Positions 1 through 64,000 of a DNA stretch of 64,000 nt are shown here, piece after piece. The stretch lies in NCBI GenBank assembly GCA_903924205.1, contig CAIYAP010000002.1, positions 372,001-436,000 of the forward strand, given 5' to 3'. The notes under the pieces were generated by a model. It saw only the letters and a program-made list of their open reading frames with translations, was not told where the DNA came from and did not search any database. This stretch comes from an uncultured Actinomycetes bacterium. Lineage in GTDB: Bacteria > Actinomycetota > Acidimicrobiia > Acidimicrobiales > RAAP-2. Each line of letters begins with the position of its first letter. The first letter of the stretch is position 1. The translations under genes were made by a program, and so were the position numbers.

Positions 1-4634
<4,634 letters not shown>

Positions 4635-4746
4635 GATCCAATCCTCCGTGATGGTGGGCGGTTACTACAGGAGCACAGCAAAAACGTGTTTCAGCGCGGT
4701 AGCGAATGGGGCAAGACGAAACCAACGACGAGGACACGGTCTATCT

Positions 4747-4776
4747 ACTCTAGTTGCCACAGCCGGTGACGGTCAA
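4747..4776 (-). promoter_or_regulatory. Probable rpoBC promoter
   Basis: Read on the minus strand, TTGACC (4776-4771) is followed after 18 bp by TAGAGT (4752-4747). Both boxes match actinobacterial housekeeping sigma promoters. It lies downstream of the rplL hairpin and would give rpoB a 5' UTR of roughly 105 nt. No other strong -35/-10 pair was found in the 272-bp gap 4635-4906. Confidence 0.6.
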
Positions 4777-4864
4777 ATGGCGCCGAGGGCTCTCCCCCGG
4801 CGCTGACTTTCGCCGGCGGTGACAGTAGGCGGAACGAGTCCGCTCGTCAAGGATTCCGACGAGC

Positions 4865-4895
4865 CGACCCCCGAGCCGCGCGGGCTCGGGGGTCG
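4865..4895 (-). terminator. rplL-rpoB intergenic hairpin (attenuator)
   Basis: Perfect 13-bp inverted repeat (4865-4877 with 4883-4895, 5-nt loop) beginning 12 nt after the rplL stop. There is no U-run after it, so partial termination or RNA processing is more likely than a full stop. Such an attenuator between rplL and rpoB is well known in E. coli. A second, imperfect 10-bp stem sits at 4780-4803 in the same gap. Confidence 0.6.
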
Positions 4896-4906
4896 ATTCG
4901 TGAGAA

Positions 4907-5299
4907 CTACTTGAGTTCGACGGTGGCGCCGGCGGCCTCGAGGGCAGCCTTCGCCTTCTCCGCGTCGGCCTTGGAGGCCTTCTCGAGGACGGGCTTCGGA
5001 GCACCGTCCACCAAGTCCTTGGCTTCCTTGAGGCCCAGGTTGGTCAGAGCGCGAACTTCCTTGATGACCTGGATCTTCTTGTCACCACCGTCCACGAGGA
5101 TGACGTCGAAGTCGCTCTTCTCTTCGGCAGCAGCGCCCGCGTCAGCGCCACCAGCGGCAGCAACGACGACAGCAGCAGCCGGAGCGGCAGCGGTCACACC
5201 GAACTTCTCTTCGAACTCCTTGAGGAGCTCGCTCAACTCGATCACCGACAACTCGGCGATTCCGTCGAGGATCTGGTCCTTAGACAGGCTTCCAGCCAT
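4907..5299 (-). CDS. rplL: 50S ribosomal protein L7/L12
   Basis: Stalk protein that recruits translation GTPases to the ribosome. It has 130 aa, the normal length. The N-terminal dimerisation helix ([21 protein letters not shown] type) is followed by an Ala-rich hinge at about residues 37-60 and the C-terminal domain with [20 protein letters not shown] and the ending GATVELK. ATG at 5299 has AGGAA just upstream. It follows rplJ by 36 nt, the conserved L10-L12 pair, and is followed by the hairpin at 4865-4895. Confidence 0.98.
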
Positions 5300-5335
5300 G
5301 ATTCCTACTTTCTTGATCTGATCAGGTACTACGGG

Positions 5336-6046
5336 TTATTCGGCCGCGGACTCGTCCCCGGCCTCGGCGGCAACTTCTGCCACTTCGGCGGCGGGGGCCT
5401 CGTCGGCCTCCGCAGCGGTCGCCTCGGCCGGAGCCTCGGCATCCGCGTCCGCGCTGGCCTCGGGGGCGTCAGCGGACTCGGTCACTTCCTCGGCGGGTGC
5501 CGCGGGTGCGGCACTGGCCTGAGGGCCGCCCTTGGCGTCGATCAAAGCCGACAGGCCGTAGGCGAAGTTCTGCGGGACGGCCTGGAACAGCGCCGCGAGG
5601 TTGCGCATCGGCGCGGCGATGAGGCCGGCAAGTTGCGAAAGGAGGACTTCACGGCTCGGCAGATCGGCCAGAGCGCCGAGGTCCTTAGCGGAGAGGGCGC
5701 GGCCGTCGAGGACGCCGCCCTTGATGACGAGGGTGGGGGTGGCCTTCGCGAAGTCGCGCAGGGCCTTGGCCACACCGGAGATGTCGCCCTTGATCCACGC
5801 AATAGCGGTGGGGCCGGCGAGGAATTCGCCCAGGGGCTCGGCCGGCGTCCCGGAAATAGCGCGCTTGACCAGGGTGTTCTTGAAAACCTTGTAGTCAGCT
5901 CCGGCGGCACGCAGGGTGCGGCGCAGGCTGGAGATTTCGGCCACGGTCAGTCCGCGGTATTCGGTAACGACGGCAGCCGTCGTCTCCGATACCTTCTCGG
6001 CGACTTCGTCAATAACTGCCGTCTTGTCCGCGTTGATCTTGCTCAT
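5336..6046 (-). CDS. rplJ: 50S ribosomal protein L10 with long acidic tail
   Basis: Ribosomal stalk base that binds 23S rRNA and the L7/L12 dimers. The start at 6046 was chosen because MSKINADKTAVIDEV matches the family and GGAG lies just upstream; a longer in-frame extension from 6118 would run into the L10 leader. The L10 domain spans about residues 1-170 (EYRGLTVAEISSLRRTLRAAG, then KNTLVKRA). The remaining roughly 65 residues are almost only Ala, Glu, Asp and Pro, making the protein 236 aa against about 165-180 in most bacteria. The tail is low complexity and probably disordered. Confidence 0.97.
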   Translation of the reverse strand: MSKINADKTAVIDEVAEKVSETTAAVVTEYRGLTVAEISSLRRTLRAAGADYKVFKNTLVKRAISGTPAEPLGEFLAGPTAIAWIKGDISGVAKALRDFAKATPTLVIKGGVLDGRALSAKDLGALADLPSREVLLSQLAGLIAAPMRNLAALFQAVPQNFAYGLSALIDAKGGPQASAAPAAPAEEVTESADAPEASADADAEAPAEATAAEADEAPAAEVAEVAAEAGDESAAE

Positions 6047-6059
6047 CGTCTCTCCTTCA

Positions 6060-6206
6060 CCGGATGCCGCCCGGTACGGGCCGTTGACATCGAGAAGAGA
6101 CTTCACGGGAAGTCGCACCTCGTCAGGCGAACCTGTTGGTTCTTTCAGCGGTTTCCCGCACCGGATGTCTTCGGCAGTTATTCAACTGGTTGCACGTTTC
6201 CGTGCA
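6060..6206 (-). ncRNA. Ribosomal protein L10 leader
   Basis: The 203-nt gap between rplA and rplJ (6047-6249) carries a structured mRNA leader. On the minus strand it begins with a perfect 6-bp hairpin capped by a GAAA tetraloop (6206-6191). This is followed by the sequence CCGAAGACATCCGGTGC, which closely resembles the conserved core of L10 leaders in other bacteria, and by further GC-rich arms. In known cases L10-L12 binds here and represses translation of its own operon. Just upstream, a 7-bp hairpin at 6224-6241 follows the rplA stop and may be a processing or partial termination site. Confidence 0.72.
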
Positions 6207-6249
6207 GGGTGCTCAGTGTAGTCACGCCACCGAGGTGGCGTCAAAACGA

Positions 6250-6966
6250 CTAGGCGTTAGTGAGTTCGTTTTCGTGCTCGTGCAGACGGGCCGGGTCGAT
6301 CTTCACGCCAGGTCCCATGGTGGAGCTGATGGTGATGGCCTGCAGGTAGCGACCCTTGGCGCTCGCCGGCTTCACACGCAGCAGTTCGTCAACGACGGCC
6401 ACGATGTTACGCACGAGGTCACCCTCGATGAACGACGCCTTACCGACGCGCAGGTGGATGTTGCCGACCTTGTCGGTGCGGTATTCCACACGACCACCCT
6501 TGAATTCACCCACGGCCTTGGCGACGTCCATGGTGACGGTGCCGGTCTTGGGGTTGGGCATGAGGCCACGAGGTCCAAGGACGCGGCCGAGGCCACCGAC
6601 CTGGCCCATCTGGTCCGGGGTCGCAATGGCGATGTCGAAGTCGAGGAAGCCACCGGCCACCTTGGCGACGAGGTCGTCGGCACCGACGTGGTCGGCTCCG
6701 GCCTCACGCGCGGCGGTCGCCGCTTCACCGGCGGCGAACACGGCGATGCGCATCGTCTTACCGGTACCGGCGGGCAGCGCAATGGTGCCACGAACGATCT
6801 GGTCGGCCTTACGCGGGTCAACACCCAAGCGGCAGGCGATTTCAATGGTCTCGTCGAACTTCGCCGTGGCGAGTGCCTTGACCTTGGTGACGGCCTCGGG
6901 AACGTTGAGGAGTTCCTCGCGGTTCACCTGGTTAAGGGCGTTGATGTACTTCTTACCGTGCTTCAT
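6250..6966 (-). CDS. rplA: 50S ribosomal protein L1
   Basis: L1 protein of the E-site stalk, 238 aa, standard length. It starts MKHGKKYINALNQVNR and contains the family signature GPRGLMPNPKTGTVT and the segment GTIALPAGTGK. It lies 11 nt downstream of rplK in the usual rplK-rplA pair. In many bacteria L1 represses this pair by binding its mRNA; no such site was identified here. Confidence 0.98.
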   Translation of the reverse strand: MKHGKKYINALNQVNREELLNVPEAVTKVKALATAKFDETIEIACRLGVDPRKADQIVRGTIALPAGTGKTMRIAVFAAGEAATAAREAGADHVGADDLVAKVAGGFLDFDIAIATPDQMGQVGGLGRVLGPRGLMPNPKTGTVTMDVAKAVGEFKGGRVEYRTDKVGNIHLRVGKASFIEGDLVRNIVAVVDELLRVKPASAKGRYLQAITISSTMGPGVKIDPARLHEHENELTNA

Positions 6967-6977
6967 TGTCGTATCTC

Positions 6978-7400
6978 CTAGCGGACCGAGATGCCCATGG
7001 AACGAGCAGTGCCCGCCACTTGCAGCTTGGCCTGCTCGATGTCGTCGGTGTTGAGGTCTTGCAGCTTGGTCTTCGCGATTTCCGCGACCTGGTCCCAGCT
7101 GATGGTGGCGACGGTCTCACGACCGGCGAGCTGTGCGCCCTTGGCGAGGCCCGCGGCTTCGCGCAGCAGAACCGGCGTCGGCGGGGTCTTCAGGACGAAA
7201 GTGAACGTACGGTCGTCGTAGATGGAGATTTCGCACGGGACGACGGTGCCCTTCATGGCCTCCGTCGCGGCGTTGTACTGCTTACAAAATTCCATCGTCT
7301 GAATGCCGTGGGGTCCGAGTGCGGTACCCACCGGCGGGGCCGGCGTGGCGCCACCCGCGGGCAGCTGAATCTTGACGATGGCGGTGACCTTCTTTGCCAT
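6978..7400 (-). CDS. rplK: 50S ribosomal protein L11
   Basis: L11 of the GTPase-associated centre, the usual thiostrepton-binding protein with 23S rRNA. It has 140 aa, starting [20 protein letters not shown] and including [20 protein letters not shown] and the C-terminal RNA-binding domain ending [14 protein letters not shown] at 7400 is preceded by GGAGAGGG. It sits 12 nt after nusG, the universal nusG-rplK-rplA order. Confidence 0.98.
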
Positions 7401-7412
7401 GGTTCCCTCTCC

Positions 7413-8078
7413 TTAAATCTTCGTAATTTGGTTGAAGTCGAGTTCGACCGGAGTCTCTCGACCGAAAATGTCCACGAGCACCTTGACCTTGAGCTGGTCC
7501 TCGTTGATTTCCGAAATGTGACCCGAGAAGGTCGCGAACGGACCCGTCTTGATCTGCACGGTGTCGTTGATTTCGAACTCGTGCTGCGGGGCGCGACGCT
7601 TGGTCGGCACCTCCACGCCTTCGATCTTCGGGCGAATGATGGCGTCGACTTCGCGTCGACGCAGCGCCGGCGGGTTGTTCTTGAGCGCACCCACGAAGCC
7701 GGTCACCGAGGGGACCTGGCTGATGGTGTGGAAGGTGTCGTCGCTGGGGTGGCAGCGCACGAGCACGTAGGAGGGGAACATCTTGCGCTGCACGATGCGC
7801 TTCTCACCGTTCTTGAACTCGGTGACGTCCTCTTCGGGGATGTAGATCTCCATGATCTCGTCGTCGAGTCCACGGGCCTTCACCACGTTGGTGAGCGCTT
7901 CGCGCACCTTGGCTTCGTGACCGTTGATGGTGTGCACGATGAACCAACGACCGGGACGGTCGTAGGCGGATTCGATAACCGGCTCGTCGAAGAACTCTTC
8001 GTTCGAGGCGTCGTCGTTCTCGGCAGCGGCCTCGCTGCTCACGACTTCTTCAACCTCGTCAGTTACAAATTCAGTCAT
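7413..8078 (-). CDS. nusG: Transcription termination/antitermination factor NusG
   Basis: NusG binds RNA polymerase and links it to Rho or the ribosome. It has 221 aa. The first 42 residues are an acidic tail typical of actinobacterial NusG. The NGN domain follows from about residue 43 (RWFIVHTINGHEAKVREAL, then MFPSYVLVRC and PSVTGFVG). The C-terminal KOW domain contains VQIKTGPFATFSGHISEI. The start ATG at 8078 lies 10 nt after the secE stop, the conserved secE-nusG pair. Confidence 0.97.
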   Translation of the reverse strand: MTEFVTDEVEEVVSSEAAAENDDASNEEFFDEPVIESAYDRPGRWFIVHTINGHEAKVREALTNVVKARGLDDEIMEIYIPEEDVTEFKNGEKRIVQRKMFPSYVLVRCHPSDDTFHTISQVPSVTGFVGALKNNPPALRRREVDAIIRPKIEGVEVPTKRRAPQHEFEINDTVQIKTGPFATFSGHISEINEDQLKVKVLVDIFGRETPVELDFNQITKI

Positions 8079-8088
8079 CTCAGTCCGT

Positions 8089-8373
8089 CTATCCGTAGAG
8101 GAAATTCACGATCTTGCCCACCCCGAAACCGAGGCCGAAGATCAACGCGGTCATAAAAACAAGCACAAACAACACAATCGAGGTGTAGCGACGAACTTCA
8201 ATGCGCGACGGCCAGCTGACCTGACGCATCTCGTCACGAACCTGCGTGAAGAACTGACGAACCGTGACACGCTCACGACGGCGGCTGGGGTCACGAGAGT
8301 CGCGACGGGAGGGGTTCCCGTTGGCGTCTAACTGACCCTGTCGCTGCAGGAGTCGCTTTTGTTCCCGGTTCAT
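8089..8373 (-). CDS. secE: Preprotein translocase subunit SecE
   Basis: Small membrane subunit of the SecYEG channel, 94 aa. A charged, Arg-rich N-terminal half (RRDSRDPSRRRERVT) leads into the SecE signature FFTQVRDEMRQVSWPSRIEV and one transmembrane helix at about residues 68-90. It lies between tRNA-Trp and nusG, which is its usual actinobacterial position, and is read from the same transcript as both. Confidence 0.95.
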   Translation of the reverse strand: MNREQKRLLQRQGQLDANGNPSRRDSRDPSRRRERVTVRQFFTQVRDEMRQVSWPSRIEVRRYTSIVLFVLVFMTALIFGLGFGVGKIVNFLYG

Positions 8374-8425
8374 TCTTCTTTTCTTCCTTCGTTACGGTCA
8401 TTCCGCGACGGCGGAAAGTGCCGCG

Positions 8426-8498
8426 CAGGGCAGGAGGGACTCGAACCCCCAACCACCGGTTTTGGAGACCGGTGCTCTACCAATTGAGCCACTGCCCT
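8426..8498 (-). tRNA. tRNA-Trp (CCA anticodon)
   Basis: 73-nt cloverleaf. The acceptor stem AGGGCAG pairs with CTGCCCT, and the anticodon loop is CTCCAAA with anticodon CCA. The discriminator is G and the 3' CCA is not encoded. Located between rpmG and secE, as in other actinobacteria, so it must be cut out of the longer transcript. Confidence 0.96.
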
Positions 8499-8569
8499 TA
8501 GAACAAAACCTCGTCTGTCGACTCAGTTCCGTCAGGGTGGAGAATCTTACCACCCACGAGCAGGGGTCC

Positions 8570-8734
8570 CTATCGGGTCTCCTTGTGGGTGGTGTGCTTG
8601 CGGTCGAAGCGGCAGTACTTCTTCATCTCGATGCGCTCACGATCGTTCATCTTGTTCTTCATCGTGATGTAGTTACGACGCTTGCAGTCCTCGCACGCGA
8701 GGGTTACCTGGATGCGCTTGTCGTTCTTGGCCAT
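8570..8734 (-). CDS. rpmG: 50S ribosomal protein L33
   Basis: 54-aa ribosomal protein, [20 protein letters not shown] to HTTHKETR. A CxxC pair and a later single Cys followed by FDRKH suggest a zinc ribbon with one non-Cys ligand. The ATG at 8734 was chosen because it matches the family start and an upstream extension would run into tRNA-Met. It lies between tRNA-Met and tRNA-Trp, a conserved actinobacterial arrangement. Confidence 0.95.
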
Positions 8735-8785
8735 GCTGATCTCCTGTAATACTCGGTAATTCCTCGGAACTGACTTCTTCCGTCG

Positions 8786-8859
8786 TAGCGGCGGAGGGAC
8801 TCGAACCCTCGACAACACGATTATGAGCCGTGTGCTCTAACCACCTGAGCTACGCCGCC
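8786..8859 (-). tRNA. tRNA-Met (CAT anticodon), elongator type
   Basis: 74-nt cloverleaf with acceptor GGCGGCG, anticodon loop CTCATAA and discriminator A; CCA is not encoded. A normal G1-U72 pair closes the acceptor stem, so it lacks the unpaired C1-A72 feature of initiator tRNA and is assigned as elongator. A lysidine-modified Ile tRNA cannot be fully excluded. Only 5 nt separate it from tRNA-Thr. Confidence 0.9.
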
Positions 8860-8864
8860 GGGCG

Positions 8865-8936
<72 letters not shown>

Positions 8937-9017
8937 GTACGTCGTTGCCGACGCGAGAGGCGATGTTAGTGGAGAGAAGCCTCAGCGCGCCAACCGGCGA
9001 GAACTAGCCTCGCATTC

Positions 9018-9545
9018 ATGTACGTTCGCTTGGTCGACATCGCCGACGCGGAGGCCCTGCGGGCGATCTACAACCTCGAAGTCGTCGAAACCTTGGTTAC
9101 TTTCGATCTCGAACCACGCACTCTCGAGCAGCAGGAGGAGTGGATTCGCGAGCATCAGGGTGTTCGCCCCTGCCTGGTGGCCATCGATGACGAGCAATAC
9201 GTCGGGGAAAAAGGCGCCCGCGGGGAGCGAATCTGCGGATTTGCCGTGCTGAACTACTTCCGTGAGCGCCCGGGATATACCACCACCGTGGAAAATTCCG
9301 TCTACATCCACCGCCAGGCCCGCGGTCGGGGCATCGCGGAACTCCTGATGCGCCAACTAATCACCGCAGCCAAGGATTGTGGCTACCACAGCCTGATCGC
9401 ACGCATCGTGGGCGATAACGCGGGATCGATTGCGCTCCACGAACGAGTGGGATTTCACCTGGTCGGGCGGGAAATTGAAGTTGGCCGCAAGCACGGCAAG
9501 TGGCTGGACGTCGTCGAATACCAGTACGTCATTCCGGAGAATTAG
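9018..9545 (+). CDS. GNAT N-acetyltransferase, phosphinothricin-acetyltransferase-like
   Basis: 175-aa acetyltransferase of the GNAT fold. The order of elements matches the Pat/Bar/YncA branch: an N-terminal RLVDIADAEALRAIYN, the ENSVYIHRQARGRG acetyl-CoA loop (RGxG type) and the C-terminal HERVGFHLVGR with a final KWLDVVEYQ. Members acetylate phosphinothricin or oxidised methionine analogues; the substrate here is unknown. TAGCCT at 9005-9010 lies 7 nt before the ATG, so the mRNA is probably leaderless. Its stop overlaps the next, convergent gene by 4 nt. Confidence 0.85.
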   Translation: MYVRLVDIADAEALRAIYNLEVVETLVTFDLEPRTLEQQEEWIREHQGVRPCLVAIDDEQYVGEKGARGERICGFAVLNYFRERPGYTTTVENSVYIHRQARGRGIAELLMRQLITAAKDCGYHSLIARIVGDNAGSIALHERVGFHLVGREIEVGRKHGKWLDVVEYQYVIPEN

Positions 9546-11131
9546 GCGCGCGCGTCGAGCAGGGTCTGCTCGTCCGCCGACAAAATCCGGTGCGGGGGCC
9601 AGGACCACTGGGTCCAGCGACCGAGTGGCGCCAAGATGGCCGCCACCAGGCACAGCAAGGTGATCAACATCACCGGCGCACTGGCCTTCACCAAGCCGCT
9701 CATGAGTTGGCGACCACCGGGCATATCGATAAACGGGGTCACGATCACCAGGGACATCACCCAGAAGTGCTCACGCTTGACGTAGCTGCAGCCCACCAGG
9801 GCTACGCCCCAGGTCATATACCAGGGCTGAATAACCGGTCCGAGCAGGACAAAGGCCACAAACGTGAGGCCGAGATTGCGGACCCACCCACGTTTATCGG
9901 CGGTAAAGAAGAGGGCGAGGGCGATAGAAATCGCCGACATCATCCCCACCGCACGAGTGACGGCCAAAATTCCCTTGAAAGGCACGGTCGCCCCGAACCA
10001 GTGGCCAATGTTACGAATCAAGATGGCGAGCCCGGTAGCCGGGGCGGCCCAATTCACGACGGTGCCCGGGGTAGCGAGGTTCTTTACCCAGCCAAATCCG
10101 AAGCCGGCCAGCCAGGTGGTGATGAAAATAGGAATGAGGGAGGCAACGGCCCCGACGGCCAGCGGCCGTATGCGCTCGCGATACGACGCGAGAGGCCCTC
10201 GCCACGTCCAGGCGATATAGACCACGCCGAGTAAGGCGGGTGCCTTGATCATGGCCGCGAGAGTGCACGCGACGATGCCCGCGATGCGGTGATCGCGAAG
10301 CGCCCACCAAATGCCCAGACAGAGGAGGGCCACCATCATCGCGTCATTGTGGGCACCACCGATAAGGGTGAGCAGAACGAGGGGGTTCATGACGCCGAAG
10401 ACGAGTGCCTCTCCCCCGTCACGACCCAGTGATCGCGCGATGCCGGGCACCGCGAAACTCATGATGAAGACCGCCAGCATCTCGAGCAGACGCAGGCCCA
10501 CCACGGAGGCGAGTTCGTGATGCCCCGTGATTTTCACGATGAGCGAATCCAGCCACAGGAAGAACGGACCATAGGGCGCGGGAGTGTTTCCCCATAGTGG
10601 GTCCACCGGATTCACGAAGGAGTTGGTGCCCGGGGGCGACAGTGACCACGGCCCATTGGTATACGGCGACACGTGGTAACTGGTCATCTCACCCTGCGCG
10701 GCGTACGAGAACACGTCGCGCGAAAACATGATGGGCGCCACGATCATGGGGATCGCCCACAGCCAGAGAATGCGACGAAGAATCTTTTCCGGCGCGCCCG
10801 CGTGATATTTCACCACTTCGCTGAGCCGTAGCCACATGCGCATGAACAAGAACATGCCACCGAAGGTGAAGGCCACCGAGAACATCAAGGTCAGTGGCGT
10901 CGCCGCTTGAGCACTGCTGCGTGGTTCACCGAAGAACCAGGTGTGCACCATGTTGAGCTTGAAGGGCGAGTCGAAGAATGAGCCACCGATGGCAATCAGC
11001 GTCATGGCCAGAAAACCAATGGCGGCCGGCACTTTGAGGAAGGACCAATTCGTAAGTTGGTCCGGCCGGAAATTACTGATGGGGGTGTAGCGGTTCTCGG
11101 CGACCACAATCGTGCGCTCGAGGGTGCTCAT
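9542..11131 (-). CDS. MptB-like polyprenyl-phosphomannose alpha-1,6-mannosyltransferase
   Basis: 529-aa polytopic membrane protein with about 12 hydrophobic segments. The GT-C style loop near residues 150-200 contains SRDVFSYAAQGEM, SPYTNGPWSL and PLWGNTPAPYGPFFLW, which match the MptA/MptB family. Those enzymes extend cell-envelope mannans on the outer face using a lipid-linked mannose donor. The acceptor here is unknown. The start at 11131 (MSTLERTIVV) was preferred over an upstream in-frame start at 11185 because the extra 18 residues are not family-like; only a weak ribosome site is visible. Confidence 0.72.
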   Translation of the reverse strand: MSTLERTIVVAENRYTPISNFRPDQLTNWSFLKVPAAIGFLAMTLIAIGGSFFDSPFKLNMVHTWFFGEPRSSAQAATPLTLMFSVAFTFGGMFLFMRMWLRLSEVVKYHAGAPEKILRRILWLWAIPMIVAPIMFSRDVFSYAAQGEMTSYHVSPYTNGPWSLSPPGTNSFVNPVDPLWGNTPAPYGPFFLWLDSLIVKITGHHELASVVGLRLLEMLAVFIMSFAVPGIARSLGRDGGEALVFGVMNPLVLLTLIGGAHNDAMMVALLCLGIWWALRDHRIAGIVACTLAAMIKAPALLGVVYIAWTWRGPLASYRERIRPLAVGAVASLIPIFITTWLAGFGFGWVKNLATPGTVVNWAAPATGLAILIRNIGHWFGATVPFKGILAVTRAVGMMSAISIALALFFTADKRGWVRNLGLTFVAFVLLGPVIQPWYMTWGVALVGCSYVKREHFWVMSLVIVTPFIDMPGGRQLMSGLVKASAPVMLITLLCLVAAILAPLGRWTQWSWPPHRILSADEQTLLDARA

Positions 11132-11204
11132 GGCCCACTCATACCCGTGACGACAGCGTCGGCCGAAAGACGTAATTGCGCGCACACTGTCCTTTCGCCA
11201 CCGT

Positions 11205-11238
11205 GGTGCCCCCGTTCGTCAAGCGTAACGGGGGCACC
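11205..11238. terminator. 12-bp hairpin downstream of tRNA-Tyr
   Basis: Perfect inverted repeat 11205-11216 / 11227-11238 with a 10-nt loop, 35 nt beyond the tRNA-Tyr 3' end. It lacks a U-run on both strands. Probably a U-less terminator or processing hairpin of the kind common in actinobacteria. Confidence 0.5.
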
Positions 11239-11272
11239 CGCGGGGCCGTGGCAACTCACGTTGCCAGGTTGG

Positions 11273-11354
11273 TGGGCCAGGAGGGATTTGAACCCCCGTA
11301 GGCTAAGCCGTCTGGTTTACAGCCAGATCCCATTGGCCACTCGGGCACTGACCC
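11273..11354 (-). tRNA. tRNA-Tyr (GTA anticodon), CCA encoded
   Basis: 82-nt class II cloverleaf with a long variable arm. Acceptor GGGTCAG pairs with CTGGCCC, the anticodon loop CTGTAAA gives GTA, and the discriminator is A. The following three bases on the minus strand (11272-11270) encode CCA. The gene stands alone, with its -10 box only 7 nt upstream of the mature 5' end and a hairpin downstream. Confidence 0.96.
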
Positions 11355-11361
11355 GTCTGAG

Positions 11362-11367
11362 ACTTTA
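11362..11367 (-). promoter_or_regulatory. -10 box of tRNA-Tyr
   Basis: TAAAGT on the minus strand, separated by 7 nt (11355-11361) from the mature tRNA 5' end. This is the usual distance from a -10 box to the transcription start, so transcription would begin at or within a base or two of tRNA position 1. Confidence 0.55.
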
Positions 11368-11414
11368 GACGAATTGTGCTCCTCGGTTCCACACGGGCTC
11401 ACTACGCTTTATCT

Positions 11415-11903
11415 ATGCCTACTTTTGACATTGTTTCTGAAGTCGATCTCCAAGAAGTCCGTAACGCCGTCGACCAGGCGAACCGCGAAGCCGGCACTCG
11501 CTTTGACTTCAAGGGCACCGACGCCCTTATCGAATTCTCCGAGAAGGAACTGACGTTGTCGTGCAACACCGAAGACCGTCTGCGCGCCCTCTACACCGTG
11601 CTCGAAGAGAAGTTGGTGAAGCGCAGCGTGTCACTCAAGACTCTGGACCCGGGCAAGATCGAGGAAGCCTCGCGTGGGGCCGCTCGTCAAAAGGTGGCCC
11701 TCAAGGCGGGTATCAGCCAAGAGCTGGGCAAGAAAATCAACAAGTTGATCAAGGACATGGGCGTCAAGAACCTGCAGTCCTCGATTCAGGGCGACCAGGT
11801 TCGCGTGACCGGCAAGCAGCGCGATGACTTGCAGACGGTGATCCAGGCCCTCAAGGAATCCGACCTTGACGTGCCGCTGCAGTTCACTAACTTCCGCGAC
11901 TAG
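11415..11903 (+). CDS. YajQ family nucleotide-binding protein
   Basis: 162-aa protein, normal for the UPF0234/YajQ family. It opens with MPTFDIVSEVDLQEVRNAV and contains FDFKGTDALIEF and the C-terminal IKDMGVKNLQSSIQGDQVRV and VPLQFTNFRD. YajQ proteins bind nucleotides, and in Xanthomonas a member binds cyclic di-GMP; the role in actinobacteria is not established. The start at 11415 fits the family and has TACGCT (11403-11408) 6 nt upstream, so a leaderless mRNA is likely. The stop overlaps gtrA by 4 nt (CTAG). Confidence 0.93.
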   Translation: MPTFDIVSEVDLQEVRNAVDQANREAGTRFDFKGTDALIEFSEKELTLSCNTEDRLRALYTVLEEKLVKRSVSLKTLDPGKIEEASRGAARQKVALKAGISQELGKKINKLIKDMGVKNLQSSIQGDQVRVTGKQRDDLQTVIQALKESDLDVPLQFTNFRD

Positions 11904-12415
11904 CGGGCGAGGTTTCCCTTTTCCTCGGCCGTGAGGTGATCGTCCATCTCGGCGAGTTCGTTGGTGTGAAAGATGCGGTTGAACAGCGCCATCTTGAGCA
12001 CCCAGAAAACACCGAAGCTCGCGAGGTTGAAGCCCATCAAGATCAAGGAGTTGATCGACTGGCCCCAGTGGGGGTGGTGATGGACCAACTGCTTGGCAAA
12101 TTGCGAAATAAAGGTTGAGAACAAAATCCCCGCCAGGGACATCGCCCAGAAGGGCAGAATTTCCTTGCGCCAGTGGCTCTTGCCCGTCTTACCCCAGGTC
12201 CAGCGTCGGTTCAAGTTGTAGGCCGGCAAGGTGGCAATCAGGTTGCCGAGGAAAGTGGCCAGAATCTCGTTGGTGACGAACTTCGGGTAGTACAAGATGA
12301 ACAGCGACAGGTTCGAGACCACGGTGGAAATAACCGAGACCGACGTAAAGCGGATGATCTTGCGTCCCTGGTGGCTCCGTGACCACGCAACAAGTTCGGC
12401 AAAGTTCTTCGGCAT
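11900..12415 (-). CDS. GtrA family membrane protein
   Basis: 171 aa with four predicted membrane helices, the typical GtrA layout: KIIRFTSVSVISTVVSNLSLF, then NLIATLPAYNLNRRWTWGK, and two more hydrophobic segments. GtrA proteins are thought to flip or help move polyprenyl-linked sugars during surface polysaccharide modification. No partner gene is adjacent, but an MptB-like transferase lies 2.3 kb away. A TAGTCT box lies 9 nt before the ATG, giving at most a 2-3 nt leader. Confidence 0.85.
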   Translation of the reverse strand: MPKNFAELVAWSRSHQGRKIIRFTSVSVISTVVSNLSLFILYYPKFVTNEILATFLGNLIATLPAYNLNRRWTWGKTGKSHWRKEILPFWAMSLAGILFSTFISQFAKQLVHHHPHWGQSINSLILMGFNLASFGVFWVLKMALFNRIFHTNELAEMDDHLTAEEKGNLAR

Positions 12416-12492
12416 CGCCTGTCGAGACTACTCCGCTTCACTCGGTCACTTCCCCGGTAACGAGGCGACACCTCCCCTCGTAGTCTGTGAGC

Positions 12493-13368
12493 ATGTCCGA
12501 CGCCCTTGACTTTCTCGTTCGATTGCTCGACCTCGAACAGATTGAGGTCAACATCTTCCGCGGAATTCAGCCGAAGGAGGAGCGTCAGCGCGTTTTTGGT
12601 GGCCAAGTCGCCGCTCAGGCCCTGATGGCGGCGGGTCGCACCGTCGACCACGGCCGCGTGCACTCCCTCCACAGCTACTTCTTGCGTGCCGGCGACCCGA
12701 ACGTGCCGATTTTGTACGAGGTGGACCGTATTCGCGACGGCAAGAGCTTTACGACCCGTCGCGTGGTCGCCATTCAACACGGTCGAGCCATTTACAACAT
12801 GCAGGCCTCATTCTGCGTCGACGAAGTGGGCCTCGACCACCAGATGCTGATGCCCGACGCACCGGCTCCTGAGACCATTCCCACCCTGTTCGAGCGCATT
12901 AAGGCCGCCAACGACGGCGCGGAGATTGACGAATGGTTCAAGCGCTTGCACCCCATTGATCAGCGTTTTATCGGCGAACTGCCCTGGAGTCGCCAGCGGG
13001 CCAAGGAACCCACCAAGCAGTTGTGGATCAAGGCTGATGGTGACTTACCCGACGACCCCTTGCTCCACGCCTGCGTCGTGACCTACGCCAGCGACATGAG
13101 CCTCTTCGACGCCATCTTGGGACCGCACGACGTGCGCTGGGATGACGGCACCTTCATGGGTGCGAGCTTGGACCACTGCATGTGGTTCCATCGTGACGTG
13201 ACAGCCGATGACTGGCTGCTTTACGACATGGATTCACCCATCGCGCACGGCGCGAGAGGCCTCGCTCGCGGCGCGCTTTTTAGCCGTGATGGTCAGCTGC
13301 GCGTGTCCATGGTGCAGGAGGGTCTCACCCGCCTCACCGATCCGACGCGTACGCGTTCCGCGCTGTAG
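12493..13368 (+). CDS. tesB: Acyl-CoA thioesterase II (TesB type)
   Basis: 291-aa double hot-dog thioesterase that hydrolyses acyl-CoA to free fatty acid and CoA. N-terminal hot-dog: VFGGQVAAQALMAAGRTV and HSLHSYFLRAGDP. C-terminal hot-dog: YASDMSLFDA with the catalytic Asp region, then DHCMWFHR, and SMVQEGLTR with the Gln of the active site. The ATG at 12493 was chosen over a GTG at 12487; TAGTCT (12481-12486) is 6 nt upstream of it. Its stop directly abuts the convergent gltA stop without a gap. Confidence 0.9.
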   Translation: MSDALDFLVRLLDLEQIEVNIFRGIQPKEERQRVFGGQVAAQALMAAGRTVDHGRVHSLHSYFLRAGDPNVPILYEVDRIRDGKSFTTRRVVAIQHGRAIYNMQASFCVDEVGLDHQMLMPDAPAPETIPTLFERIKAANDGAEIDEWFKRLHPIDQRFIGELPWSRQRAKEPTKQLWIKADGDLPDDPLLHACVVTYASDMSLFDAILGPHDVRWDDGTFMGASLDHCMWFHRDVTADDWLLYDMDSPIAHGARGLARGALFSRDGQLRVSMVQEGLTRLTDPTRTRSAL

Positions 13369-14637
13369 TTAGCGCTGCTCGATGGGCACGTAGTCGCGCT
13401 CGCCGGCTCCGATGTAGAGCTGACGGGGGCGCGTGATCTTCACGTTCTGCTGCAGCGACTCCTTGTAGTGCGCCAGCCAACCGCTGGTGCGCGGAATCGC
13501 GAAGAGAACGGTGAACATCTCCGGCGGGAAGCCCATGGCCTGATAAATCAGACCCGAGTAGAAGTCGACGTTCGGGTAGAGCTTGCGCTCGATGAAGAAG
13601 GGGTCGCTGAGGGCTACTTCTTCGAGCTTGAGCGCGATGTCGAGCAGCGGGTTCTTACCGGTGATGGCGAAGACTTCGTCGGCCGTCTTCTTGATGATCT
13701 TGGCACGGGGGTCGTAGTTCTTGTAGACGCGGTGGCCGAAACCTTCCAGCATGGCTTCGCGGTTTTTCACCTTTTCGATGTAGGCCGGAACGTTCTCCAT
13801 GGAACCGATCTCGCGCAGCTGACGCAGCACGGCTTCGTTCGCACCACCGTGACGCGGTCCGTAGAGGGCCGCGGTCGCGGCGGAGGCCGCGACGAAGGGA
13901 TCGGCGTGGCTCGAGCCCACGGTGCGCATCGAGGTGGTGCCGCAGTTCTGCTCGTGATCGGCGTGCAAGATGAAGAGCACGTCGAGCGCCTTCGCCAAGA
14001 CGGGGTCCGCCTCGTAGTGCGGCTCGGCGACCTTCCACATCATCGACAAGAAGTTCTCGGTGTAGCTCAGCGAGTTGTCGGGGTAGACAAAGGGCATACC
14101 GATAGAGAAGCGGTGCGCCGCCGCCGCCAGGGTGGGCACCTTCGCGATAAGTCGAACGATCTGACGGTAGAGGTTCTCCGGGTCGTCGATGTCCTTGGCC
14201 TCGGGGTAATAGGTCGAGAGTGCCGCGATGGCGGAGACCAACATGCCCATGGGGTGTGCGTCGTGGTTGAAACCTTCGAGGAATCGCTTGCGCACGTTCT
14301 CGTGAATGAAGGTGTGATACGTGATGTCCTTAGTCCACTCATCGGACTGCTGCTTGTTCGGCAGCTCACCGTTGAGGAGCAGGTAGGCCACTTCGAGGTA
14401 GGTCGACTTCTCGGCCAGTTGCTCGATGGGGTATCCGCGATAGCGCAAGATGCCGGCGTCACCATCGAGGTAGGTCACCGCGCTTTCGGCGGCCGACGTG
14501 GACATGAGACCCGGGTCGTGGAACCACACACCGGGCATCAACTTCGAAAACGCCGCGGCGGACACGCCACCGTTCTCGATGGGAATGTCAACACTTTGGC
14601 CAGTGCGGTTGTCAGTGAGAGTTATCGATTCAGACAT
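13369..14637 (-). CDS. gltA: Citrate synthase
   Basis: Type II citrate synthase, condensing acetyl-CoA and oxaloacetate at the entry of the TCA cycle. It has 422 aa. Active-site regions are HADHEQNCGTTSMR, GPRHGGANEAVL, FGHRVYKNYDPRA and the catalytic Asp in NVDFYSGLI. The N-terminal part contains PGVWFHDPGL and GDAGILRYRGYPIEQLA, as in other bacterial hexameric forms. A TACGCT box lies about 35 nt upstream and GAGGCG precedes the ATG, so unlike many neighbours it appears to have a true leader and ribosome site. Confidence 0.97.
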   Translation of the reverse strand: MSESITLTDNRTGQSVDIPIENGGVSAAAFSKLMPGVWFHDPGLMSTSAAESAVTYLDGDAGILRYRGYPIEQLAEKSTYLEVAYLLLNGELPNKQQSDEWTKDITYHTFIHENVRKRFLEGFNHDAHPMGMLVSAIAALSTYYPEAKDIDDPENLYRQIVRLIAKVPTLAAAAHRFSIGMPFVYPDNSLSYTENFLSMMWKVAEPHYEADPVLAKALDVLFILHADHEQNCGTTSMRTVGSSHADPFVAASAATAALYGPRHGGANEAVLRQLREIGSMENVPAYIEKVKNREAMLEGFGHRVYKNYDPRAKIIKKTADEVFAITGKNPLLDIALKLEEVALSDPFFIERKLYPNVDFYSGLIYQAMGFPPEMFTVLFAIPRTSGWLAHYKESLQQNVKITRPRQLYIGAGERDYVPIEQR

Positions 14638-14693
14638 CGGCGCCTCATTTCAGCGGGTTTACTCCCGTCAGCGTAGAGGAGTTTGTCGTCACC

Positions 14694-15680
14694 TCATCCA
14701 GCCGCGGTGCCGATGACCTCGAGCCGGTGAGAGATCGAGACCCCCACGCCCCCCGCACTGCGGACATCGAAGCGCACGGTGGCGATCTCGCCGGGGGTCA
14801 CGTTCACGAAGGCGTCACGCAGAGCGAGGGCCCCGTCGGCGTGCAGGGTGCCTGATGATCTGAAAGTAACTGTCGCTCCCACCTTGTTGGTGGGGGTCAC
14901 CGTCAAGGTCCACGAGACCTCTTGGTCCGCGGCCGTCACGTCGCGCACGGATACCCCGATGTCGAGAACGGACGATGCGGGCACGATCCACGCCGTCGAC
15001 GAGGTGGGTAACGGCTGGGGACTGATCAAGATGGCGGCGAGGCGCAGCGTGGGCGTGAGGTGAAGGGTCGAAGCATCCCAGCGGTGCAGGGCGTTGCTCC
15101 ACCCACTGATACCGAGACTTACCAGTCCGTAGACCTGCGGCGAGAGACGCACGTGACCGGGTTGGCCGACCAATGCCCCTCGGTGGCGATTCCACTGCGC
15201 ACTCGCGGCCGTCAGATCGCTCAGCGCCGCGGCGCGTGGCGAGGTCGCCACGCTGCGCGAACTCAAGTGATATGTGGCGGCCCACGACGACAGCAGACGG
15301 CGCCAGTCGACGACTTCACGCGTGGCGAGATCCGCGCATCGATTGCCCACTCCTCCCCCCACATTCGGGGGTGACAAGTGAGATGCCAAAGAGGCTTGCT
15401 CGTCAACGAGGGCAAAGATGTTGCTCACCGCTACTCGAGCGGCGACCCGAGTCTCGGGCGGATGGACCAGCAGGTTGGTGAATTGCGCGTCGAGAGCCTC
15501 ACCGCGCTGAGTGAAGAGATTTGCGGCCGCGGCGAAACTGCGGTTCTCCGTGGCTTCCGCCGCCGATGATGCTTTCGCGGTCTCCACGACTTGGTTGATG
15601 AAGATGGCGACGATAATCGCGACCACGCCGGCGCCCAACCAGGTGCGACGTCGTCGCCAGAGTCGTCTACGGGATGCCAC
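14694..15680 (-). CDS. Membrane-anchored protein of unknown function
   Basis: 328 aa; not recognised. A basic N-terminus (RRRLWRRRRTW) precedes one membrane helix at about residues 15-32, so most of the protein should be extracytoplasmic. The middle is helical and Ala/Ser rich, with two Cys-containing stretches (NRCADLA). The last 120 residues (SWTLTVTPTNKVGATVTF) look like a beta-sandwich. The GTG at 15680 is preceded by TAGCCT at 15692-15687 with 6 nt between, and this box lies inside the last codons of rmuC. A leaderless mRNA is therefore likely, with transcription starting at the very end of the upstream gene. Confidence 0.7.
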   Translation of the reverse strand: MASRRRLWRRRRTWLGAGVVAIIVAIFINQVVETAKASSAAEATENRSFAAAANLFTQRGEALDAQFTNLLVHPPETRVAARVAVSNIFALVDEQASLASHLSPPNVGGGVGNRCADLATREVVDWRRLLSSWAATYHLSSRSVATSPRAAALSDLTAASAQWNRHRGALVGQPGHVRLSPQVYGLVSLGISGWSNALHRWDASTLHLTPTLRLAAILISPQPLPTSSTAWIVPASSVLDIGVSVRDVTAADQEVSWTLTVTPTNKVGATVTFRSSGTLHADGALALRDAFVNVTPGEIATVRFDVRSAGGVGVSISHRLEVIGTAAG

Positions 15681-15684
15681 GCCG

Positions 15685-16995
15685 TCAGGCTAGGTCGCCG
15701 TGGTCCACCTCTCCCTGCACTGGCGCGACGAGTACCTCAATATCCTCGCCCACGACGTCGGCAACCACGGCCCCCGTGAGGGCGCGTGGCAGTGAGGTGA
15801 TCGGTCCCACTTCCGGAATGGCACCAGTAATGAGATTGAGTTCTCGCACGCGGCGTACCGTTGGCACCACGCGCGACTCCACTGAGCCCACGAACTTGTT
15901 GTAGTTATCGGTGGCTTTAGCGATGCCATCGCCGACCTTCTCCAGATAGTCGAGCGCGAGAACCACACGATCAGCGAGCTCGGTCGCGAGGAGACGAATC
16001 TTGTCCGCCGATTCGGCAATGTCGGTGCGGTTCCATCCGGTGGCGATAGACCACAGAGCCGCCAACAACGTGGTCGGCCCCGCGAGCAACACGCGGCTGT
16101 CGAAAGATGTCGGAAGCAACGTGGGGTCGTCCACCAGGGCCTGGGTCAGCAGCTGATCACTCGGCACGAAGCAAATGACAAACTGCGGCGACTCTTTCTC
16201 GTAGTTCTTCCAGTAGGCCTTTTGCTTCAGCGTCTTGATATGGCCCTTGAGGGCCACGGCGTGTTCGGCCATCTTGGCGGCCCGCAGTGAGTCGCTCTCC
16301 GCGGCCAGTGCATCGTCATACGCGGCGAGCGGCATCTTCGAGTCAATGACGATGGTGGCGCCATTGGGCATCTTCACTAACACGTCGGGACGCTGTTCGT
16401 TGGTGGTCTCCTGTGTGACGTAACTGATGTGCTGCGTCAGACCCGACATTTCCAAGATGCGCTGCAGTTGGAATTCACCCCATGCTCCACGGTGGTCGCT
16501 GCGCCCGAGAATCTGGTTGAGTCGCTGCGCCTCGGCCAACGCCTTTCCTTGTTCATCACGAAGTATGAGCGCGGACTGATTCACGCGCTCGAGGGCTGCG
16601 ATGCGCTCGGCTTCGAGGCGCGTGGTCTCCTCCTGGAAACGCTGCAGAAGTGACTCGAGGGGTTCGAGGCGCGCGCCGAGAGCCTTTTCGCGAGCGTCCA
16701 TGATCTGCGCCTGCGCCTGACCGTTTTGCTCCACCGTGGCCTGCATGGTGCGTTGGCTCAGGGCTTCGAAAGTGGATTGCATATTGGCGATGGCCGCCGC
16801 GTGCTGTGCGCGCTCGTGGGCGACTTGGTCGATCAGCACTTGTCGCTCCGCGACCGCACTCGCGCCATTGGCAATGGCGGCCTGGGCGCGCTCACGCTCG
16901 GTGATGCTGTGGGCGAGGGCGCGTCGCCACGCGACGGTGGCCCCCATAGCGGCGAGCGCCGCGACGGCGAAGAGAACGAATCCGACTGATGCCAT
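15685..16995 (-). CDS. rmuC: DNA recombination protein RmuC
   Basis: 436 aa. A single N-terminal membrane helix (SVGFVLFAVAALAAMGATVAW) is followed by a long coiled coil (about residues 30-160). The RmuC nuclease-like domain follows, with GRSDHRGAWGEFQLQRIL, RPDVLVKMPNGATIVIDSKM and YDDALAAES. RmuC limits inversions at short repeats in E. coli, probably as a nuclease. ATG at 16995 has AGGAGG at good distance. It is divergent from the PhoU-like gene, with a 61-bp intergenic gap. Confidence 0.92.
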   Translation of the reverse strand: MASVGFVLFAVAALAAMGATVAWRRALAHSITERERAQAAIANGASAVAERQVLIDQVAHERAQHAAAIANMQSTFEALSQRTMQATVEQNGQAQAQIMDAREKALGARLEPLESLLQRFQEETTRLEAERIAALERVNQSALILRDEQGKALAEAQRLNQILGRSDHRGAWGEFQLQRILEMSGLTQHISYVTQETTNEQRPDVLVKMPNGATIVIDSKMPLAAYDDALAAESDSLRAAKMAEHAVALKGHIKTLKQKAYWKNYEKESPQFVICFVPSDQLLTQALVDDPTLLPTSFDSRVLLAGPTTLLAALWSIATGWNRTDIAESADKIRLLATELADRVVLALDYLEKVGDGIAKATDNYNKFVGSVESRVVPTVRRVRELNLITGAIPEVGPITSLPRALTGAVVADVVGEDIEVLVAPVQGEVDHGDLA

Positions 16996-17056
16996 GAGAC
17001 CTCCTGGGTCGCTTCCACCCTAGAGACGCCCTGCGACAGCCCACTAGCCTGACGAC

Positions 17057-19934
<2,878 letters not shown>

Positions 19935-19992
19935 GTCCACAGCGTAGTAGGGGGCAAATTTCCCCGGAAGTTCCCCCACTACACTTTCCGCC

Positions 19993-20802
19993 GTGCCTAC
20001 AGAGAAAAGACTCCGCCAAAAAGAAGCTCGCCGTGCCAAGTTGGAACAGCAGCGCAAGAAGCAGAAAATCAGCGCCCTTCGCAAGCGCATCGTCACCATT
20101 GTGGTGGTTGCCGTCGTCGTCGTGCTGACGGCGATATGGATTTTCTCGAGCAACTCGTCCTCGCCCACCACTACCTCGACCACGACCACGAGCGTCGCGG
20201 GTGGTTCGGGTACCGCCATTACTCAGTCGCAGGCTGACCAGCGTGCCATCGCCGCCGGTTGCCCCGCGTCCACTGCGCAGCGCGTGAACACGATGCAATG
20301 GAATGCCGAGCCGGCCATGTCCATCGACACGACCAAGGAGTACTACGCGACCTTCGTCACGACGGCGGGCAACTTCCGCATTGCCCTCAACGCCGCGAAG
20401 GCCCCGCATACGGTCAACAGCTTTGTATTCTTGGCCCGCCACGGCTACTACCACTGCGTGATTTTCCACCGCGTCATCACCGACTTCGTGGTGCAAGGTG
20501 GCGACCCCACCGGCACCGGATCAGGCACGCCCGGTTACTCCTTCGTGGACGAGAACATGCCGCCGACGGGCTACCCGCTCTACTCGGTCGCCATGGCGAA
20601 CTCTGGTGCGAACACCAACGGGTCGCAGTTCTTCATCGTGTCGGGTCCGAGCGGCGAAGCCCTGCCCGGTCAGTACAGCCTCTTCGGCCAAGTCGACCAA
20701 GGCACCAAGGTGATTGACATCTTGAATAAGGCCGGCAACGCCAACGGCGTGCCGCCGACCATCACGCATCGCATCTTGTCCGTCACCATTACCGAAAAGT
20801 AG
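19993..20802 (+). CDS. Membrane-anchored cyclophilin-type peptidyl-prolyl isomerase
   Basis: 269 aa. A very basic N-terminus (about 30 residues) leads into a transmembrane helix ([19 protein letters not shown]), then a Ser/Thr linker and a cyclophilin domain from about residue 115. Signatures are [32 protein letters not shown] and the YSLFGQV end. It should catalyse proline isomerisation of exported proteins on the cell surface. GTG at 19993 has TACACT (19980-19985) 7 nt upstream. It is followed after 6 nt by a second cyclophilin gene. Confidence 0.9.
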
Positions 20803-20808
20803 GAACAC

Positions 20809-21360
20809 ATGTCCGACCTCATCCCGAACGCCGACGGCTCGAGCGAGAAGCGTCAGAGCTTCCCCGCGCAGCCACCGATGGTGATTGACCCCACCAAGAG
20901 CTACAGCGCCACCATGGTCACGAGCAAGGGCACCTTGGAGCTCTTCCTTGACGCCGCTGGTGCACCGCTCACCGTGAACAACTTCGTCTACCTCGCGCGT
21001 TTTCACTACTTCGACGGCATCATCTTTCACCGCGTCATCCCCGGCTTCGTGTTGCAAGGTGGCGACCCCACCGGCACCGGCACCGGTGGTCCGGGTTACC
21101 GCTTCGTTGACGAGTTGCCCGCCCCCGGCCGCTACGAGCTCGGGTCCTTGGCCATGGCCAACGCCGGTCCGAACACCAATGGCTCGCAATTCTTCGTGAT
21201 CTCCGGTCCCGACGGCATGCGCCTACCCCCGCTGTACTCCCTCTTCGGCAAAGTCGTCAAGGGTCTCGACGTCGTGGCGGCCATTGACGCTATCGGCACC
21301 GGTTCGGGCAAGCCCACCGAGACGGTCGTTATCGAATCGGTGACCATCACTGAGACGTAA
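20809..21360 (+). CDS. Cytosolic cyclophilin-type peptidyl-prolyl isomerase
   Basis: 183 aa with no signal or membrane segment. The cyclophilin core has [37 protein letters not shown] and LYSLFGKVVKGLDVV. The active-site Arg (FHR) and Gln (GSQFF) are present. It starts 6 nt after the anchored paralogue with AGGA ahead of the ATG, and a strong terminator follows at 21383-21412. The two genes look like a tandem duplication in which one copy gained an anchor. Confidence 0.92.
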   Translation: MSDLIPNADGSSEKRQSFPAQPPMVIDPTKSYSATMVTSKGTLELFLDAAGAPLTVNNFVYLARFHYFDGIIFHRVIPGFVLQGGDPTGTGTGGPGYRFVDELPAPGRYELGSLAMANAGPNTNGSQFFVISGPDGMRLPPLYSLFGKVVKGLDVVAAIDAIGTGSGKPTETVVIESVTITET

Positions 21361-21382
21361 TCACCAGTTTTGTGTTGTGGAG

Positions 21383-21412
21383 AAACCGCCGGGCCATCGC
21401 GCCCGGCGGTTT
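21383..21412 (+). terminator. Intrinsic terminator after the cyclophilin pair
   Basis: Perfect 12-bp inverted repeat (21383-21394 / 21401-21412) with a 6-nt loop and A/T at the open end, including TTT on the 3' side. It is the most conventional intrinsic terminator in the window. Confidence 0.8.
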
Positions 21413-21492
21413 TCCATAGCGGTCTCGTTTCGCTCGATGAAAGATTGCCGGTGGCTTACCGACCAGTAAAGCTCCGAACTAATGTTCCGCTC

Positions 21493-22344
21493 ATGGCTAT
21501 TAACCACGTGGGAATTGTTGGATCAGGAATTATGGGGTCCGGCATTGCCGAAGTGGCCGCCAAGGCCGGCTGCACCGTGACGGTGCGCTCTCGCTCGCAG
21601 GCCACCGGTGACGGCATGTTGGCCGGCCTCGACAAGTCGCTGGCTAAGCAGGTTGAGCGCGGCAAGATCGAGCAGGCCGAGGCCGATGCGGTTCGTGCCC
21701 GCGTGTCGGCCACCACCGCCCTCGACGACCTGGCGGACTGCGACCTCGTCATTGAGTCCGTCGTCGAAGACCTCGCCGTGAAGAAGCAGCTTTTTAATGA
21801 CCTCGACCGCATCGTGAAGCCGGGCGCCATTTTGGCCACCAACACTTCCACCCTGCCCGTCGTCGACATGGCCATGGAGACGGGTCGACCGGAGCGCGTG
21901 TGTGGCGTGCACTTCTTTAATCCCGCCACCGCCATGAGCTTGGTGGAAATCGTGGCGCCGATTACCGCGAGCGAGGACACCCTGGACGAAGTAACGGCAT
22001 TCGCGGCCGCCTGCGGCAAGGACCCCGTGCGCGTCAAGGACCAGGCCGGCTTTATTGTCAACGCCCTGCTCTTTCCGTACCTCAACAACGCCATTCGCCT
22101 CTACGAGCAAGGTGTCGCCACCCTCGAAGGTATTGACGCCGCGATGAAGGGTGGCTGCGGCTTTCCCATGGGTCCCTTCGCCCTCCTTGACCTGGTGGGT
22201 CTCGACACCTCGCTGGCGATCTTGGACGCCCTCTATCTCGAGTTCGCTGACCCGAACTACTCCCCCGTACCCCTGCTTCGTCGCATGGTGACCGCCGGTC
22301 GCCTCGGTCGAAAGAGCGGGCATGGCTTTTACAGTTACCGTTAA
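21493..22344 (+). CDS. hbd: 3-Hydroxybutyryl-CoA dehydrogenase
   Basis: 283 aa, typical. It interconverts acetoacetyl-CoA and 3-hydroxybutyryl-CoA. The Rossmann loop is GIVGSGIMGSGIAE. Catalytic residues appear in CGVHFFNPATAMSLVEIV (His) and KDQAGFIVNALLFPYLNNA. The C-terminal domain includes GCGFPMGPFALLDLVGLD. The ATG at 21493 was chosen because TAATGT (21480-21485) lies 7 nt upstream and an upstream extension would cover the terminator. It precedes meaA by 17 nt in the same direction, so it likely supplies the ethylmalonyl-CoA pathway. Confidence 0.93.
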   Translation: MAINHVGIVGSGIMGSGIAEVAAKAGCTVTVRSRSQATGDGMLAGLDKSLAKQVERGKIEQAEADAVRARVSATTALDDLADCDLVIESVVEDLAVKKQLFNDLDRIVKPGAILATNTSTLPVVDMAMETGRPERVCGVHFFNPATAMSLVEIVAPITASEDTLDEVTAFAAACGKDPVRVKDQAGFIVNALLFPYLNNAIRLYEQGVATLEGIDAAMKGGCGFPMGPFALLDLVGLDTSLAILDALYLEFADPNYSPVPLLRRMVTAGRLGRKSGHGFYSYR

Positions 22345-22361
22345 CTAGTCGGGAGGCTTCA

Positions 22362-24320
22362 ATGTCGAAGACCACCAAGCCCTGGGTGATGCGCACCTAT
22401 TCGGGTCACTCCACCGCCGTCGCCAGCAACGCGCTCTATCGCACCAATCTGGCCAAGGGTCAGACCGGACTCTCGATTGCCTTCGACTTGCCGACGCAAA
22501 CGGGGTACGACCCCGACGCGCCGGAAGCTCTCGGTGAAGTCGGCAAGGTGGGCGTGCCGGTGGCCCACCTCGGCCACATGCGCCAACTGCTCAATCAGAT
22601 TCCTCTCGGCGAGATGAATACGTCGATGACCATCAACGCCACCGCCGCGTGGTTGTGGGGGCTCTACCTCGCCCTCGCTCGCGAGCAGGGAGTCCCCGAG
22701 ACGTCACTCTCCGGCACCACGCAAAACGACATCGTGAAGGAGTACCTCTCACGCGGCACCTACATCTTCGCGCCCGAGCCCTCCAAGCGACTCATCGTCG
22801 ACATGATCGCCTACGGCATCGAGAACGTGCCGTCGTGGAACCCCATCAATGTGTGTAGCTACCACCTGCAAGAGGCCGGGGCCACCCCGGTGCAGGAAAT
22901 TGCCTACGCGCTCGCCACCGCCATTGACATCTTGGACGCAGTGCGCGATTCAGGCAAAGTCTCTCCCGAGAAAATGCCCGAGGTGGTCGGCCGCGTCAGT
23001 TTCTTCGTCAACGCCGGAATTCGTTTCGTCGAAGAAATCGCCAAGATGCGCGCCTTCACCACGATGTGGGACGCCATTTGTCGCGACCGCTACCACGTGG
23101 AGGATCCCACCCTTCGTCGCTTTCGTTACGGCGTCCAGGTCAACTCGCTAGGTCTCACCGAACAGCAGCCCGAAAACAACGTGCAGCGCATCGTGCTCGA
23201 GATGCTGGGAGTGACCTTGTCGGCTGATGCTCGAGCTCGAGCCGTGCAGCTGCCCGCGTGGAACGAAGCCCTCGGTCTGCCGCGCCCCTGGGACCAGCAG
23301 TGGAGTCTGCGCCTCCAGCAAGTCCTCGCCTACGAAACTGACTTGCTCGAGTACCCCGACATCTTCAACGGCTCCCTGGTGATGGAAAAGAAGACCGCCG
23401 AACTCATGCACGAGGCGCAGGCCGAGCTCGATGAGGTGCTCGCCCTCGGTGGTGCCTTTAGCGCTATCGACGAACTCAAGGCTCGACTCGTTCGTTCGCA
23501 GGCGAACCGCGTCGCGCGAATTGAGTCGGGCGAACAAAAGGTCATTGGCGTCAACACGTTCACCACGACGGAGCCCAGTCCGCTACACGGCGGCATCGAA
23601 TCCATTATGACGGTGGACCCGCGGGTGGGAGACGAACTAGTCGACGATGTCACGGCGTGGCGTGCGGCTCGTGACGAGTCCGCCGTGGCCGCCGCGCGAG
23701 CGGAGCTCGAACGCGTGGCGCGTTCGTCAGATCCCGCCGACAACATCATGGCGCCCACGATTGCCCTCGCCCAGGCGGGTGGCACCACTGGGGAATGGGC
23801 GAACACGTTGCGTGGCGTCTTCGGTGAATATCGTGCCCCCACCGGCGTACGTCCGGGCGCCGCCCCCCGCGGCGAGGCCTTCGCCGCGCTGGTGCAGCGC
23901 TCTCAGGCGATCACCGCTCGTCGCGGAAACCCACCCAAGATTTTGGTCGCGAAACCCGGCCTCGATGGTCACTCCAACGGCGCCGAGCAGATTGCCGTGG
24001 CGGCTCGCGATGCGGGTTGCGAAGTCATCTACCAGGGCATTCGTTTGTCCGTTGAGGACATTGCGGCGGCGGCTCGCGACGAAGACGTCGACGTCGTCGG
24101 TGTCTCCATCTTGTCGGGATCACACCTCACGATCATTCCGCGCTTGCTCGACGCCTTACGCGCGGACGGCGTCACCGCCGCCGTCGTGGTGGGGGGAATC
24201 ATTCCGCCGGACGATGCGATGACCTTGACGGGTCTCGGCGTCGCCGCGGTCTACAGCCCCAAGGATTTTTCCCTCGCGCAGATCATGGATGACCTGCTCG
24301 ACATCATCGACGCGCGCTAA
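22362..24320 (+). CDS. meaA: Ethylmalonyl-CoA mutase (MeaA type), B12-dependent
   Basis: 652 aa; converts (2R)-ethylmalonyl-CoA to methylsuccinyl-CoA. The N-terminal TIM barrel starts [14 protein letters not shown] and includes [49 protein letters not shown] and [21 protein letters not shown]. The C-terminal cobalamin domain has the DxHxxG motif in [13 protein letters not shown], then GVSILSGSH and [11 protein letters not shown]. Length and sequence fit MeaA/Ecm rather than the roughly 730-residue methylmalonyl-CoA mutase, and crotonyl-CoA carboxylase/reductase is close by. GGGAGG precedes the ATG. The stop overlaps the convergent accE by 4 nt. Confidence 0.9.
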
Positions 24321-24472
24321 CGACTCGCGCGGCAAAACCAGCGACCCGAGAAGCGCCACGCGGGCGTCTCGTCGCGAACCTCCGGCGCCACGCGCGCGGT
24401 GAGCAGGGCGCGAGCGGCTGCCGTGACGACGGCGATTTCTTCAGCGGTGGCACCCGCCGTCGGTCGGCTCAC
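24317..24472 (-). CDS. accE: Acyl-CoA carboxylase epsilon subunit (small)
   Basis: 51-aa reading frame immediately after pccB. It starts with GTG at 24472, overlapping the pccB TGA by 4 nt (GTGA), and stops at 24317. The sequence has the shape of actinobacterial epsilon subunits: [16 protein letters not shown] helix, an Ala/Pro linker, then [16 protein letters not shown] with the typical terminal Trp/Arg segment. Epsilon subunits bind the carboxyltransferase and increase activity of the acyl-CoA carboxylase complex. Identification rests on position, size and this pattern. Confidence 0.7.
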
Positions 24473-26022
24473 AGCGGCACGTTCCCGTGCTTACGCTTCG
24501 GCAGGTCTTCGCGCTTGCTCGACAGAATGTCCAGCGACCGGGCGAGCACGCGACGAGTTTCGGCGGGGTCAATGACGTCATCGACGTAACCGCGTTCGGC
24601 CGCGAGATAGGGGTTGGCGTAACGCTCGGTGTAGTCGTCCACCAGTTCGGCACGACGGGCCGCGGGGTCCGCCGCGTCGGCGAGCTCACGGCGATACACG
24701 ATTTCCACTGCGCCGCTGGCACCCATCACGGCCAGCTCGGCCGACGGCCAGGCGAAGGCGAGGTCCGCGCCAATGGACTTGGAGTTCATCACCACGTACG
24801 CGCCGCCGTAGGCCTTACGCGTAATGAGCTGAATACGCGGCACGCTGGCTTCGCAGAAGGCGTAGAGCAATTTGGCGCCGTGACGAATGATGCCGTTGTA
24901 TTCCTGCTCGGTGCCGGGCATGAAACCGGGCACGTCGACGAAGGAAATGATGGGCACGTTGAAGGCGTCGCAGGTGCGCACGAAGCGCGCGGCCTTCCCG
25001 GAGGATTCGATGTCGAGCACGCCCGCCAAGATTTTTGGCTGGTTGGCCACAATGCCCACCGCGTGACCATCGACGCGGGCGAAGCCGCAGATCATCTGCT
25101 GCGCCAAGTTGGCCGATACCTCGAAGAAGTCACCATCGTCCACGACCGAGGTGATGACCTCTTTCATGTCGTAGGGGAGGTTCGGCGAGGCGGGCAGAAT
25201 GTCGCGCAGGTTCTCACAGAGTCGGTTTGGGTCGTCACTGCGCTCGCGTGGTGGCAACTCCATGTTGTTGCTCGGCAAGAACGACAAGAGATAGCGCACG
25301 TCATCAAGACAGGCCTTCTCATCCGGTGCGACGAAGTGCGCGACACCCGACTTGGTGGCGTGGGTCATGGCGCCACCGAGTTGCTCCAAAGTCACCTCTT
25401 CACCGGTGACGGTCTTGACCACGTCGGGGCCAGTGATGAACATGTGGCTGGTGTGGTTCACCATAAAGATGAAGTCCGTCATGGCCGGGCTGTAGACCGC
25501 ACCACCCGCGCAGGGTCCCATGATGACGGAGATTTGCGGGACGACGCCCGAGGCCTTCACGTTGCGGCGAAAGATGCCGCCGTACGAATCAAGCGACACC
25601 ACGCCTTCTTGGATGCGCGCGCCGGCGCCATCATTGAGTCCGATCATCGGTAGTCCGAGTTGCAAGGACAGGTCCATGATCTTGTGAATCTTCTCCGCGA
25701 AAACTTCGCCGAGGGCGCCACCGAAGATGGTGAAGTCCTGCGAGAACACGCAGACCTTGCGACCGTCAATGGTGCCGAATCCCGTAATCACGCCGTCGGT
25801 GAAGGGACGGTTCTCCTCGAGGCCCATGCCGTGGGCGCGGTGGCGCGCCAGCATGTCGAGTTCGGTAAACGAGCCCTCATCAAGCAAGTACTCGAGGCGC
25901 TCACGCGCGGTCATCTTGCCGCGTTCGTGGTGCTTGGCGATGGCCTTCTCCCCACCGCCCAGACGGGCAGCTGCCCGGCGGCTTTCGAGGTCGGCTAGTC
26001 GTTCGCTCATTGCGTGATCCAT
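24469..26022 (-). CDS. pccB: Propionyl-CoA carboxylase beta chain (carboxyltransferase)
   Basis: 517 aa; transfers carboxyl from biotin to propionyl-CoA (or acetyl-CoA). N-terminal half: [38 protein letters not shown] and [15 protein letters not shown]-terminal half: [30 protein letters not shown] and the ending [16 protein letters not shown], typical of PccB. The start at 26022 (MDHAMSERL) is supported by TAGCCT at 26035-26030, 7 nt upstream; an internal ATG at 26010 is the alternative. The biotin-carrying alpha chain is not in the window. It is coupled to accE downstream. Confidence 0.93.
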
Positions 26023-26125
26023 AAGGCTCAGGCTAGTAAAACCGGCCCCGATCAGGTCACTGGACTCAGGTGTGACACCCCTCACGTACTTTGGTCAGTC
26101 CTAGTGCCGATGTGGGGGGAACCAT

Positions 26126-26521
26126 ATGCCGTTAGTCCAGTCCATGAACTTCTCGATTACCACGGGAATCCGGAAGAAATTCTTGAAGTTGAAGGCTCCG
26201 TATTCGATTACTCAGAACCACGATGACTTCTCGATTGTCGTCGCGCGACTCGTTCATCACCCCGAATTCACCCTCCTGGCCCAGCACCACGACGCCAATG
26301 ACGATGGGTCCATCAGCATGTTTAAGTGGGAAGGTCACCAGACGTGGATCTTGGTGGACCGCTGGCTACCAAGCACCTGCGAAGTGAGCATCAAGTCGCG
26401 GGCCGCCCACGAGAACTTGACTCTGGCGCTCTCCATCATCGAGGGATTGTCTCTCTCGAGTGCGGTCACGGTGGACGACATCACCCCCGACCGCTACAGC
26501 GGGTGGGATGACCCTTTTTAG
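26126..26521 (+). CDS. Hypothetical protein
   Basis: 131 aa; not recognised. No signal or membrane segment. The protein is rich in His, Asp and Ser, with HHDANDDGSIS in the middle and a C-terminal acidic stretch ending GWDDPF. The ATG has a GGGGGG run 6 nt upstream. Base composition is visibly AT-richer than the flanking carboxylase and epimerase genes. Together with the next gene it interrupts the ethylmalonyl-CoA cluster, so it may be an insertion. Confidence 0.5.
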   Translation: MPLVQSMNFSITTGIRKKFLKLKAPYSITQNHDDFSIVVARLVHHPEFTLLAQHHDANDDGSISMFKWEGHQTWILVDRWLPSTCEVSIKSRAAHENLTLALSIIEGLSLSSAVTVDDITPDRYSGWDDPF

Positions 26522-26533
26522 TCGCCTGAGTAA

Positions 26534-26860
26534 CTAACGAATGTTCTCGACAAACCACTCACTCCACTTATTTCTCACGTAGCGGGGCAGGTGAAGTTCG
26601 TCCCAAAGTTCGACCAGGACAGAGTACGAAATGAAATTTCGCACATCATCGACAGATCCCTCAGTCAGGACAATCTCATACAACCGGACGAGATTGTTCT
26701 TGATTCGAGTATCAAGCACTAATGGCTCACCAGACCACCAAAGTCCGCTGTGCAGGCTTAATTCCCCAGTGCACCGCGCATTCGAATGCGGTCCGAAATC
26801 GTGAGGAATAGCAACTGGCCGTGACTCGGGACCACAGGTTGAAGATCGAGTTGCACTCAC
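26534..26860 (-). CDS. Hypothetical protein
   Basis: 108 aa; not recognised. The C-terminal two thirds (TRIKNNLVRLYEIVLTEGS, then SVLVELWDELHLPRYVRNKW) look helical and soluble. The GTG at 26860 was chosen because TAGCAT (26872-26867) lies 6 nt upstream, the leaderless spacing seen across this window; a TTG at 26866 would leave no spacer. It converges on the preceding gene with a 12-bp gap. The segment is AT-richer than its surroundings, yet its promoter matches the host style. Confidence 0.5.
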   Translation of the reverse strand: MSATRSSTCGPESRPVAIPHDFGPHSNARCTGELSLHSGLWWSGEPLVLDTRIKNNLVRLYEIVLTEGSVDDVRNFISYSVLVELWDELHLPRYVRNKWSEWFVENIR

Positions 26861-26914
26861 ATCCAAATGCTAGAACCCGTCACACAACACGCCGGGGCGA
26901 ACCCCCAGGAGTGC

Positions 26915-27334
26915 TTAGTGCGACGTCGGGCCGTTGTCTTGAACGAGTTCAATCAAGGTGCCAAAACTGGCCTTGGGGTGCACGAAGGCCACGGTGGTGC
27001 CGCGTGACCCCGGACGAGGTGCCTCGTCGATGACACGGCCACCGGCGGCCTTGACGGCCTCGAGAGCCTCAGCGCAATTCGCGACGCGGTATCCCACGTG
27101 GTGAAGCCCCTCGCCCCGCTTCGCCAGATACGACGCCACGGGAGAGTCCTCTCGGGTCGGGGTGAGCAGCTGAACATACGAATCGGCCACGCGCAGCAGA
27201 GCTTCTTCGACGCCGTCGGATTCCACCGTCTCGCGGTGTTCCACCTGCGCGCCAAAGACCTCGGCGTACCACGCGATGGCGGCCTCGAGGTCGTTCACGG
27301 CAATGGCGATGTGATCAATTTCAGTCAGCAGCAT
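26915..27334 (-). CDS. Methylmalonyl/ethylmalonyl-CoA epimerase
   Basis: 139 aa vicinal-oxygen-chelate protein. Metal and substrate motifs: TEIDHIAIAVNDLEAAIAWY at the start, GEGLHHVGYRV in the second half, and the final Glu in FGTLIELVQ. It interconverts 2R and 2S isomers of methylmalonyl-CoA, and in the ethylmalonyl-CoA pathway the same enzyme works on ethylmalonyl-CoA. Its ATG shares one base with the ccr stop (TAATG, 27336-27332), so the two are translationally coupled. A longer in-frame start is antisense and unlikely. Confidence 0.9.
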   Translation of the reverse strand: MLLTEIDHIAIAVNDLEAAIAWYAEVFGAQVEHRETVESDGVEEALLRVADSYVQLLTPTREDSPVASYLAKRGEGLHHVGYRVANCAEALEAVKAAGGRVIDEAPRPGSRGTTVAFVHPKASFGTLIELVQDNGPTSH

Positions 27335-28674
27335 TAGTTGCCCTTCTGTCGGAAAATGCGGAGACGGTCTTCGCCCACCTTGGCTCGCAGGTCGTGATCG
27401 GTAATACCCAGTCCTTCGCGCTCCGCGAGGCAGAGCACGCCAATCTTGCCTTCGTGGCGATTGTGGTGCACTTGGTACGCCGCTTCGCCAGTCTGGTCCA
27501 AGGTGAAGACCGCGGAGAGTGGCGGCACAACTCGACCGTCGACCAAGGTGCGATTCGCGTCCCAGGCCTCGCGGTAGTTCGCGAAGTGCGATCCGCGAAT
27601 GGTCTTGAGGCGCATCCATAGGTGTCGATTGTCGTATTCGATCATGTAACCCGAGGTGGCGGCACAGGTCACGATGGTGCCACCGCGCTTCGCGACGTAC
27701 ACGCTGGCGCCCATGGTGGAGCGACCGGGGTGTTCGAACACGATGTCCGGGTCTTCACCGACGAGAGCGCGAATGTCCTTGCCGAGACGGCGCCATTCCG
27801 ATTCGTCTTGGGTGTGCGCATCTTTCCAGAAGCGGTAATCCTTCTCGCGACGGTCGATGATGTTTTCGCAACCGAGGTCGAGCAAAATCTGCGCCTTGTC
27901 GGCCGAGGACACGACCCCAATGGGGACGCCCCCACTGTTGAGCACGTGCTGCACCGCGAACGAGCCAATACCACCGGTGGCGCCCCAGATGAGAACCTTT
28001 TGGCCCTCAGTCACCGGTGCGCCATTACGACTCATCAACATGCGGTAACTCGTGGAGTTGCAGAGCGCGTTCACGGCGGCTTCTTCCCACGATAAGTGGG
28101 CGGGCTTCGGCATCAGCTGGTTGGCCTTCACCACGGAGATGTTGGCGAGTCCACCGAAGTTGGTCTCAAAGCCCCAGATGCGCTGGTTATCGGCGAGCAT
28201 GGAGTCGTCGTGGGCCGACGGGTCTTGGTCGTCCACGTAGTTGCAGTGAACCGTGACGACGTCGCCCACCTTCCACTTGCGCACCGCCGATCCCACGCGC
28301 ACCACGACGCCCGAGGCGTCCGAGCCCACGACGTGGTAGTCCTGCGCATGGCGCGCACCCCAGACGGACTCCTTCCCGAGGCGGTCCAGGAAGCCAAAGG
28401 TGGGAAGGGGTTCAAAGATGGAGGTCCACACCGTATTGAAGTTGATGGAGGAGGCCATGACCGCGAGATAGACCTCGTCGGGGGCGAGTTCGGGCACCGG
28501 TACCTCGTCAACATGCAAACTCAGGCGGGGGTCCTTTTCGTTCGATGGCAGACCGGCAAACATGTCCATTTCCGACCGGCGGACCACCACCGCACGGGTC
28601 GTCGCGGGAATGGGCAGGGAGGCGAGGGTCGCGGCATCAGCCCCGGCCCTCACGGCGTCAAGAAGTTCACTCAC
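27334..28674 (-). CDS. ccr: Crotonyl-CoA carboxylase/reductase
   Basis: 446 aa; reductive carboxylation of crotonyl-CoA to (2S)-ethylmalonyl-CoA with NADPH and CO2. Diagnostic segments: ASSINFNTVWTSIFEP, ARHAQDYHVVGSDASG, NQRIWGFETNFGGLA, the Rossmann part IWGATGGIGSFAVQH, and DIVFEHPGRSTMGASVYV with the His that orients CO2 in characterised Ccr. The GTG at 28674 fits the family start SELLDAV, and TAGCCT (28687-28682) lies 7 nt upstream. A 210-residue upstream extension would be antisense to the thiolase gene and was discarded. Confidence 0.95.
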   Translation of the reverse strand: MSELLDAVRAGADAATLASLPIPATTRAVVVRRSEMDMFAGLPSNEKDPRLSLHVDEVPVPELAPDEVYLAVMASSINFNTVWTSIFEPLPTFGFLDRLGKESVWGARHAQDYHVVGSDASGVVVRVGSAVRKWKVGDVVTVHCNYVDDQDPSAHDDSMLADNQRIWGFETNFGGLANISVVKANQLMPKPAHLSWEEAAVNALCNSTSYRMLMSRNGAPVTEGQKVLIWGATGGIGSFAVQHVLNSGGVPIGVVSSADKAQILLDLGCENIIDRREKDYRFWKDAHTQDESEWRRLGKDIRALVGEDPDIVFEHPGRSTMGASVYVAKRGGTIVTCAATSGYMIEYDNRHLWMRLKTIRGSHFANYREAWDANRTLVDGRVVPPLSAVFTLDQTGEAAYQVHHNRHEGKIGVLCLAEREGLGITDHDLRAKVGEDRLRIFRQKGN

Positions 28675-28758
28675 GAGGGCGAGGCTAGAGGGCGCCGACC
28701 GTGGAGTGGCTACTTTTTGGTTTAGGGTGAGACCGACCGTTTTCTTAAGGAGACCCCC

Positions 28759-29937
28759 ATGGCTCGCAGCGTCATTGTCGCCGGTGCCCGCACCCCTATT
28801 GGCAAGCTCTCGGGCGCATTCAGCTCCCTCAGCGCGCAGCAGCTGGGCGGCTTCGCCATCAAAGCCGCCCTCGAGCGCGCGGGCGTGGCCCCCGAGTCCG
28901 TCGATGCCGTCATCATGGGCCAGGTCATCCAGGCCGGCCAGGGTCAAATCACCGCTCGTCAGGCGGCCGTCGCGGCCGGCATTCCCATGTCGGTGCACGC
29001 CATGACCATTAACAAGGTCTGCCTCTCGGGACTTCAGGCCATCTACCTGGCCGACATGATGATTCGCGCCGGTGAAGCCGACATCGTGGTGGCCGGCGGC
29101 ATGGAGTCCATGACCAATGCCCCCTACCTGTTGCCGGGCGCCCGCGCCGGTTACCGCCTCGGCGACCAGAAGGTCATCGACTCGATGATGTTCGACGGCC
29201 TGACGTGCGCCTTCGACCACTGTGCGATGGGTCTGTCGACCGAGCGTTACCTGAATGGCGCCATTAGCCGCCAGCGTCAGGATGAGTTCTCCGCCGCCAG
29301 CCACCAGAAGGCCGCGGCCGCGATCGCCGCCGGCAAGTTCGCCGAGGAAATTGTCAACGTCGCGGTCCCACAGCGCAAGGGTGATCCCGTCATGGTGTCG
29401 ATTGACGAAGGCGTTCGTGGTGACACGACCATCGAGTCCCTCGGCGCGCTGCGCGCTGCCTTCGACAAGGACGGCACCATCACTGCGGGAAATGCGTCGC
29501 AGATTTCCGATGGTGGAGCTGCGGTCGTTCTCATGTCGGCCGAGAAGGCCGCCGAGCTCGGCATCAGCCCGCTGGGCGAACTCGTCGCCTACGGCCAGGT
29601 CGCCGGTCCCGATGCGTCGCTACTCACCCAGCCCAGCCGCGCGATTGCGAAGGCCGCCGCCAAGGCCGGCATCGACCCGCGCAGCCTGGATCTCTACGAG
29701 ATCAATGAGGCCTTCGCCGCCGTGGGTCTCGCGTCGGCTGACGACCTCGGTCTTGACGAGTCGAAGATCAACGTGAATGGTGGGGCGATTGCTCTCGGTC
29801 ACCCCGTCGGTGTCTCCGGCGCGCGCATTGCCCTCAGCGCTCTGTACGAGCTACGTCGACGCGGCGGCGGCCAAGCGGCCGTGGCGCTCTGCGGTGGTGG
29901 TGGCCAGGGTGACGGCGCCATCTTGCGCTCCCTCTAA
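28759..29937 (+). CDS. Acetyl-CoA acetyltransferase (thiolase)
   Basis: 392 aa; condenses two acetyl-CoA to acetoacetyl-CoA. The nucleophilic Cys is at residue 88 in NKVCLSGLQAI. The other active-site parts are NEAFAAVGLA, GGAIALGHPVGVSGAR and CGGGGQGDG. It is divergent from ccr across an 84-bp region containing TAGGGT as a likely -10 box and AAGGAG before the ATG. It feeds the same pathway as hbd and ccr; a role in fatty acid oxidation or PHB metabolism is also possible. The stop overlaps the next gene by 4 nt. Confidence 0.93.
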   Translation: MARSVIVAGARTPIGKLSGAFSSLSAQQLGGFAIKAALERAGVAPESVDAVIMGQVIQAGQGQITARQAAVAAGIPMSVHAMTINKVCLSGLQAIYLADMMIRAGEADIVVAGGMESMTNAPYLLPGARAGYRLGDQKVIDSMMFDGLTCAFDHCAMGLSTERYLNGAISRQRQDEFSAASHQKAAAAIAAGKFAEEIVNVAVPQRKGDPVMVSIDEGVRGDTTIESLGALRAAFDKDGTITAGNASQISDGGAAVVLMSAEKAAELGISPLGELVAYGQVAGPDASLLTQPSRAIAKAAAKAGIDPRSLDLYEINEAFAAVGLASADDLGLDESKINVNGGAIALGHPVGVSGARIALSALYELRRRGGGQAAVALCGGGGQGDGAILRSL

Positions 29938-30443
29938 ACCAGCGGGGCTTCCACGACCGCGACCACGCGACCCTTCTCGAGAGAAAGGGGTTGGTCGTCA
30001 CGGATCTCAATCACGACGGCTGACCCCACCGCGAACCCGGAGCGTGTGACAGCCTCGGGAAGTTCAACGGCCAGCGTCGCCGCGAGTTCATACACGCTGG
30101 GATTGTGGGCCACCACCAGCAAGTTGTCCGTCACCGGATCCACTTCGGCCAAGGCCGCAATGAGATCGAGTGCGGAGACGTCACGCCGTCCGTTGTAGAT
30201 GAGGTCACTGGTCTCGAGGGCCCGCACGAAGGGGGTACCGGCAAAGGCGAGTGCGTAGGTCTCGCGGGTTCGTGACGCGCTCGACACCAGCGCGGTGGCC
30301 GGACCATACGCCGCGAGCGCTCCCATCTCCACCTGCTCACGCAGGTATCGCCCTTGCGCTCGCCCCGCGGGGCTGAGGACGCGGGCGTAGTCGGCCGACG
30401 CGGGTTCGGCGTCACAGTGTCGGACAATTGTCAAGAAGCGCAT
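29934..30443 (-). CDS. SixA-like histidine phosphatase
   Basis: 169 aa. The N-terminal RHG motif appears as LTIVRHCDAEP, the second Arg in SSASRTRETY, and the second catalytic His in LLVVAHNPSVYELA. This layout matches SixA phosphohistidine phosphatases, which remove phosphate from HPt-type proteins, but small histidine phosphatases have many substrates. A CAGACT box lies 7 nt before the ATG, a weak match to the leaderless pattern. Convergent with the thiolase, sharing CTAA. Confidence 0.8.
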   Translation of the reverse strand: MRFLTIVRHCDAEPASADYARVLSPAGRAQGRYLREQVEMGALAAYGPATALVSSASRTRETYALAFAGTPFVRALETSDLIYNGRRDVSALDLIAALAEVDPVTDNLLVVAHNPSVYELAATLAVELPEAVTRSGFAVGSAVVIEIRDDQPLSLEKGRVVAVVEAPLV

Positions 30444-30488
30444 GGGTCCCAGTCTGCCTGTCCCAGCCGACCGGCAGACTTATTTCCT

Positions 30489-31406
30489 ATGTCGCGACCA
30501 GAAAAGACCGTTACCCAAGTGATTCGCGAAATGCCGACACGGGCATTTCGGTGGATATTTCTCTTCTCGATCGTTCCCTGGTTTTTTCTCGACTCGCAGT
30601 CGGGCTGGCCGTGGTGGGTCGGAGTGTTCATGGGTGACAGCATCATCGTGCTCTGTGCCCTCATCGCCATACGTAGTCGGGGCGCCTCACTGCTCTACGA
30701 GTTGACCCAGGTGCGATTCGTCTATCCCTTTCGCTACTGGGCGGTGGGCTTCCTCGCCAGTCTGTGCCTCGCCAACTTCTCCTTCAATGCCATGTTTCGT
30801 AGTCACCACTTTTTGTGGTTCATGCCCTTATGTGACTACCGCCCCACGCATCACCTCACCGACGTCATTTTTACCGTGGGGTCTTTCACCATTGTTCCCA
30901 TCGCCGAGGAGTTGTCGTTTCGTGGCCTACTCGCGCGCCGGACGTCATTCGTATCTGGTCGTTACGGTTCCATCATCTACGCGTCGTTGTGGTTCATGGC
31001 GGGTCACCAGCAGTCGAACTATTTACCAACATTTATGAACGCCATCTTGTGGTGTCTCATCTTGCGTCGCACCGCCAATGTGGCGGTCTCCATGACTCAT
31101 CATGCGGCCTGGAACTTTCTCTGTTCCCTACCCTTCTTCATCACCCTCTTCTATCCGCACTACGTGGGCTGGCAGGGTGTCGTGCCCGCAGCCCTCTTCG
31201 AGCTCATTCGATGGGGATGCCTAGCGGTCGCTATCGCGTGTTACTACTACCTGTTCTTCTACGTGGGTTTGTGGCGTATGCCACGACGTCGTCGACGTCG
31301 TAACGGTCGTCGGCAGCACTCCCCCCACGCCTCCTCGGCGAACCGTCGCGACGTCAGTGACGAGGCGGGGAAGGGAACGAACGTCTCACGACGCCGCGTC
31401 TCGTGA
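30489..31406 (+). CDS. CPBP family intramembrane metalloprotease
   Basis: 305 aa with about seven membrane helices. Motif 1 is EExxxR at residues 140-145 (AEELSFRGLL), motif 2 is the helix with WFMAGHQQ, and motif 3 is HHAAWNF. This is the CAAX protease/bacteriocin-processing (Abi) family; substrates are rarely known. The last 45 residues are a basic, Arg-rich cytoplasmic tail (RRRRRRNGRRQ). The start ATG at 30489 was chosen from the family layout; the upstream reading to 30354 is antisense to sixA. A perfect hairpin overlaps the stop codon. Confidence 0.82.
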   Translation: MSRPEKTVTQVIREMPTRAFRWIFLFSIVPWFFLDSQSGWPWWVGVFMGDSIIVLCALIAIRSRGASLLYELTQVRFVYPFRYWAVGFLASLCLANFSFNAMFRSHHFLWFMPLCDYRPTHHLTDVIFTVGSFTIVPIAEELSFRGLLARRTSFVSGRYGSIIYASLWFMAGHQQSNYLPTFMNAILWCLILRRTANVAVSMTHHAAWNFLCSLPFFITLFYPHYVGWQGVVPAALFELIRWGCLAVAIACYYYLFFYVGLWRMPRRRRRRNGRRQHSPHASSANRRDVSDEAGKGTNVSRRRVS

Positions 31407-31410
31407 GACG
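31382..31410 (+). terminator. Hairpin spanning the CPBP stop codon
   Basis: Perfect 10-bp inverted repeat (31382-31391 / 31401-31410) with a 9-nt loop. The TGA stop (31404-31406) lies in its right arm. No U-run follows. Confidence 0.5.
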
Positions 31411-31492
31411 ACCGGTCACCGCATCCGCTCGTCCTGCCCAAGAGCCAGCACCCCTCCGGTGCCGATGCTCAGTCAGCGTTTAGCCTGAACGC

Positions 31493-32401
31493 GTGCTACT
31501 GACCGTCAACCACCTCTCGTACTTTCAGGCCATCGTGATGGGCCTGCTCCAAGGCGTCACGGAGTTATTTCCCGTGTCGTCGCTCGGCCACGGTGTCATC
31601 GTGCCGGGATTGCTGCACTGGAACAACTTGGTGTCGGCCCAGACCTCCAAAGAATCTTTCTTTCTCGCTTTCCTGGTGGCCCTGCACGTCGGCACCGCGA
31701 TTGGTCTCATCGTCTACTACTTCTCGACTTGGCGCGACATCGTGCGTGGCACCCTTCGCCAACTCGGCAGTGTTCGTCGTGATGGTCTCTCCGCTCTTAC
31801 CCATCTCGAGAATGCAGACCCCAACTACCGACTTTTAATTTTGCTCATCATCGCCACCATTCCCGTGGGCGTGGTGGGATTGGTGTTCGAACACAAACTG
31901 AGGGTGCTCTTCGCCACGCCGTCATACGCCGCGGGCTTCCTGGTCGTCAACGGTTTTCTCATGGCGGGAGGTGAACTCCTTCGCCGTCGCTCGGTCGGTC
32001 AACACGCGGCCGCCGTGCGCATCGAATCCACCACTGCACTGCAGGCGGCCACGGTGGGAAGTTCCCAGATATTGGCCCTCTTCGCGGGTATCTCGAGAAG
32101 CGGCGCGGCCATGGTGGCGGGTCTGCTGCGCGGATATTCGCACGAAGACGCCGCCCGCTTCAGCTTCTTGTTAGCGACGCCCGTGATCTTGTTGGCCGGT
32201 GTCTACAAGATCACGGACTTTGTGGGCCGCAATGGTGATGGCGTTCGGGTGCAGTCACTCGTGGGCGCGGTCGTCGCCGGCATCGCGGCCTACCTGTCAG
32301 TGCGCTTCTTGTCGAAGTGGTTTCACACCCGCACCTTGTGGCCCTTCGCGATGTACAGCGTGATGGCCGGCGTCGCCAGCCTCATCTATTTCGCGAATTA
32401 A
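31493..32401 (+). CDS. uppP: Undecaprenyl-diphosphatase (BacA type)
   Basis: 302-aa integral membrane enzyme that recycles undecaprenyl pyrophosphate for peptidoglycan synthesis and gives low-level bacitracin resistance. Signature 1 is GLLQGVTELFPVSSLGHGV near residues 18-36, and signature 2 is ALFAGISRSGAAMVAGLLRG near residue 200. About eight helices are visible. The GTG at 31493 has TAGCCT (31481-31486) 6 nt upstream. Its stop overlaps recR by 4 nt (TTAA). Confidence 0.95.
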   Translation: MLLTVNHLSYFQAIVMGLLQGVTELFPVSSLGHGVIVPGLLHWNNLVSAQTSKESFFLAFLVALHVGTAIGLIVYYFSTWRDIVRGTLRQLGSVRRDGLSALTHLENADPNYRLLILLIIATIPVGVVGLVFEHKLRVLFATPSYAAGFLVVNGFLMAGGELLRRRSVGQHAAAVRIESTTALQAATVGSSQILALFAGISRSGAAMVAGLLRGYSHEDAARFSFLLATPVILLAGVYKITDFVGRNGDGVRVQSLVGAVVAGIAAYLSVRFLSKWFHTRTLWPFAMYSVMAGVASLIYFAN

Positions 32402-33003
32402 TTATTCAGCGTGAGGCGGCCTTCGACCGCTCGCGCCAAGGTCACCGCGTCGGCAAACTCCACGTCGCCACCCACCGGCAAACCCGCCGCGGGCTGTGAC
32501 ACGACGAGATTCGGCACATCGAGCAGGCGTGCCAGTTGCAATGCAGTGGCGTCGCCCTCGACGGTGGGGCTGAGACACAAAATAACTTCCTTGACGTCCG
32601 ACGACTTCACGCGTTGCAGCAGTTCGCGAATCTTGAGGCTCTCGAGGGTGACGCCCGACAGCGGATCGAGCAATCCGCCGAGCACGTGATATTGACCGTG
32701 GAAGGCCCCGGTGGCTTCCACCGCCCCCAAGGCTGGGGTGTCCTCCACCACGCAAATAATGCTGCGGTCTCGTCGATCGTCCGAGCACATGCGACACGAG
32801 CCGGCGTCATCGGTGACGTTGAAACACACGTCACACAGAGTCAGGGTATCGGCCATGTGCACAATGCTCTGGGCGAGGCGATCAATATCGTGGCGGTCTT
32901 GACGCATGAGCCACAGGGCCATGCGCGTGGCGGATTTGGGGCCGACGCCGGGCAGACGACCAAGTTCGTCAATCACGCTCTGCAGTGAGAGGGGGTAATT
33001 CAT
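32398..33003 (-). CDS. recR: Recombination protein RecR
   Basis: 201 aa; part of RecFOR, loads RecA at gaps. Helix-hairpin-helix LPGVGPKSATRMALWL, a four-Cys zinc finger CDVCFNVTDDAGSCRMC, and a Toprim domain starting IICVVEDTPALGAVEATG. The C-terminal Walker-B-like part is AAGLPVGGDVEFADAVTL. Its ATG shares one base with the dnaX stop (TGATG, 33005-33001). The ybaB/ebfC gene normally found between dnaX and recR is missing. Confidence 0.96.
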   Translation of the reverse strand: MNYPLSLQSVIDELGRLPGVGPKSATRMALWLMRQDRHDIDRLAQSIVHMADTLTLCDVCFNVTDDAGSCRMCSDDRRDRSIICVVEDTPALGAVEATGAFHGQYHVLGGLLDPLSGVTLESLKIRELLQRVKSSDVKEVILCLSPTVEGDATALQLARLLDVPNLVVSQPAAGLPVGGDVEFADAVTLARAVEGRLTLNN

Positions 33004-34694
33004 CAGAGTTCAGTAGCGCCTGGGAACTGATCGAGGATAGAACTCTCGGTGACCGAGTCACCCTCCATGGTGATGGCGGTCTCCTCGAAAACTTCGTCCT
33101 CGTGTGCACCCTCAATGATGGTGATCGAGGAGGTGTCGATGATGGGTGCGTCGGTCACGGTGGGGGCGAGGTCGGCATTGACCACCACCTCGAGACTGAG
33201 GTGCGCACCGGTCTTGACGCGTAGCGAACCGATGATGGCCCCCGCCACGTCGAGCAGATTTTTCTTGGCGAGCTCGGAGCGCACCGCCACCACCAAGGTG
33301 TCACCGCGCAGCTCGGTAGCGGTGGCTCCCGCGAGAACGGCGCTCACGCTGCGCGCCACTGGTAAGCCGCTAGCCAATGCCGCCTGCACGCCGGCCAGCG
33401 TGACGGTGGTGGGGGCAGAAGCCACCACTTCGTCGGTGACGATGGGCTGAGGGCGAGGAGCCCCCGTGGCCGCGTCGCGAGCGGCGGGGGCGGCAGGAAC
33501 GACCGCGGGGGCCGGAGACTCAGCAGGTCGACGGGTCGCACCAATCTTGGGCAAGGGAGCGGTGGGTGCCGCCACCGGACCACTGGCGATTTTGCGCTCC
33601 AGTGACGTGAGACGCTCAGCGAGAGCCGCGACGTTGTCGTCCAATTCGGGGTGAGTGAGGCGAGCGAGATTCACTTCCAGCACAATCGTCGCGTCCACGG
33701 ACTGATTCATGTCGCGAGCGGATCGACCAATGGTCTCCATGATGCGCACGGTTTTCGGCAGACCGAGTCGCTGACCCCAGACGGCGAGACGTTCGCGTTC
33801 GCCGCCAAAGGCATCGGCAATGTCGGGCGACACCATGAGCAAGAACACTTGGCGCATCTCATTGACGAGACGCTCAGCCACTTCGCGCGCCTCTTCACCC
33901 GAGCGAATGAGGGCGGCGAGGCTGGCGATGGCGCCGGGTGCGTCGTTGGTTGCGAGTGCCTCGAGCAGGGGATCGAGATTGCCGAGACCGTCACCCACGA
34001 ATCCGGCGGCCACGTAGCGATCAAGGGCCGAGAGCGCATCACGCGCCGAGCCCTTGCCGTCGCGCAGCGCGGCGTCGATAATGTCCTCACCGACCTCCAG
34101 CGCGGCCTTCTCACGCACATCAACGAGGAGATCGCGCATGACGTCGGGAGCAAGTAAACGAAATTCCAGGTGCTGGGTGCGTGAACGCACGGTCGGCAAT
34201 ACCTTGTGGGGATCAGTCGTCGCGAGCACGAACACCACGTGCGGCGGGGTCTCCTCGAGCGTTTTCAGCAAGGCGTAGTTAGCCTTGTCCGACAGGGCGT
34301 GGACCTCGTCGATGATGTACACCTTGGTGCGGCCACCGGTGCCCATCCACACCCCTTCGAGCAAGTCGCGAATGTCGTCGACACCGCTGTTGCTCGCGGC
34401 GTCGAGTTCGACCACATCAAAGCTGGTGCCCTGGGTAATCGAGATGCAGCTCGCGCAGGCGTTACAGGGGTCACCCTCATGTAAGACCTCGCAGTTCAGC
34501 GCTTTGGCCAAAATGCGGGCGGTTGATGTTTTACCGGTGCCACGGGGCCCCGAGAAGAGGTAGGCATTAACGACGCGATCTTTAGCCACGGCATTACGAA
34601 GAGCCGAGACGACGTGTTCTTGACCTCGGATTTCGCTGAAGCGTCCGGGCCGGAATCGGCGGTAGAGAGTGACGGGTCCGTCGTAAGTAGCCAC
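33003..34694 (-). CDS. dnaX: DNA polymerase III subunit gamma/tau
   Basis: 563 aa clamp-loader ATPase. Walker A is SGPRGTGKTSTARILA, the zinc module is CEVLHEGDPCNACASC, and Walker B is VYIIDEVHAL. The clamp-loader Arg/sensor region reads VRSRTQHLEFRLL. Domains I-III end near residue 365, followed by a Pro/Ala-rich linker and a tau-like C-terminal part of about 150 residues. No obvious A-rich frameshift site was seen, so a single product is expected. GTG at 34694 has TAGTCT (34706-34701) 6 nt upstream. It lies directly downstream of ffs. Confidence 0.95.
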   Translation of the reverse strand: MATYDGPVTLYRRFRPGRFSEIRGQEHVVSALRNAVAKDRVVNAYLFSGPRGTGKTSTARILAKALNCEVLHEGDPCNACASCISITQGTSFDVVELDAASNSGVDDIRDLLEGVWMGTGGRTKVYIIDEVHALSDKANYALLKTLEETPPHVVFVLATTDPHKVLPTVRSRTQHLEFRLLAPDVMRDLLVDVREKAALEVGEDIIDAALRDGKGSARDALSALDRYVAAGFVGDGLGNLDPLLEALATNDAPGAIASLAALIRSGEEAREVAERLVNEMRQVFLLMVSPDIADAFGGERERLAVWGQRLGLPKTVRIMETIGRSARDMNQSVDATIVLEVNLARLTHPELDDNVAALAERLTSLERKIASGPVAAPTAPLPKIGATRRPAESPAPAVVPAAPAARDAATGAPRPQPIVTDEVVASAPTTVTLAGVQAALASGLPVARSVSAVLAGATATELRGDTLVVAVRSELAKKNLLDVAGAIIGSLRVKTGAHLSLEVVVNADLAPTVTDAPIIDTSSITIIEGAHEDEVFEETAITMEGDSVTESSILDQFPGATEL

Positions 34695-34723
34695 GGGGCG
34701 AGACTACCGGCGAAGTGTGTCGT

Positions 34724-34859
34724 GGTTCGAAGTCCACAGCGATGGCCAGGCGATCTACGGCACCCGGCGCAACCCGCTGAGAGCTGCTGGCTTCCGCCCC
34801 TGACTCGGTTCACAAGTGGCCGTCGCGTAGGACCCGACCACCGCTGTGGACCTCGAACC
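34724..34859 (-). ncRNA. ffs: Signal recognition particle RNA (4.5S type)
   Basis: About 136 nt in the gap between dnaX and tRNA-Ser. The ends form a long stem: GGTTCGAGGTCCACAGCG at the 5' end pairs with CGCTGTGGACTTCGAACC at the 3' end with one bulge. The apical domain IV core lies at 34804-34783 on the minus strand: GTCAGG on one side, a GGAA tetraloop and AGCAGC on the other, as required for Ffh binding. A TATTCT box ends 6 nt before the 5' end. Linkage of ffs to dnaX is common in Gram-positive bacteria. Confidence 0.88.
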
Positions 34860-34865
34860 GTCTTC

Positions 34866-34871
34866 AGAATA
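34866..34871 (-). promoter_or_regulatory. -10 box of ffs
   Basis: TATTCT on the minus strand, 6 nt before the first base of the SRP RNA stem (34859). The spacing matches that seen before many start codons and tRNA 5' ends in this window, and so gives a useful calibration of box-to-start distance. Confidence 0.6.
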
Positions 34872-34906
34872 GCCCTCTGTCGAAAGTGCCTCCGTCGGAG
34901 GTTCGG

Positions 34907-34912
34907 TAAGAT
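34907..34912 (+). promoter_or_regulatory. -10 box of tRNA-Ser(GGA)
   Basis: TAAGAT followed by 7 nt and then tRNA position 1 at 34920. Transcription should begin at or very near the mature 5' end. Confidence 0.55.
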
Positions 34913-34919
34913 GAGAGGT

Positions 34920-35004
34920 GGAAGTGTGCGAGAGCGGCCGAACCGGCACGCTTGGAAAGCGTGTGACCTTCACGGGTCCGTGGGTTCGAATCCCACCACT
35001 TCCG
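34920..35004 (+). tRNA. tRNA-Ser (GGA anticodon), CCA encoded
   Basis: 85-nt class II cloverleaf with a long variable arm. Acceptor GGAAGTG pairs with CACTTCC, the anticodon loop TTGGAAA gives GGA, and the discriminator is G. CCA is encoded at 35005-35007. It stands alone, divergent from ffs. Confidence 0.97.
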
Positions 35005-35046
35005 CCAGTCAGCGGCGCCGTCACGGTGCCGGCCTAGCCTTCGGGC

Positions 35047-35142
35047 ATGTTCAACCGTCTACAGCTAGCGGTCGGCCCCGTCATCGCGGTGGTGCTGTGG
35101 ATCGCGTTTCGCTGGTGGGCCAGTCACCATAGTCAACACTGA
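35047..35142 (+). CDS. Small single-pass membrane protein
   Basis: 31-aa reading frame with one hydrophobic helix (LAVGPVIAVVLWIAF) followed by RWWASHHSQH. Size alone would not justify a call. However, TAGCCT (35035-35040) sits exactly 6 nt before the ATG, the same arrangement as at proven neighbours such as tadA and uppP. Function unknown. It ends 35 nt before tadA. Confidence 0.5.
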   Translation: MFNRLQLAVGPVIAVVLWIAFRWWASHHSQH

Positions 35143-35177
35143 GGGAGAGCACCGGATGGTCTGCGTAGGCTGACCGC

Positions 35178-35639
35178 GTGTCAACGTCCGACCTCGACTT
35201 CATGCGCGTGGCCCTCGAGCAGGCGCAGCACTGCCTCGGCCACAATGACGTGCCCGTCGGTGCGGTGGTGGTGGTTGATGGTGTCATTATCGCCACGGGG
35301 GAAAATCGTCGCGAAGTGGACCGCGATCCCACCGCCCACGCGGAAATAGTTGCCTTGCGGCGAGCCGCGGAAATGGTCGGGCAATGGCGCCTCAGCGACG
35401 CCACCGTCTACGTGACCTTGGAGCCCTGCGTCATGTGTGCGGGTGCCCTGCTCAATGCTCGCGTGGCTCGTGTGGTGATGGGGGCGACCGACCTCAAGGC
35501 CGGTGCCGTGGGCTCTCGCTACAACCTCTTGACCGACCCGCGTCTGATGCACGAGCCCGAACTCAGCTACGACGTCCTTGCGGATGCCTGCGCAGAGCTG
35601 CTGACCGACTTCTTTGAGCAGCGACGGCCCAAAAATTGA
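35178..35639 (+). CDS. tadA: tRNA-specific adenosine deaminase
   Basis: 153 aa; converts A34 to inosine in tRNA-Arg(ACG). The zinc site is His54-Ala-Glu56 (AHAEIVALR) and Cys84/Cys87 (LEPCVMCAGALL). NDVPVGAVVV and the RYNLLTDPRL segment are typical. The GTG at 35178 is 6 nt after TAGGCT (35166-35171), indicating a leaderless mRNA. It lies between two tRNA-Ser genes, a frequent location for tadA in actinobacteria. Confidence 0.94.
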   Translation: MSTSDLDFMRVALEQAQHCLGHNDVPVGAVVVVDGVIIATGENRREVDRDPTAHAEIVALRRAAEMVGQWRLSDATVYVTLEPCVMCAGALLNARVARVVMGATDLKAGAVGSRYNLLTDPRLMHEPELSYDVLADACAELLTDFFEQRRPKN

Positions 35640-35655
35640 CTTATTCGAGAGCCAC

Positions 35656-35661
35656 TAGAGT
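35656..35661 (+). promoter_or_regulatory. -10 box of tRNA-Ser(CGA)
   Basis: TAGAGT, 7 nt before tRNA position 1 (35669). Same geometry as the other tRNA-Ser gene and tRNA-Tyr. Confidence 0.55.
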
Positions 35662-35668
35662 TGCTCTC

Positions 35669-35753
35669 GGACAGGTGCTAGAGCGGCCGAATAGGACGGT
35701 CTCGAAAACCGTTGTGGTGCAAGCCACCGTGGGTTCAAATCCCACCCTGTCCG
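35669..35753 (+). tRNA. tRNA-Ser (CGA anticodon), CCA encoded
   Basis: 85-nt class II cloverleaf. Acceptor GGACAGG pairs with CCTGTCC, the anticodon loop CTCGAAA gives CGA, and the discriminator is G. CCA is encoded at 35754-35756. It follows tadA by 29 nt. Confidence 0.97.
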
Positions 35754-35897
35754 CCACCAGGCAAATACAGAAATAGGCGGTTCGGAGATACAAAAGTCCG
35801 AATCTGATCAATTTCTGCGAGTTCGATGGGTTGGATCTCCAACTTCGTCGAGTGAGCGCGGTGCAGTGGTGCCGTGGTAGGAGTCGTTAGACGAAGA

Positions 35898-35935
35898 GAA
35901 CCCCCGCTGGGCCGTGAAAGGTCCAGCGGGGGTTC
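35898..35935. terminator. Hairpin between tRNA-Ser and GH130 gene
   Basis: Perfect 13-bp repeat 35898-35910 / 35923-35935, 12-nt loop. On the minus strand the stem is followed by TCTTC, so it probably terminates the GH130 operon. The 303-bp gap 35757-36059 also holds a 9-bp perfect hairpin at 35996-36020. I see no gene in it. Confidence 0.6.
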
Positions 35936-36059
35936 GTTGTGGTGTGGCGATGTGGTGTCACGTCCCCCGCGGTGGGCACCACCTCACCTACTCGGACTCG
36001 CCGGTCGCACCCCGGCGAGTGGTTGGTCACTGCGAGGCTGGCGGGCGGTGGACGACTCG

Positions 36060-37544
36060 TCAGCCACCCGCGGGGGCGGGCACCATCGCGGCAATGAGCG
36101 CGGCCACCTCGACCGTCGCGAAGCCGATCGCACAGTCATTGATGCCAAAAGGCAGATGCAGTCGACCCTCGTGGACGAGAGATCCGCACGAGTACACCAC
36201 GTTCGGGACGTAACCATCCTGGTCGCCATCGGCGGGGGCCAGCAGCGGCCCGGGCAGATATTTGAGGATGCGGCGCGGATCGTCGAGGTCCAGCAGAATT
36301 GCACCGATGCCGTAGGTGCGCATCGGTCCGACCCCGTGGGTCAGTACCAACCAGCCGTCAGCCAACTCCAGAGGGGAGCCGCAGTTGCCCAGTTGGAGTA
36401 ATTCCCACGACTGGGCCGGCTCGTGCGTTGGGGTCGCACTCTCCCAGTGGTGCAGGGTGTCAGAGCGTGACAGCGAGTTGGACTCGCGGTCGTGGCGTGA
36501 GAGGGCGAGAAAGAGGCCATCCACCCGACGCGGAAAAATGGCCAAACCCTTATTTCGAGCAGCCTCGCCCGTGAGTGGCGATGAGGTGAAGGTGACAAAG
36601 TCTCGAGTCTCGAGGAGCTGCTGAGACACCGTGGTGCCGTCGTAAGCGACGTACGTCGCGAGATAACGCACGTCGCCCGCGTCGTCAAAACGCACGAAAC
36701 GAGCGTCTTCCATACCGTGGGCCTCGAGGGGCGTCGCCGGCCACAGCACGCGTCGGGCCAGCGCGTCTGACGGGTCGAAGGAGGCCTCATAAAAACAACG
36801 AGCGATGGACAGCAACAGCATTCCGGTGTACTCGGCGTTCAGCCGCGTGTCACCCTGGGCAACCAGGCGCAGCGCGGCCATCTCCAGTTCAGCCTGTGAA
36901 AAGGTGGGACCGAGGTGGTCCAAGACAGAGGCCGCCGTTTCCCCGTCACACTCGACTTCGCGAAGTTTGGCGCGGAACTGGTCGCGTCCAAGGGTGGTCA
37001 GACTCGTCGTCGCCACCACCGGATGGCGACCGGGCTCGTCGAGGGTCAGTATTCCGGACGCATCGATGTGTCCGGGTCGAAAACAGATGGACGAAAGATG
37101 ACCTTCACCGATGGCGCGGTAACTCAAGATCACGCGCAGTGCCCCCGCGGGGAGGTCCGTTTGGTCGAAGTGGGGCACCAAGCTCGGATTGCACACGGCC
37201 GACCCCTCGAGGGCGTATTCGTGGGTGAAGGTGGCCCCGAGTAACCGTCGGCGCCCATCAAAAAGTACCGCGTCGGCCTCTACCCTTTCGTAGACGAGGT
37301 CGGCGTGACGGTCAAAGATCCCGGCGAGGTCGGCGTGACGACTGGCGAAACGCTCAAACAGTTCATCTACCGTGGCGTTGACCTCGTCATCGCTCAGTGC
37401 GAGAACCCGCTCGATGGTGCGCGTGGTGCGCGACTCGCTTCCACCCGCCAACTCCTGACCGGGAATAAACAAGCGCGAGATCACCCGAGCCGGATCGGCC
37501 GACACCCGCAATGCACTACGCGTCGCCAGCCCGACGTCTCTCAC
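36060..37544 (-). CDS. GH130-family glycoside phosphorylase/hydrolase
   Basis: 494 aa. The N-terminal 150 residues are helical; the rest is a five-bladed propeller typical of GH130. Key strings are CNPSLVPHFDQ, RVILSYRAIGEGHLSS, GMEDARFVRF, KGLAIFPRRVDG, GNCGSPLELADGWLVLTHG and MRTYGIGAILLDLDDP. GH130 enzymes act on beta-mannosides, many as phosphorylases. The Asp between donor and acceptor sites is likely the one in EDARF. It overlaps the upstream gene by 4 nt (37541-37544), so it is the last gene of a coupled three-gene operon with a glycosyltransferase. Confidence 0.85.
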   Translation of the reverse strand: MRDVGLATRSALRVSADPARVISRLFIPGQELAGGSESRTTRTIERVLALSDDEVNATVDELFERFASRHADLAGIFDRHADLVYERVEADAVLFDGRRRLLGATFTHEYALEGSAVCNPSLVPHFDQTDLPAGALRVILSYRAIGEGHLSSICFRPGHIDASGILTLDEPGRHPVVATTSLTTLGRDQFRAKLREVECDGETAASVLDHLGPTFSQAELEMAALRLVAQGDTRLNAEYTGMLLLSIARCFYEASFDPSDALARRVLWPATPLEAHGMEDARFVRFDDAGDVRYLATYVAYDGTTVSQQLLETRDFVTFTSSPLTGEAARNKGLAIFPRRVDGLFLALSRHDRESNSLSRSDTLHHWESATPTHEPAQSWELLQLGNCGSPLELADGWLVLTHGVGPMRTYGIGAILLDLDDPRRILKYLPGPLLAPADGDQDGYVPNVVYSCGSLVHEGRLHLPFGINDCAIGFATVEVAALIAAMVPAPAGG

Positions 37545-38557
37545 GACACCACCGATGTCACACGTCGCGCCTGTTGCAGCGTCGCGAGTAAGGCCAGTGT
37601 GGACTCGGCACCTTGATTGCGGTTCGGTCCGCGAGCGGTGAGGCCGTCGTAACCGCCACCGGTGGTCTCGTCGTACATCGGCTCACCCAACGCATTGAGG
37701 CCCATGAACCACCCGACACAGCGCAGTAGTGCGTCGCCCCACATCGAATCGTTCGTCACTCGCCAGGCCCGCACGCAGGCGTCGGCGAGGGCGGCGACCT
37801 CGATGGGTTGTTGATCAAACTGCGGGCGGTGTTCGCCGCGCCCGACGCCGCCCACGGGCGTGACGTTCAAGACTTCATCCACCGTCTCACTCGCGAGTAA
37901 CCACCGCAACTGGCGCAGTGCCGCGTCGATGAGTCGGTCGTCGCCGAAGGTCACGCCGGCGGCGAGTAGTGCCTCCGGCAACGCCGCGTTGGCGTAGGTC
38001 AGGCGGTTCTCGGGCCAACACCACTGCGCAGCGACGTCGGGGCGATCGAGCATCGCCGCGCTCGCGACGAGGAGAGCGCGAGCTGATTCATTTGTCGGCT
38101 CGACGGAGAGGATTTCAACAGCGCCGAGGGCGGCGAAGGCCATGGCGCGAGGCCACGGCGAGCGGACCGCCGACCCGGTCGTGAAGGCCACGCGTGCCTG
38201 ATCGCGGAGCAACGGTTCGCTCGTGTGCGATACCGCAGTTCCGAAGGCCCAGAGTGAACGCCCCCAACAATCGTTGGTCGTGGGTGTATCCAACCACGCC
38301 CCGGTGGCCGCACGACGATTGCGGCTTCGCCCGTCCGGGTCTTGGGCGAGAACCAGAAAGTCCATCGCTTGCCGGGCGAATGAGGCGACCGCCTCACTGG
38401 GCGTGGGCTCACGACTGGCGACAATGAGAACGCGGGCCACGTCATCGGTGCAGTGACCGTGCTCCACCCGAGGGGTGGCGTACTCGGCGTGCTCGAAAAC
38501 ACCGTACGGCGCGCGCAGCGACAGCAGGTGGCGAAAATCAGGTGATGGAATTCTCAC
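37541..38557 (-). CDS. (alpha/alpha)6-barrel protein of the GT4/GH130 operon
   Basis: 338 aa made mainly of paired helices, as in (alpha/alpha)6 barrels. Conserved-looking parts are YATPRVEHGHCTDDVARVLI, NDCWGRSLWAFGTA, SPWPRAMAFAALGAVEIL and the end YDGLTARGPNRNQGAESTLA. Similar proteins are found beside or fused to GT4 enzymes and are often annotated as glycosyltransferases only because of that link. The GTG at 38557 overlaps the GT4 stop by 4 nt (GTGA). Catalytic role unknown; a glycan-binding or glycosidase function is plausible. Confidence 0.65.
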   Translation of the reverse strand: MRIPSPDFRHLLSLRAPYGVFEHAEYATPRVEHGHCTDDVARVLIVASREPTPSEAVASFARQAMDFLVLAQDPDGRSRNRRAATGAWLDTPTTNDCWGRSLWAFGTAVSHTSEPLLRDQARVAFTTGSAVRSPWPRAMAFAALGAVEILSVEPTNESARALLVASAAMLDRPDVAAQWCWPENRLTYANAALPEALLAAGVTFGDDRLIDAALRQLRWLLASETVDEVLNVTPVGGVGRGEHRPQFDQQPIEVAALADACVRAWRVTNDSMWGDALLRCVGWFMGLNALGEPMYDETTGGGYDGLTARGPNRNQGAESTLALLATLQQARRVTSVVS

Positions 38558-39864
38558 GCGGCACCGGTCCGCAACAGCAGCTCCGACGCAAAGTCGCGGT
38601 ACTGGCACGCGACGTTGTTCCAGTCGAGGCTCGGCGCGAGCCGTTGGGCCTCGACGGCCATTGACTCAGCGGTGTCGGGTTCGGTGAGCACCCGGCGAAT
38701 GGCCTGCCCCAGGCCTCGGCCGTCACCGTGCTCCACCGTGACGCCCGCCCCACTGGACAACAACTCCGCCGCGTGGGAAAAGTTGGTGGCCACGACCGGA
38801 CGTCCCGCCGCTATCGCGTCCACCAGAACGCCCGAGGTGGCTTGGTCGTGCGAGTCGTACGGCAGCACGACCAGTGAGGCGCTGGCGATGAGTGCGTTAA
38901 GTGACACCAGATCGCGGTAGGTGTTGTCAAAAACGACCATCTCCTCTAGGCCGTAGGCGGCGACCCGACGTTCCAACGATCGGCGGTAGACATCCCCCTG
39001 GTGCGCCAGCACCTTCGGGTGGGTGCGACCCGCAATGACATACACGGGTGAGGGTGAGAGGTCTTTCAAGGTCGCCATCGCGTCAATCGCCCACTCAATC
39101 CCTTTACCGGGCCCAATCAAACCCCAGGTGAGAATGATGGGCCGTGCCTCCGGGAGATGGGGGACCGGGGAGAGCCCCACCGCGGCACCGTGGGCAATGA
39201 CGCGAACCGCCGCGTCGTTGAGCTCAAAGACGTCACGCAGCCGGCACTCGGCTGACCGGGTCATCACCACCACCCCATCAACCGTCCCCAGCACCCGATT
39301 CAGGACCCGACGTTGATTAGTGGTTGGTCGAGAGAGCACCGTGTGGAGGATGGCAATCACGGGCACACACAGCCCATCAAGTAGTTCGAGCACGCTGTCG
39401 CCGTCGGGGCCACCGTAGAGGCCGTACTCGTGTTGCAGCAGGACGACGTCACGTCGGTTCAGCGCGTCGATGGCCGGCGTGAGTGTGGATGTCTCGTTGG
39501 CGACCCACTGCGCTTCCACCGGCAGCGTCGAGACTGGTCGGACTTCGGTCGCGTCGAGAACACGCACGACGCCGACGTCGACGCCCTGGTTCTGAAGAGC
39601 CGATCCCAGAGCCATGGTGAAAGTCGCTAATCCACAGGGTGTCGGCGGAGCGCTCGACAGTATCGCGATACGGGGGAACGATGAGAGACGAGAACGAGTA
39701 CCCAGTGTGGTGCTCTCGAAAGTTATGGCGCGGGAGTCGTCGAGACGGATCGGGCGACTTTCATCGAGATCATCCATATCCCACCGAAGATCTCGGTTTT
39801 CGAGCTCGTCACTCAGTAGTGGCACCTGAAAGGTCGAGCCGAATACCCGCTCCCCACCGGTCAC
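38554..39864 (-). CDS. GT4-family glycosyltransferase
   Basis: 436 aa GT-B transferase. An unusual, charged N-terminal extension of about 65 residues precedes the first Rossmann domain (IAILSSAPPTPCGLATFTMALG). The donor domain has LTWGLIGPGKGIEWAIDA, and the E-x7-E-like region is SHDQATSGVLVDAIAAGRPVVAT. The likely product is a mannosylated or glucosylated surface glycan, judging from the GH130 partner. The GTG at 39864 overlaps the TGA of a 20-codon leader ORF (GTGA), which suggests coupled initiation. An internal ATG about 30 codons on is an alternative start. Confidence 0.85.
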   Translation of the reverse strand: MTGGERVFGSTFQVPLLSDELENRDLRWDMDDLDESRPIRLDDSRAITFESTTLGTRSRLSSFPRIAILSSAPPTPCGLATFTMALGSALQNQGVDVGVVRVLDATEVRPVSTLPVEAQWVANETSTLTPAIDALNRRDVVLLQHEYGLYGGPDGDSVLELLDGLCVPVIAILHTVLSRPTTNQRRVLNRVLGTVDGVVVMTRSAECRLRDVFELNDAAVRVIAHGAAVGLSPVPHLPEARPIILTWGLIGPGKGIEWAIDAMATLKDLSPSPVYVIAGRTHPKVLAHQGDVYRRSLERRVAAYGLEEMVVFDNTYRDLVSLNALIASASLVVLPYDSHDQATSGVLVDAIAAGRPVVATNFSHAAELLSSGAGVTVEHGDGRGLGQAIRRVLTEPDTAESMAVEAQRLAPSLDWNNVACQYRDFASELLLRTGAA

Positions 39865-39923
39865 GTCGACACCGATGATGAAGCGACCGGCGCCGCGAAC
39901 CTTCGATTAATGAGTGATTCCAT
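39861..39923 (-). CDS. 20-codon leader ORF ahead of GT4
   Basis: ATG at 39923 has a strong GGAGG about 11 nt upstream, and the frame (MESLINRRFAAPVASSSVST) ends in TGA exactly over the GT4 GTG. GT4 itself has no ribosome site. The simplest reading is a short leader peptide whose translation delivers ribosomes to GT4. No attenuator structure was seen. Confidence 0.45.
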   Translation of the reverse strand: MESLINRRFAAPVASSSVST

Positions 39924-40236
39924 TCTGGGGACTCCTCCGGAGAGCAGGGTGCACTCGTGCCACGACCGTAAGTGGTGCGGACGTGCCGCGTCATGGGACC
40001 TAGGACCATAAAACGCGACGCCGGTCGAGACGGGTTGCGAGAGTGTGCCGAAAAGCCAACTCGCCAGTGAGTGTGGGTCACGCGGTGGTGATCAGGGCAC
40101 ATCGAGGACGTCACCACCTCGTGATCGTGAATCACCGTGAGCCTCACTCGCCCTCACTCTTCGGCGATTCTTATGCCCCCATTATGGTCACGCACCTGCG
40201 GGATAACTACCGTGGGTCGCGAGGCAAGGAGTCACT
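39924..40236. other. Divergent intergenic region
   Basis: 313 bp between the GT4 operon (minus) and the ABC permease (plus). It must hold both promoters. I could not pick a confident -35/-10 pair. Reading frames across it lack gene-like composition. AAGGAG before the permease ATG is the only clear signal on the plus side. Confidence 0.5.
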
Positions 40237-41589
40237 ATGGGGTCACTACAGCGCGGGGTGCGAAACACCTTCCGCAACACGATTCGTGCAGTCGCAGTCG
40301 TCGTCATTCTGGCGGTGGCGATCGCGGTGTCGATATCCATGTTGATTGCGCGCGACGCAGTGTCGGCAAAGATTGCCAGCGTTCGGGCCACCACCGGCAC
40401 CACGATCACCGTCTCGCCGAAGGGTTTCTTCGGCTTCCAAGGCAGCGGGACTCCACTCACCGCCTCGGAGGTGACTCCCCTACTTTCCCTACCCCACGTC
40501 ACTGCGCTCCAAGAGACGTTGAGTCAGAGACTGAGTTCGACCGACACCTCGCTCAACGCATCAACGCCGTCGGGCGACCTCGGTCAACAGTTCGGTGGTG
40601 GCTTTACCCCGCCCGTCCGAGTCGTGGGCACTAACAGTCCCGGCACGGCACTTGTCGGAGGGGCATTCGGCGGTAGTACCGAGAAGATCGTGAAGGGGGC
40701 ATCGTTCGCCTCGACGAGTGATGCCGACGTCGCGATTCTTGGTACAGACCTGGCCCGCGCGAATAATTTGGTGGTGGGTTCCACATTTACGGCGTGGGCG
40801 ACACACGTCACGGTGATCGGGATTTACAGTGCCGGATCTAGTTTCGCAAACAACAACGTGATTATGCCCCTGTCTACCGTGCAGCGTCTGGCTCACCAGG
40901 CGGGACAACTCACCGGGGCAACATTGACCGTGGACACGCTCAGCCATGTTGCCGCAACCACGACCCTCGTCTCACACAAGCTCGGTTCGACCGCCGATGT
41001 CACGTCCACGGTACAAACGACCCAAACTGCTCTGGCGCCCCTCGATTCGGTTCAGACGATCTCCACGTACACCCTCTTCGGCGCGGTGGCGGGAGCGGGC
41101 ATCATCCTCTTGCTCTCGATGCTCATGATCGTGCGCGAACGCCGGCGCGAGATTGGGGTCCTCAAGGCAATTGGAGCCCCGACCGGGAGCATCATCCGTC
41201 AGTTCATCGCCGAGTCGACCACCTTCACCGTCTTGGGCAGCGTGGTGGGTGCGGGAGTCGGCATCGTGATGTCGAGTCCCATCGCCTCGGCCCTCGTGTC
41301 GGCAACGGGTGACACATCTCCGGCGGGCGGATTCATCCGACCGCCCGGCGGGTCTCCGGGAGGCTTTACCGGTGGCGGCAACGGCTTTACACCGCCGAGC
41401 GGCATGCCCACCGGATCATTCCGCTTCGGTGGTTTTGGTCGAACTCTCACCCAGCTGCACACGTCAGTGGGGTGGGGCACCTTGTCGGCCGCTTTCGCCA
41501 TTGCCATCTTGGTCGCCGTTATCGGCGCGTCAGTGGCGGTTGCCAGCGTGGTTCGAGTCCGTCCCGCCGAAGTCCTGAGGAGCGAATAA
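40237..41589 (+). CDS. ABC transporter permease, MacB/FtsX type
   Basis: 450 aa. One N-terminal helix (AVAVVVILAVAIAVSISMLIA) is followed by a large extracytoplasmic domain of about 200 residues (MacB periplasmic core). The FtsX domain follows with three helices, including IVRERRREIGVLKAIGAPTGSI, the cytoplasmic coupling segment. A Gly/Pro-rich insert (PPGGSPGGFTGGGNG) lies in the last loop. AAGGAG precedes the ATG. The stop shares a base with the next ATG (TAATG), so the two subunits are co-translated. Substrate unknown. Confidence 0.88.
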   Translation: MGSLQRGVRNTFRNTIRAVAVVVILAVAIAVSISMLIARDAVSAKIASVRATTGTTITVSPKGFFGFQGSGTPLTASEVTPLLSLPHVTALQETLSQRLSSTDTSLNASTPSGDLGQQFGGGFTPPVRVVGTNSPGTALVGGAFGGSTEKIVKGASFASTSDADVAILGTDLARANNLVVGSTFTAWATHVTVIGIYSAGSSFANNNVIMPLSTVQRLAHQAGQLTGATLTVDTLSHVAATTTLVSHKLGSTADVTSTVQTTQTALAPLDSVQTISTYTLFGAVAGAGIILLLSMLMIVRERRREIGVLKAIGAPTGSIIRQFIAESTTFTVLGSVVGAGVGIVMSSPIASALVSATGDTSPAGGFIRPPGGSPGGFTGGGNGFTPPSGMPTGSFRFGGFGRTLTQLHTSVGWGTLSAAFAIAILVAVIGASVAVASVVRVRPAEVLRSE

Positions 41590-42263
41590 TGCTGATAATC
41601 ACATCATTGAATAAAACGTTCAAGACGCCGGCCGGTGACGTTACCGCCGTTCGTGACGTCAGTTTCTCGACGAAGCCGGGCGAGATGGTTGCCATCGTGG
41701 GGGCGAGCGGGAGCGGTAAGTCAACTCTTCTCTCGTTGCTCGGTTTGCTGGAATCTCCCGACAACGGCTCTATCAAAGTGGACGACGTAGAACTCGCTGG
41801 TCTTGATGCCAAGGGTCGGACCGCCTACCGCGCTCGCAAAGTGGGTTTTGTATTCCAGCAGTTCAATCTGATTCCCAACCTCAGCGCGCTCGAGAATGTG
41901 ATGCTGCCCCTGGAGTTCGCTGGTTGGTCGGTGTCCGAACGAAAGACGAGAGCTCGAGAAGTTCTGAGCACCGTCGGTCTGGGTGACGACAAGGTGCTTC
42001 GCCGTCCGGCGAAACTCTCCGGCGGTGAACAGCAGCGAGTCGCGATTGCCCGTGCGCTGGTCACCAACCCCGGGCTCATCTTGGCCGATGAGCCCACCGG
42101 GAACTTGGACCGCAAGACGGGCGAGCGGATCATCGCACTCTTGCGCGACGCCGCGGAACAAGAGAAGAGAACCGTTGTCGTCGTCACGCACGATGAGAAG
42201 ATCGCCACGGCTGCCGACCGGCGGCTAGAGATTGAAGACGGCGTCCTGCGCGAAATCGCCTAG
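41589..42263 (+). CDS. ABC transporter ATP-binding protein, MacB/LolD type
   Basis: 224 aa. Walker A GASGSGKST, Q-loop FVFQQFNLIPNLSALENV, signature LSGGEQQRVAIARAL, Walker B LILADEPTGNLD and the H-loop VVVVTHDEKIA are all present. This is the subfamily paired with FtsX-like permeases in mechanotransmission exporters for peptides, lipids or drugs. There is no membrane-fusion protein beside it. The start follows the permease stop with one shared base. Confidence 0.93.
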   Translation: MLIITSLNKTFKTPAGDVTAVRDVSFSTKPGEMVAIVGASGSGKSTLLSLLGLLESPDNGSIKVDDVELAGLDAKGRTAYRARKVGFVFQQFNLIPNLSALENVMLPLEFAGWSVSERKTRAREVLSTVGLGDDKVLRRPAKLSGGEQQRVAIARALVTNPGLILADEPTGNLDRKTGERIIALLRDAAEQEKRTVVVVTHDEKIATAADRRLEIEDGVLREIA

Positions 42264-42439
42264 TCGTCACTAACCGCAACCTCACGCGGGTCACGACCAA
42301 CGACACATCAGCTCCCGACCCACCGCCCTCTGTGCCGTGGGCGATGATGACGAAGTCACTCATCGCGGTGGAGTTGTCGTTTTCCCATTGCCGTCGCCGA
42401 ACAATGTTCCGCCGCGGTGACGAGACAGAACCGGTAAAG

Positions 42440-44140
42440 ATGTACGCCGTGCTCTACCAGCGACTCACCACTCGACGAGAGCGACTCCTCGCTGGCGGTT
42501 TTTTTCTCCTCCTGTCGCTCATCATGTGGGCGCACGTGTGGATCACCGGTTCACCTTTTCGCACCTTGCCCTGCAGTTGCGGTGACGCCACGGTGCAGGT
42601 GTGGTGGTTTGAGTGGATCGCCCGCGCGATTGCGACGGGCGCCAACCCGCTGTTTCCCCCGGGCCTCTTCGCCCACCTCGGCACCGTCAACGCGCTGGCG
42701 AATACCAGTGACGTGTCCGTGGGCGTCATCCTCACTCCCCTCACGTGGCTAGCGGGCCCGCTCATGTCGGCCAACGTGGCCAACTTGCTGACCCCCGTCC
42801 TCTCGGCCCTCTCGGCGTACTGCCTCGCCGCTCGTCTCACCGAGTCACGCGTCGCGAGAACGGTGGCCGGACTGTTGTACGGATTCTCGCCCTACATGAT
42901 CCACTTCGTGGAGCGTGGGGACACGAACTTGACCCTGGTCATCTACTTACCGCTCATGTTGATGGCGTTCGACAACCTCCGCCGCTATCGATGGAGTGCG
43001 CGCCGCACGGGACTGACGATGACGGCCTATACCGTTCTGCAGTTCTTCACCGGTACGGAATTCCTGTTGATGGCCATCATGGCCATCGCCACCGTGCTGC
43101 TCGCCGTGACCTGGTGGCGGCGCGACGTTCTGATCGCTCGTGTCGACGCCCGCATCGCCGCGATGTGGTGGTTGACGACGAGCGCCCTGCTGCTCTCGGT
43201 TCCCGCGTGGATCGCTCTTCTGGGCCCCGGCCATGTCGAAGGTGCTCTCTGGTTGGCTTCCACCACTCCACCCAGCACCTTGATCTCCCACGTCATCTTG
43301 CATAAGCCCGACACTGCTACCGCGTGGACCGGCTACCTCGGCTTTCCGGGTGCGCAGATGAACTACATCGGTATTGGTGCCCTCATCATCGCGCTCGCGG
43401 GATGGGGACTGGTTGCTCGTCGGCGACTCTTGGCGATCTGGTGGCTGACGGCGACGGTTTTTGTCGTGGCCGAACTCTCGCCCGCCACGTGGTGGGTGCA
43501 CCTGCCCATCGCGAAGGCCCTCATCATTCAACGCTTCGCCGTGGTTGTGTCGCTCGCGCTCGCCCTCATCATTGCTCTCGTCATCGACGCCACCACGGAA
43601 CGTCTCCGGGTTCAGTGGGCGCCATCGGTACTCGCGCCGCGGCTAGCGGTTGCCGCCGTAGTGGCGGTCGTTCTTCTGCCCATCGCCACGACCTATCGTT
43701 TTCCTCTCACGGTGACCTCTCAGCGAACGCCGGTCTGGTTCACGAAGCACGCCGCGGAGATTTCTCCCGACACCACGGTTGTTGTCTTCCCCTTCCCGTG
43801 GATTGCCATGAATGCGTCCATGGCCTGGATGGCCGAAACGGGACTACACGGGAAATTGGTGGGCGGCTTTGCCATGGTGCCGGGTAAGGACGGCAAGGTC
43901 AGCTCGATGGCGGCGCCGACCCCTACTGAAAATACCTTGCTCTTCGTCTCGTATGGCCCGCGCTTCATTCAGCCGCAACAGTTGCGCGCCCTGGGGGTCA
44001 CCCTTCACCGATGGGCACCAACCATCGTGGTGGTGATCAGGAAGCACGCCTCACCCGACACGATCACCGCGCTCACCTCCATTTTGGGTTCACCCACCTC
44101 AGTGGCCGACGGGGCCACCGTCTGGAACATCACCACGTAA
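42440..44140 (+). CDS. Polytopic membrane protein, GT-C-like
   Basis: 566 aa with about 11 membrane helices and a soluble C-terminal domain of about 130 residues. The first outer loop has GDATVQVWWFEWIARAI and NPLFPPGLFAHLGTVNALA, an acidic loop layout common in GT-C glycosyltransferases and YfhO-like proteins. I do not recognise the exact family. The start at 42440 (MYAVLYQRL) was chosen because the 36 residues before it in frame are not membrane-like; no ribosome site is clear. The 176 bp before it show no other gene. Confidence 0.65.
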   Translation: MYAVLYQRLTTRRERLLAGGFFLLLSLIMWAHVWITGSPFRTLPCSCGDATVQVWWFEWIARAIATGANPLFPPGLFAHLGTVNALANTSDVSVGVILTPLTWLAGPLMSANVANLLTPVLSALSAYCLAARLTESRVARTVAGLLYGFSPYMIHFVERGDTNLTLVIYLPLMLMAFDNLRRYRWSARRTGLTMTAYTVLQFFTGTEFLLMAIMAIATVLLAVTWWRRDVLIARVDARIAAMWWLTTSALLLSVPAWIALLGPGHVEGALWLASTTPPSTLISHVILHKPDTATAWTGYLGFPGAQMNYIGIGALIIALAGWGLVARRRLLAIWWLTATVFVVAELSPATWWVHLPIAKALIIQRFAVVVSLALALIIALVIDATTERLRVQWAPSVLAPRLAVAAVVAVVLLPIATTYRFPLTVTSQRTPVWFTKHAAEISPDTTVVVFPFPWIAMNASMAWMAETGLHGKLVGGFAMVPGKDGKVSSMAAPTPTENTLLFVSYGPRFIQPQQLRALGVTLHRWAPTIVVVIRKHASPDTITALTSILGSPTSVADGATVWNITT

Positions 44141-44182
44141 GTCCGTTGGTCGGCCTCCGTCTGCGCCGTACACTCCACTTTC

Positions 44183-44635
44183 GTGGCAACGACCCCCTGG
44201 CTCTCCGATAGCGAACTCGCAGCATGGCGATCATTGGAGCTCATGCAGTTGCAACTAGCGAGCGAGTTGAATCGGCGATTGGCGCCCTTCGACCTCAGCC
44301 TCCAGGATTATTTCGTCTTAGCTTTTCTGACCGATCATGACGGCCGCAGCCGAGTGACCGAACTGTGTCGCTATCTCGGCTTCGAAAAGAGCCGAGGTTC
44401 ACACCACATCACTCGTCTCGTCGCGCGTGGACTCGTCGTCAAAGAGCAGTGCCGTGATGACAGGCGTGTGTGGTGGGTGAGCATTACCGCTGCGGGTCGC
44501 CAGGCAGCCGCGGCAGCCGCGCCGTCACATGTCGAGGACGTCAGAGAGCTTTTCATCAATCACGCCACGGCAGCACAACTGTCGGCCCTCACGAAAGTGG
44601 CTACCCGCGTGAGCGATTATCTCGCTGACCAGTAA
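44183..44635 (+). CDS. MarR family transcriptional regulator
   Basis: 150 aa winged-helix protein. The dimer helices frame the DNA-binding core: LSLQDYFVLAFLTDHDGRSR, the recognition helix in CRYLGFEKSRGSHHITRLV and the wing GLVVKEQCRDDRRVWWVSIT. GTG at 44183 has TACACT (44169-44174) 8 nt upstream. It lies 42 nt after the membrane protein gene and 30 nt before a DUF4232 gene; its targets are unknown. Confidence 0.9.
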   Translation: MATTPWLSDSELAAWRSLELMQLQLASELNRRLAPFDLSLQDYFVLAFLTDHDGRSRVTELCRYLGFEKSRGSHHITRLVARGLVVKEQCRDDRRVWWVSITAAGRQAAAAAAPSHVEDVRELFINHATAAQLSALTKVATRVSDYLADQ

Positions 44636-44665
44636 TCCCGCAGGAGTTGTGGGCATGATGGAGTC

Positions 44666-45214
44666 ATGAAACGACTCGCCACCCTGACCTTGATTTCTAC
44701 CTCGGCTCTCGCGGCCGTCGGCGTGGTTGCCGCGGTCGCGGCCACCCACACCACCCATCCCGCGACCACCACGACCTCGCGAGCGACCCCGTGGTGTAGC
44801 AATGCCACCATTCGAATCTCGGTGGGTCGAGCAAACGGCGCGGCGGGCACGATTTACCACCCCATCATCTTCACCAACCACTCGACGTCCGCGTGTCTGA
44901 TTTCCGGGGTGGCGAGCTTGCAGCCAGGAAATTCGGGCACTCCCTTTATTCCCATCGGGCCCTCAGCCAGCAACGACTCCATGGGCATGATGGGCATAGA
45001 GATCACCCTGGCACCGGGCCAATCGGCATCCGACGACATGGGCGTCGTGGAGACGGGTAACTACACCGTGTCCACCTGCCGGCCCGTCACTGTCACTGCG
45101 GTGGCCGTTCGATTGGGATCCATATCGGCGACCGCATCTTTCGGTCCTTACAGCGTCTGTCGACTTCGGCCCAGCACGACGACGCGTCTACTCGCCCGCG
45201 GAACTCAGGGTTAA
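44666..45214 (+). CDS. Secreted DUF4232 protein
   Basis: 182 aa. A signal peptide (KRLATLTLISTSALAAVGVVAAVAA) leads to a Thr-rich linker and a DUF4232-like beta domain with paired cysteines (TPWCSNATIRISVG, TSACLISGVASLQ, then STCRPVTV and YSVCRLRP). The family is common in actinobacterial exported proteins and has no known function. A CATGAT box 6 nt before the ATG and GGAG overlap the start region. Confidence 0.78.
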   Translation: MKRLATLTLISTSALAAVGVVAAVAATHTTHPATTTTSRATPWCSNATIRISVGRANGAAGTIYHPIIFTNHSTSACLISGVASLQPGNSGTPFIPIGPSASNDSMGMMGIEITLAPGQSASDDMGVVETGNYTVSTCRPVTVTAVAVRLGSISATASFGPYSVCRLRPSTTTRLLARGTQG

Positions 45215-45315
45215 GTCGCCTAGGCCGAAAGTCCTTACTTAATGTCAATATCGTGACGATGAGGGACATTTCAACCATGTGGTGACCTAACGTGATGACG
45301 AGCTCAGGAGGCTGC

Positions 45316-46587
45316 ATGCGACGTCGTCATTGGGGATACTTGGCGGTTCCCCTCATTGCCATTTCATCCACCACGGTCATTGCGACGTCCAGCAACTCGG
45401 CCACGCCGCCGCAATTTGGATCGCTATCGAACTTTGACGTGTTCAACGACACGGGCGCTCCGACCAACGGTTTTGAAATCGAACTGGATGGCATCACCCC
45501 CTCGCAGGTCACCTACGAATTTGGTGCGCCATACGAGCGTTATGGCAATCCGACGGTGACCGCAATTCACGGTGGTGTGGACACCATGGTGATCTACGCC
45601 AGCCCCTATGACAGCTCGTCAGCTCAGTTCAGCATCTCGACCCCCGTCGGCCCGAACCCCATCACTCCCACCATGGGCCACCAGTGCTGGACGGGCGGAT
45701 CTACCAACTACCTCACCACGGGGTGCGACCACTTTGGTATCGGTACCTCGGCCACCCCCACCAACGTCATCTACAACTGGCTAGTGGCGAACCCCTCTCA
45801 ACCGGGTCAACTCATGACCGCCGCGGGGGGCAACGTGCCCATCTCGGCGCCGTCATTTGCCGTACAGCCCGCTCCCGCCGGCGCCGTCAACCAGCAACCC
45901 ATCGTGCAGGCGGTCGCTCCCGCGCCCCCCATCGAGCCGGGTGACCCGCAACTCGCCGATGCCGAGTGGGTGAAGGTCTACGTCACCGAGACGGCATCGA
46001 AGGCAGATCTTGGCCACCTGGTCACCGGCGACAAGGAAGTTCCGAACTCACCGTCGCAAACGGAAGTCAGCTGGTTACTCGTTCAGGCGGGTAACGGAGG
46101 GACACTGCAGCAACAGGTCTCGAACGAGTTTCAGTTGGGCAAGGGCCATAACACGGTCACGCAACGCTACGAGTTCTACAAGTACACCGGTCCCTACGAT
46201 CCCGAAACGCACGAGGCCACGCCCATCACCGACGACCAGCCGTCGGCCGGTGAACTCGGGAACCTCATCGGAAACCAAATGGTGGCGATGAACCTGAACG
46301 CCGGTGCCAAGGCGGATACCACGGCACCGACGGCCCTCATCGACACGTCGGTGGCCAAGCTGGGCGTGACCAGCAAGACCACGGTCGCATTCCACGCCAC
46401 CGACCCCGACTCGAAGACCTTCACCTATTACTGCGCCCTCGATAAGGCGGTCCCGGCGCCCTGTAAGACCGGCAAGGCGCTCAGTGGCCTCAGTATGACG
46501 ACTCACCGTTTCACGGTGTACGCCGCCGATCCCGCGGGCAACGCCTCGAAGGCCCGCACCATTACCTGGAAGGTCACGAAGAAGTAG
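45316..46587 (+). CDS. Secreted protein with C-terminal Ig-like domain
   Basis: 423 aa; not recognised as a family. A signal peptide (MRRRHWGYLAVPLIAISSTT) is followed by a beta-rich N-terminal domain (SNFDVFNDTGAPTNGFEIEL). Then comes a Pro/Ala linker near residue 200, and from about residue 330 an Ig-like domain of the type seen in surface proteins (DTTAPTALIDTS to FTVYAADPAGNASKARTITW) with a Cys pair. The ATG at 45316 was chosen for AGGAGG just upstream. A TAACGT box lies about 25 nt ahead. Confidence 0.7.
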   Translation: MRRRHWGYLAVPLIAISSTTVIATSSNSATPPQFGSLSNFDVFNDTGAPTNGFEIELDGITPSQVTYEFGAPYERYGNPTVTAIHGGVDTMVIYASPYDSSSAQFSISTPVGPNPITPTMGHQCWTGGSTNYLTTGCDHFGIGTSATPTNVIYNWLVANPSQPGQLMTAAGGNVPISAPSFAVQPAPAGAVNQQPIVQAVAPAPPIEPGDPQLADAEWVKVYVTETASKADLGHLVTGDKEVPNSPSQTEVSWLLVQAGNGGTLQQQVSNEFQLGKGHNTVTQRYEFYKYTGPYDPETHEATPITDDQPSAGELGNLIGNQMVAMNLNAGAKADTTAPTALIDTSVAKLGVTSKTTVAFHATDPDSKTFTYYCALDKAVPAPCKTGKALSGLSMTTHRFTVYAADPAGNASKARTITWKVTKK

Positions 46588-46629
46588 TACTCGGTGTGTC
46601 GAGCCATGATGACTTCGTATGATGGATTT

Positions 46630-47376
46630 ATGGCTCGACTCACGCAGGACCAGCTCAATTTCTACCGAGAAAATGGGTGGTTGCTCGTCAATGACCTGCT
46701 GCCCTGCTCCATCGAGGAGCTGCGCGCCGCGGTAGACGTCGTCGCGTCGAATGACGAATTGATGCAGCACTACGAGATGACCGATGACGGTCCGCGTCTG
46801 GCGCGTAGCGAATACTTCATCGATGCCTCGCCCGTTCTCGACGAGGTCCTTCGTCGTTCCGCCATTTCTGACATTGCCGGTGAACTTCTCGGTGAGCCCG
46901 CGTTTCTCTACAAGGAGAAAATCAACTACAAACACCACGGAGGTGCCGGCTTCGCGCCGCACCAAGATCAACCGGCGTACCCCACCGTGAACGAAGTGCT
47001 CTCCGTCATGGTCGCCGTCGACGACTCGACCGTGGCCAATGGTTGCCTCGACGTCGTGAGCGCTCGTCACCACGTGACTCTCGAACAAGATGAGCGTGGC
47101 TGCATCGCGGCCCCGGTTGTCGCCCAGCTCGAGTGGTTCCCGGTGGAACTGAGCGCCGGTCACACCTTGTTCTTTCACGGACTGACGCCACACCGCAGTG
47201 GCGCGAACACGTCGGGGCGGTCACGTCGGGCCTTGTACCCGACGTACAACCGTCAGTCCGAGGGTGACTTGCGCGAGGACTACTACCGGCTCAAGCGCGA
47301 CATCTTCGCGAGCACCGCGGATGATGGTCACCCACACATTTCGCTGATTGGCGACTTTGAAGGACGTCCCGTATGA
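46630..47376 (+). CDS. PhyH-family Fe(II)/2-oxoglutarate oxygenase, PhnY-like
   Basis: 248 aa. It starts LTQDQLNFYRENGWLLVNDLL as in phytanoyl-CoA dioxygenases. Iron ligands are His111 and Asp113 (APHQDQPAYP) and His188 (HGLTPHRSGANTS). Its TGA overlaps the ATG of a PhnZ-type HD oxygenase (ATGA). In known phosphonate pathways PhnY hydroxylates the carbon next to phosphorus and PhnZ then cleaves the C-P bond. The exact phosphonate is not predictable. TATGAT (46618-46623) lies 6 nt before the ATG, so the mRNA is probably leaderless. Confidence 0.78.
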   Translation: MARLTQDQLNFYRENGWLLVNDLLPCSIEELRAAVDVVASNDELMQHYEMTDDGPRLARSEYFIDASPVLDEVLRRSAISDIAGELLGEPAFLYKEKINYKHHGGAGFAPHQDQPAYPTVNEVLSVMVAVDDSTVANGCLDVVSARHHVTLEQDERGCIAAPVVAQLEWFPVELSAGHTLFFHGLTPHRSGANTSGRSRRALYPTYNRQSEGDLREDYYRLKRDIFASTADDGHPHISLIGDFEGRPV

Positions 47377-47945
47377 AAAAGGTCACGAGCGTTGACGAGT
47401 TATTCCAACTCTTCGCAGATTTCGGTCACAAGTCCTACGGTGAAGATGTCACGTCACTAATGCACTCGCTGCAGTGCGCGCAACTCGCCGCCAACGACGG
47501 CGCGAGCGACGAGCTCGTCGCCGCCGCCTTGCTACATGACGTGGGCCACCTCGTCGCGGACGTGCAGACCGGTGAGCGTGCCGATCTCGAGACGGATGAT
47601 GACCTGCACGAGGCAATCGGGGCGCACATCGTGTCACCGCTCTTGGGACCCGCCGTCGCTCAACCCATCGCGCTGCACGTCACCGCGAAACGGTGGCGCT
47701 GCACGGTATCGCCCGCGTATCACGACGCCTTGTCAGACACGTCGCGAGCCACGCTGACCGCGCAGGGTGGACTTCTCACGACCGAGGAATGCGAGCGGTT
47801 CGAGAAGCATCCGGGACATGCGGCCGCGCTACGCGTGCGCGACTGGGACGACCTCGGAAAAGATCCCCACATGCCGACAGCGTCACTGGAGTCGTACCGT
47901 CCCTTGCTCGAGCGTCTCGTCGCGAACTTCGCCGCCTCGCGCTAA
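47373..47945 (+). CDS. HD-domain mixed-valent diiron oxygenase, PhnZ-like
   Basis: 190 aa. Predicted iron ligands match the PhnZ set: His31 (HSLQCA), His55-Asp56 (LLHDVGH), His79 (LHEAIGAHIV), His102 (LHVTAKRW) and Asp159 (RDWDDLGK). The substrate strand LSDTSRATLTAQGG is also shared, and Glu24 aligns with a lid residue of PhnZ, while the lid Tyr is shifted by one position. Known members oxidise 1-hydroxy-phosphonates to a carboxylate or glycine plus phosphate. Coupled by 4 nt to the PhyH gene. Automatic tools would call this a phosphohydrolase. Confidence 0.8.
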   Translation: MKKVTSVDELFQLFADFGHKSYGEDVTSLMHSLQCAQLAANDGASDELVAAALLHDVGHLVADVQTGERADLETDDDLHEAIGAHIVSPLLGPAVAQPIALHVTAKRWRCTVSPAYHDALSDTSRATLTAQGGLLTTEECERFEKHPGHAAALRVRDWDDLGKDPHMPTASLESYRPLLERLVANFAASR

Positions 47946-48006
47946 GCCCTCGACGCCGGCGTAAGCGGCAAACTACGCTGAGTGACAGTTCCTTAAGGAG
48001 ACTGCC

Positions 48007-49332
48007 ATGACGATGACTGACCCCACGACCAGCCGCAAGTTGCTCACCGAATTGCCCGGGCCGAAGTCGCTTGCCCTGCACGAGCGCCGCAAAAAGGTGG
48101 TTTCGGCCGGCCTCACCCAGGGGTTCCCCATCTACATCGCCTCCGCCGAGGGTGCCATTTTGACCGACGTCGACGGCAACCACATTCTTGATCTGGGCTC
48201 CGGCATCGCGGTGACCTCCATTGGTCACGCAGTTCCCGCGGTCACCGAGGCCGTCAGCCGTCAAGTTGCTGACTTTACGCACACCTGCTTCATGGTCACC
48301 CCGTACGAGGAGTACATCGAAGTCTGCGAACAGCTCGCCGAGCTCACGCCGGGTGATTTCCCGAAGACCTCGGTGCTCCTCAACAGCGGCGCCGAGGCGG
48401 TCGAGAACGCGGTGAAAATCGCGCGCCTCGCCACCGGTAAGCCGGCCATCGTGGTGGTCGACCACGCCTATCACGGTCGCACCAACTTGACCATGGCGCT
48501 GACGGCCAAGAACATGCCCTACAAGGACCGCTTCGGGCCCTTCGCCCCCGAGGTCTACCGCGTGTCCACGAGCTACCCGCTGCGCGATGGCTTATCCGGC
48601 CCCGAGGCTGCAGCCAAGACCATTGCGGAAATCGAGTCTCTCGTCGGCGTGCACAATCTCGCCGCCGTGCTCATCGAGCCCATTCAGGGTGAAGGTGGAT
48701 TCATCGTGCCGGCGCCGGGCTTCCTAAAAGGCCTGGCGGACTGGACGCAGGCCAACGGCGCGCTGTTTATCGCCGACGAAATTCAAGCCGGGTTCTGTCG
48801 CACCGGTGAGTGGTTCGCGGTGAACCACGAGGGCGTCGTTCCCGACATGATTACGACCGCGAAGGGCATGGCCGGTGGTATGCCACTCGCCGCCGTCACC
48901 GGACGTGCCGACATCATGAACGCCACTCACGAAGGTGGTCTCGGTGGCACCTACGGCGGCAACCCCGTGGCGGCGGCGGCGGCTCTCGCCACTATCCGCA
49001 CCATGCGCGAGCAGGACCTCGTCGGAAAGGCGCGCCACATTGAGTCCATCGCTCTACCGTTCCTGCAGGAACTGAAGGCCACGTTCCCCATCATCGCGGA
49101 CGTGCGTGGTCGCGGGGCGATGTTGGCTCTCGAGTTCTGCGAGCCCGGCACCCTGACACCCCTCGCGTCGGCGGCCAAGGCCATCACGAGTTACACCAAC
49201 AGCCGCGGCGTTCTGACGCTCGCGGCGGGCACCTACGGCAACGTGATTCGCTTACTCCCACCGCTAGTGATCACCGATGACCAGCTGCGCGAGGGTCTCA
49301 GCATGCTCGCCGAGGCCATCGCCTCGATCTAA
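48007..49332 (+). CDS. gabT: Class III aminotransferase, GabT-like
   Basis: 441 aa PLP enzyme of the 4-aminobutyrate transaminase group. Motifs: NSGAEAVENAVKIAR, DHAYHGRTNLTMALTAK, EPIQGEGGFIVPAPGFL, DEIQAGFCRTG and the PLP Lys in TTAKGMAGGMPLAAV. Substrate may be GABA, another omega-amino acid or, given the neighbours, an aminophosphonate product; the sequence does not decide. AAGGAG lies 6 nt before the ATG and TACGCT lies upstream, suggesting its own promoter. Stop overlaps the convergent marP by 4 nt. Confidence 0.83.
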   Translation: MTMTDPTTSRKLLTELPGPKSLALHERRKKVVSAGLTQGFPIYIASAEGAILTDVDGNHILDLGSGIAVTSIGHAVPAVTEAVSRQVADFTHTCFMVTPYEEYIEVCEQLAELTPGDFPKTSVLLNSGAEAVENAVKIARLATGKPAIVVVDHAYHGRTNLTMALTAKNMPYKDRFGPFAPEVYRVSTSYPLRDGLSGPEAAAKTIAEIESLVGVHNLAAVLIEPIQGEGGFIVPAPGFLKGLADWTQANGALFIADEIQAGFCRTGEWFAVNHEGVVPDMITTAKGMAGGMPLAAVTGRADIMNATHEGGLGGTYGGNPVAAAAALATIRTMREQDLVGKARHIESIALPFLQELKATFPIIADVRGRGAMLALEFCEPGTLTPLASAAKAITSYTNSRGVLTLAAGTYGNVIRLLPPLVITDDQLREGLSMLAEAIASI

Positions 49333-50471
49333 GGCTGCACGCAGGCACCAGTGGCCACCGGCGTGCGCGTCGTCACCGTCGAGAGATCGGCGGTGATCTG
49401 CGCCATGGTGATGGCGTAGGCGGTATTGGCCTGCACGGTGGAGCGAGAGAACACCATCGCGACCACCATGGGTCGACCATTGACGCTCTCAAAGACGGGA
49501 CTTCCCGAATTGCCGGGCTGCACGGCGGCGGTCAAGGTGACCACGTCACGGGTGACCAGTGAGTTCCCGTAGATGTCACGACCCTGCGCACTGATGGTGG
49601 GGCCAATGGCGGCAGGCGTCACCGTCAGGGCACCATTTTGCGGGAAGCCCACCACGGCTGCCGTACTGCCAAGAGTCGCTGGTCCACGAGCGGGGATGGT
49701 GGCTGAGGGTCCCAGAAGAAGCGCAATGTCGTGTGCGGCGTTGATGTACACCACGGTGGCGGGCGCGCCATTGACGGTCACCTGGCGAGCACCCGCTACG
49801 ACGTGTGCGTTGGTTGCCCATTCACCGTGAGCCCACACCCACGCCGACCCTTCGCGCGTCTGACCACAGCTGTCGGTCGAGATGACCTTGGCCACGGAGG
49901 TCGCCACGTTGATGACCGGCGCGGTGGTCGGCAACACGGCGTGCACCAGCGGAGCAGTCACGGACGCAAACACCGTCGGAAAGTTCGACGTGTCGAGCAG
50001 GTGGGTGAACTTTTCCGTCAAAGACGGCACGGGGGGCAATGCGGCGTCGAGTGAGGTAATGATCGCGGAGCGGTTGATGGCACCCGCCACCGGTAACCAC
50101 GCGGCTTGCACGATGACACCGGCAACCAACCAGCAGATGGCGAGAGACTGCGCCACGGCAATGACGGCACCGGCCGTGGCATCGACGGAACTGAGGTGCA
50201 ATCGACGCATCGAGCGATTACCCACCGTACCGATGGCTCGACCAATGACCGCACCGGCGATCGTCGAAAAGATGACCACACCTATTCCCACTAAGGCTCG
50301 CCACGAGAATCCGGGTAAGGAACGCACCACGTAGGGCGACACCCAGAGGCCCGCCACGAACCCCGACACGGCGCCGATGGCATTACCAATTTGGCGCAGG
50401 GCACCCGTAGAACGACCACGCAGGGCGGCGGCTAACACGGACAGCGCGATGATTCCATCAATCCAACTCAC
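49329..50471 (-). CDS. MarP-type membrane serine protease (CvpA + trypsin domains)
   Basis: 380 aa. Four helices form an N-terminal CvpA domain (residues 1-140), followed by an extracytoplasmic chymotrypsin-like domain. The triad is His223 (NAHVVAG), Asp248 (AHDIAL) and Ser322 (GNSGSPV). Cysteines near residues 200 and 378 could form the disulfide known in Mycobacterium MarP, which is needed for acid and oxidative stress resistance. GTG at 50471 has TACCCT (50483-50478) 6 nt upstream. It is divergent from a lipoprotein gene. Confidence 0.88.
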   Translation of the reverse strand: MSWIDGIIALSVLAAALRGRSTGALRQIGNAIGAVSGFVAGLWVSPYVVRSLPGFSWRALVGIGVVIFSTIAGAVIGRAIGTVGNRSMRRLHLSSVDATAGAVIAVAQSLAICWLVAGVIVQAAWLPVAGAINRSAIITSLDAALPPVPSLTEKFTHLLDTSNFPTVFASVTAPLVHAVLPTTAPVINVATSVAKVISTDSCGQTREGSAWVWAHGEWATNAHVVAGARQVTVNGAPATVVYINAAHDIALLLGPSATIPARGPATLGSTAAVVGFPQNGALTVTPAAIGPTISAQGRDIYGNSLVTRDVVTLTAAVQPGNSGSPVFESVNGRPMVVAMVFSRSTVQANTAYAITMAQITADLSTVTTRTPVATGACVQP

Positions 50472-50522
50472 CTCCGCAGGGTAGACCCGTGGCGAGGGGG
50501 CTGGCTAGTTAGATTGGCAGAC

Positions 50523-51599
50523 GTGTCTTCTTCTGGTCGCGTGATCGTCTCTATCGCTCTGGCGGGACTACTGCTCAGCGCCTGCGGACGCAACTCGTCC
50601 ACCCCCGCGGCCGTCAGTGGACTGAGCGTGATCGGCACTCCCTCGCTCAATATTTCGGTGCCACTCACCACCGTGGGTTGCACCACCACGGATTACTGCC
50701 TCGCCGTCGGCACCACCACGCTGGAAAGTGGCGCCACCTCGGCCGCTCAGGTCATCGGCCCCACGGGCGGCTGGCACAGCATCACCATCGCCCCCATTTC
50801 GGCTGGCAGCGTGTCACGCATTGCCTGTGGCGCCCACACCTGTCTCATCTACGGTCGCAACGCCACTGGCCCCCTTCTCTTTACGTGGAGCGTGGGCGAT
50901 GCGGGCACGACCGCAGTGCCCCTGCCGGACACCTTTCTCGGCCTCGCCGATCTCACCTGTTCCGCCAGCACCACTCTCGACATCTGCACCGCCGTGAGTG
51001 ATAGTGAGCCTCCGGCGTTCGCGGTGAGCCAGAACCTTGGTCGCACCTGGACCCCTCTCACCCTCTTGTCACAGTGGCTCACCACCACCGCGGCACAGGT
51101 GGTGGACGCTCGCTGCAGCACCGCGAGTTGCGCAACGGTCGGTTCCGTTCCTACAGGGCTCAGTTACTACCAATTGTCTCCCTCGCGGTCATCGGTGACC
51201 ACGTCCACGCTGAACTCCCCCACCTCGTCACTCCCGACTAGGTCGACCTCAACAACTTCTTCCTTGCCGAAGAAGACCTTCGTCGCCACGTGGTGCGACA
51301 GCCTGTCACCGGTCAGTTGCACGTTCGTCGTTCGAGGGAGCCCGTCATCGACCGCCGCTCTCTCCATTAGTCACGGGAAGAAACATCAGGTGGTCGTTCC
51401 CGCCGGCAGCACTATTGCCTGCGCGGCCCACACCGGCTGCGCGGCGCTCACCGCGTCTGGTCAGATTGCCGCTGCCAACTGGCAACACACACTTCACGTC
51501 ACGCAGACCTACGTTCCCGACCGTTTCGTGTCGGTGGCATGTGGTCGATCGCGTTGCGCGGCCGTCTCGGCCACGACCGCGACGTATTTCCGTCCCTAG
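50523..51599 (+). CDS. Probable lipoprotein, beta-propeller-like
   Basis: 358 aa. The N-terminus ends in a lipobox (LAGLLLSAC) with the Cys at about residue 20. The mature part is Ser/Thr rich with repeated Cys pairs (CTTTDYCLAVG, CGAHTCLIYG, CSASTTLDIC, CSTASCATVG, CGRSRCAAV). That spacing repeats about every 45-50 residues, as in propeller proteins that read signals on the cell surface. Function unknown. The GTG at 50523 has TAGATT (50510-50515) 7 nt upstream. Stop overlaps the convergent aldehyde dehydrogenase by 4 nt. Confidence 0.7.
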   Translation: MSSSGRVIVSIALAGLLLSACGRNSSTPAAVSGLSVIGTPSLNISVPLTTVGCTTTDYCLAVGTTTLESGATSAAQVIGPTGGWHSITIAPISAGSVSRIACGAHTCLIYGRNATGPLLFTWSVGDAGTTAVPLPDTFLGLADLTCSASTTLDICTAVSDSEPPAFAVSQNLGRTWTPLTLLSQWLTTTAAQVVDARCSTASCATVGSVPTGLSYYQLSPSRSSVTTSTLNSPTSSLPTRSTSTTSSLPKKTFVATWCDSLSPVSCTFVVRGSPSSTAALSISHGKKHQVVVPAGSTIACAAHTGCAALTASGQIAAANWQHTLHVTQTYVPDRFVSVACGRSRCAAVSATTATYFRP

Positions 51600-53344
51600 C
51601 TGTTTCTCAGCGTCGTCCAGATCAGGCCCGGTACCTTCAGCCACGACGGTGCCACCTCGAAGCGCAGCAAGGCTCGCATAATGGGCGCGCCGTTCTTCAC
51701 GGTCGCGAACCATGCCGGCGCCATGGCCGGGCGGAAGGGTCCACGCACCACAGACTTTTGCGGACGAGCAAACATGAACGCATTACCGACAAAACCGCTA
51801 CCCGATTGAATGTCCGTGATGGGGTGACCCGGGTACGCGCCCCACACCGTGGTCGAGAACGCGAAACTCAGGCCGTGCCAGAGGTTGAGGCCAATGGAGC
51901 CGTAGCGAAGGTCGGCGATGGCTTGTTCAATCACCGGTCCGACCAAGGGGTCGGTCACTTCGTTCGGGTGGGCGATCAAGGTCATGGACAAAGTGCCCCA
52001 CACGACGTCATTGCAGAACTCCACCGCCTTCTCGACGAAGTCCACGCAGTCCACGGCGTGAAGGGATGTCTCGGAGGTCAACGAACAGAATGCCTCGACG
52101 TTGAAGGCCATCTGCGCCGCGTCCGATGACGGCACGTCGCGAAGAATGGTCCACGGCAGTTTGCCGTCGCCGCTCGCCCCCATCTGATGCGCGTCGGGAT
52201 AGGCAGCCATGAACGAGGCGTGTCGTTCGGTAGCACCGGGGTAATAGGCCTTGCGGGTCGCCAGTGACGCCAACACGGTTTCAAGTTCGTTGAGGAATGC
52301 CTCGCGCTGCGGCCATGACGCGGAGGTCACGATGACGCGCGGCGTCAAACAGTTGAAGCCGGCATTGTTCGTCAACATGGTGGCGACGTGACGAGCCTGA
52401 AAAGCGATGTCCTTCGCCGACCAGTTACCCGGAACGATCACGACGGGCGAGACGTTACCGAGCTCGCAGCTGACCGGCTTCGTCATGACGGGGTCATTCG
52501 CCGCCTTACGACGTGCACCCTCCTCGCCCACGCCAAACACGATGGCGTCGTGGGTCTTGTCCGAGCCGGTGACGTGAATGTCGTCTACGCCCTCGTGAGC
52601 GGTGAGGTACGCACCGACGGCAGCACCACCCGAGACGATGGTGAGAAATCCCGGCTCAATGAGCGCGCGCATGGCTGTGGTCCAGGCGGGGACGAGATAG
52701 TCATTCACCGGGTTCGCCTTGAGCACCACGACCTTGCCCTCTTCGAACATCTTGGTCAACACGTCACGAGGTCCGAGTGAAGCGACGTTGCCCGCGCCGA
52801 GCACCAACGACACGCCCGCGTGAGCCGCGGGGTCGCGATAGACGGCGGCCTGCGTCTCGGTGATCTCAGCCTCAGTGACGCCGGGCTCCATCCACACTTC
52901 CGCGCTAATACCGGAATAGAGAACCTTATCCATGGCCGAGGCCGGCAACACCTGCACGGCGAGACGATTGCCGGGCACGTGACGAATCGGACCTGGGAAA
53001 TGGGGGCGACCCGATCGAGCGATGTCCTCGAGGCTGGTGGCGAAGGCTGAGGCCATCCGCACGAAGGTGCCGATACCGCTGAACAGCTCTTCCCCCCCTT
53101 CGGTGGACTCGGGGTCAAGTCCCTTAGCGCGACACGCCGCGGCGTTCCACTCGTCGGCGACGGCGTAGGTATCGGCGATGACCTGACGCAGGAGAGCGAC
53201 GCGCTGACTCGCACTCGTCGCGGCCCAGCGCTCGGCGTTGGCCTGCACCGTGGCGACGGCGAGGTCGAGGTCGCTCGTGTGGAGAGCGACGTGGTCCTGA
53301 TTTCCTGATGTCGGTGCCGCGGCGCCTCGTGACGTAATGGTCAT
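51596..53344 (-). CDS. Aldehyde dehydrogenase superfamily protein, long form
   Basis: 582 aa, longer than the usual 450-500. The catalytic Cys is in NNAGFNCLTPRVIV and the general-base region in CELGNVSPVVIV. The cofactor domain includes VVVLKANPVNDYLV and DIHVTGSDKTHDAI. The extra residues are at the N-terminus and in a C-terminal tail (RGPFRPAMAPAWFATVKNG and on) that may contact membrane or a partner. It is not a standard succinate-semialdehyde dehydrogenase, so a link with the aminotransferase 2 kb away is only possible. AAGGGGG precedes the ATG. Confidence 0.8.
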   Translation of the reverse strand: MTITSRGAAAPTSGNQDHVALHTSDLDLAVATVQANAERWAATSASQRVALLRQVIADTYAVADEWNAAACRAKGLDPESTEGGEELFSGIGTFVRMASAFATSLEDIARSGRPHFPGPIRHVPGNRLAVQVLPASAMDKVLYSGISAEVWMEPGVTEAEITETQAAVYRDPAAHAGVSLVLGAGNVASLGPRDVLTKMFEEGKVVVLKANPVNDYLVPAWTTAMRALIEPGFLTIVSGGAAVGAYLTAHEGVDDIHVTGSDKTHDAIVFGVGEEGARRKAANDPVMTKPVSCELGNVSPVVIVPGNWSAKDIAFQARHVATMLTNNAGFNCLTPRVIVTSASWPQREAFLNELETVLASLATRKAYYPGATERHASFMAAYPDAHQMGASGDGKLPWTILRDVPSSDAAQMAFNVEAFCSLTSETSLHAVDCVDFVEKAVEFCNDVVWGTLSMTLIAHPNEVTDPLVGPVIEQAIADLRYGSIGLNLWHGLSFAFSTTVWGAYPGHPITDIQSGSGFVGNAFMFARPQKSVVRGPFRPAMAPAWFATVKNGAPIMRALLRFEVAPSWLKVPGLIWTTLRNS

Positions 53345-53368
53345 GCCATCCCCCTTGATGTCACTTTC

Positions 53369-53378
53369 ACGCTACCGT
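53369..53378. promoter_or_regulatory. Overlapping divergent -10 boxes
   Basis: TAGCGT on the minus strand (53374-53369) faces the aldehyde dehydrogenase, and TACCGT on the plus strand (53373-53378) faces the DUF2510 gene. They share the self-complementary TA at 53373-53374, so only one polymerase could open this site at a time. Confidence 0.4.
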
Positions 53379-53385
53379 CAACAAG

Positions 53386-53988
53386 GTGACTGATGAAGCC
53401 CCGCCGCACGGTTGGTACGTTGACCCCGCCGGGTCGGCGGGCTGGCGTGTCTGGAACGGTCGCGAGTGGACGTCGGTGACCCGACCATTCGCAGCCCCCG
53501 CAAGCCTCAACCTCGATGAGGTACGCATCGCGAGACGAGCCCTCTGGGGAGCCTCGCCGCTACTCGCCCTCGGACTTCCCCTCACCTCCGTCGGGATCTC
53601 GCAGTCGCGCCACCTCGGCAGCTGGCGTTCGCCGCAGGCTGCGGCCGTCGCGCTGGCCGTCGGTAGCCTCTTTGTGCTCATCGCCAGCCTCCTGATCACC
53701 GACGCCCGTGGTCCACGGCCCCTCATCGCCCTCGTGAGTTGGATTCGCCAGTGCGGGCGCGAGGAAAACTGGTCGCGGCCCCAACAACGGGCGAATCGCT
53801 GGTTCCTCATCTTCCTGACCTACTTCTGGGTTATTGCCCTAGAGGGGCCAATCGGCAGTGCGACTCAGCAGAACGCCATGAGGCTGGCGTCGTGGGCGCT
53901 GCCCAGCGTCATCGCGGTCGCGTGGTGCGTGGCGACCTGGCGTCACTACCGGCGCACGATGGACAAGCTGCCTCTCGCGCGCCTCTAA
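53386..53988 (+). CDS. DUF2510 membrane protein
   Basis: 200 aa. The N-terminal DUF2510 motif reads HGWYVDPAGSAGWRVWNGREWTS, a small domain with conserved Trp residues found almost only in actinobacteria. About four membrane helices follow (LLALGLPLTSVGI, AAAVALAVGSLFVLIASLLI and two more). No function is known. GTG at 53386 has TACCGT (53373-53378) 7 nt upstream, in an overlap with the opposite promoter. Confidence 0.75.
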   Translation: MTDEAPPHGWYVDPAGSAGWRVWNGREWTSVTRPFAAPASLNLDEVRIARRALWGASPLLALGLPLTSVGISQSRHLGSWRSPQAAAVALAVGSLFVLIASLLITDARGPRPLIALVSWIRQCGREENWSRPQQRANRWFLIFLTYFWVIALEGPIGSATQQNAMRLASWALPSVIAVAWCVATWRHYRRTMDKLPLARL

Positions 53989-54046
53989 TCTGCTCCTAGC
54001 GGATTGCTCCGGCAGTCCGATGATCAATACCCCAAGGAGAACAGTC

Positions 54047-54613
54047 ATGGCATACGAAGAGTGGGGCCCGCTCGGCAGGCTCGTTGGTACCTGGGAGTCA
54101 GGCTTTACCGGCCTCGACGTCTCGTACCACAACGAAAAGGGCAAAGTCGCCGAAACGATCTTCCGTGAGAAGGTCATCATGAAGCCCTTCGGCCCCGTCG
54201 ACAACGGCGAGCAGAGCCTCTACGGCCTCGACTACCGCATGAGCGGTTACCGCGAGGGCGAAGACAACCCCTTTCACACCGAGGTCGGTTACTGGTTGTG
54301 GGACGCCAAGGAGAACCAAGTTCTCAAGTGCTTCATCATCCCGCGCGGATCGAACATCCTCGCCGGTGGCACCGCCTCGGCCGACGCGACGAGCTACACG
54401 CTGACCAGCGAGCTCGGCTCGAACACCTACGGCATCACCTCGAACCTGTACCTGGACCGCATCGCCAAGTGCACCAAGTTCGACGTGACCATCACCGTCG
54501 AGGGCGACACCTTCTCCTACGACGAGACCAGCGTTATCGAGCACGCCAAGAGCGACGTGGTGATTCTTCACACCGACCGCAACACCTTGACGCGCACGAG
54601 CTGGGAGGCCTAA
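54047..54613 (+). CDS. Nitrobindin/FABP-like beta-barrel protein
   Basis: 188 aa. The opening LGRLVGTWESGFTG matches the GxW motif of nitrobindin-like ten-strand barrels. The body alternates short strands (TEVGYWLWDAKENQVLKC, KFDVTITVEGDTFSYDETSV) without helices or signal. Some relatives bind heme or fatty acids; the usual heme-ligand His near the C-terminus is not evident. AAGGAG precedes the ATG. It lies 4 nt before an acyl-CoA dehydrogenase gene and is probably co-transcribed, which favours a role with acyl-CoA or lipid. Confidence 0.65.
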   Translation: MAYEEWGPLGRLVGTWESGFTGLDVSYHNEKGKVAETIFREKVIMKPFGPVDNGEQSLYGLDYRMSGYREGEDNPFHTEVGYWLWDAKENQVLKCFIIPRGSNILAGGTASADATSYTLTSELGSNTYGITSNLYLDRIAKCTKFDVTITVEGDTFSYDETSVIEHAKSDVVILHTDRNTLTRTSWEA

Positions 54614-54617
54614 GGCC

Positions 54618-55826
54618 ATGTACGGCTGGTCCGATACGCATCTCGCCATTCAAGAAGTGATGCGTCGGTTCGTCGACGACGAGATTCGTCCGCATTTGGA
54701 CGATATCGAGCACAACGGCGTTCCGCCCTACGACATCTTGCGAAAGATGTATCAGGTGTTCGGACTCAAGGAGATGGCGAAGGAAAACTTCCAGCGCCAA
54801 CTTCAGCGCAAAATCAGTGGTGAGGAAGCCCCGGCGAAGCGAACGAGCGACCCGGCCGCCCAACTCATCAGCACTATCGAGCTGTGCCGCGTGAGCCCCG
54901 GTCTCGTCACCTCACTTGGGGTGTCGACCGGGCTCGCGGCCGGCACGATCAACAAGCTGGGCACCCCCGCTCAGATGGAACGCTGGGGTCTCGACCTGCT
55001 CACCCTCGACAAGGTCGGGGCGTGGGCCATCACCGAGCCTGACTCAGGTTCGGATGCCCTCGGAGGTATGACCACCACCGCACGCCGCGATGGTGAGGAA
55101 TACATCATCAACGGCTCGAAGACCTGGATTACCAACGGACCATACGCCGACACCATTGTGCTGTACGCCAAGTTGGATGATGGTTCGGGCGACGACATTC
55201 GTAACCGCAAGGTGCTGACCTTTGTTCTCGACGCCGGCATGCCCGGCCTCGAGCAGTCCAAGCCCATGCGCAAGATGGGTCAGCACGCCTCACCCACCGG
55301 CACCTTGTACCTCAGCGATGTTCGCGTCGGTAAGGACCGTTTGCTCGGTGAGACCGAGAACCCTCAAGGTGGCGGTCGGGCCAGCGCCAAGGACAACTTC
55401 GTGTCCGAGCGTGCGGGCGTGGCGGCCATGAGCCTCGGCGTGATCGAGGAGTGCCTCAAGCTCTCGATTGAGTACGCCAAGACCCGCCGTCTGTGGAACA
55501 AGCCCATCAGTGAGTACCAGCTCATTCAGCTAAAGCTCGCGAACATGGAAGTCGCCCGCGTCAACGTGCAGAACATGGTTTTCCAGTTCATTGAACGTCA
55601 AGGTGAAGGTGCGCCGACCAGTTTCGCCGAAGCATCCGCGATGAAGCTGTACAGCGCGCAAGTGGCCTGCCAGGTTGCCGACGAGGCGATTCAGCTCTTC
55701 GGTGGCAACGGTTACGTCTCGGAGTATCGCGTCGAGCAGCTGTCGCGCGACGCGCGCGTGCTGCGTATCTACGCCGGTACTGACGAGATGCAGGTGGTCG
55801 CGATCGCCAAGGACTTGCTCAAGTAG
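54618..55826 (+). CDS. Acyl-CoA dehydrogenase with LCAD/IVD-type base position
   Basis: 402 aa flavoprotein, alpha,beta-desaturation of an acyl-CoA. Domains: N-terminal helices to residue 110, a beta domain with AWAITEPDSGSDALGGM and FVLDAGMPG, and C-terminal helices with QLFGGNGYVSEYRVEQLSRD. The usual catalytic Glu of short/medium-chain enzymes is Ala386 (IYAGTDEMQ). Glu264 in SERAGVAAM lies where long-chain and isovaleryl enzymes place their base. It is too short for methylsuccinyl-CoA dehydrogenase (about 550 aa), so it does not fill that gap of the pathway. Confidence 0.88.
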   Translation: MYGWSDTHLAIQEVMRRFVDDEIRPHLDDIEHNGVPPYDILRKMYQVFGLKEMAKENFQRQLQRKISGEEAPAKRTSDPAAQLISTIELCRVSPGLVTSLGVSTGLAAGTINKLGTPAQMERWGLDLLTLDKVGAWAITEPDSGSDALGGMTTTARRDGEEYIINGSKTWITNGPYADTIVLYAKLDDGSGDDIRNRKVLTFVLDAGMPGLEQSKPMRKMGQHASPTGTLYLSDVRVGKDRLLGETENPQGGGRASAKDNFVSERAGVAAMSLGVIEECLKLSIEYAKTRRLWNKPISEYQLIQLKLANMEVARVNVQNMVFQFIERQGEGAPTSFAEASAMKLYSAQVACQVADEAIQLFGGNGYVSEYRVEQLSRDARVLRIYAGTDEMQVVAIAKDLLK

Positions 55827-55882
55827 CGAGCGTCGTGTCGTGCCGCCGTGTACGGACGTGACATTCCCATTACTTTGTCGCT

Positions 55883-58498
55883 GTGCGTCGCGTTCTCTTA
55901 ATCGTCGGGGTGTTCTGCGCCTCGTTGACCGTGGCCACCGTGAGCCACGCCACGCCGCGACCTTCCGCCAGTGGCGCCTGTCCGGTCAGTAGCGAACTGT
56001 CAAACACCGCGGAATACCCGTGGATGTCAGCGGCATATCAAGCTCGATTTACTCCGGCACAACTCGCCACTCAAGTACTCACGTGCGAATTCAAGTTTCA
56101 CCCCGCCACGGCCCTCACGGCGGAAGTGGCTCTCTCCACGTTGCGCTACGTGCCGGGTTCTTTTCAGAATCAAAACGATTGGTTCGGTAACGGACGCTCG
56201 TCATACAGCTATATCACCGACTTTCCCCAGTTCGGCATTCCCCCCCTCACCTTGGAAGACGGTCCCGTGGGGGTTATCTACCAAACTCCCAGTGGTGTCG
56301 GTAACCCGACTTTATTGCCCAGCCAGTTAACGCTGGCCGCAACAATGGACCCCGCGCTGGCCCAGCGCTACGGCCAGGTTCTCGGATCACAGGCCAACGC
56401 GATGCACTTCCAGGGCATACAGGTGCCCGACCTCAGTTTGGGTCGGATTCCGAACTGGGGGCGGCTCAATGAAACCTTTGGAGAAAATCCCACTTTGGCC
56501 GGAGTGATGGGGAGCGCGGAGGCACGCGCCGTCGCCAACAACGTCCACATCATTGTGCTGAAGCACTGGGGCGTCTACTCCCAAGAAGAAGACCGAGTGT
56601 CCATGAACTACGTCGCGTCGCTCCCCGTGGTGATGGACAACTACACCCGGGCCACCGCGATGGCCGTCGCGTCCTTGCCGCAGACCGGTGCGCATCGCAC
56701 CGTCATGATGTGCACGTACGGCACCCTGAATGGAGCGAGCGATTGCGCGGGCGCACAAATGACGTCGGCGCTGCGGGCCATTGGTTTTACGGGCATCGTT
56801 CGCAGCGATCTCGATACGGGTGTTCCGACGGGGCAAATGTGGGCCGCGGGAGTTACTTTGCTCAAGCCGCTGAACGGCATTGCCCTCGGAAAACTCTCCG
56901 CACTACCCGCTCCCGCGCTCGCGAGTCTTCGTCACGCGGCGATTTCGAACCTCTCCCTCAGTTTCGCGGCCGGACTCGTCGTCCCCGACGCCGTGAAGAA
57001 TTGGAGCGCCCCGACCGGGCTCTCCACGGGACAACAAGGCGCGGGGTCGAGTGCGGCCCGGGCGGTCGAACAAGCCGGTGCGGTACTTCTAAAGAATGCG
57101 GGTACCGGGCCGGCCACCATTCCCCTACGTCAAAGCGCCGGTCCGTTAGTCATTCTCGCGAGCAGCGACATGTCGCGAACCTGCAGTGCTCTCGCGACCA
57201 AATGGCGAACGGCCACCTGGTCGGTGACCTGCTCGGTCATTACGCCCGTCAAGACCTCGTCGAACACTTTGTGGGCGGGCGCACCCAGCGGCACCGCCGC
57301 ATCACCCGTCACACGCACCGACTCCTTCACCCCCACGGTCAGCGGCCCGTACATGATCAGCGTGTCGTGTATCGGTCGCGACAACGTCACCATGGAGGGC
57401 ACCACCCTCGCTGCGAACACGCAGCTGAATCAATTCCCCGTCGTCAGTGATACCACCGTGAACTTGTCGGCCGGCACCACGTACCACTTCAGCGGCACGT
57501 GGACGAGTGCGTCGCCCGTCGTCACCGTGCGCTCTTTAGCCACCATGATCACCCAGGAGAATGCCGCGATTTCGTCTGCGTCTCAGATTCTGGTGCTCGC
57601 GAATGACCAGGCGAAGGAGGGTGGCGACCGTCAAACTCTGTCGCTACCGAATGCGCAAGATGTCGTGATCGCCACCGCGGCCGCTCACGCACCCACGGCC
57701 GTCAGTCTCTTCACATCGGGACCCGTTCTCATGCCCTGGCTGACGTCAGTGACGGCGGTCGCGGAATTATGGAACCCGGCTCGTGATACCGCCATCGACA
57801 CCTCGGCCCTCAACCTCATCAACTCGTACAGTGCCCTGCTCTCGGGCTCAGTGCCCTTCGAAGGTCGACTGCCGGTCACCTTCCCCGCGGCAATGAGTAC
57901 GAGTCCGATGAACAACCCCGCGTTCTGGCCGGGTACCCGCAACAATGTGGATCTCACCACCAGCCCGAGCCAGGGACTATCCCTCGGCTTCGATTGGTAT
58001 CACCAGGTCAACTGGCCGGTGCTCTTTTCCTTCGGGTTCGGGCTCACCACGGTGTCCACCCACAGCACCTTCACCGGAGCATCATGTTCGCTCACGCTGT
58101 CGAGTGTGTGCCTGGTCACCACCACCGTGCTCGACGCGGCCCACGGTGTGAGTGACGCCACCGTCACGCAACCCGTCTATGTCGCCCCGCCGAGTACCAC
58201 CGGACTCACCCTGCAACTCATGGGGGTGGTCTCGGGGAGTTGTCTCACGCAGGGCGTCGCGAGTGGACTGTGCGCGGCGGGCACGACCAGTTCCGTCTCG
58301 GCAAACACCACGGCGATGGGTTTGTGGAATACCTCGAGCAACAGCTACGCCTTCACGCCGGGTTGCTACTCCTTCGTGATCGCCTCATCGGCGAGCGATG
58401 CCTATAGTCAACTGGCTCACCCCGGCGCGGGTCACGTGGTGCACCTGACCTACCCCTGGTCCCCCAGCGCCACGCCGGTTCCGGGCACCTGCCCCTAA
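55883..58498 (+). CDS. Secreted family 3 glycoside hydrolase with PA14-like insert
   Basis: 871 aa. A signal peptide ends near ATVSHA (residue 24). The N-terminal GH3 barrel has IPNWGRLNETFGENPTLAG, the Lys227-His228 pair (LKHWG) and the nucleophile Asp309 in VRSDLDTG. The second domain (from about residue 395, VEQAGAVLLKNAG) is split by a beta-rich PA14-like insert at about 425-555. A Cys-rich C-terminal tail of about 130 residues follows. Beta-glucosidase or related activity is likely; the usual second-domain acid/base is not obvious. GTG at 55883 has TACTTT (55871-55876) 6 nt upstream. Confidence 0.82.
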   Translation: MRRVLLIVGVFCASLTVATVSHATPRPSASGACPVSSELSNTAEYPWMSAAYQARFTPAQLATQVLTCEFKFHPATALTAEVALSTLRYVPGSFQNQNDWFGNGRSSYSYITDFPQFGIPPLTLEDGPVGVIYQTPSGVGNPTLLPSQLTLAATMDPALAQRYGQVLGSQANAMHFQGIQVPDLSLGRIPNWGRLNETFGENPTLAGVMGSAEARAVANNVHIIVLKHWGVYSQEEDRVSMNYVASLPVVMDNYTRATAMAVASLPQTGAHRTVMMCTYGTLNGASDCAGAQMTSALRAIGFTGIVRSDLDTGVPTGQMWAAGVTLLKPLNGIALGKLSALPAPALASLRHAAISNLSLSFAAGLVVPDAVKNWSAPTGLSTGQQGAGSSAARAVEQAGAVLLKNAGTGPATIPLRQSAGPLVILASSDMSRTCSALATKWRTATWSVTCSVITPVKTSSNTLWAGAPSGTAASPVTRTDSFTPTVSGPYMISVSCIGRDNVTMEGTTLAANTQLNQFPVVSDTTVNLSAGTTYHFSGTWTSASPVVTVRSLATMITQENAAISSASQILVLANDQAKEGGDRQTLSLPNAQDVVIATAAAHAPTAVSLFTSGPVLMPWLTSVTAVAELWNPARDTAIDTSALNLINSYSALLSGSVPFEGRLPVTFPAAMSTSPMNNPAFWPGTRNNVDLTTSPSQGLSLGFDWYHQVNWPVLFSFGFGLTTVSTHSTFTGASCSLTLSSVCLVTTTVLDAAHGVSDATVTQPVYVAPPSTTGLTLQLMGVVSGSCLTQGVASGLCAAGTTSSVSANTTAMGLWNTSSNSYAFTPGCYSFVIASSASDAYSQLAHPGAGHVVHLTYPWSPSATPVPGTCP

Positions 58499-58503
58499 CG
58501 ACG

Positions 58504-58534
58504 CTCACCCCCGGGCTTGTGGCCCGAGGGTGAG
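58504..58534. terminator. Hairpin between convergent genes
   Basis: 13-bp inverted repeat with one mismatch (58504-58516 / 58522-58534) in the 59-bp gap between the GH3 gene and the following minus-strand gene. It can serve both strands. No U-run. Confidence 0.55.
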
Positions 58535-58557
58535 GTCGCTCGCGGGATCAACGTGGC

Positions 58558-59130
58558 TCAGCTCAAGATGACCGACTCGTCATCGACTCGGCGGTAGTGC
58601 CACAAACCCAGCAGGGTGAGGATGAACATCACCCCACCGAGGATGTAACAGCCAATGGCCGCTATTGACGCAATGGTGCCGAAGACGCTGAAGGCGTAAG
58701 CCGTCAGCAAGCTCCCGCGCAACATCGTGCCTTTAAACACTGTCTCGACTTGCGTCTGTAGGGCCGCGTTCGTGGGATCCGCCATTGCCTTGGCCGACAG
58801 CTGCGCGTAGGTCATCCCACCACCAATTTCATTGAGGTGCACCGCAATGAAATCATTGGCGTAGACCTTGGCCTGTTCACCCGTCAGTAGTTGCTGACCC
58901 GCGTACTGACTCACGCTCGGAATCATCGACGGCGTGATGGAGGTGCCCACCGCCGGATGATCAAAAGCCGCCGAGGGGGGAAAGTAGATCTTCTGCAACG
59001 CGAGTTGATCGTGAACCTGTCCGTTCGCGAAGCTGCTGCCCCACGACGCCAAGCCTCCGGCCATGAGCAGTGTCACCATGAACACCGCCCCCACCGCCGT
59101 CATGAGTACATCGAATGTCTTACGTCGCAT
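58558..59130 (-). CDS. Hypothetical two-helix membrane protein
   Basis: 190 aa. Helix 1 (VLMTAVGAVFMVTLLMAGGLAS) near the start and helix 2 (IAAIGCYILGGVMFILTLLGLW) near the end enclose about 110 residues outside the cell, including HLNEIGGGMTYAQLSAKAM. Not recognised. ATG at 59130 was chosen because AAGGAG lies 6 nt upstream; 12 extra residues of a longer frame lack a start signal. Confidence 0.65.
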   Translation of the reverse strand: MRRKTFDVLMTAVGAVFMVTLLMAGGLASWGSSFANGQVHDQLALQKIYFPPSAAFDHPAVGTSITPSMIPSVSQYAGQQLLTGEQAKVYANDFIAVHLNEIGGGMTYAQLSAKAMADPTNAALQTQVETVFKGTMLRGSLLTAYAFSVFGTIASIAAIGCYILGGVMFILTLLGLWHYRRVDDESVILS

Positions 59131-59186
59131 ATGAGCTCCTTTATCGAAGACATATGCATCATCCACCCTCGCGGCGCCGTGTGCGT

Positions 59187-59203
59187 AGAGGACAAGGTCC
59201 TCT
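59187..59203 (-). terminator. Small hairpin after the alkylsulfatase stop
   Basis: Perfect 7-bp stem (59187-59193 / 59197-59203) with a 3-nt loop, directly after the alkylsulfatase stop codon. Too short to be certain. Confidence 0.35.
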
Positions 59204-59204
59204 C

Positions 59205-61106
59205 CTATCGACCCGAGTTTCGTTGTGGCAACACGATGTCAAAGCCGTAACCAAAACGGTCACCCGCCGCACACCACGACGCCAGAAGGTCTCGATTGCC
59301 CTCCACCGTCAGATCATCGATGTTCTCGCGTGGCGCGGTGGCGAGATCCGCGAGCACCGCACGCGTGGTGTGCACCGTGACGTCGGTACCGTCTGACGCC
59401 GCGGGCGCGAACACGACGCCTCGGCGAAGTCCGAGGCGCATGGTCGGACCATCACTCAAGACGAAATCAATCACGCCCGTACAGTCACCCGCGCGGTGCG
59501 CATCAGTGCGAACGCCCCACAGGTCGCGCAACATGTCGCCCGTGAGTGCGGCCACGACATCGGGCTGCATGGCGTTTCCCGTCATGCCGCGCAGGAAGGT
59601 GCCGTTCGAGCGCAGCTCCATCGCCCCGGTGAGATAGAAATCTCGCCACGGCCCGGACTCACTCTGGTAGCCCAACTGTTCGAGGGCCGCCGCCTGCACC
59701 AGACGCGCGTCCTCATTCTCGGGATCAGAAAAGACCAGGTGATTGACTAACTCGACGGCCCAGCGATAGTCCCCGGTCGCCATGGCCTCGCGGGCCACCT
59801 CAAGGATGCGAGCGGCGCCACCGATGGCGGCCACGTAGCGCGCACCCGCCTCGACGGGGGGTAGCGGAGCGAGGTGAGCCGGATTGCCGTCGAAGAAGCC
59901 CAGATAGCGGTTGTAGATGGCGCGCACGTTGTGATGCACGGTGCCGTAGTAGTCACGATTCGCGAACACCGAGTTCAGGTGGGGGGGAAGGCTGACCATG
60001 TCGGCGATCTCATCCATGACGTAGCCATGGTTCGCGAGACGCATCGTGGCGTCATGGAGGTAACGGTACAAGTCGCGTTGGTCGGCGAGATACTCCACAA
60101 TGTCGTCGCCCACGTGTGGCCAGTGATGCGACGCGAAGAGCACGTCACTGCGCTCGCCGTAACGTTCGATGGTCTCGTTGATGTAGCCCGACCACGCCAG
60201 CGCGTCTCGCACCTGAGCCCCGCGCAAGGTGTAGAGATTGTGCAAGGTGGCGGTGCAATTCTCCGGCACGCACAGAGCTCGCCACTGGGGGAGGTAGAGG
60301 TGCATCTCGGCGGGGGCCTCGCTGCCCGGCGTGAGTTGGAATTCCATCTCCACGCCGTCGATGGTGAGGACCTGTCCCGTCTCGATGATGGAGACGGTCG
60401 GCGCCACCAATGACACCGTCGGCAAAGTGGGAATGCCCTTGCCGAGGCCCGTGTCGACATGCCCCAACTCGTCACGCGGCAACAATGCGCCGTACATGTA
60501 CATCGCTCGACGCAGCATGACGGTGCCGGCCATCACGTTCTCGCTGACCGCTTCGTGCAAGAAACCCGAGGGCGCAATGATGGGAAAGCGCGGGTCCGCG
60601 CACTGCTCATCAGTCAAAATCCCGCGCACGCCGCCGTAGTGGTCCACGTGAGAGTGCGAATACATCACTGCCGTAATCGGTCGCTCACCGAGTGTGGCGG
60701 TCACGAGCTCATACGCCGCTCGCGCCGTCTCTGCCGAGGTCAAGGGATCCAGCACTACCCACCCGCGGTCACCACGAATGAAGGTGATGTTGGAGATATC
60801 AAAGCCACGCACTTGGTAGATGCCGTCGACAACCTCGAAGAGCCCCGCAATGTTGTTGAGGCGAGCTTGACGCCACAGGCTGGGGTTCACGCTGTCTGGG
60901 GCCACCTCGGACGTTTCAAAGTCGAAGGCGTGAAAGTCCCAGACCGCGTGATCAAAGCGTCCGGTGATCGTGTCATTCAGTGGTCCCGACAAGAATCCGC
61001 GACGCGCGCGGACCTCGTCACGAGGGTCCGTCAGGTCGGCACTCGCGGCGACCGCGCGTTGGTGAGAAATAGTGGCGTCGGATGCGGGCTGGCGGGCGTT
61101 TTCCAT
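59205..61106 (-). CDS. Alkyl/aryl sulfatase, SdsA/BDS1 type
   Basis: 633 aa; class III sulfatase, a binuclear-zinc metallo-beta-lactamase that cleaves alkyl sulfates such as SDS to alcohol plus sulfate. The N-terminal MBL domain has YSHSHVDHYGGV (His151, His153, Asp155, His156), then CTATLHNLYTLRGAQVRD and FASHHWPHVG. The dimerisation domain (about 400-500) and the C-terminal sterol-carrier-like domain (DFVLSDGPTMRLGLRRGVV) are present. No export signal is visible. CATACT lies 6 nt before the ATG, a partial leaderless match; a GTG at 61109 is the alternative start. Confidence 0.9.
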   Translation of the reverse strand: MENARQPASDATISHQRAVAASADLTDPRDEVRARRGFLSGPLNDTITGRFDHAVWDFHAFDFETSEVAPDSVNPSLWRQARLNNIAGLFEVVDGIYQVRGFDISNITFIRGDRGWVVLDPLTSAETARAAYELVTATLGERPITAVMYSHSHVDHYGGVRGILTDEQCADPRFPIIAPSGFLHEAVSENVMAGTVMLRRAMYMYGALLPRDELGHVDTGLGKGIPTLPTVSLVAPTVSIIETGQVLTIDGVEMEFQLTPGSEAPAEMHLYLPQWRALCVPENCTATLHNLYTLRGAQVRDALAWSGYINETIERYGERSDVLFASHHWPHVGDDIVEYLADQRDLYRYLHDATMRLANHGYVMDEIADMVSLPPHLNSVFANRDYYGTVHHNVRAIYNRYLGFFDGNPAHLAPLPPVEAGARYVAAIGGAARILEVAREAMATGDYRWAVELVNHLVFSDPENEDARLVQAAALEQLGYQSESGPWRDFYLTGAMELRSNGTFLRGMTGNAMQPDVVAALTGDMLRDLWGVRTDAHRAGDCTGVIDFVLSDGPTMRLGLRRGVVFAPAASDGTDVTVHTTRAVLADLATAPRENIDDLTVEGNRDLLASWCAAGDRFGYGFDIVLPQRNSGR

Positions 61107-61124
61107 CACACCAGTATGAAGTGC

Positions 61125-62333
61125 CTAGACGGTGCGCTCTTCCATACCCCACGGCGCGTCACTGGCGGCCAAGAGGTCAAGGAAGGGCTTGGGATCAAGC
61201 GCTTCGGGACCGACGACACCCGGGGTGTTCCAGATACCGTCACGTATGAGTTCAATGGCAATGACGGGGTGAATGGCGGTCTGCCACACCACCGCTTGGG
61301 CGTGGTAGTTAGCCATGGTCCAGTCATTGTCGACCACTTGGTAGAGGTACACCTCACGCGGTTGGCCATCCTTGCCGAGACCCGTCACCCACAGACCCGC
61401 ACAGGTGGCTCCGTGCATGAGGTGACCGATAGAGGCAGGGTCAGGCAAGCACGCGGCCAAGACATCACGCGGCGAGACCTGAACGCCGCCCACCGTCACC
61501 TTGTCGGTGCGATGCAAGCCGAGCTGCTGAATCGTGGTCAAGACGTTGATGAAGTCGTCGCCGAGGCCGAACTTGAACGTTGCGCGTTGGACATCGAGGT
61601 AGCGAGGGATGAGGGCGACTTCTTCGTGTTCCACGTTGACGCAGGTCACGGGACCAATGCCGCCGGGAAAAGTAAAGACTTCGGGCTCCGAGAAGGGTGC
61701 GGTGGTGAACCAGCCGCGACTCTTCTCGAAGATGAGGGGTGGATTGAGACATTCTTCAATCACCGTCCAGATCGAAAAACTGGGAGCAAACTCGTATCCG
61801 TCAACGGTGAGATTCGAACCGTCACGAACGCCTGCTTCGTGGATCTCACTGAAGAGTTCGTCAGCCGCGTAACGCGCAAAGACGTCCGACATACCTGGCT
61901 CCACACCCATTCCCGCGAGCGCCATCTTGCCCGTGGCGGCATACGCATCAGCCAGAGCGAACTGTTCGTCACCCAACATGACGCCCGTCGTGGCGAAGGG
62001 GTCCGTGGGGTGAGCCGTCGAGAGCGACATCGCCATGTCCATGTAATGCACCGATGCGGTCAGGCACGCGCGGAAGATGGGCATCACAAATCGTGGGTCC
62101 ACCGCATTGAGGACAAGGTCGATGTGGTGCGCCGCAATCGCCGACACGATGTCGGCTTCCGACGAGGCGTCAATCGCGATGGCCGTGGCTCCGGCACCGA
62201 AGATGTCGGCCGCGCGCTGTGCGCGCGCGAGCTCGTAGTCGCCCATCACCAACTCAGAAACACTGCGACGCTTCGCCAAAATGCCCGCTACCGCACTACC
62301 GACTCCGCCCGCTCCCAGAACGAGGACTCGCAT
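61125..62333 (-). CDS. Saccharopine dehydrogenase-like protein
   Basis: 402 aa. The NAD(P) fold begins RVLVLGAGGVGSAVAGILAKR, and the second half has GVEPGMSDVFARYAADEL and a C-terminal domain with GLGDDFINVLTT. Members include lysine-forming saccharopine dehydrogenase and carboxynorspermidine synthase; none of the adjacent genes decides between them. ATG at 62333 fits the family; a GTG two codons upstream (62339) lies better placed after AAGGA. It ends 18 nt before the alkylsulfatase start. Confidence 0.8.
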   Translation of the reverse strand: MRVLVLGAGGVGSAVAGILAKRRSVSELVMGDYELARAQRAADIFGAGATAIAIDASSEADIVSAIAAHHIDLVLNAVDPRFVMPIFRACLTASVHYMDMAMSLSTAHPTDPFATTGVMLGDEQFALADAYAATGKMALAGMGVEPGMSDVFARYAADELFSEIHEAGVRDGSNLTVDGYEFAPSFSIWTVIEECLNPPLIFEKSRGWFTTAPFSEPEVFTFPGGIGPVTCVNVEHEEVALIPRYLDVQRATFKFGLGDDFINVLTTIQQLGLHRTDKVTVGGVQVSPRDVLAACLPDPASIGHLMHGATCAGLWVTGLGKDGQPREVYLYQVVDNDWTMANYHAQAVVWQTAIHPVIAIELIRDGIWNTPGVVGPEALDPKPFLDLLAASDAPWGMEERTV

Positions 62334-62422
62334 ACACACTTCTTTCCTTGAGGGTCAACCGAGGGTAGTCAGTGCACGCGCCACTCGTGAGCATTGTGAA
62401 TCTGTCGGGAGGAGCCGAGGTC

Positions 62423-64000
<1,578 letters not shown>

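Follow-up and report, generated by a model that had tools for sequence, protein, structure and literature searches.

The locus considered here raises the question of whether a bacterium that possesses RNase P can produce some of its tRNAs without using it. To our knowledge, RNase P is generally taken to make tRNA 5' ends wherever the enzyme exists. In the window (i.e., the whole 64,000-nucleotide stretch of DNA analysed here, bases 372001-436000 of one contig in a 1.66 Mb, 97.5% complete assembly of seven contigs), tRNA-Ser(GGA) and tRNA-Ser(CGA) each have a -10 box so close to the mature RNA that RNA polymerase probably starts at base G1 of both genes, and the primary transcript would then begin with the mature 5' end. 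The same genome encodes RNase P RNA (RF00010 match, 222.3 bits).

The features of the locus are collected in Table 1. The gene order is as follows: an ORF which we take to be dnaX-like, ffs (minus strand), tRNA-Ser(GGA), tadA and tRNA-Ser(CGA).

Table 1. Features of the tRNA-Ser/ffs locus, in positions of the window.
Feature	Position	Strand	Remarks
dnaX-like ORF (presumed)	33003-34694	-	adjoins ffs
SRP RNA (ffs)	34724..34859	-	Rfam small SRP RNA core 34741-34839 within longer closed helix from G34859
-10 box TATTCT of SRP RNA	34866..34871	-	ends 6 nt before helix
-10 box TAAGAT	34907..34912	+	ends 7 nt before tRNA-Ser(GGA); T at -1
tRNA-Ser(GGA)	34920..35007	+	ARAGORN; CCA encoded; predicted transcription start G34920
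tadA, tRNA adenosine(34) deaminase	35178..35639	+	NCBIfam equivalog; stop codon 29 nt before tRNA-Ser(CGA)
-10 box TAGAGT	35656..35661	+	ends 7 nt before tRNA-Ser(CGA); C at -1
tRNA-Ser(CGA)	35669..35756	+	ARAGORN; CCA encoded; predicted transcription start G35669

The spacings given in the preliminary description are borne out by the sequence and by ARAGORN for both tRNA genes and, when the distance is counted to the closing helix at G34859, for the SRP RNA as well. TAAGAT and TAGAGT both fit the actinobacterial vegetative (sigma-A type) -10 pattern TANNNT. Between positions 34600 and 36000, no TTGACA/TATAAT consensus pair was found, this being the sole -35 model scanned. According to the accessible parts of two start-site studies, the -35 box is weakly conserved in Corynebacterium glutamicum (PMC3890552) and Mycobacterium tuberculosis has no conserved -35 motif (PMC3898074) and, in consequence, a -35 box is not strictly defining for promoters of this kind.

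Two side observations concern the surrounding DNA. A perfect inverted repeat (CCTCC-GTC-GGAGG, 34889-34901) separates the -10 boxes of the divergently transcribed ffs and tRNA-Ser(GGA), covering the expected -35 site of the former and flanking that of the latter; it could serve as an operator or as a promoter element common to both genes, and the window has one such site versus 0.30 expected with one mismatch, for a pattern picked post hoc. On the 3' side of tRNA-Ser(CGA), a G/C-rich inverted repeat (aacccccgctgg/ccagcgggggtt, 35899-35934) was recognized by eye and is absent from the output of the terminator scan.

In order to read a spacing as a start site, a ruler is needed. Leaderless mRNAs can serve as an internal one, since their transcription begins at the start codon itself, and they appear to be common in this genome (stretches L320-L339 together with the window). 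Over 464 kb of this genome, TANNNT precedes candidate ATG or GTG codons with a gap (the distance from the box to the first base) of 6, 7 or 8 nt in 56, 36 and 15 cases, respectively, versus 3.2, 3.4 and 2.1 expected, i.e., 107 cases versus about 9; at gaps 0-5, no excess of TANNNT was found in those 464 kb. The ruler peaks at gap 6-8 and, therefore, a tRNA gene with gap 7 is predicted to be transcribed from base 1, in agreement with the statement of the preliminary description that this is the normal distance between a -10 box and its start site. At gaps 6, 7 and 8, the counts in a further genome, G072, were 11, 12 and 6 versus about 1 expected each; those of Streptomyces were just 5, 1 and 1, versus under 1 expected each. 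Both tRNA-Ser genes of the window also show the base pattern expected of leaderless genes, with a purine at base 1 and a pyrimidine before it.

The analysis covered each of the 45 tRNA genes identified in the genome; four of them follow another tRNA, which leaves 41 non-operonic units. TANNNT ends 6-13 nt upstream in 31 of these 41 units; when the bases of the upstream sequences were shuffled 2000 times, the number averaged 2.9 and never exceeded 9. From gap 6 to gap 13, the units number 1, 4, 2, 2, 11, 8, 2 and 1. The preliminary description had looked to a genome-wide peak at 6-8 nt and had named its absence as evidence against leaderless tRNAs; for the genome as a whole that absence is what the scan found, because the peak lies at 10-11 nt (19/41) and only 7/41 units fall at gap 6-8. 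Leaderlessness of the tRNAs genome-wide is thus rejected. The 24 units at gap 9-13 would be transcribed with a short leader that RNase P has to remove; the remaining ten comprise five whose box lies at 26-45 nt and five that lack one within 60 nt. Overall, the genome seems to use very short tRNA leaders, with the seven genes at gap 6-8 (Ser GGA, Ser CGA, Ser TGA, Tyr, Lys CTT, Arg ACG and Arg TCT) representing the short end of the distribution.

The composition of this short end was then compared among genomes. The units at gap 6-8 are (i) 5/41 in a genome of the same genus, G215 (Ser CGA, Ser TGA, Tyr, Lys CTT and Arg TCT); (ii) 3/40 in one of the same order, G031 (Ser CGA, Ser TGA and Arg TCT); (iii) 4/36 in G072 (Ser GGA, Ser TGA, Lys TTT and one Met, with one Leu at 5); and (iv) 2/50 in Streptomyces, both of them Ser (CGA and GGA). 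From the sets of G215 and G031, the Tyr, Lys and Arg cases are common to the genus and mostly do not extend beyond it. In a Yersinia control, 1/21 units was at gap 6-8, those 21 units being part of 74 tRNA matches. A second control, Val(TAC), consisted of 28 distinct genes from 30 loci, mostly of Streptomyces and one other family, and 15 of them lie behind another tRNA: none of the 13 non-operonic genes is at gap 6-8 (11/13 have a box, at 10-19 nt), and 3/15 of those behind another tRNA have a box at 7-8 nt, two of the three being alike in the stretch shown. The Ser(CGA) pattern was matched in 2/150 genomes of the phylum of Yersinia, too few to serve as a control.

The spacing of tRNA-Ser(CGA) is kept in most of the genes read from the phylum. 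Ser(CGA) genes were gathered from TadA relatives of named genomes (80 loci kept), from a pattern search in 296 genomes of the phylum (57 matches, spread over 56 genomes; 50 of the loci were read) and from further searches, which altogether provided 74 distinct Actinomycetota genes; 240 of the 296 genomes gave no pattern match, so that this search contributes counts from the matching genomes only. The gap is 7 in 51/74 genes and 6-8 in 62/74 (background per position, 0.43); for genes from outside the phylum, the corresponding values are 0/10 and 1/10. The pattern sample alone gives 36/50 and 42/50, and in this sample 16/24 families have at least one gene at gap 6-8. At gap 7, the six bases between the box and position -1 are poorly conserved (0.06-0.56 bits) and position -1 is C in 96% of the genes. 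Among the 12 genes with no box at 6-8 nt, two come from the order of the window (gaps 34 and 15), and several of the genomes concerned look AT-rich by eye. The genes behind these counts, and behind those given below for five genomes (three of which belong to one order), are related, and no correction was made for kinship.

The other serine tRNAs behave differently. In the phylum, Ser(GGA) is at gap 6-8 in 7/20 genes, Ser(TGA) in 3/8 and Ser(GCT) in 0/4 (all loci); in the five genomes read, Ser(GGA) is so placed in 3/5 and Ser(GCT) in none, and Ser(TGA) of Streptomyces is at 10. A single rule for all Ser isoacceptors was rejected on the basis of the spacings of Ser(GCT), Ser(GGA) and Ser(TGA). 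The proposal of the preliminary description, that both tRNA-Ser are made with a mature 5' end, hence fares unevenly: the spacing on which it depends is kept by Ser(CGA) but not by Ser(GGA) in G215 and G031, where the latter has gaps of 34 and 15 nt. In the majority of the relatives read, the box of Ser(CGA) keeps the position from which transcription is predicted to begin at base 1, and trimming by RNase P may be unneeded for this tRNA.

Pairing between base -1 and base 73 (N-1:N73) disturbs RNase P. It was scored in 237 tRNAs of five genomes, the expectation being derived from 5000 permutations of the -1 bases within each class. Watson-Crick pairs occur in 7/77 units at gap 9-13 versus 21.0 expected (none of the 5000 permutations was as low, at the printed precision) and in 14/21 units at gap 6-8 versus 10.9 expected (P 0.075 for an excess), including 4/10 of those outside Ser. 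One reading of this is that base -1 is transcribed and constrained at gap 9-13 and untranscribed at gap 6-8. The argument is weakened because avoidance is slight where base -1 should be transcribed, i.e., in units with a distant box or none (20/110 versus 26.5 expected, P 0.07) and in units behind another tRNA (5/29 versus 8.2 expected, P 0.10). Within the Ser genes of the five genomes, all of which have G73, C stands at -1 in 10/11 at gap 6-8 and in 0/8 otherwise. The corresponding values are 68/72 versus 8/34 for 106 Ser genes of the phylum, and 9/10 versus 5/22 when CGA is left out, both comparisons being uncorrected for kinship. Outside the phylum, C is found at -1 in 5/10 Ser(CGA) genes, one of which has a box at 8.

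As regards ffs, folding it together with 45 nt of upstream sequence puts the beginning of its closing helix 20 nt ahead of the Rfam core, and the SRP RNA folded from G34859 has a z-score of -7.4. A crude search for helix ends in eight relatives gave three with a box (at 5, 7 and 7 nt) and five with none; since these helix ends are unreliable, no conservation is claimed for the spacing of the ffs box. As a side observation, a large SRP RNA lies near tRNA-Ser genes in two genomes of family f23 (L131 1800-2064; L132 889-1152), unlike the small SRP RNA of eight other relatives scanned.

Several explanations compete with a start at G1. Transcription might begin 1-3 nt upstream of it, leaving RNase P to trim a very short leader, as is predicted for most tRNAs of this genome; we consider this rather unlikely, though far from negligible. 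Gap 6 is the commonest spacing of the genome's own ruler and would place the start of a gap-7 tRNA at -1, although a pyrimidine occupies that position. In the accessible parts of the published maps, spacers range from 3 to 11 nt in C. glutamicum (PMC3890552) and the box of Propionibacterium acnes has its average centre at -9 (PMC3848588), closer to the start by about 1.5 nt than a box at gap 7 would be, so that a start 1-2 nt upstream of G1 would be allowed; as far as the accessible text goes, spacers are of 6-9 nt (mean 6.9) in Corynebacterium diphtheriae, with 91% purine starts (PMC5784534), and start sites of Mycobacterium smegmatis show a preference for G/A at +1 and for C at -1 (PMC6448022). 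Short leaders are, besides, the rule among the units of this genome (24/41 at gap 9-13), and with avoidance of N-1:N73 pairs being slight at distant boxes, its absence at gap 6-8 is no strong sign. The bases themselves speak against an upstream start: in 60 gap-7 Ser genes, a purine is found at +1 in 60/60, at -1 in 0/60 (it is always C or T) and at -2 in 37/60, and 23/60 have no purine at either upstream position. A start at -2 would, moreover, correspond to gap 5, at which leaderless mRNAs show no excess, and the strong avoidance of N-1:N73 pairs seen at gap 9-13 is missing at gap 6-8.

It is quite improbable that tRNA-Ser(CGA) comes mainly from the tadA transcript and is excised by RNase P, with its box as a minor or inactive promoter. 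The proximity of tadA, which ends 29 nt upstream on the same strand, and the co-transcription of eight tRNAs with protein genes described in the accessible part of the C. glutamicum map (PMC3890552) would suit such an origin. Nevertheless, the box is still at 6-7 nt in six loci where Ser(CGA) lies on the opposite strand from tadA (L049, L050, L052-L055) and at gap 7 in L051, where the two are more than 2 kb apart, and an inactive promoter would not be expected to keep an exact spacing. Finally, the boxes could be chance TANNNT matches in short intergenic DNA, given that the hexamer has three fixed bases only and that the consensus scan of 34600-36000 found no promoter with a -35 box; this is scarcely credible against 31/41 units with 2.9 expected and one exact spacing in 51/74 genes with 0.43 expected.

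A start at G1 has likenesses to known systems. Escherichia coli has short-leader pre-tRNAs whose cleavage by RNase P depends on RppH; they resemble the present case in having a 5' triphosphate near the tRNA and no more than a few nt of leader, but differ in that this leader does exist and is taken off by RNase P. The leaderless tRNAs of Nanoarchaeum equitans, an archaeon without RNase P according to the accessible part of the source (PMC10941002), share the predicted transcription from the first base with no 5' leader. In contrast to that archaeon, RNase P RNA is present here, other tRNAs still need the enzyme and only some tRNAs are affected, so that neither mark of an RNase P-free system of the Nanoarchaeum type (no RNase P; all tRNAs leaderless) is found in this genome. 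The leaderless mRNAs of Actinomycetota, common in M. tuberculosis as far as the accessible text tells (PMC3898074), have the same promoter geometry, with TANNNT placed 6-8 nt ahead of the first functional base; the product here is instead a tRNA and the consequence thus concerns RNA processing, not translation.

No report of leaderless bacterial tRNA-Ser was found in a literature search from which subscription papers largely fell out of scope, as did an older report on Streptomyces tRNA promoters. In the accessible parts of three start-site maps, rRNA/tRNA starts were set aside before analysis: 202 in C. glutamicum (PMC3890552), 21 in C. diphtheriae (PMC5784534) and 85 in Streptomyces lividans (PMC8079986). 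The accessible text for Streptomyces coelicolor describes tRNAs as made with 5' and 3' segments for removal (PMC4681348) and that for P. acnes ascribes mature tRNA 5' ends in dRNA-seq to RNase P (PMC3848588), with no exception discussed in either.

With a start at G1 of both tRNA-Ser genes as the preferred reading, the TANNNT promoter would be placed for RNA polymerase to begin at the first base of the tRNA, and the primary transcript would have a mature 5' end bearing a triphosphate; with this predicted start, no RNase P cut would be needed at that end. A pyrophosphohydrolase could yield the monophosphate, or the triphosphate could be tolerated. Start site, 5' chemistry and independence from RNase P are here predicted from DNA sequence. 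Most other tRNAs of the genome would still need the enzyme, and transcripts running on from tadA could supply further Ser(CGA) precursors that depend on it. The geometry of Ser(CGA) may be fixed in place: initiation favours C at -1, and this C, if transcribed, would pair with G73 and disturb RNase P; hence, the start site could not easily shift upstream. We lean slightly towards the wider proposal that Ser(CGA) is leaderless and RNase P-independent in much of a phylum that keeps RNase P, held so by C-1/G73, and that the lineage of the window added Ser(GGA), Ser(TGA), Tyr, Lys and Arg. If true, tRNAs that bypass an RNase P which is present would provide a natural test of the purpose of that step, and they would raise the matter of how the cell handles a 5' triphosphate on a tRNA.
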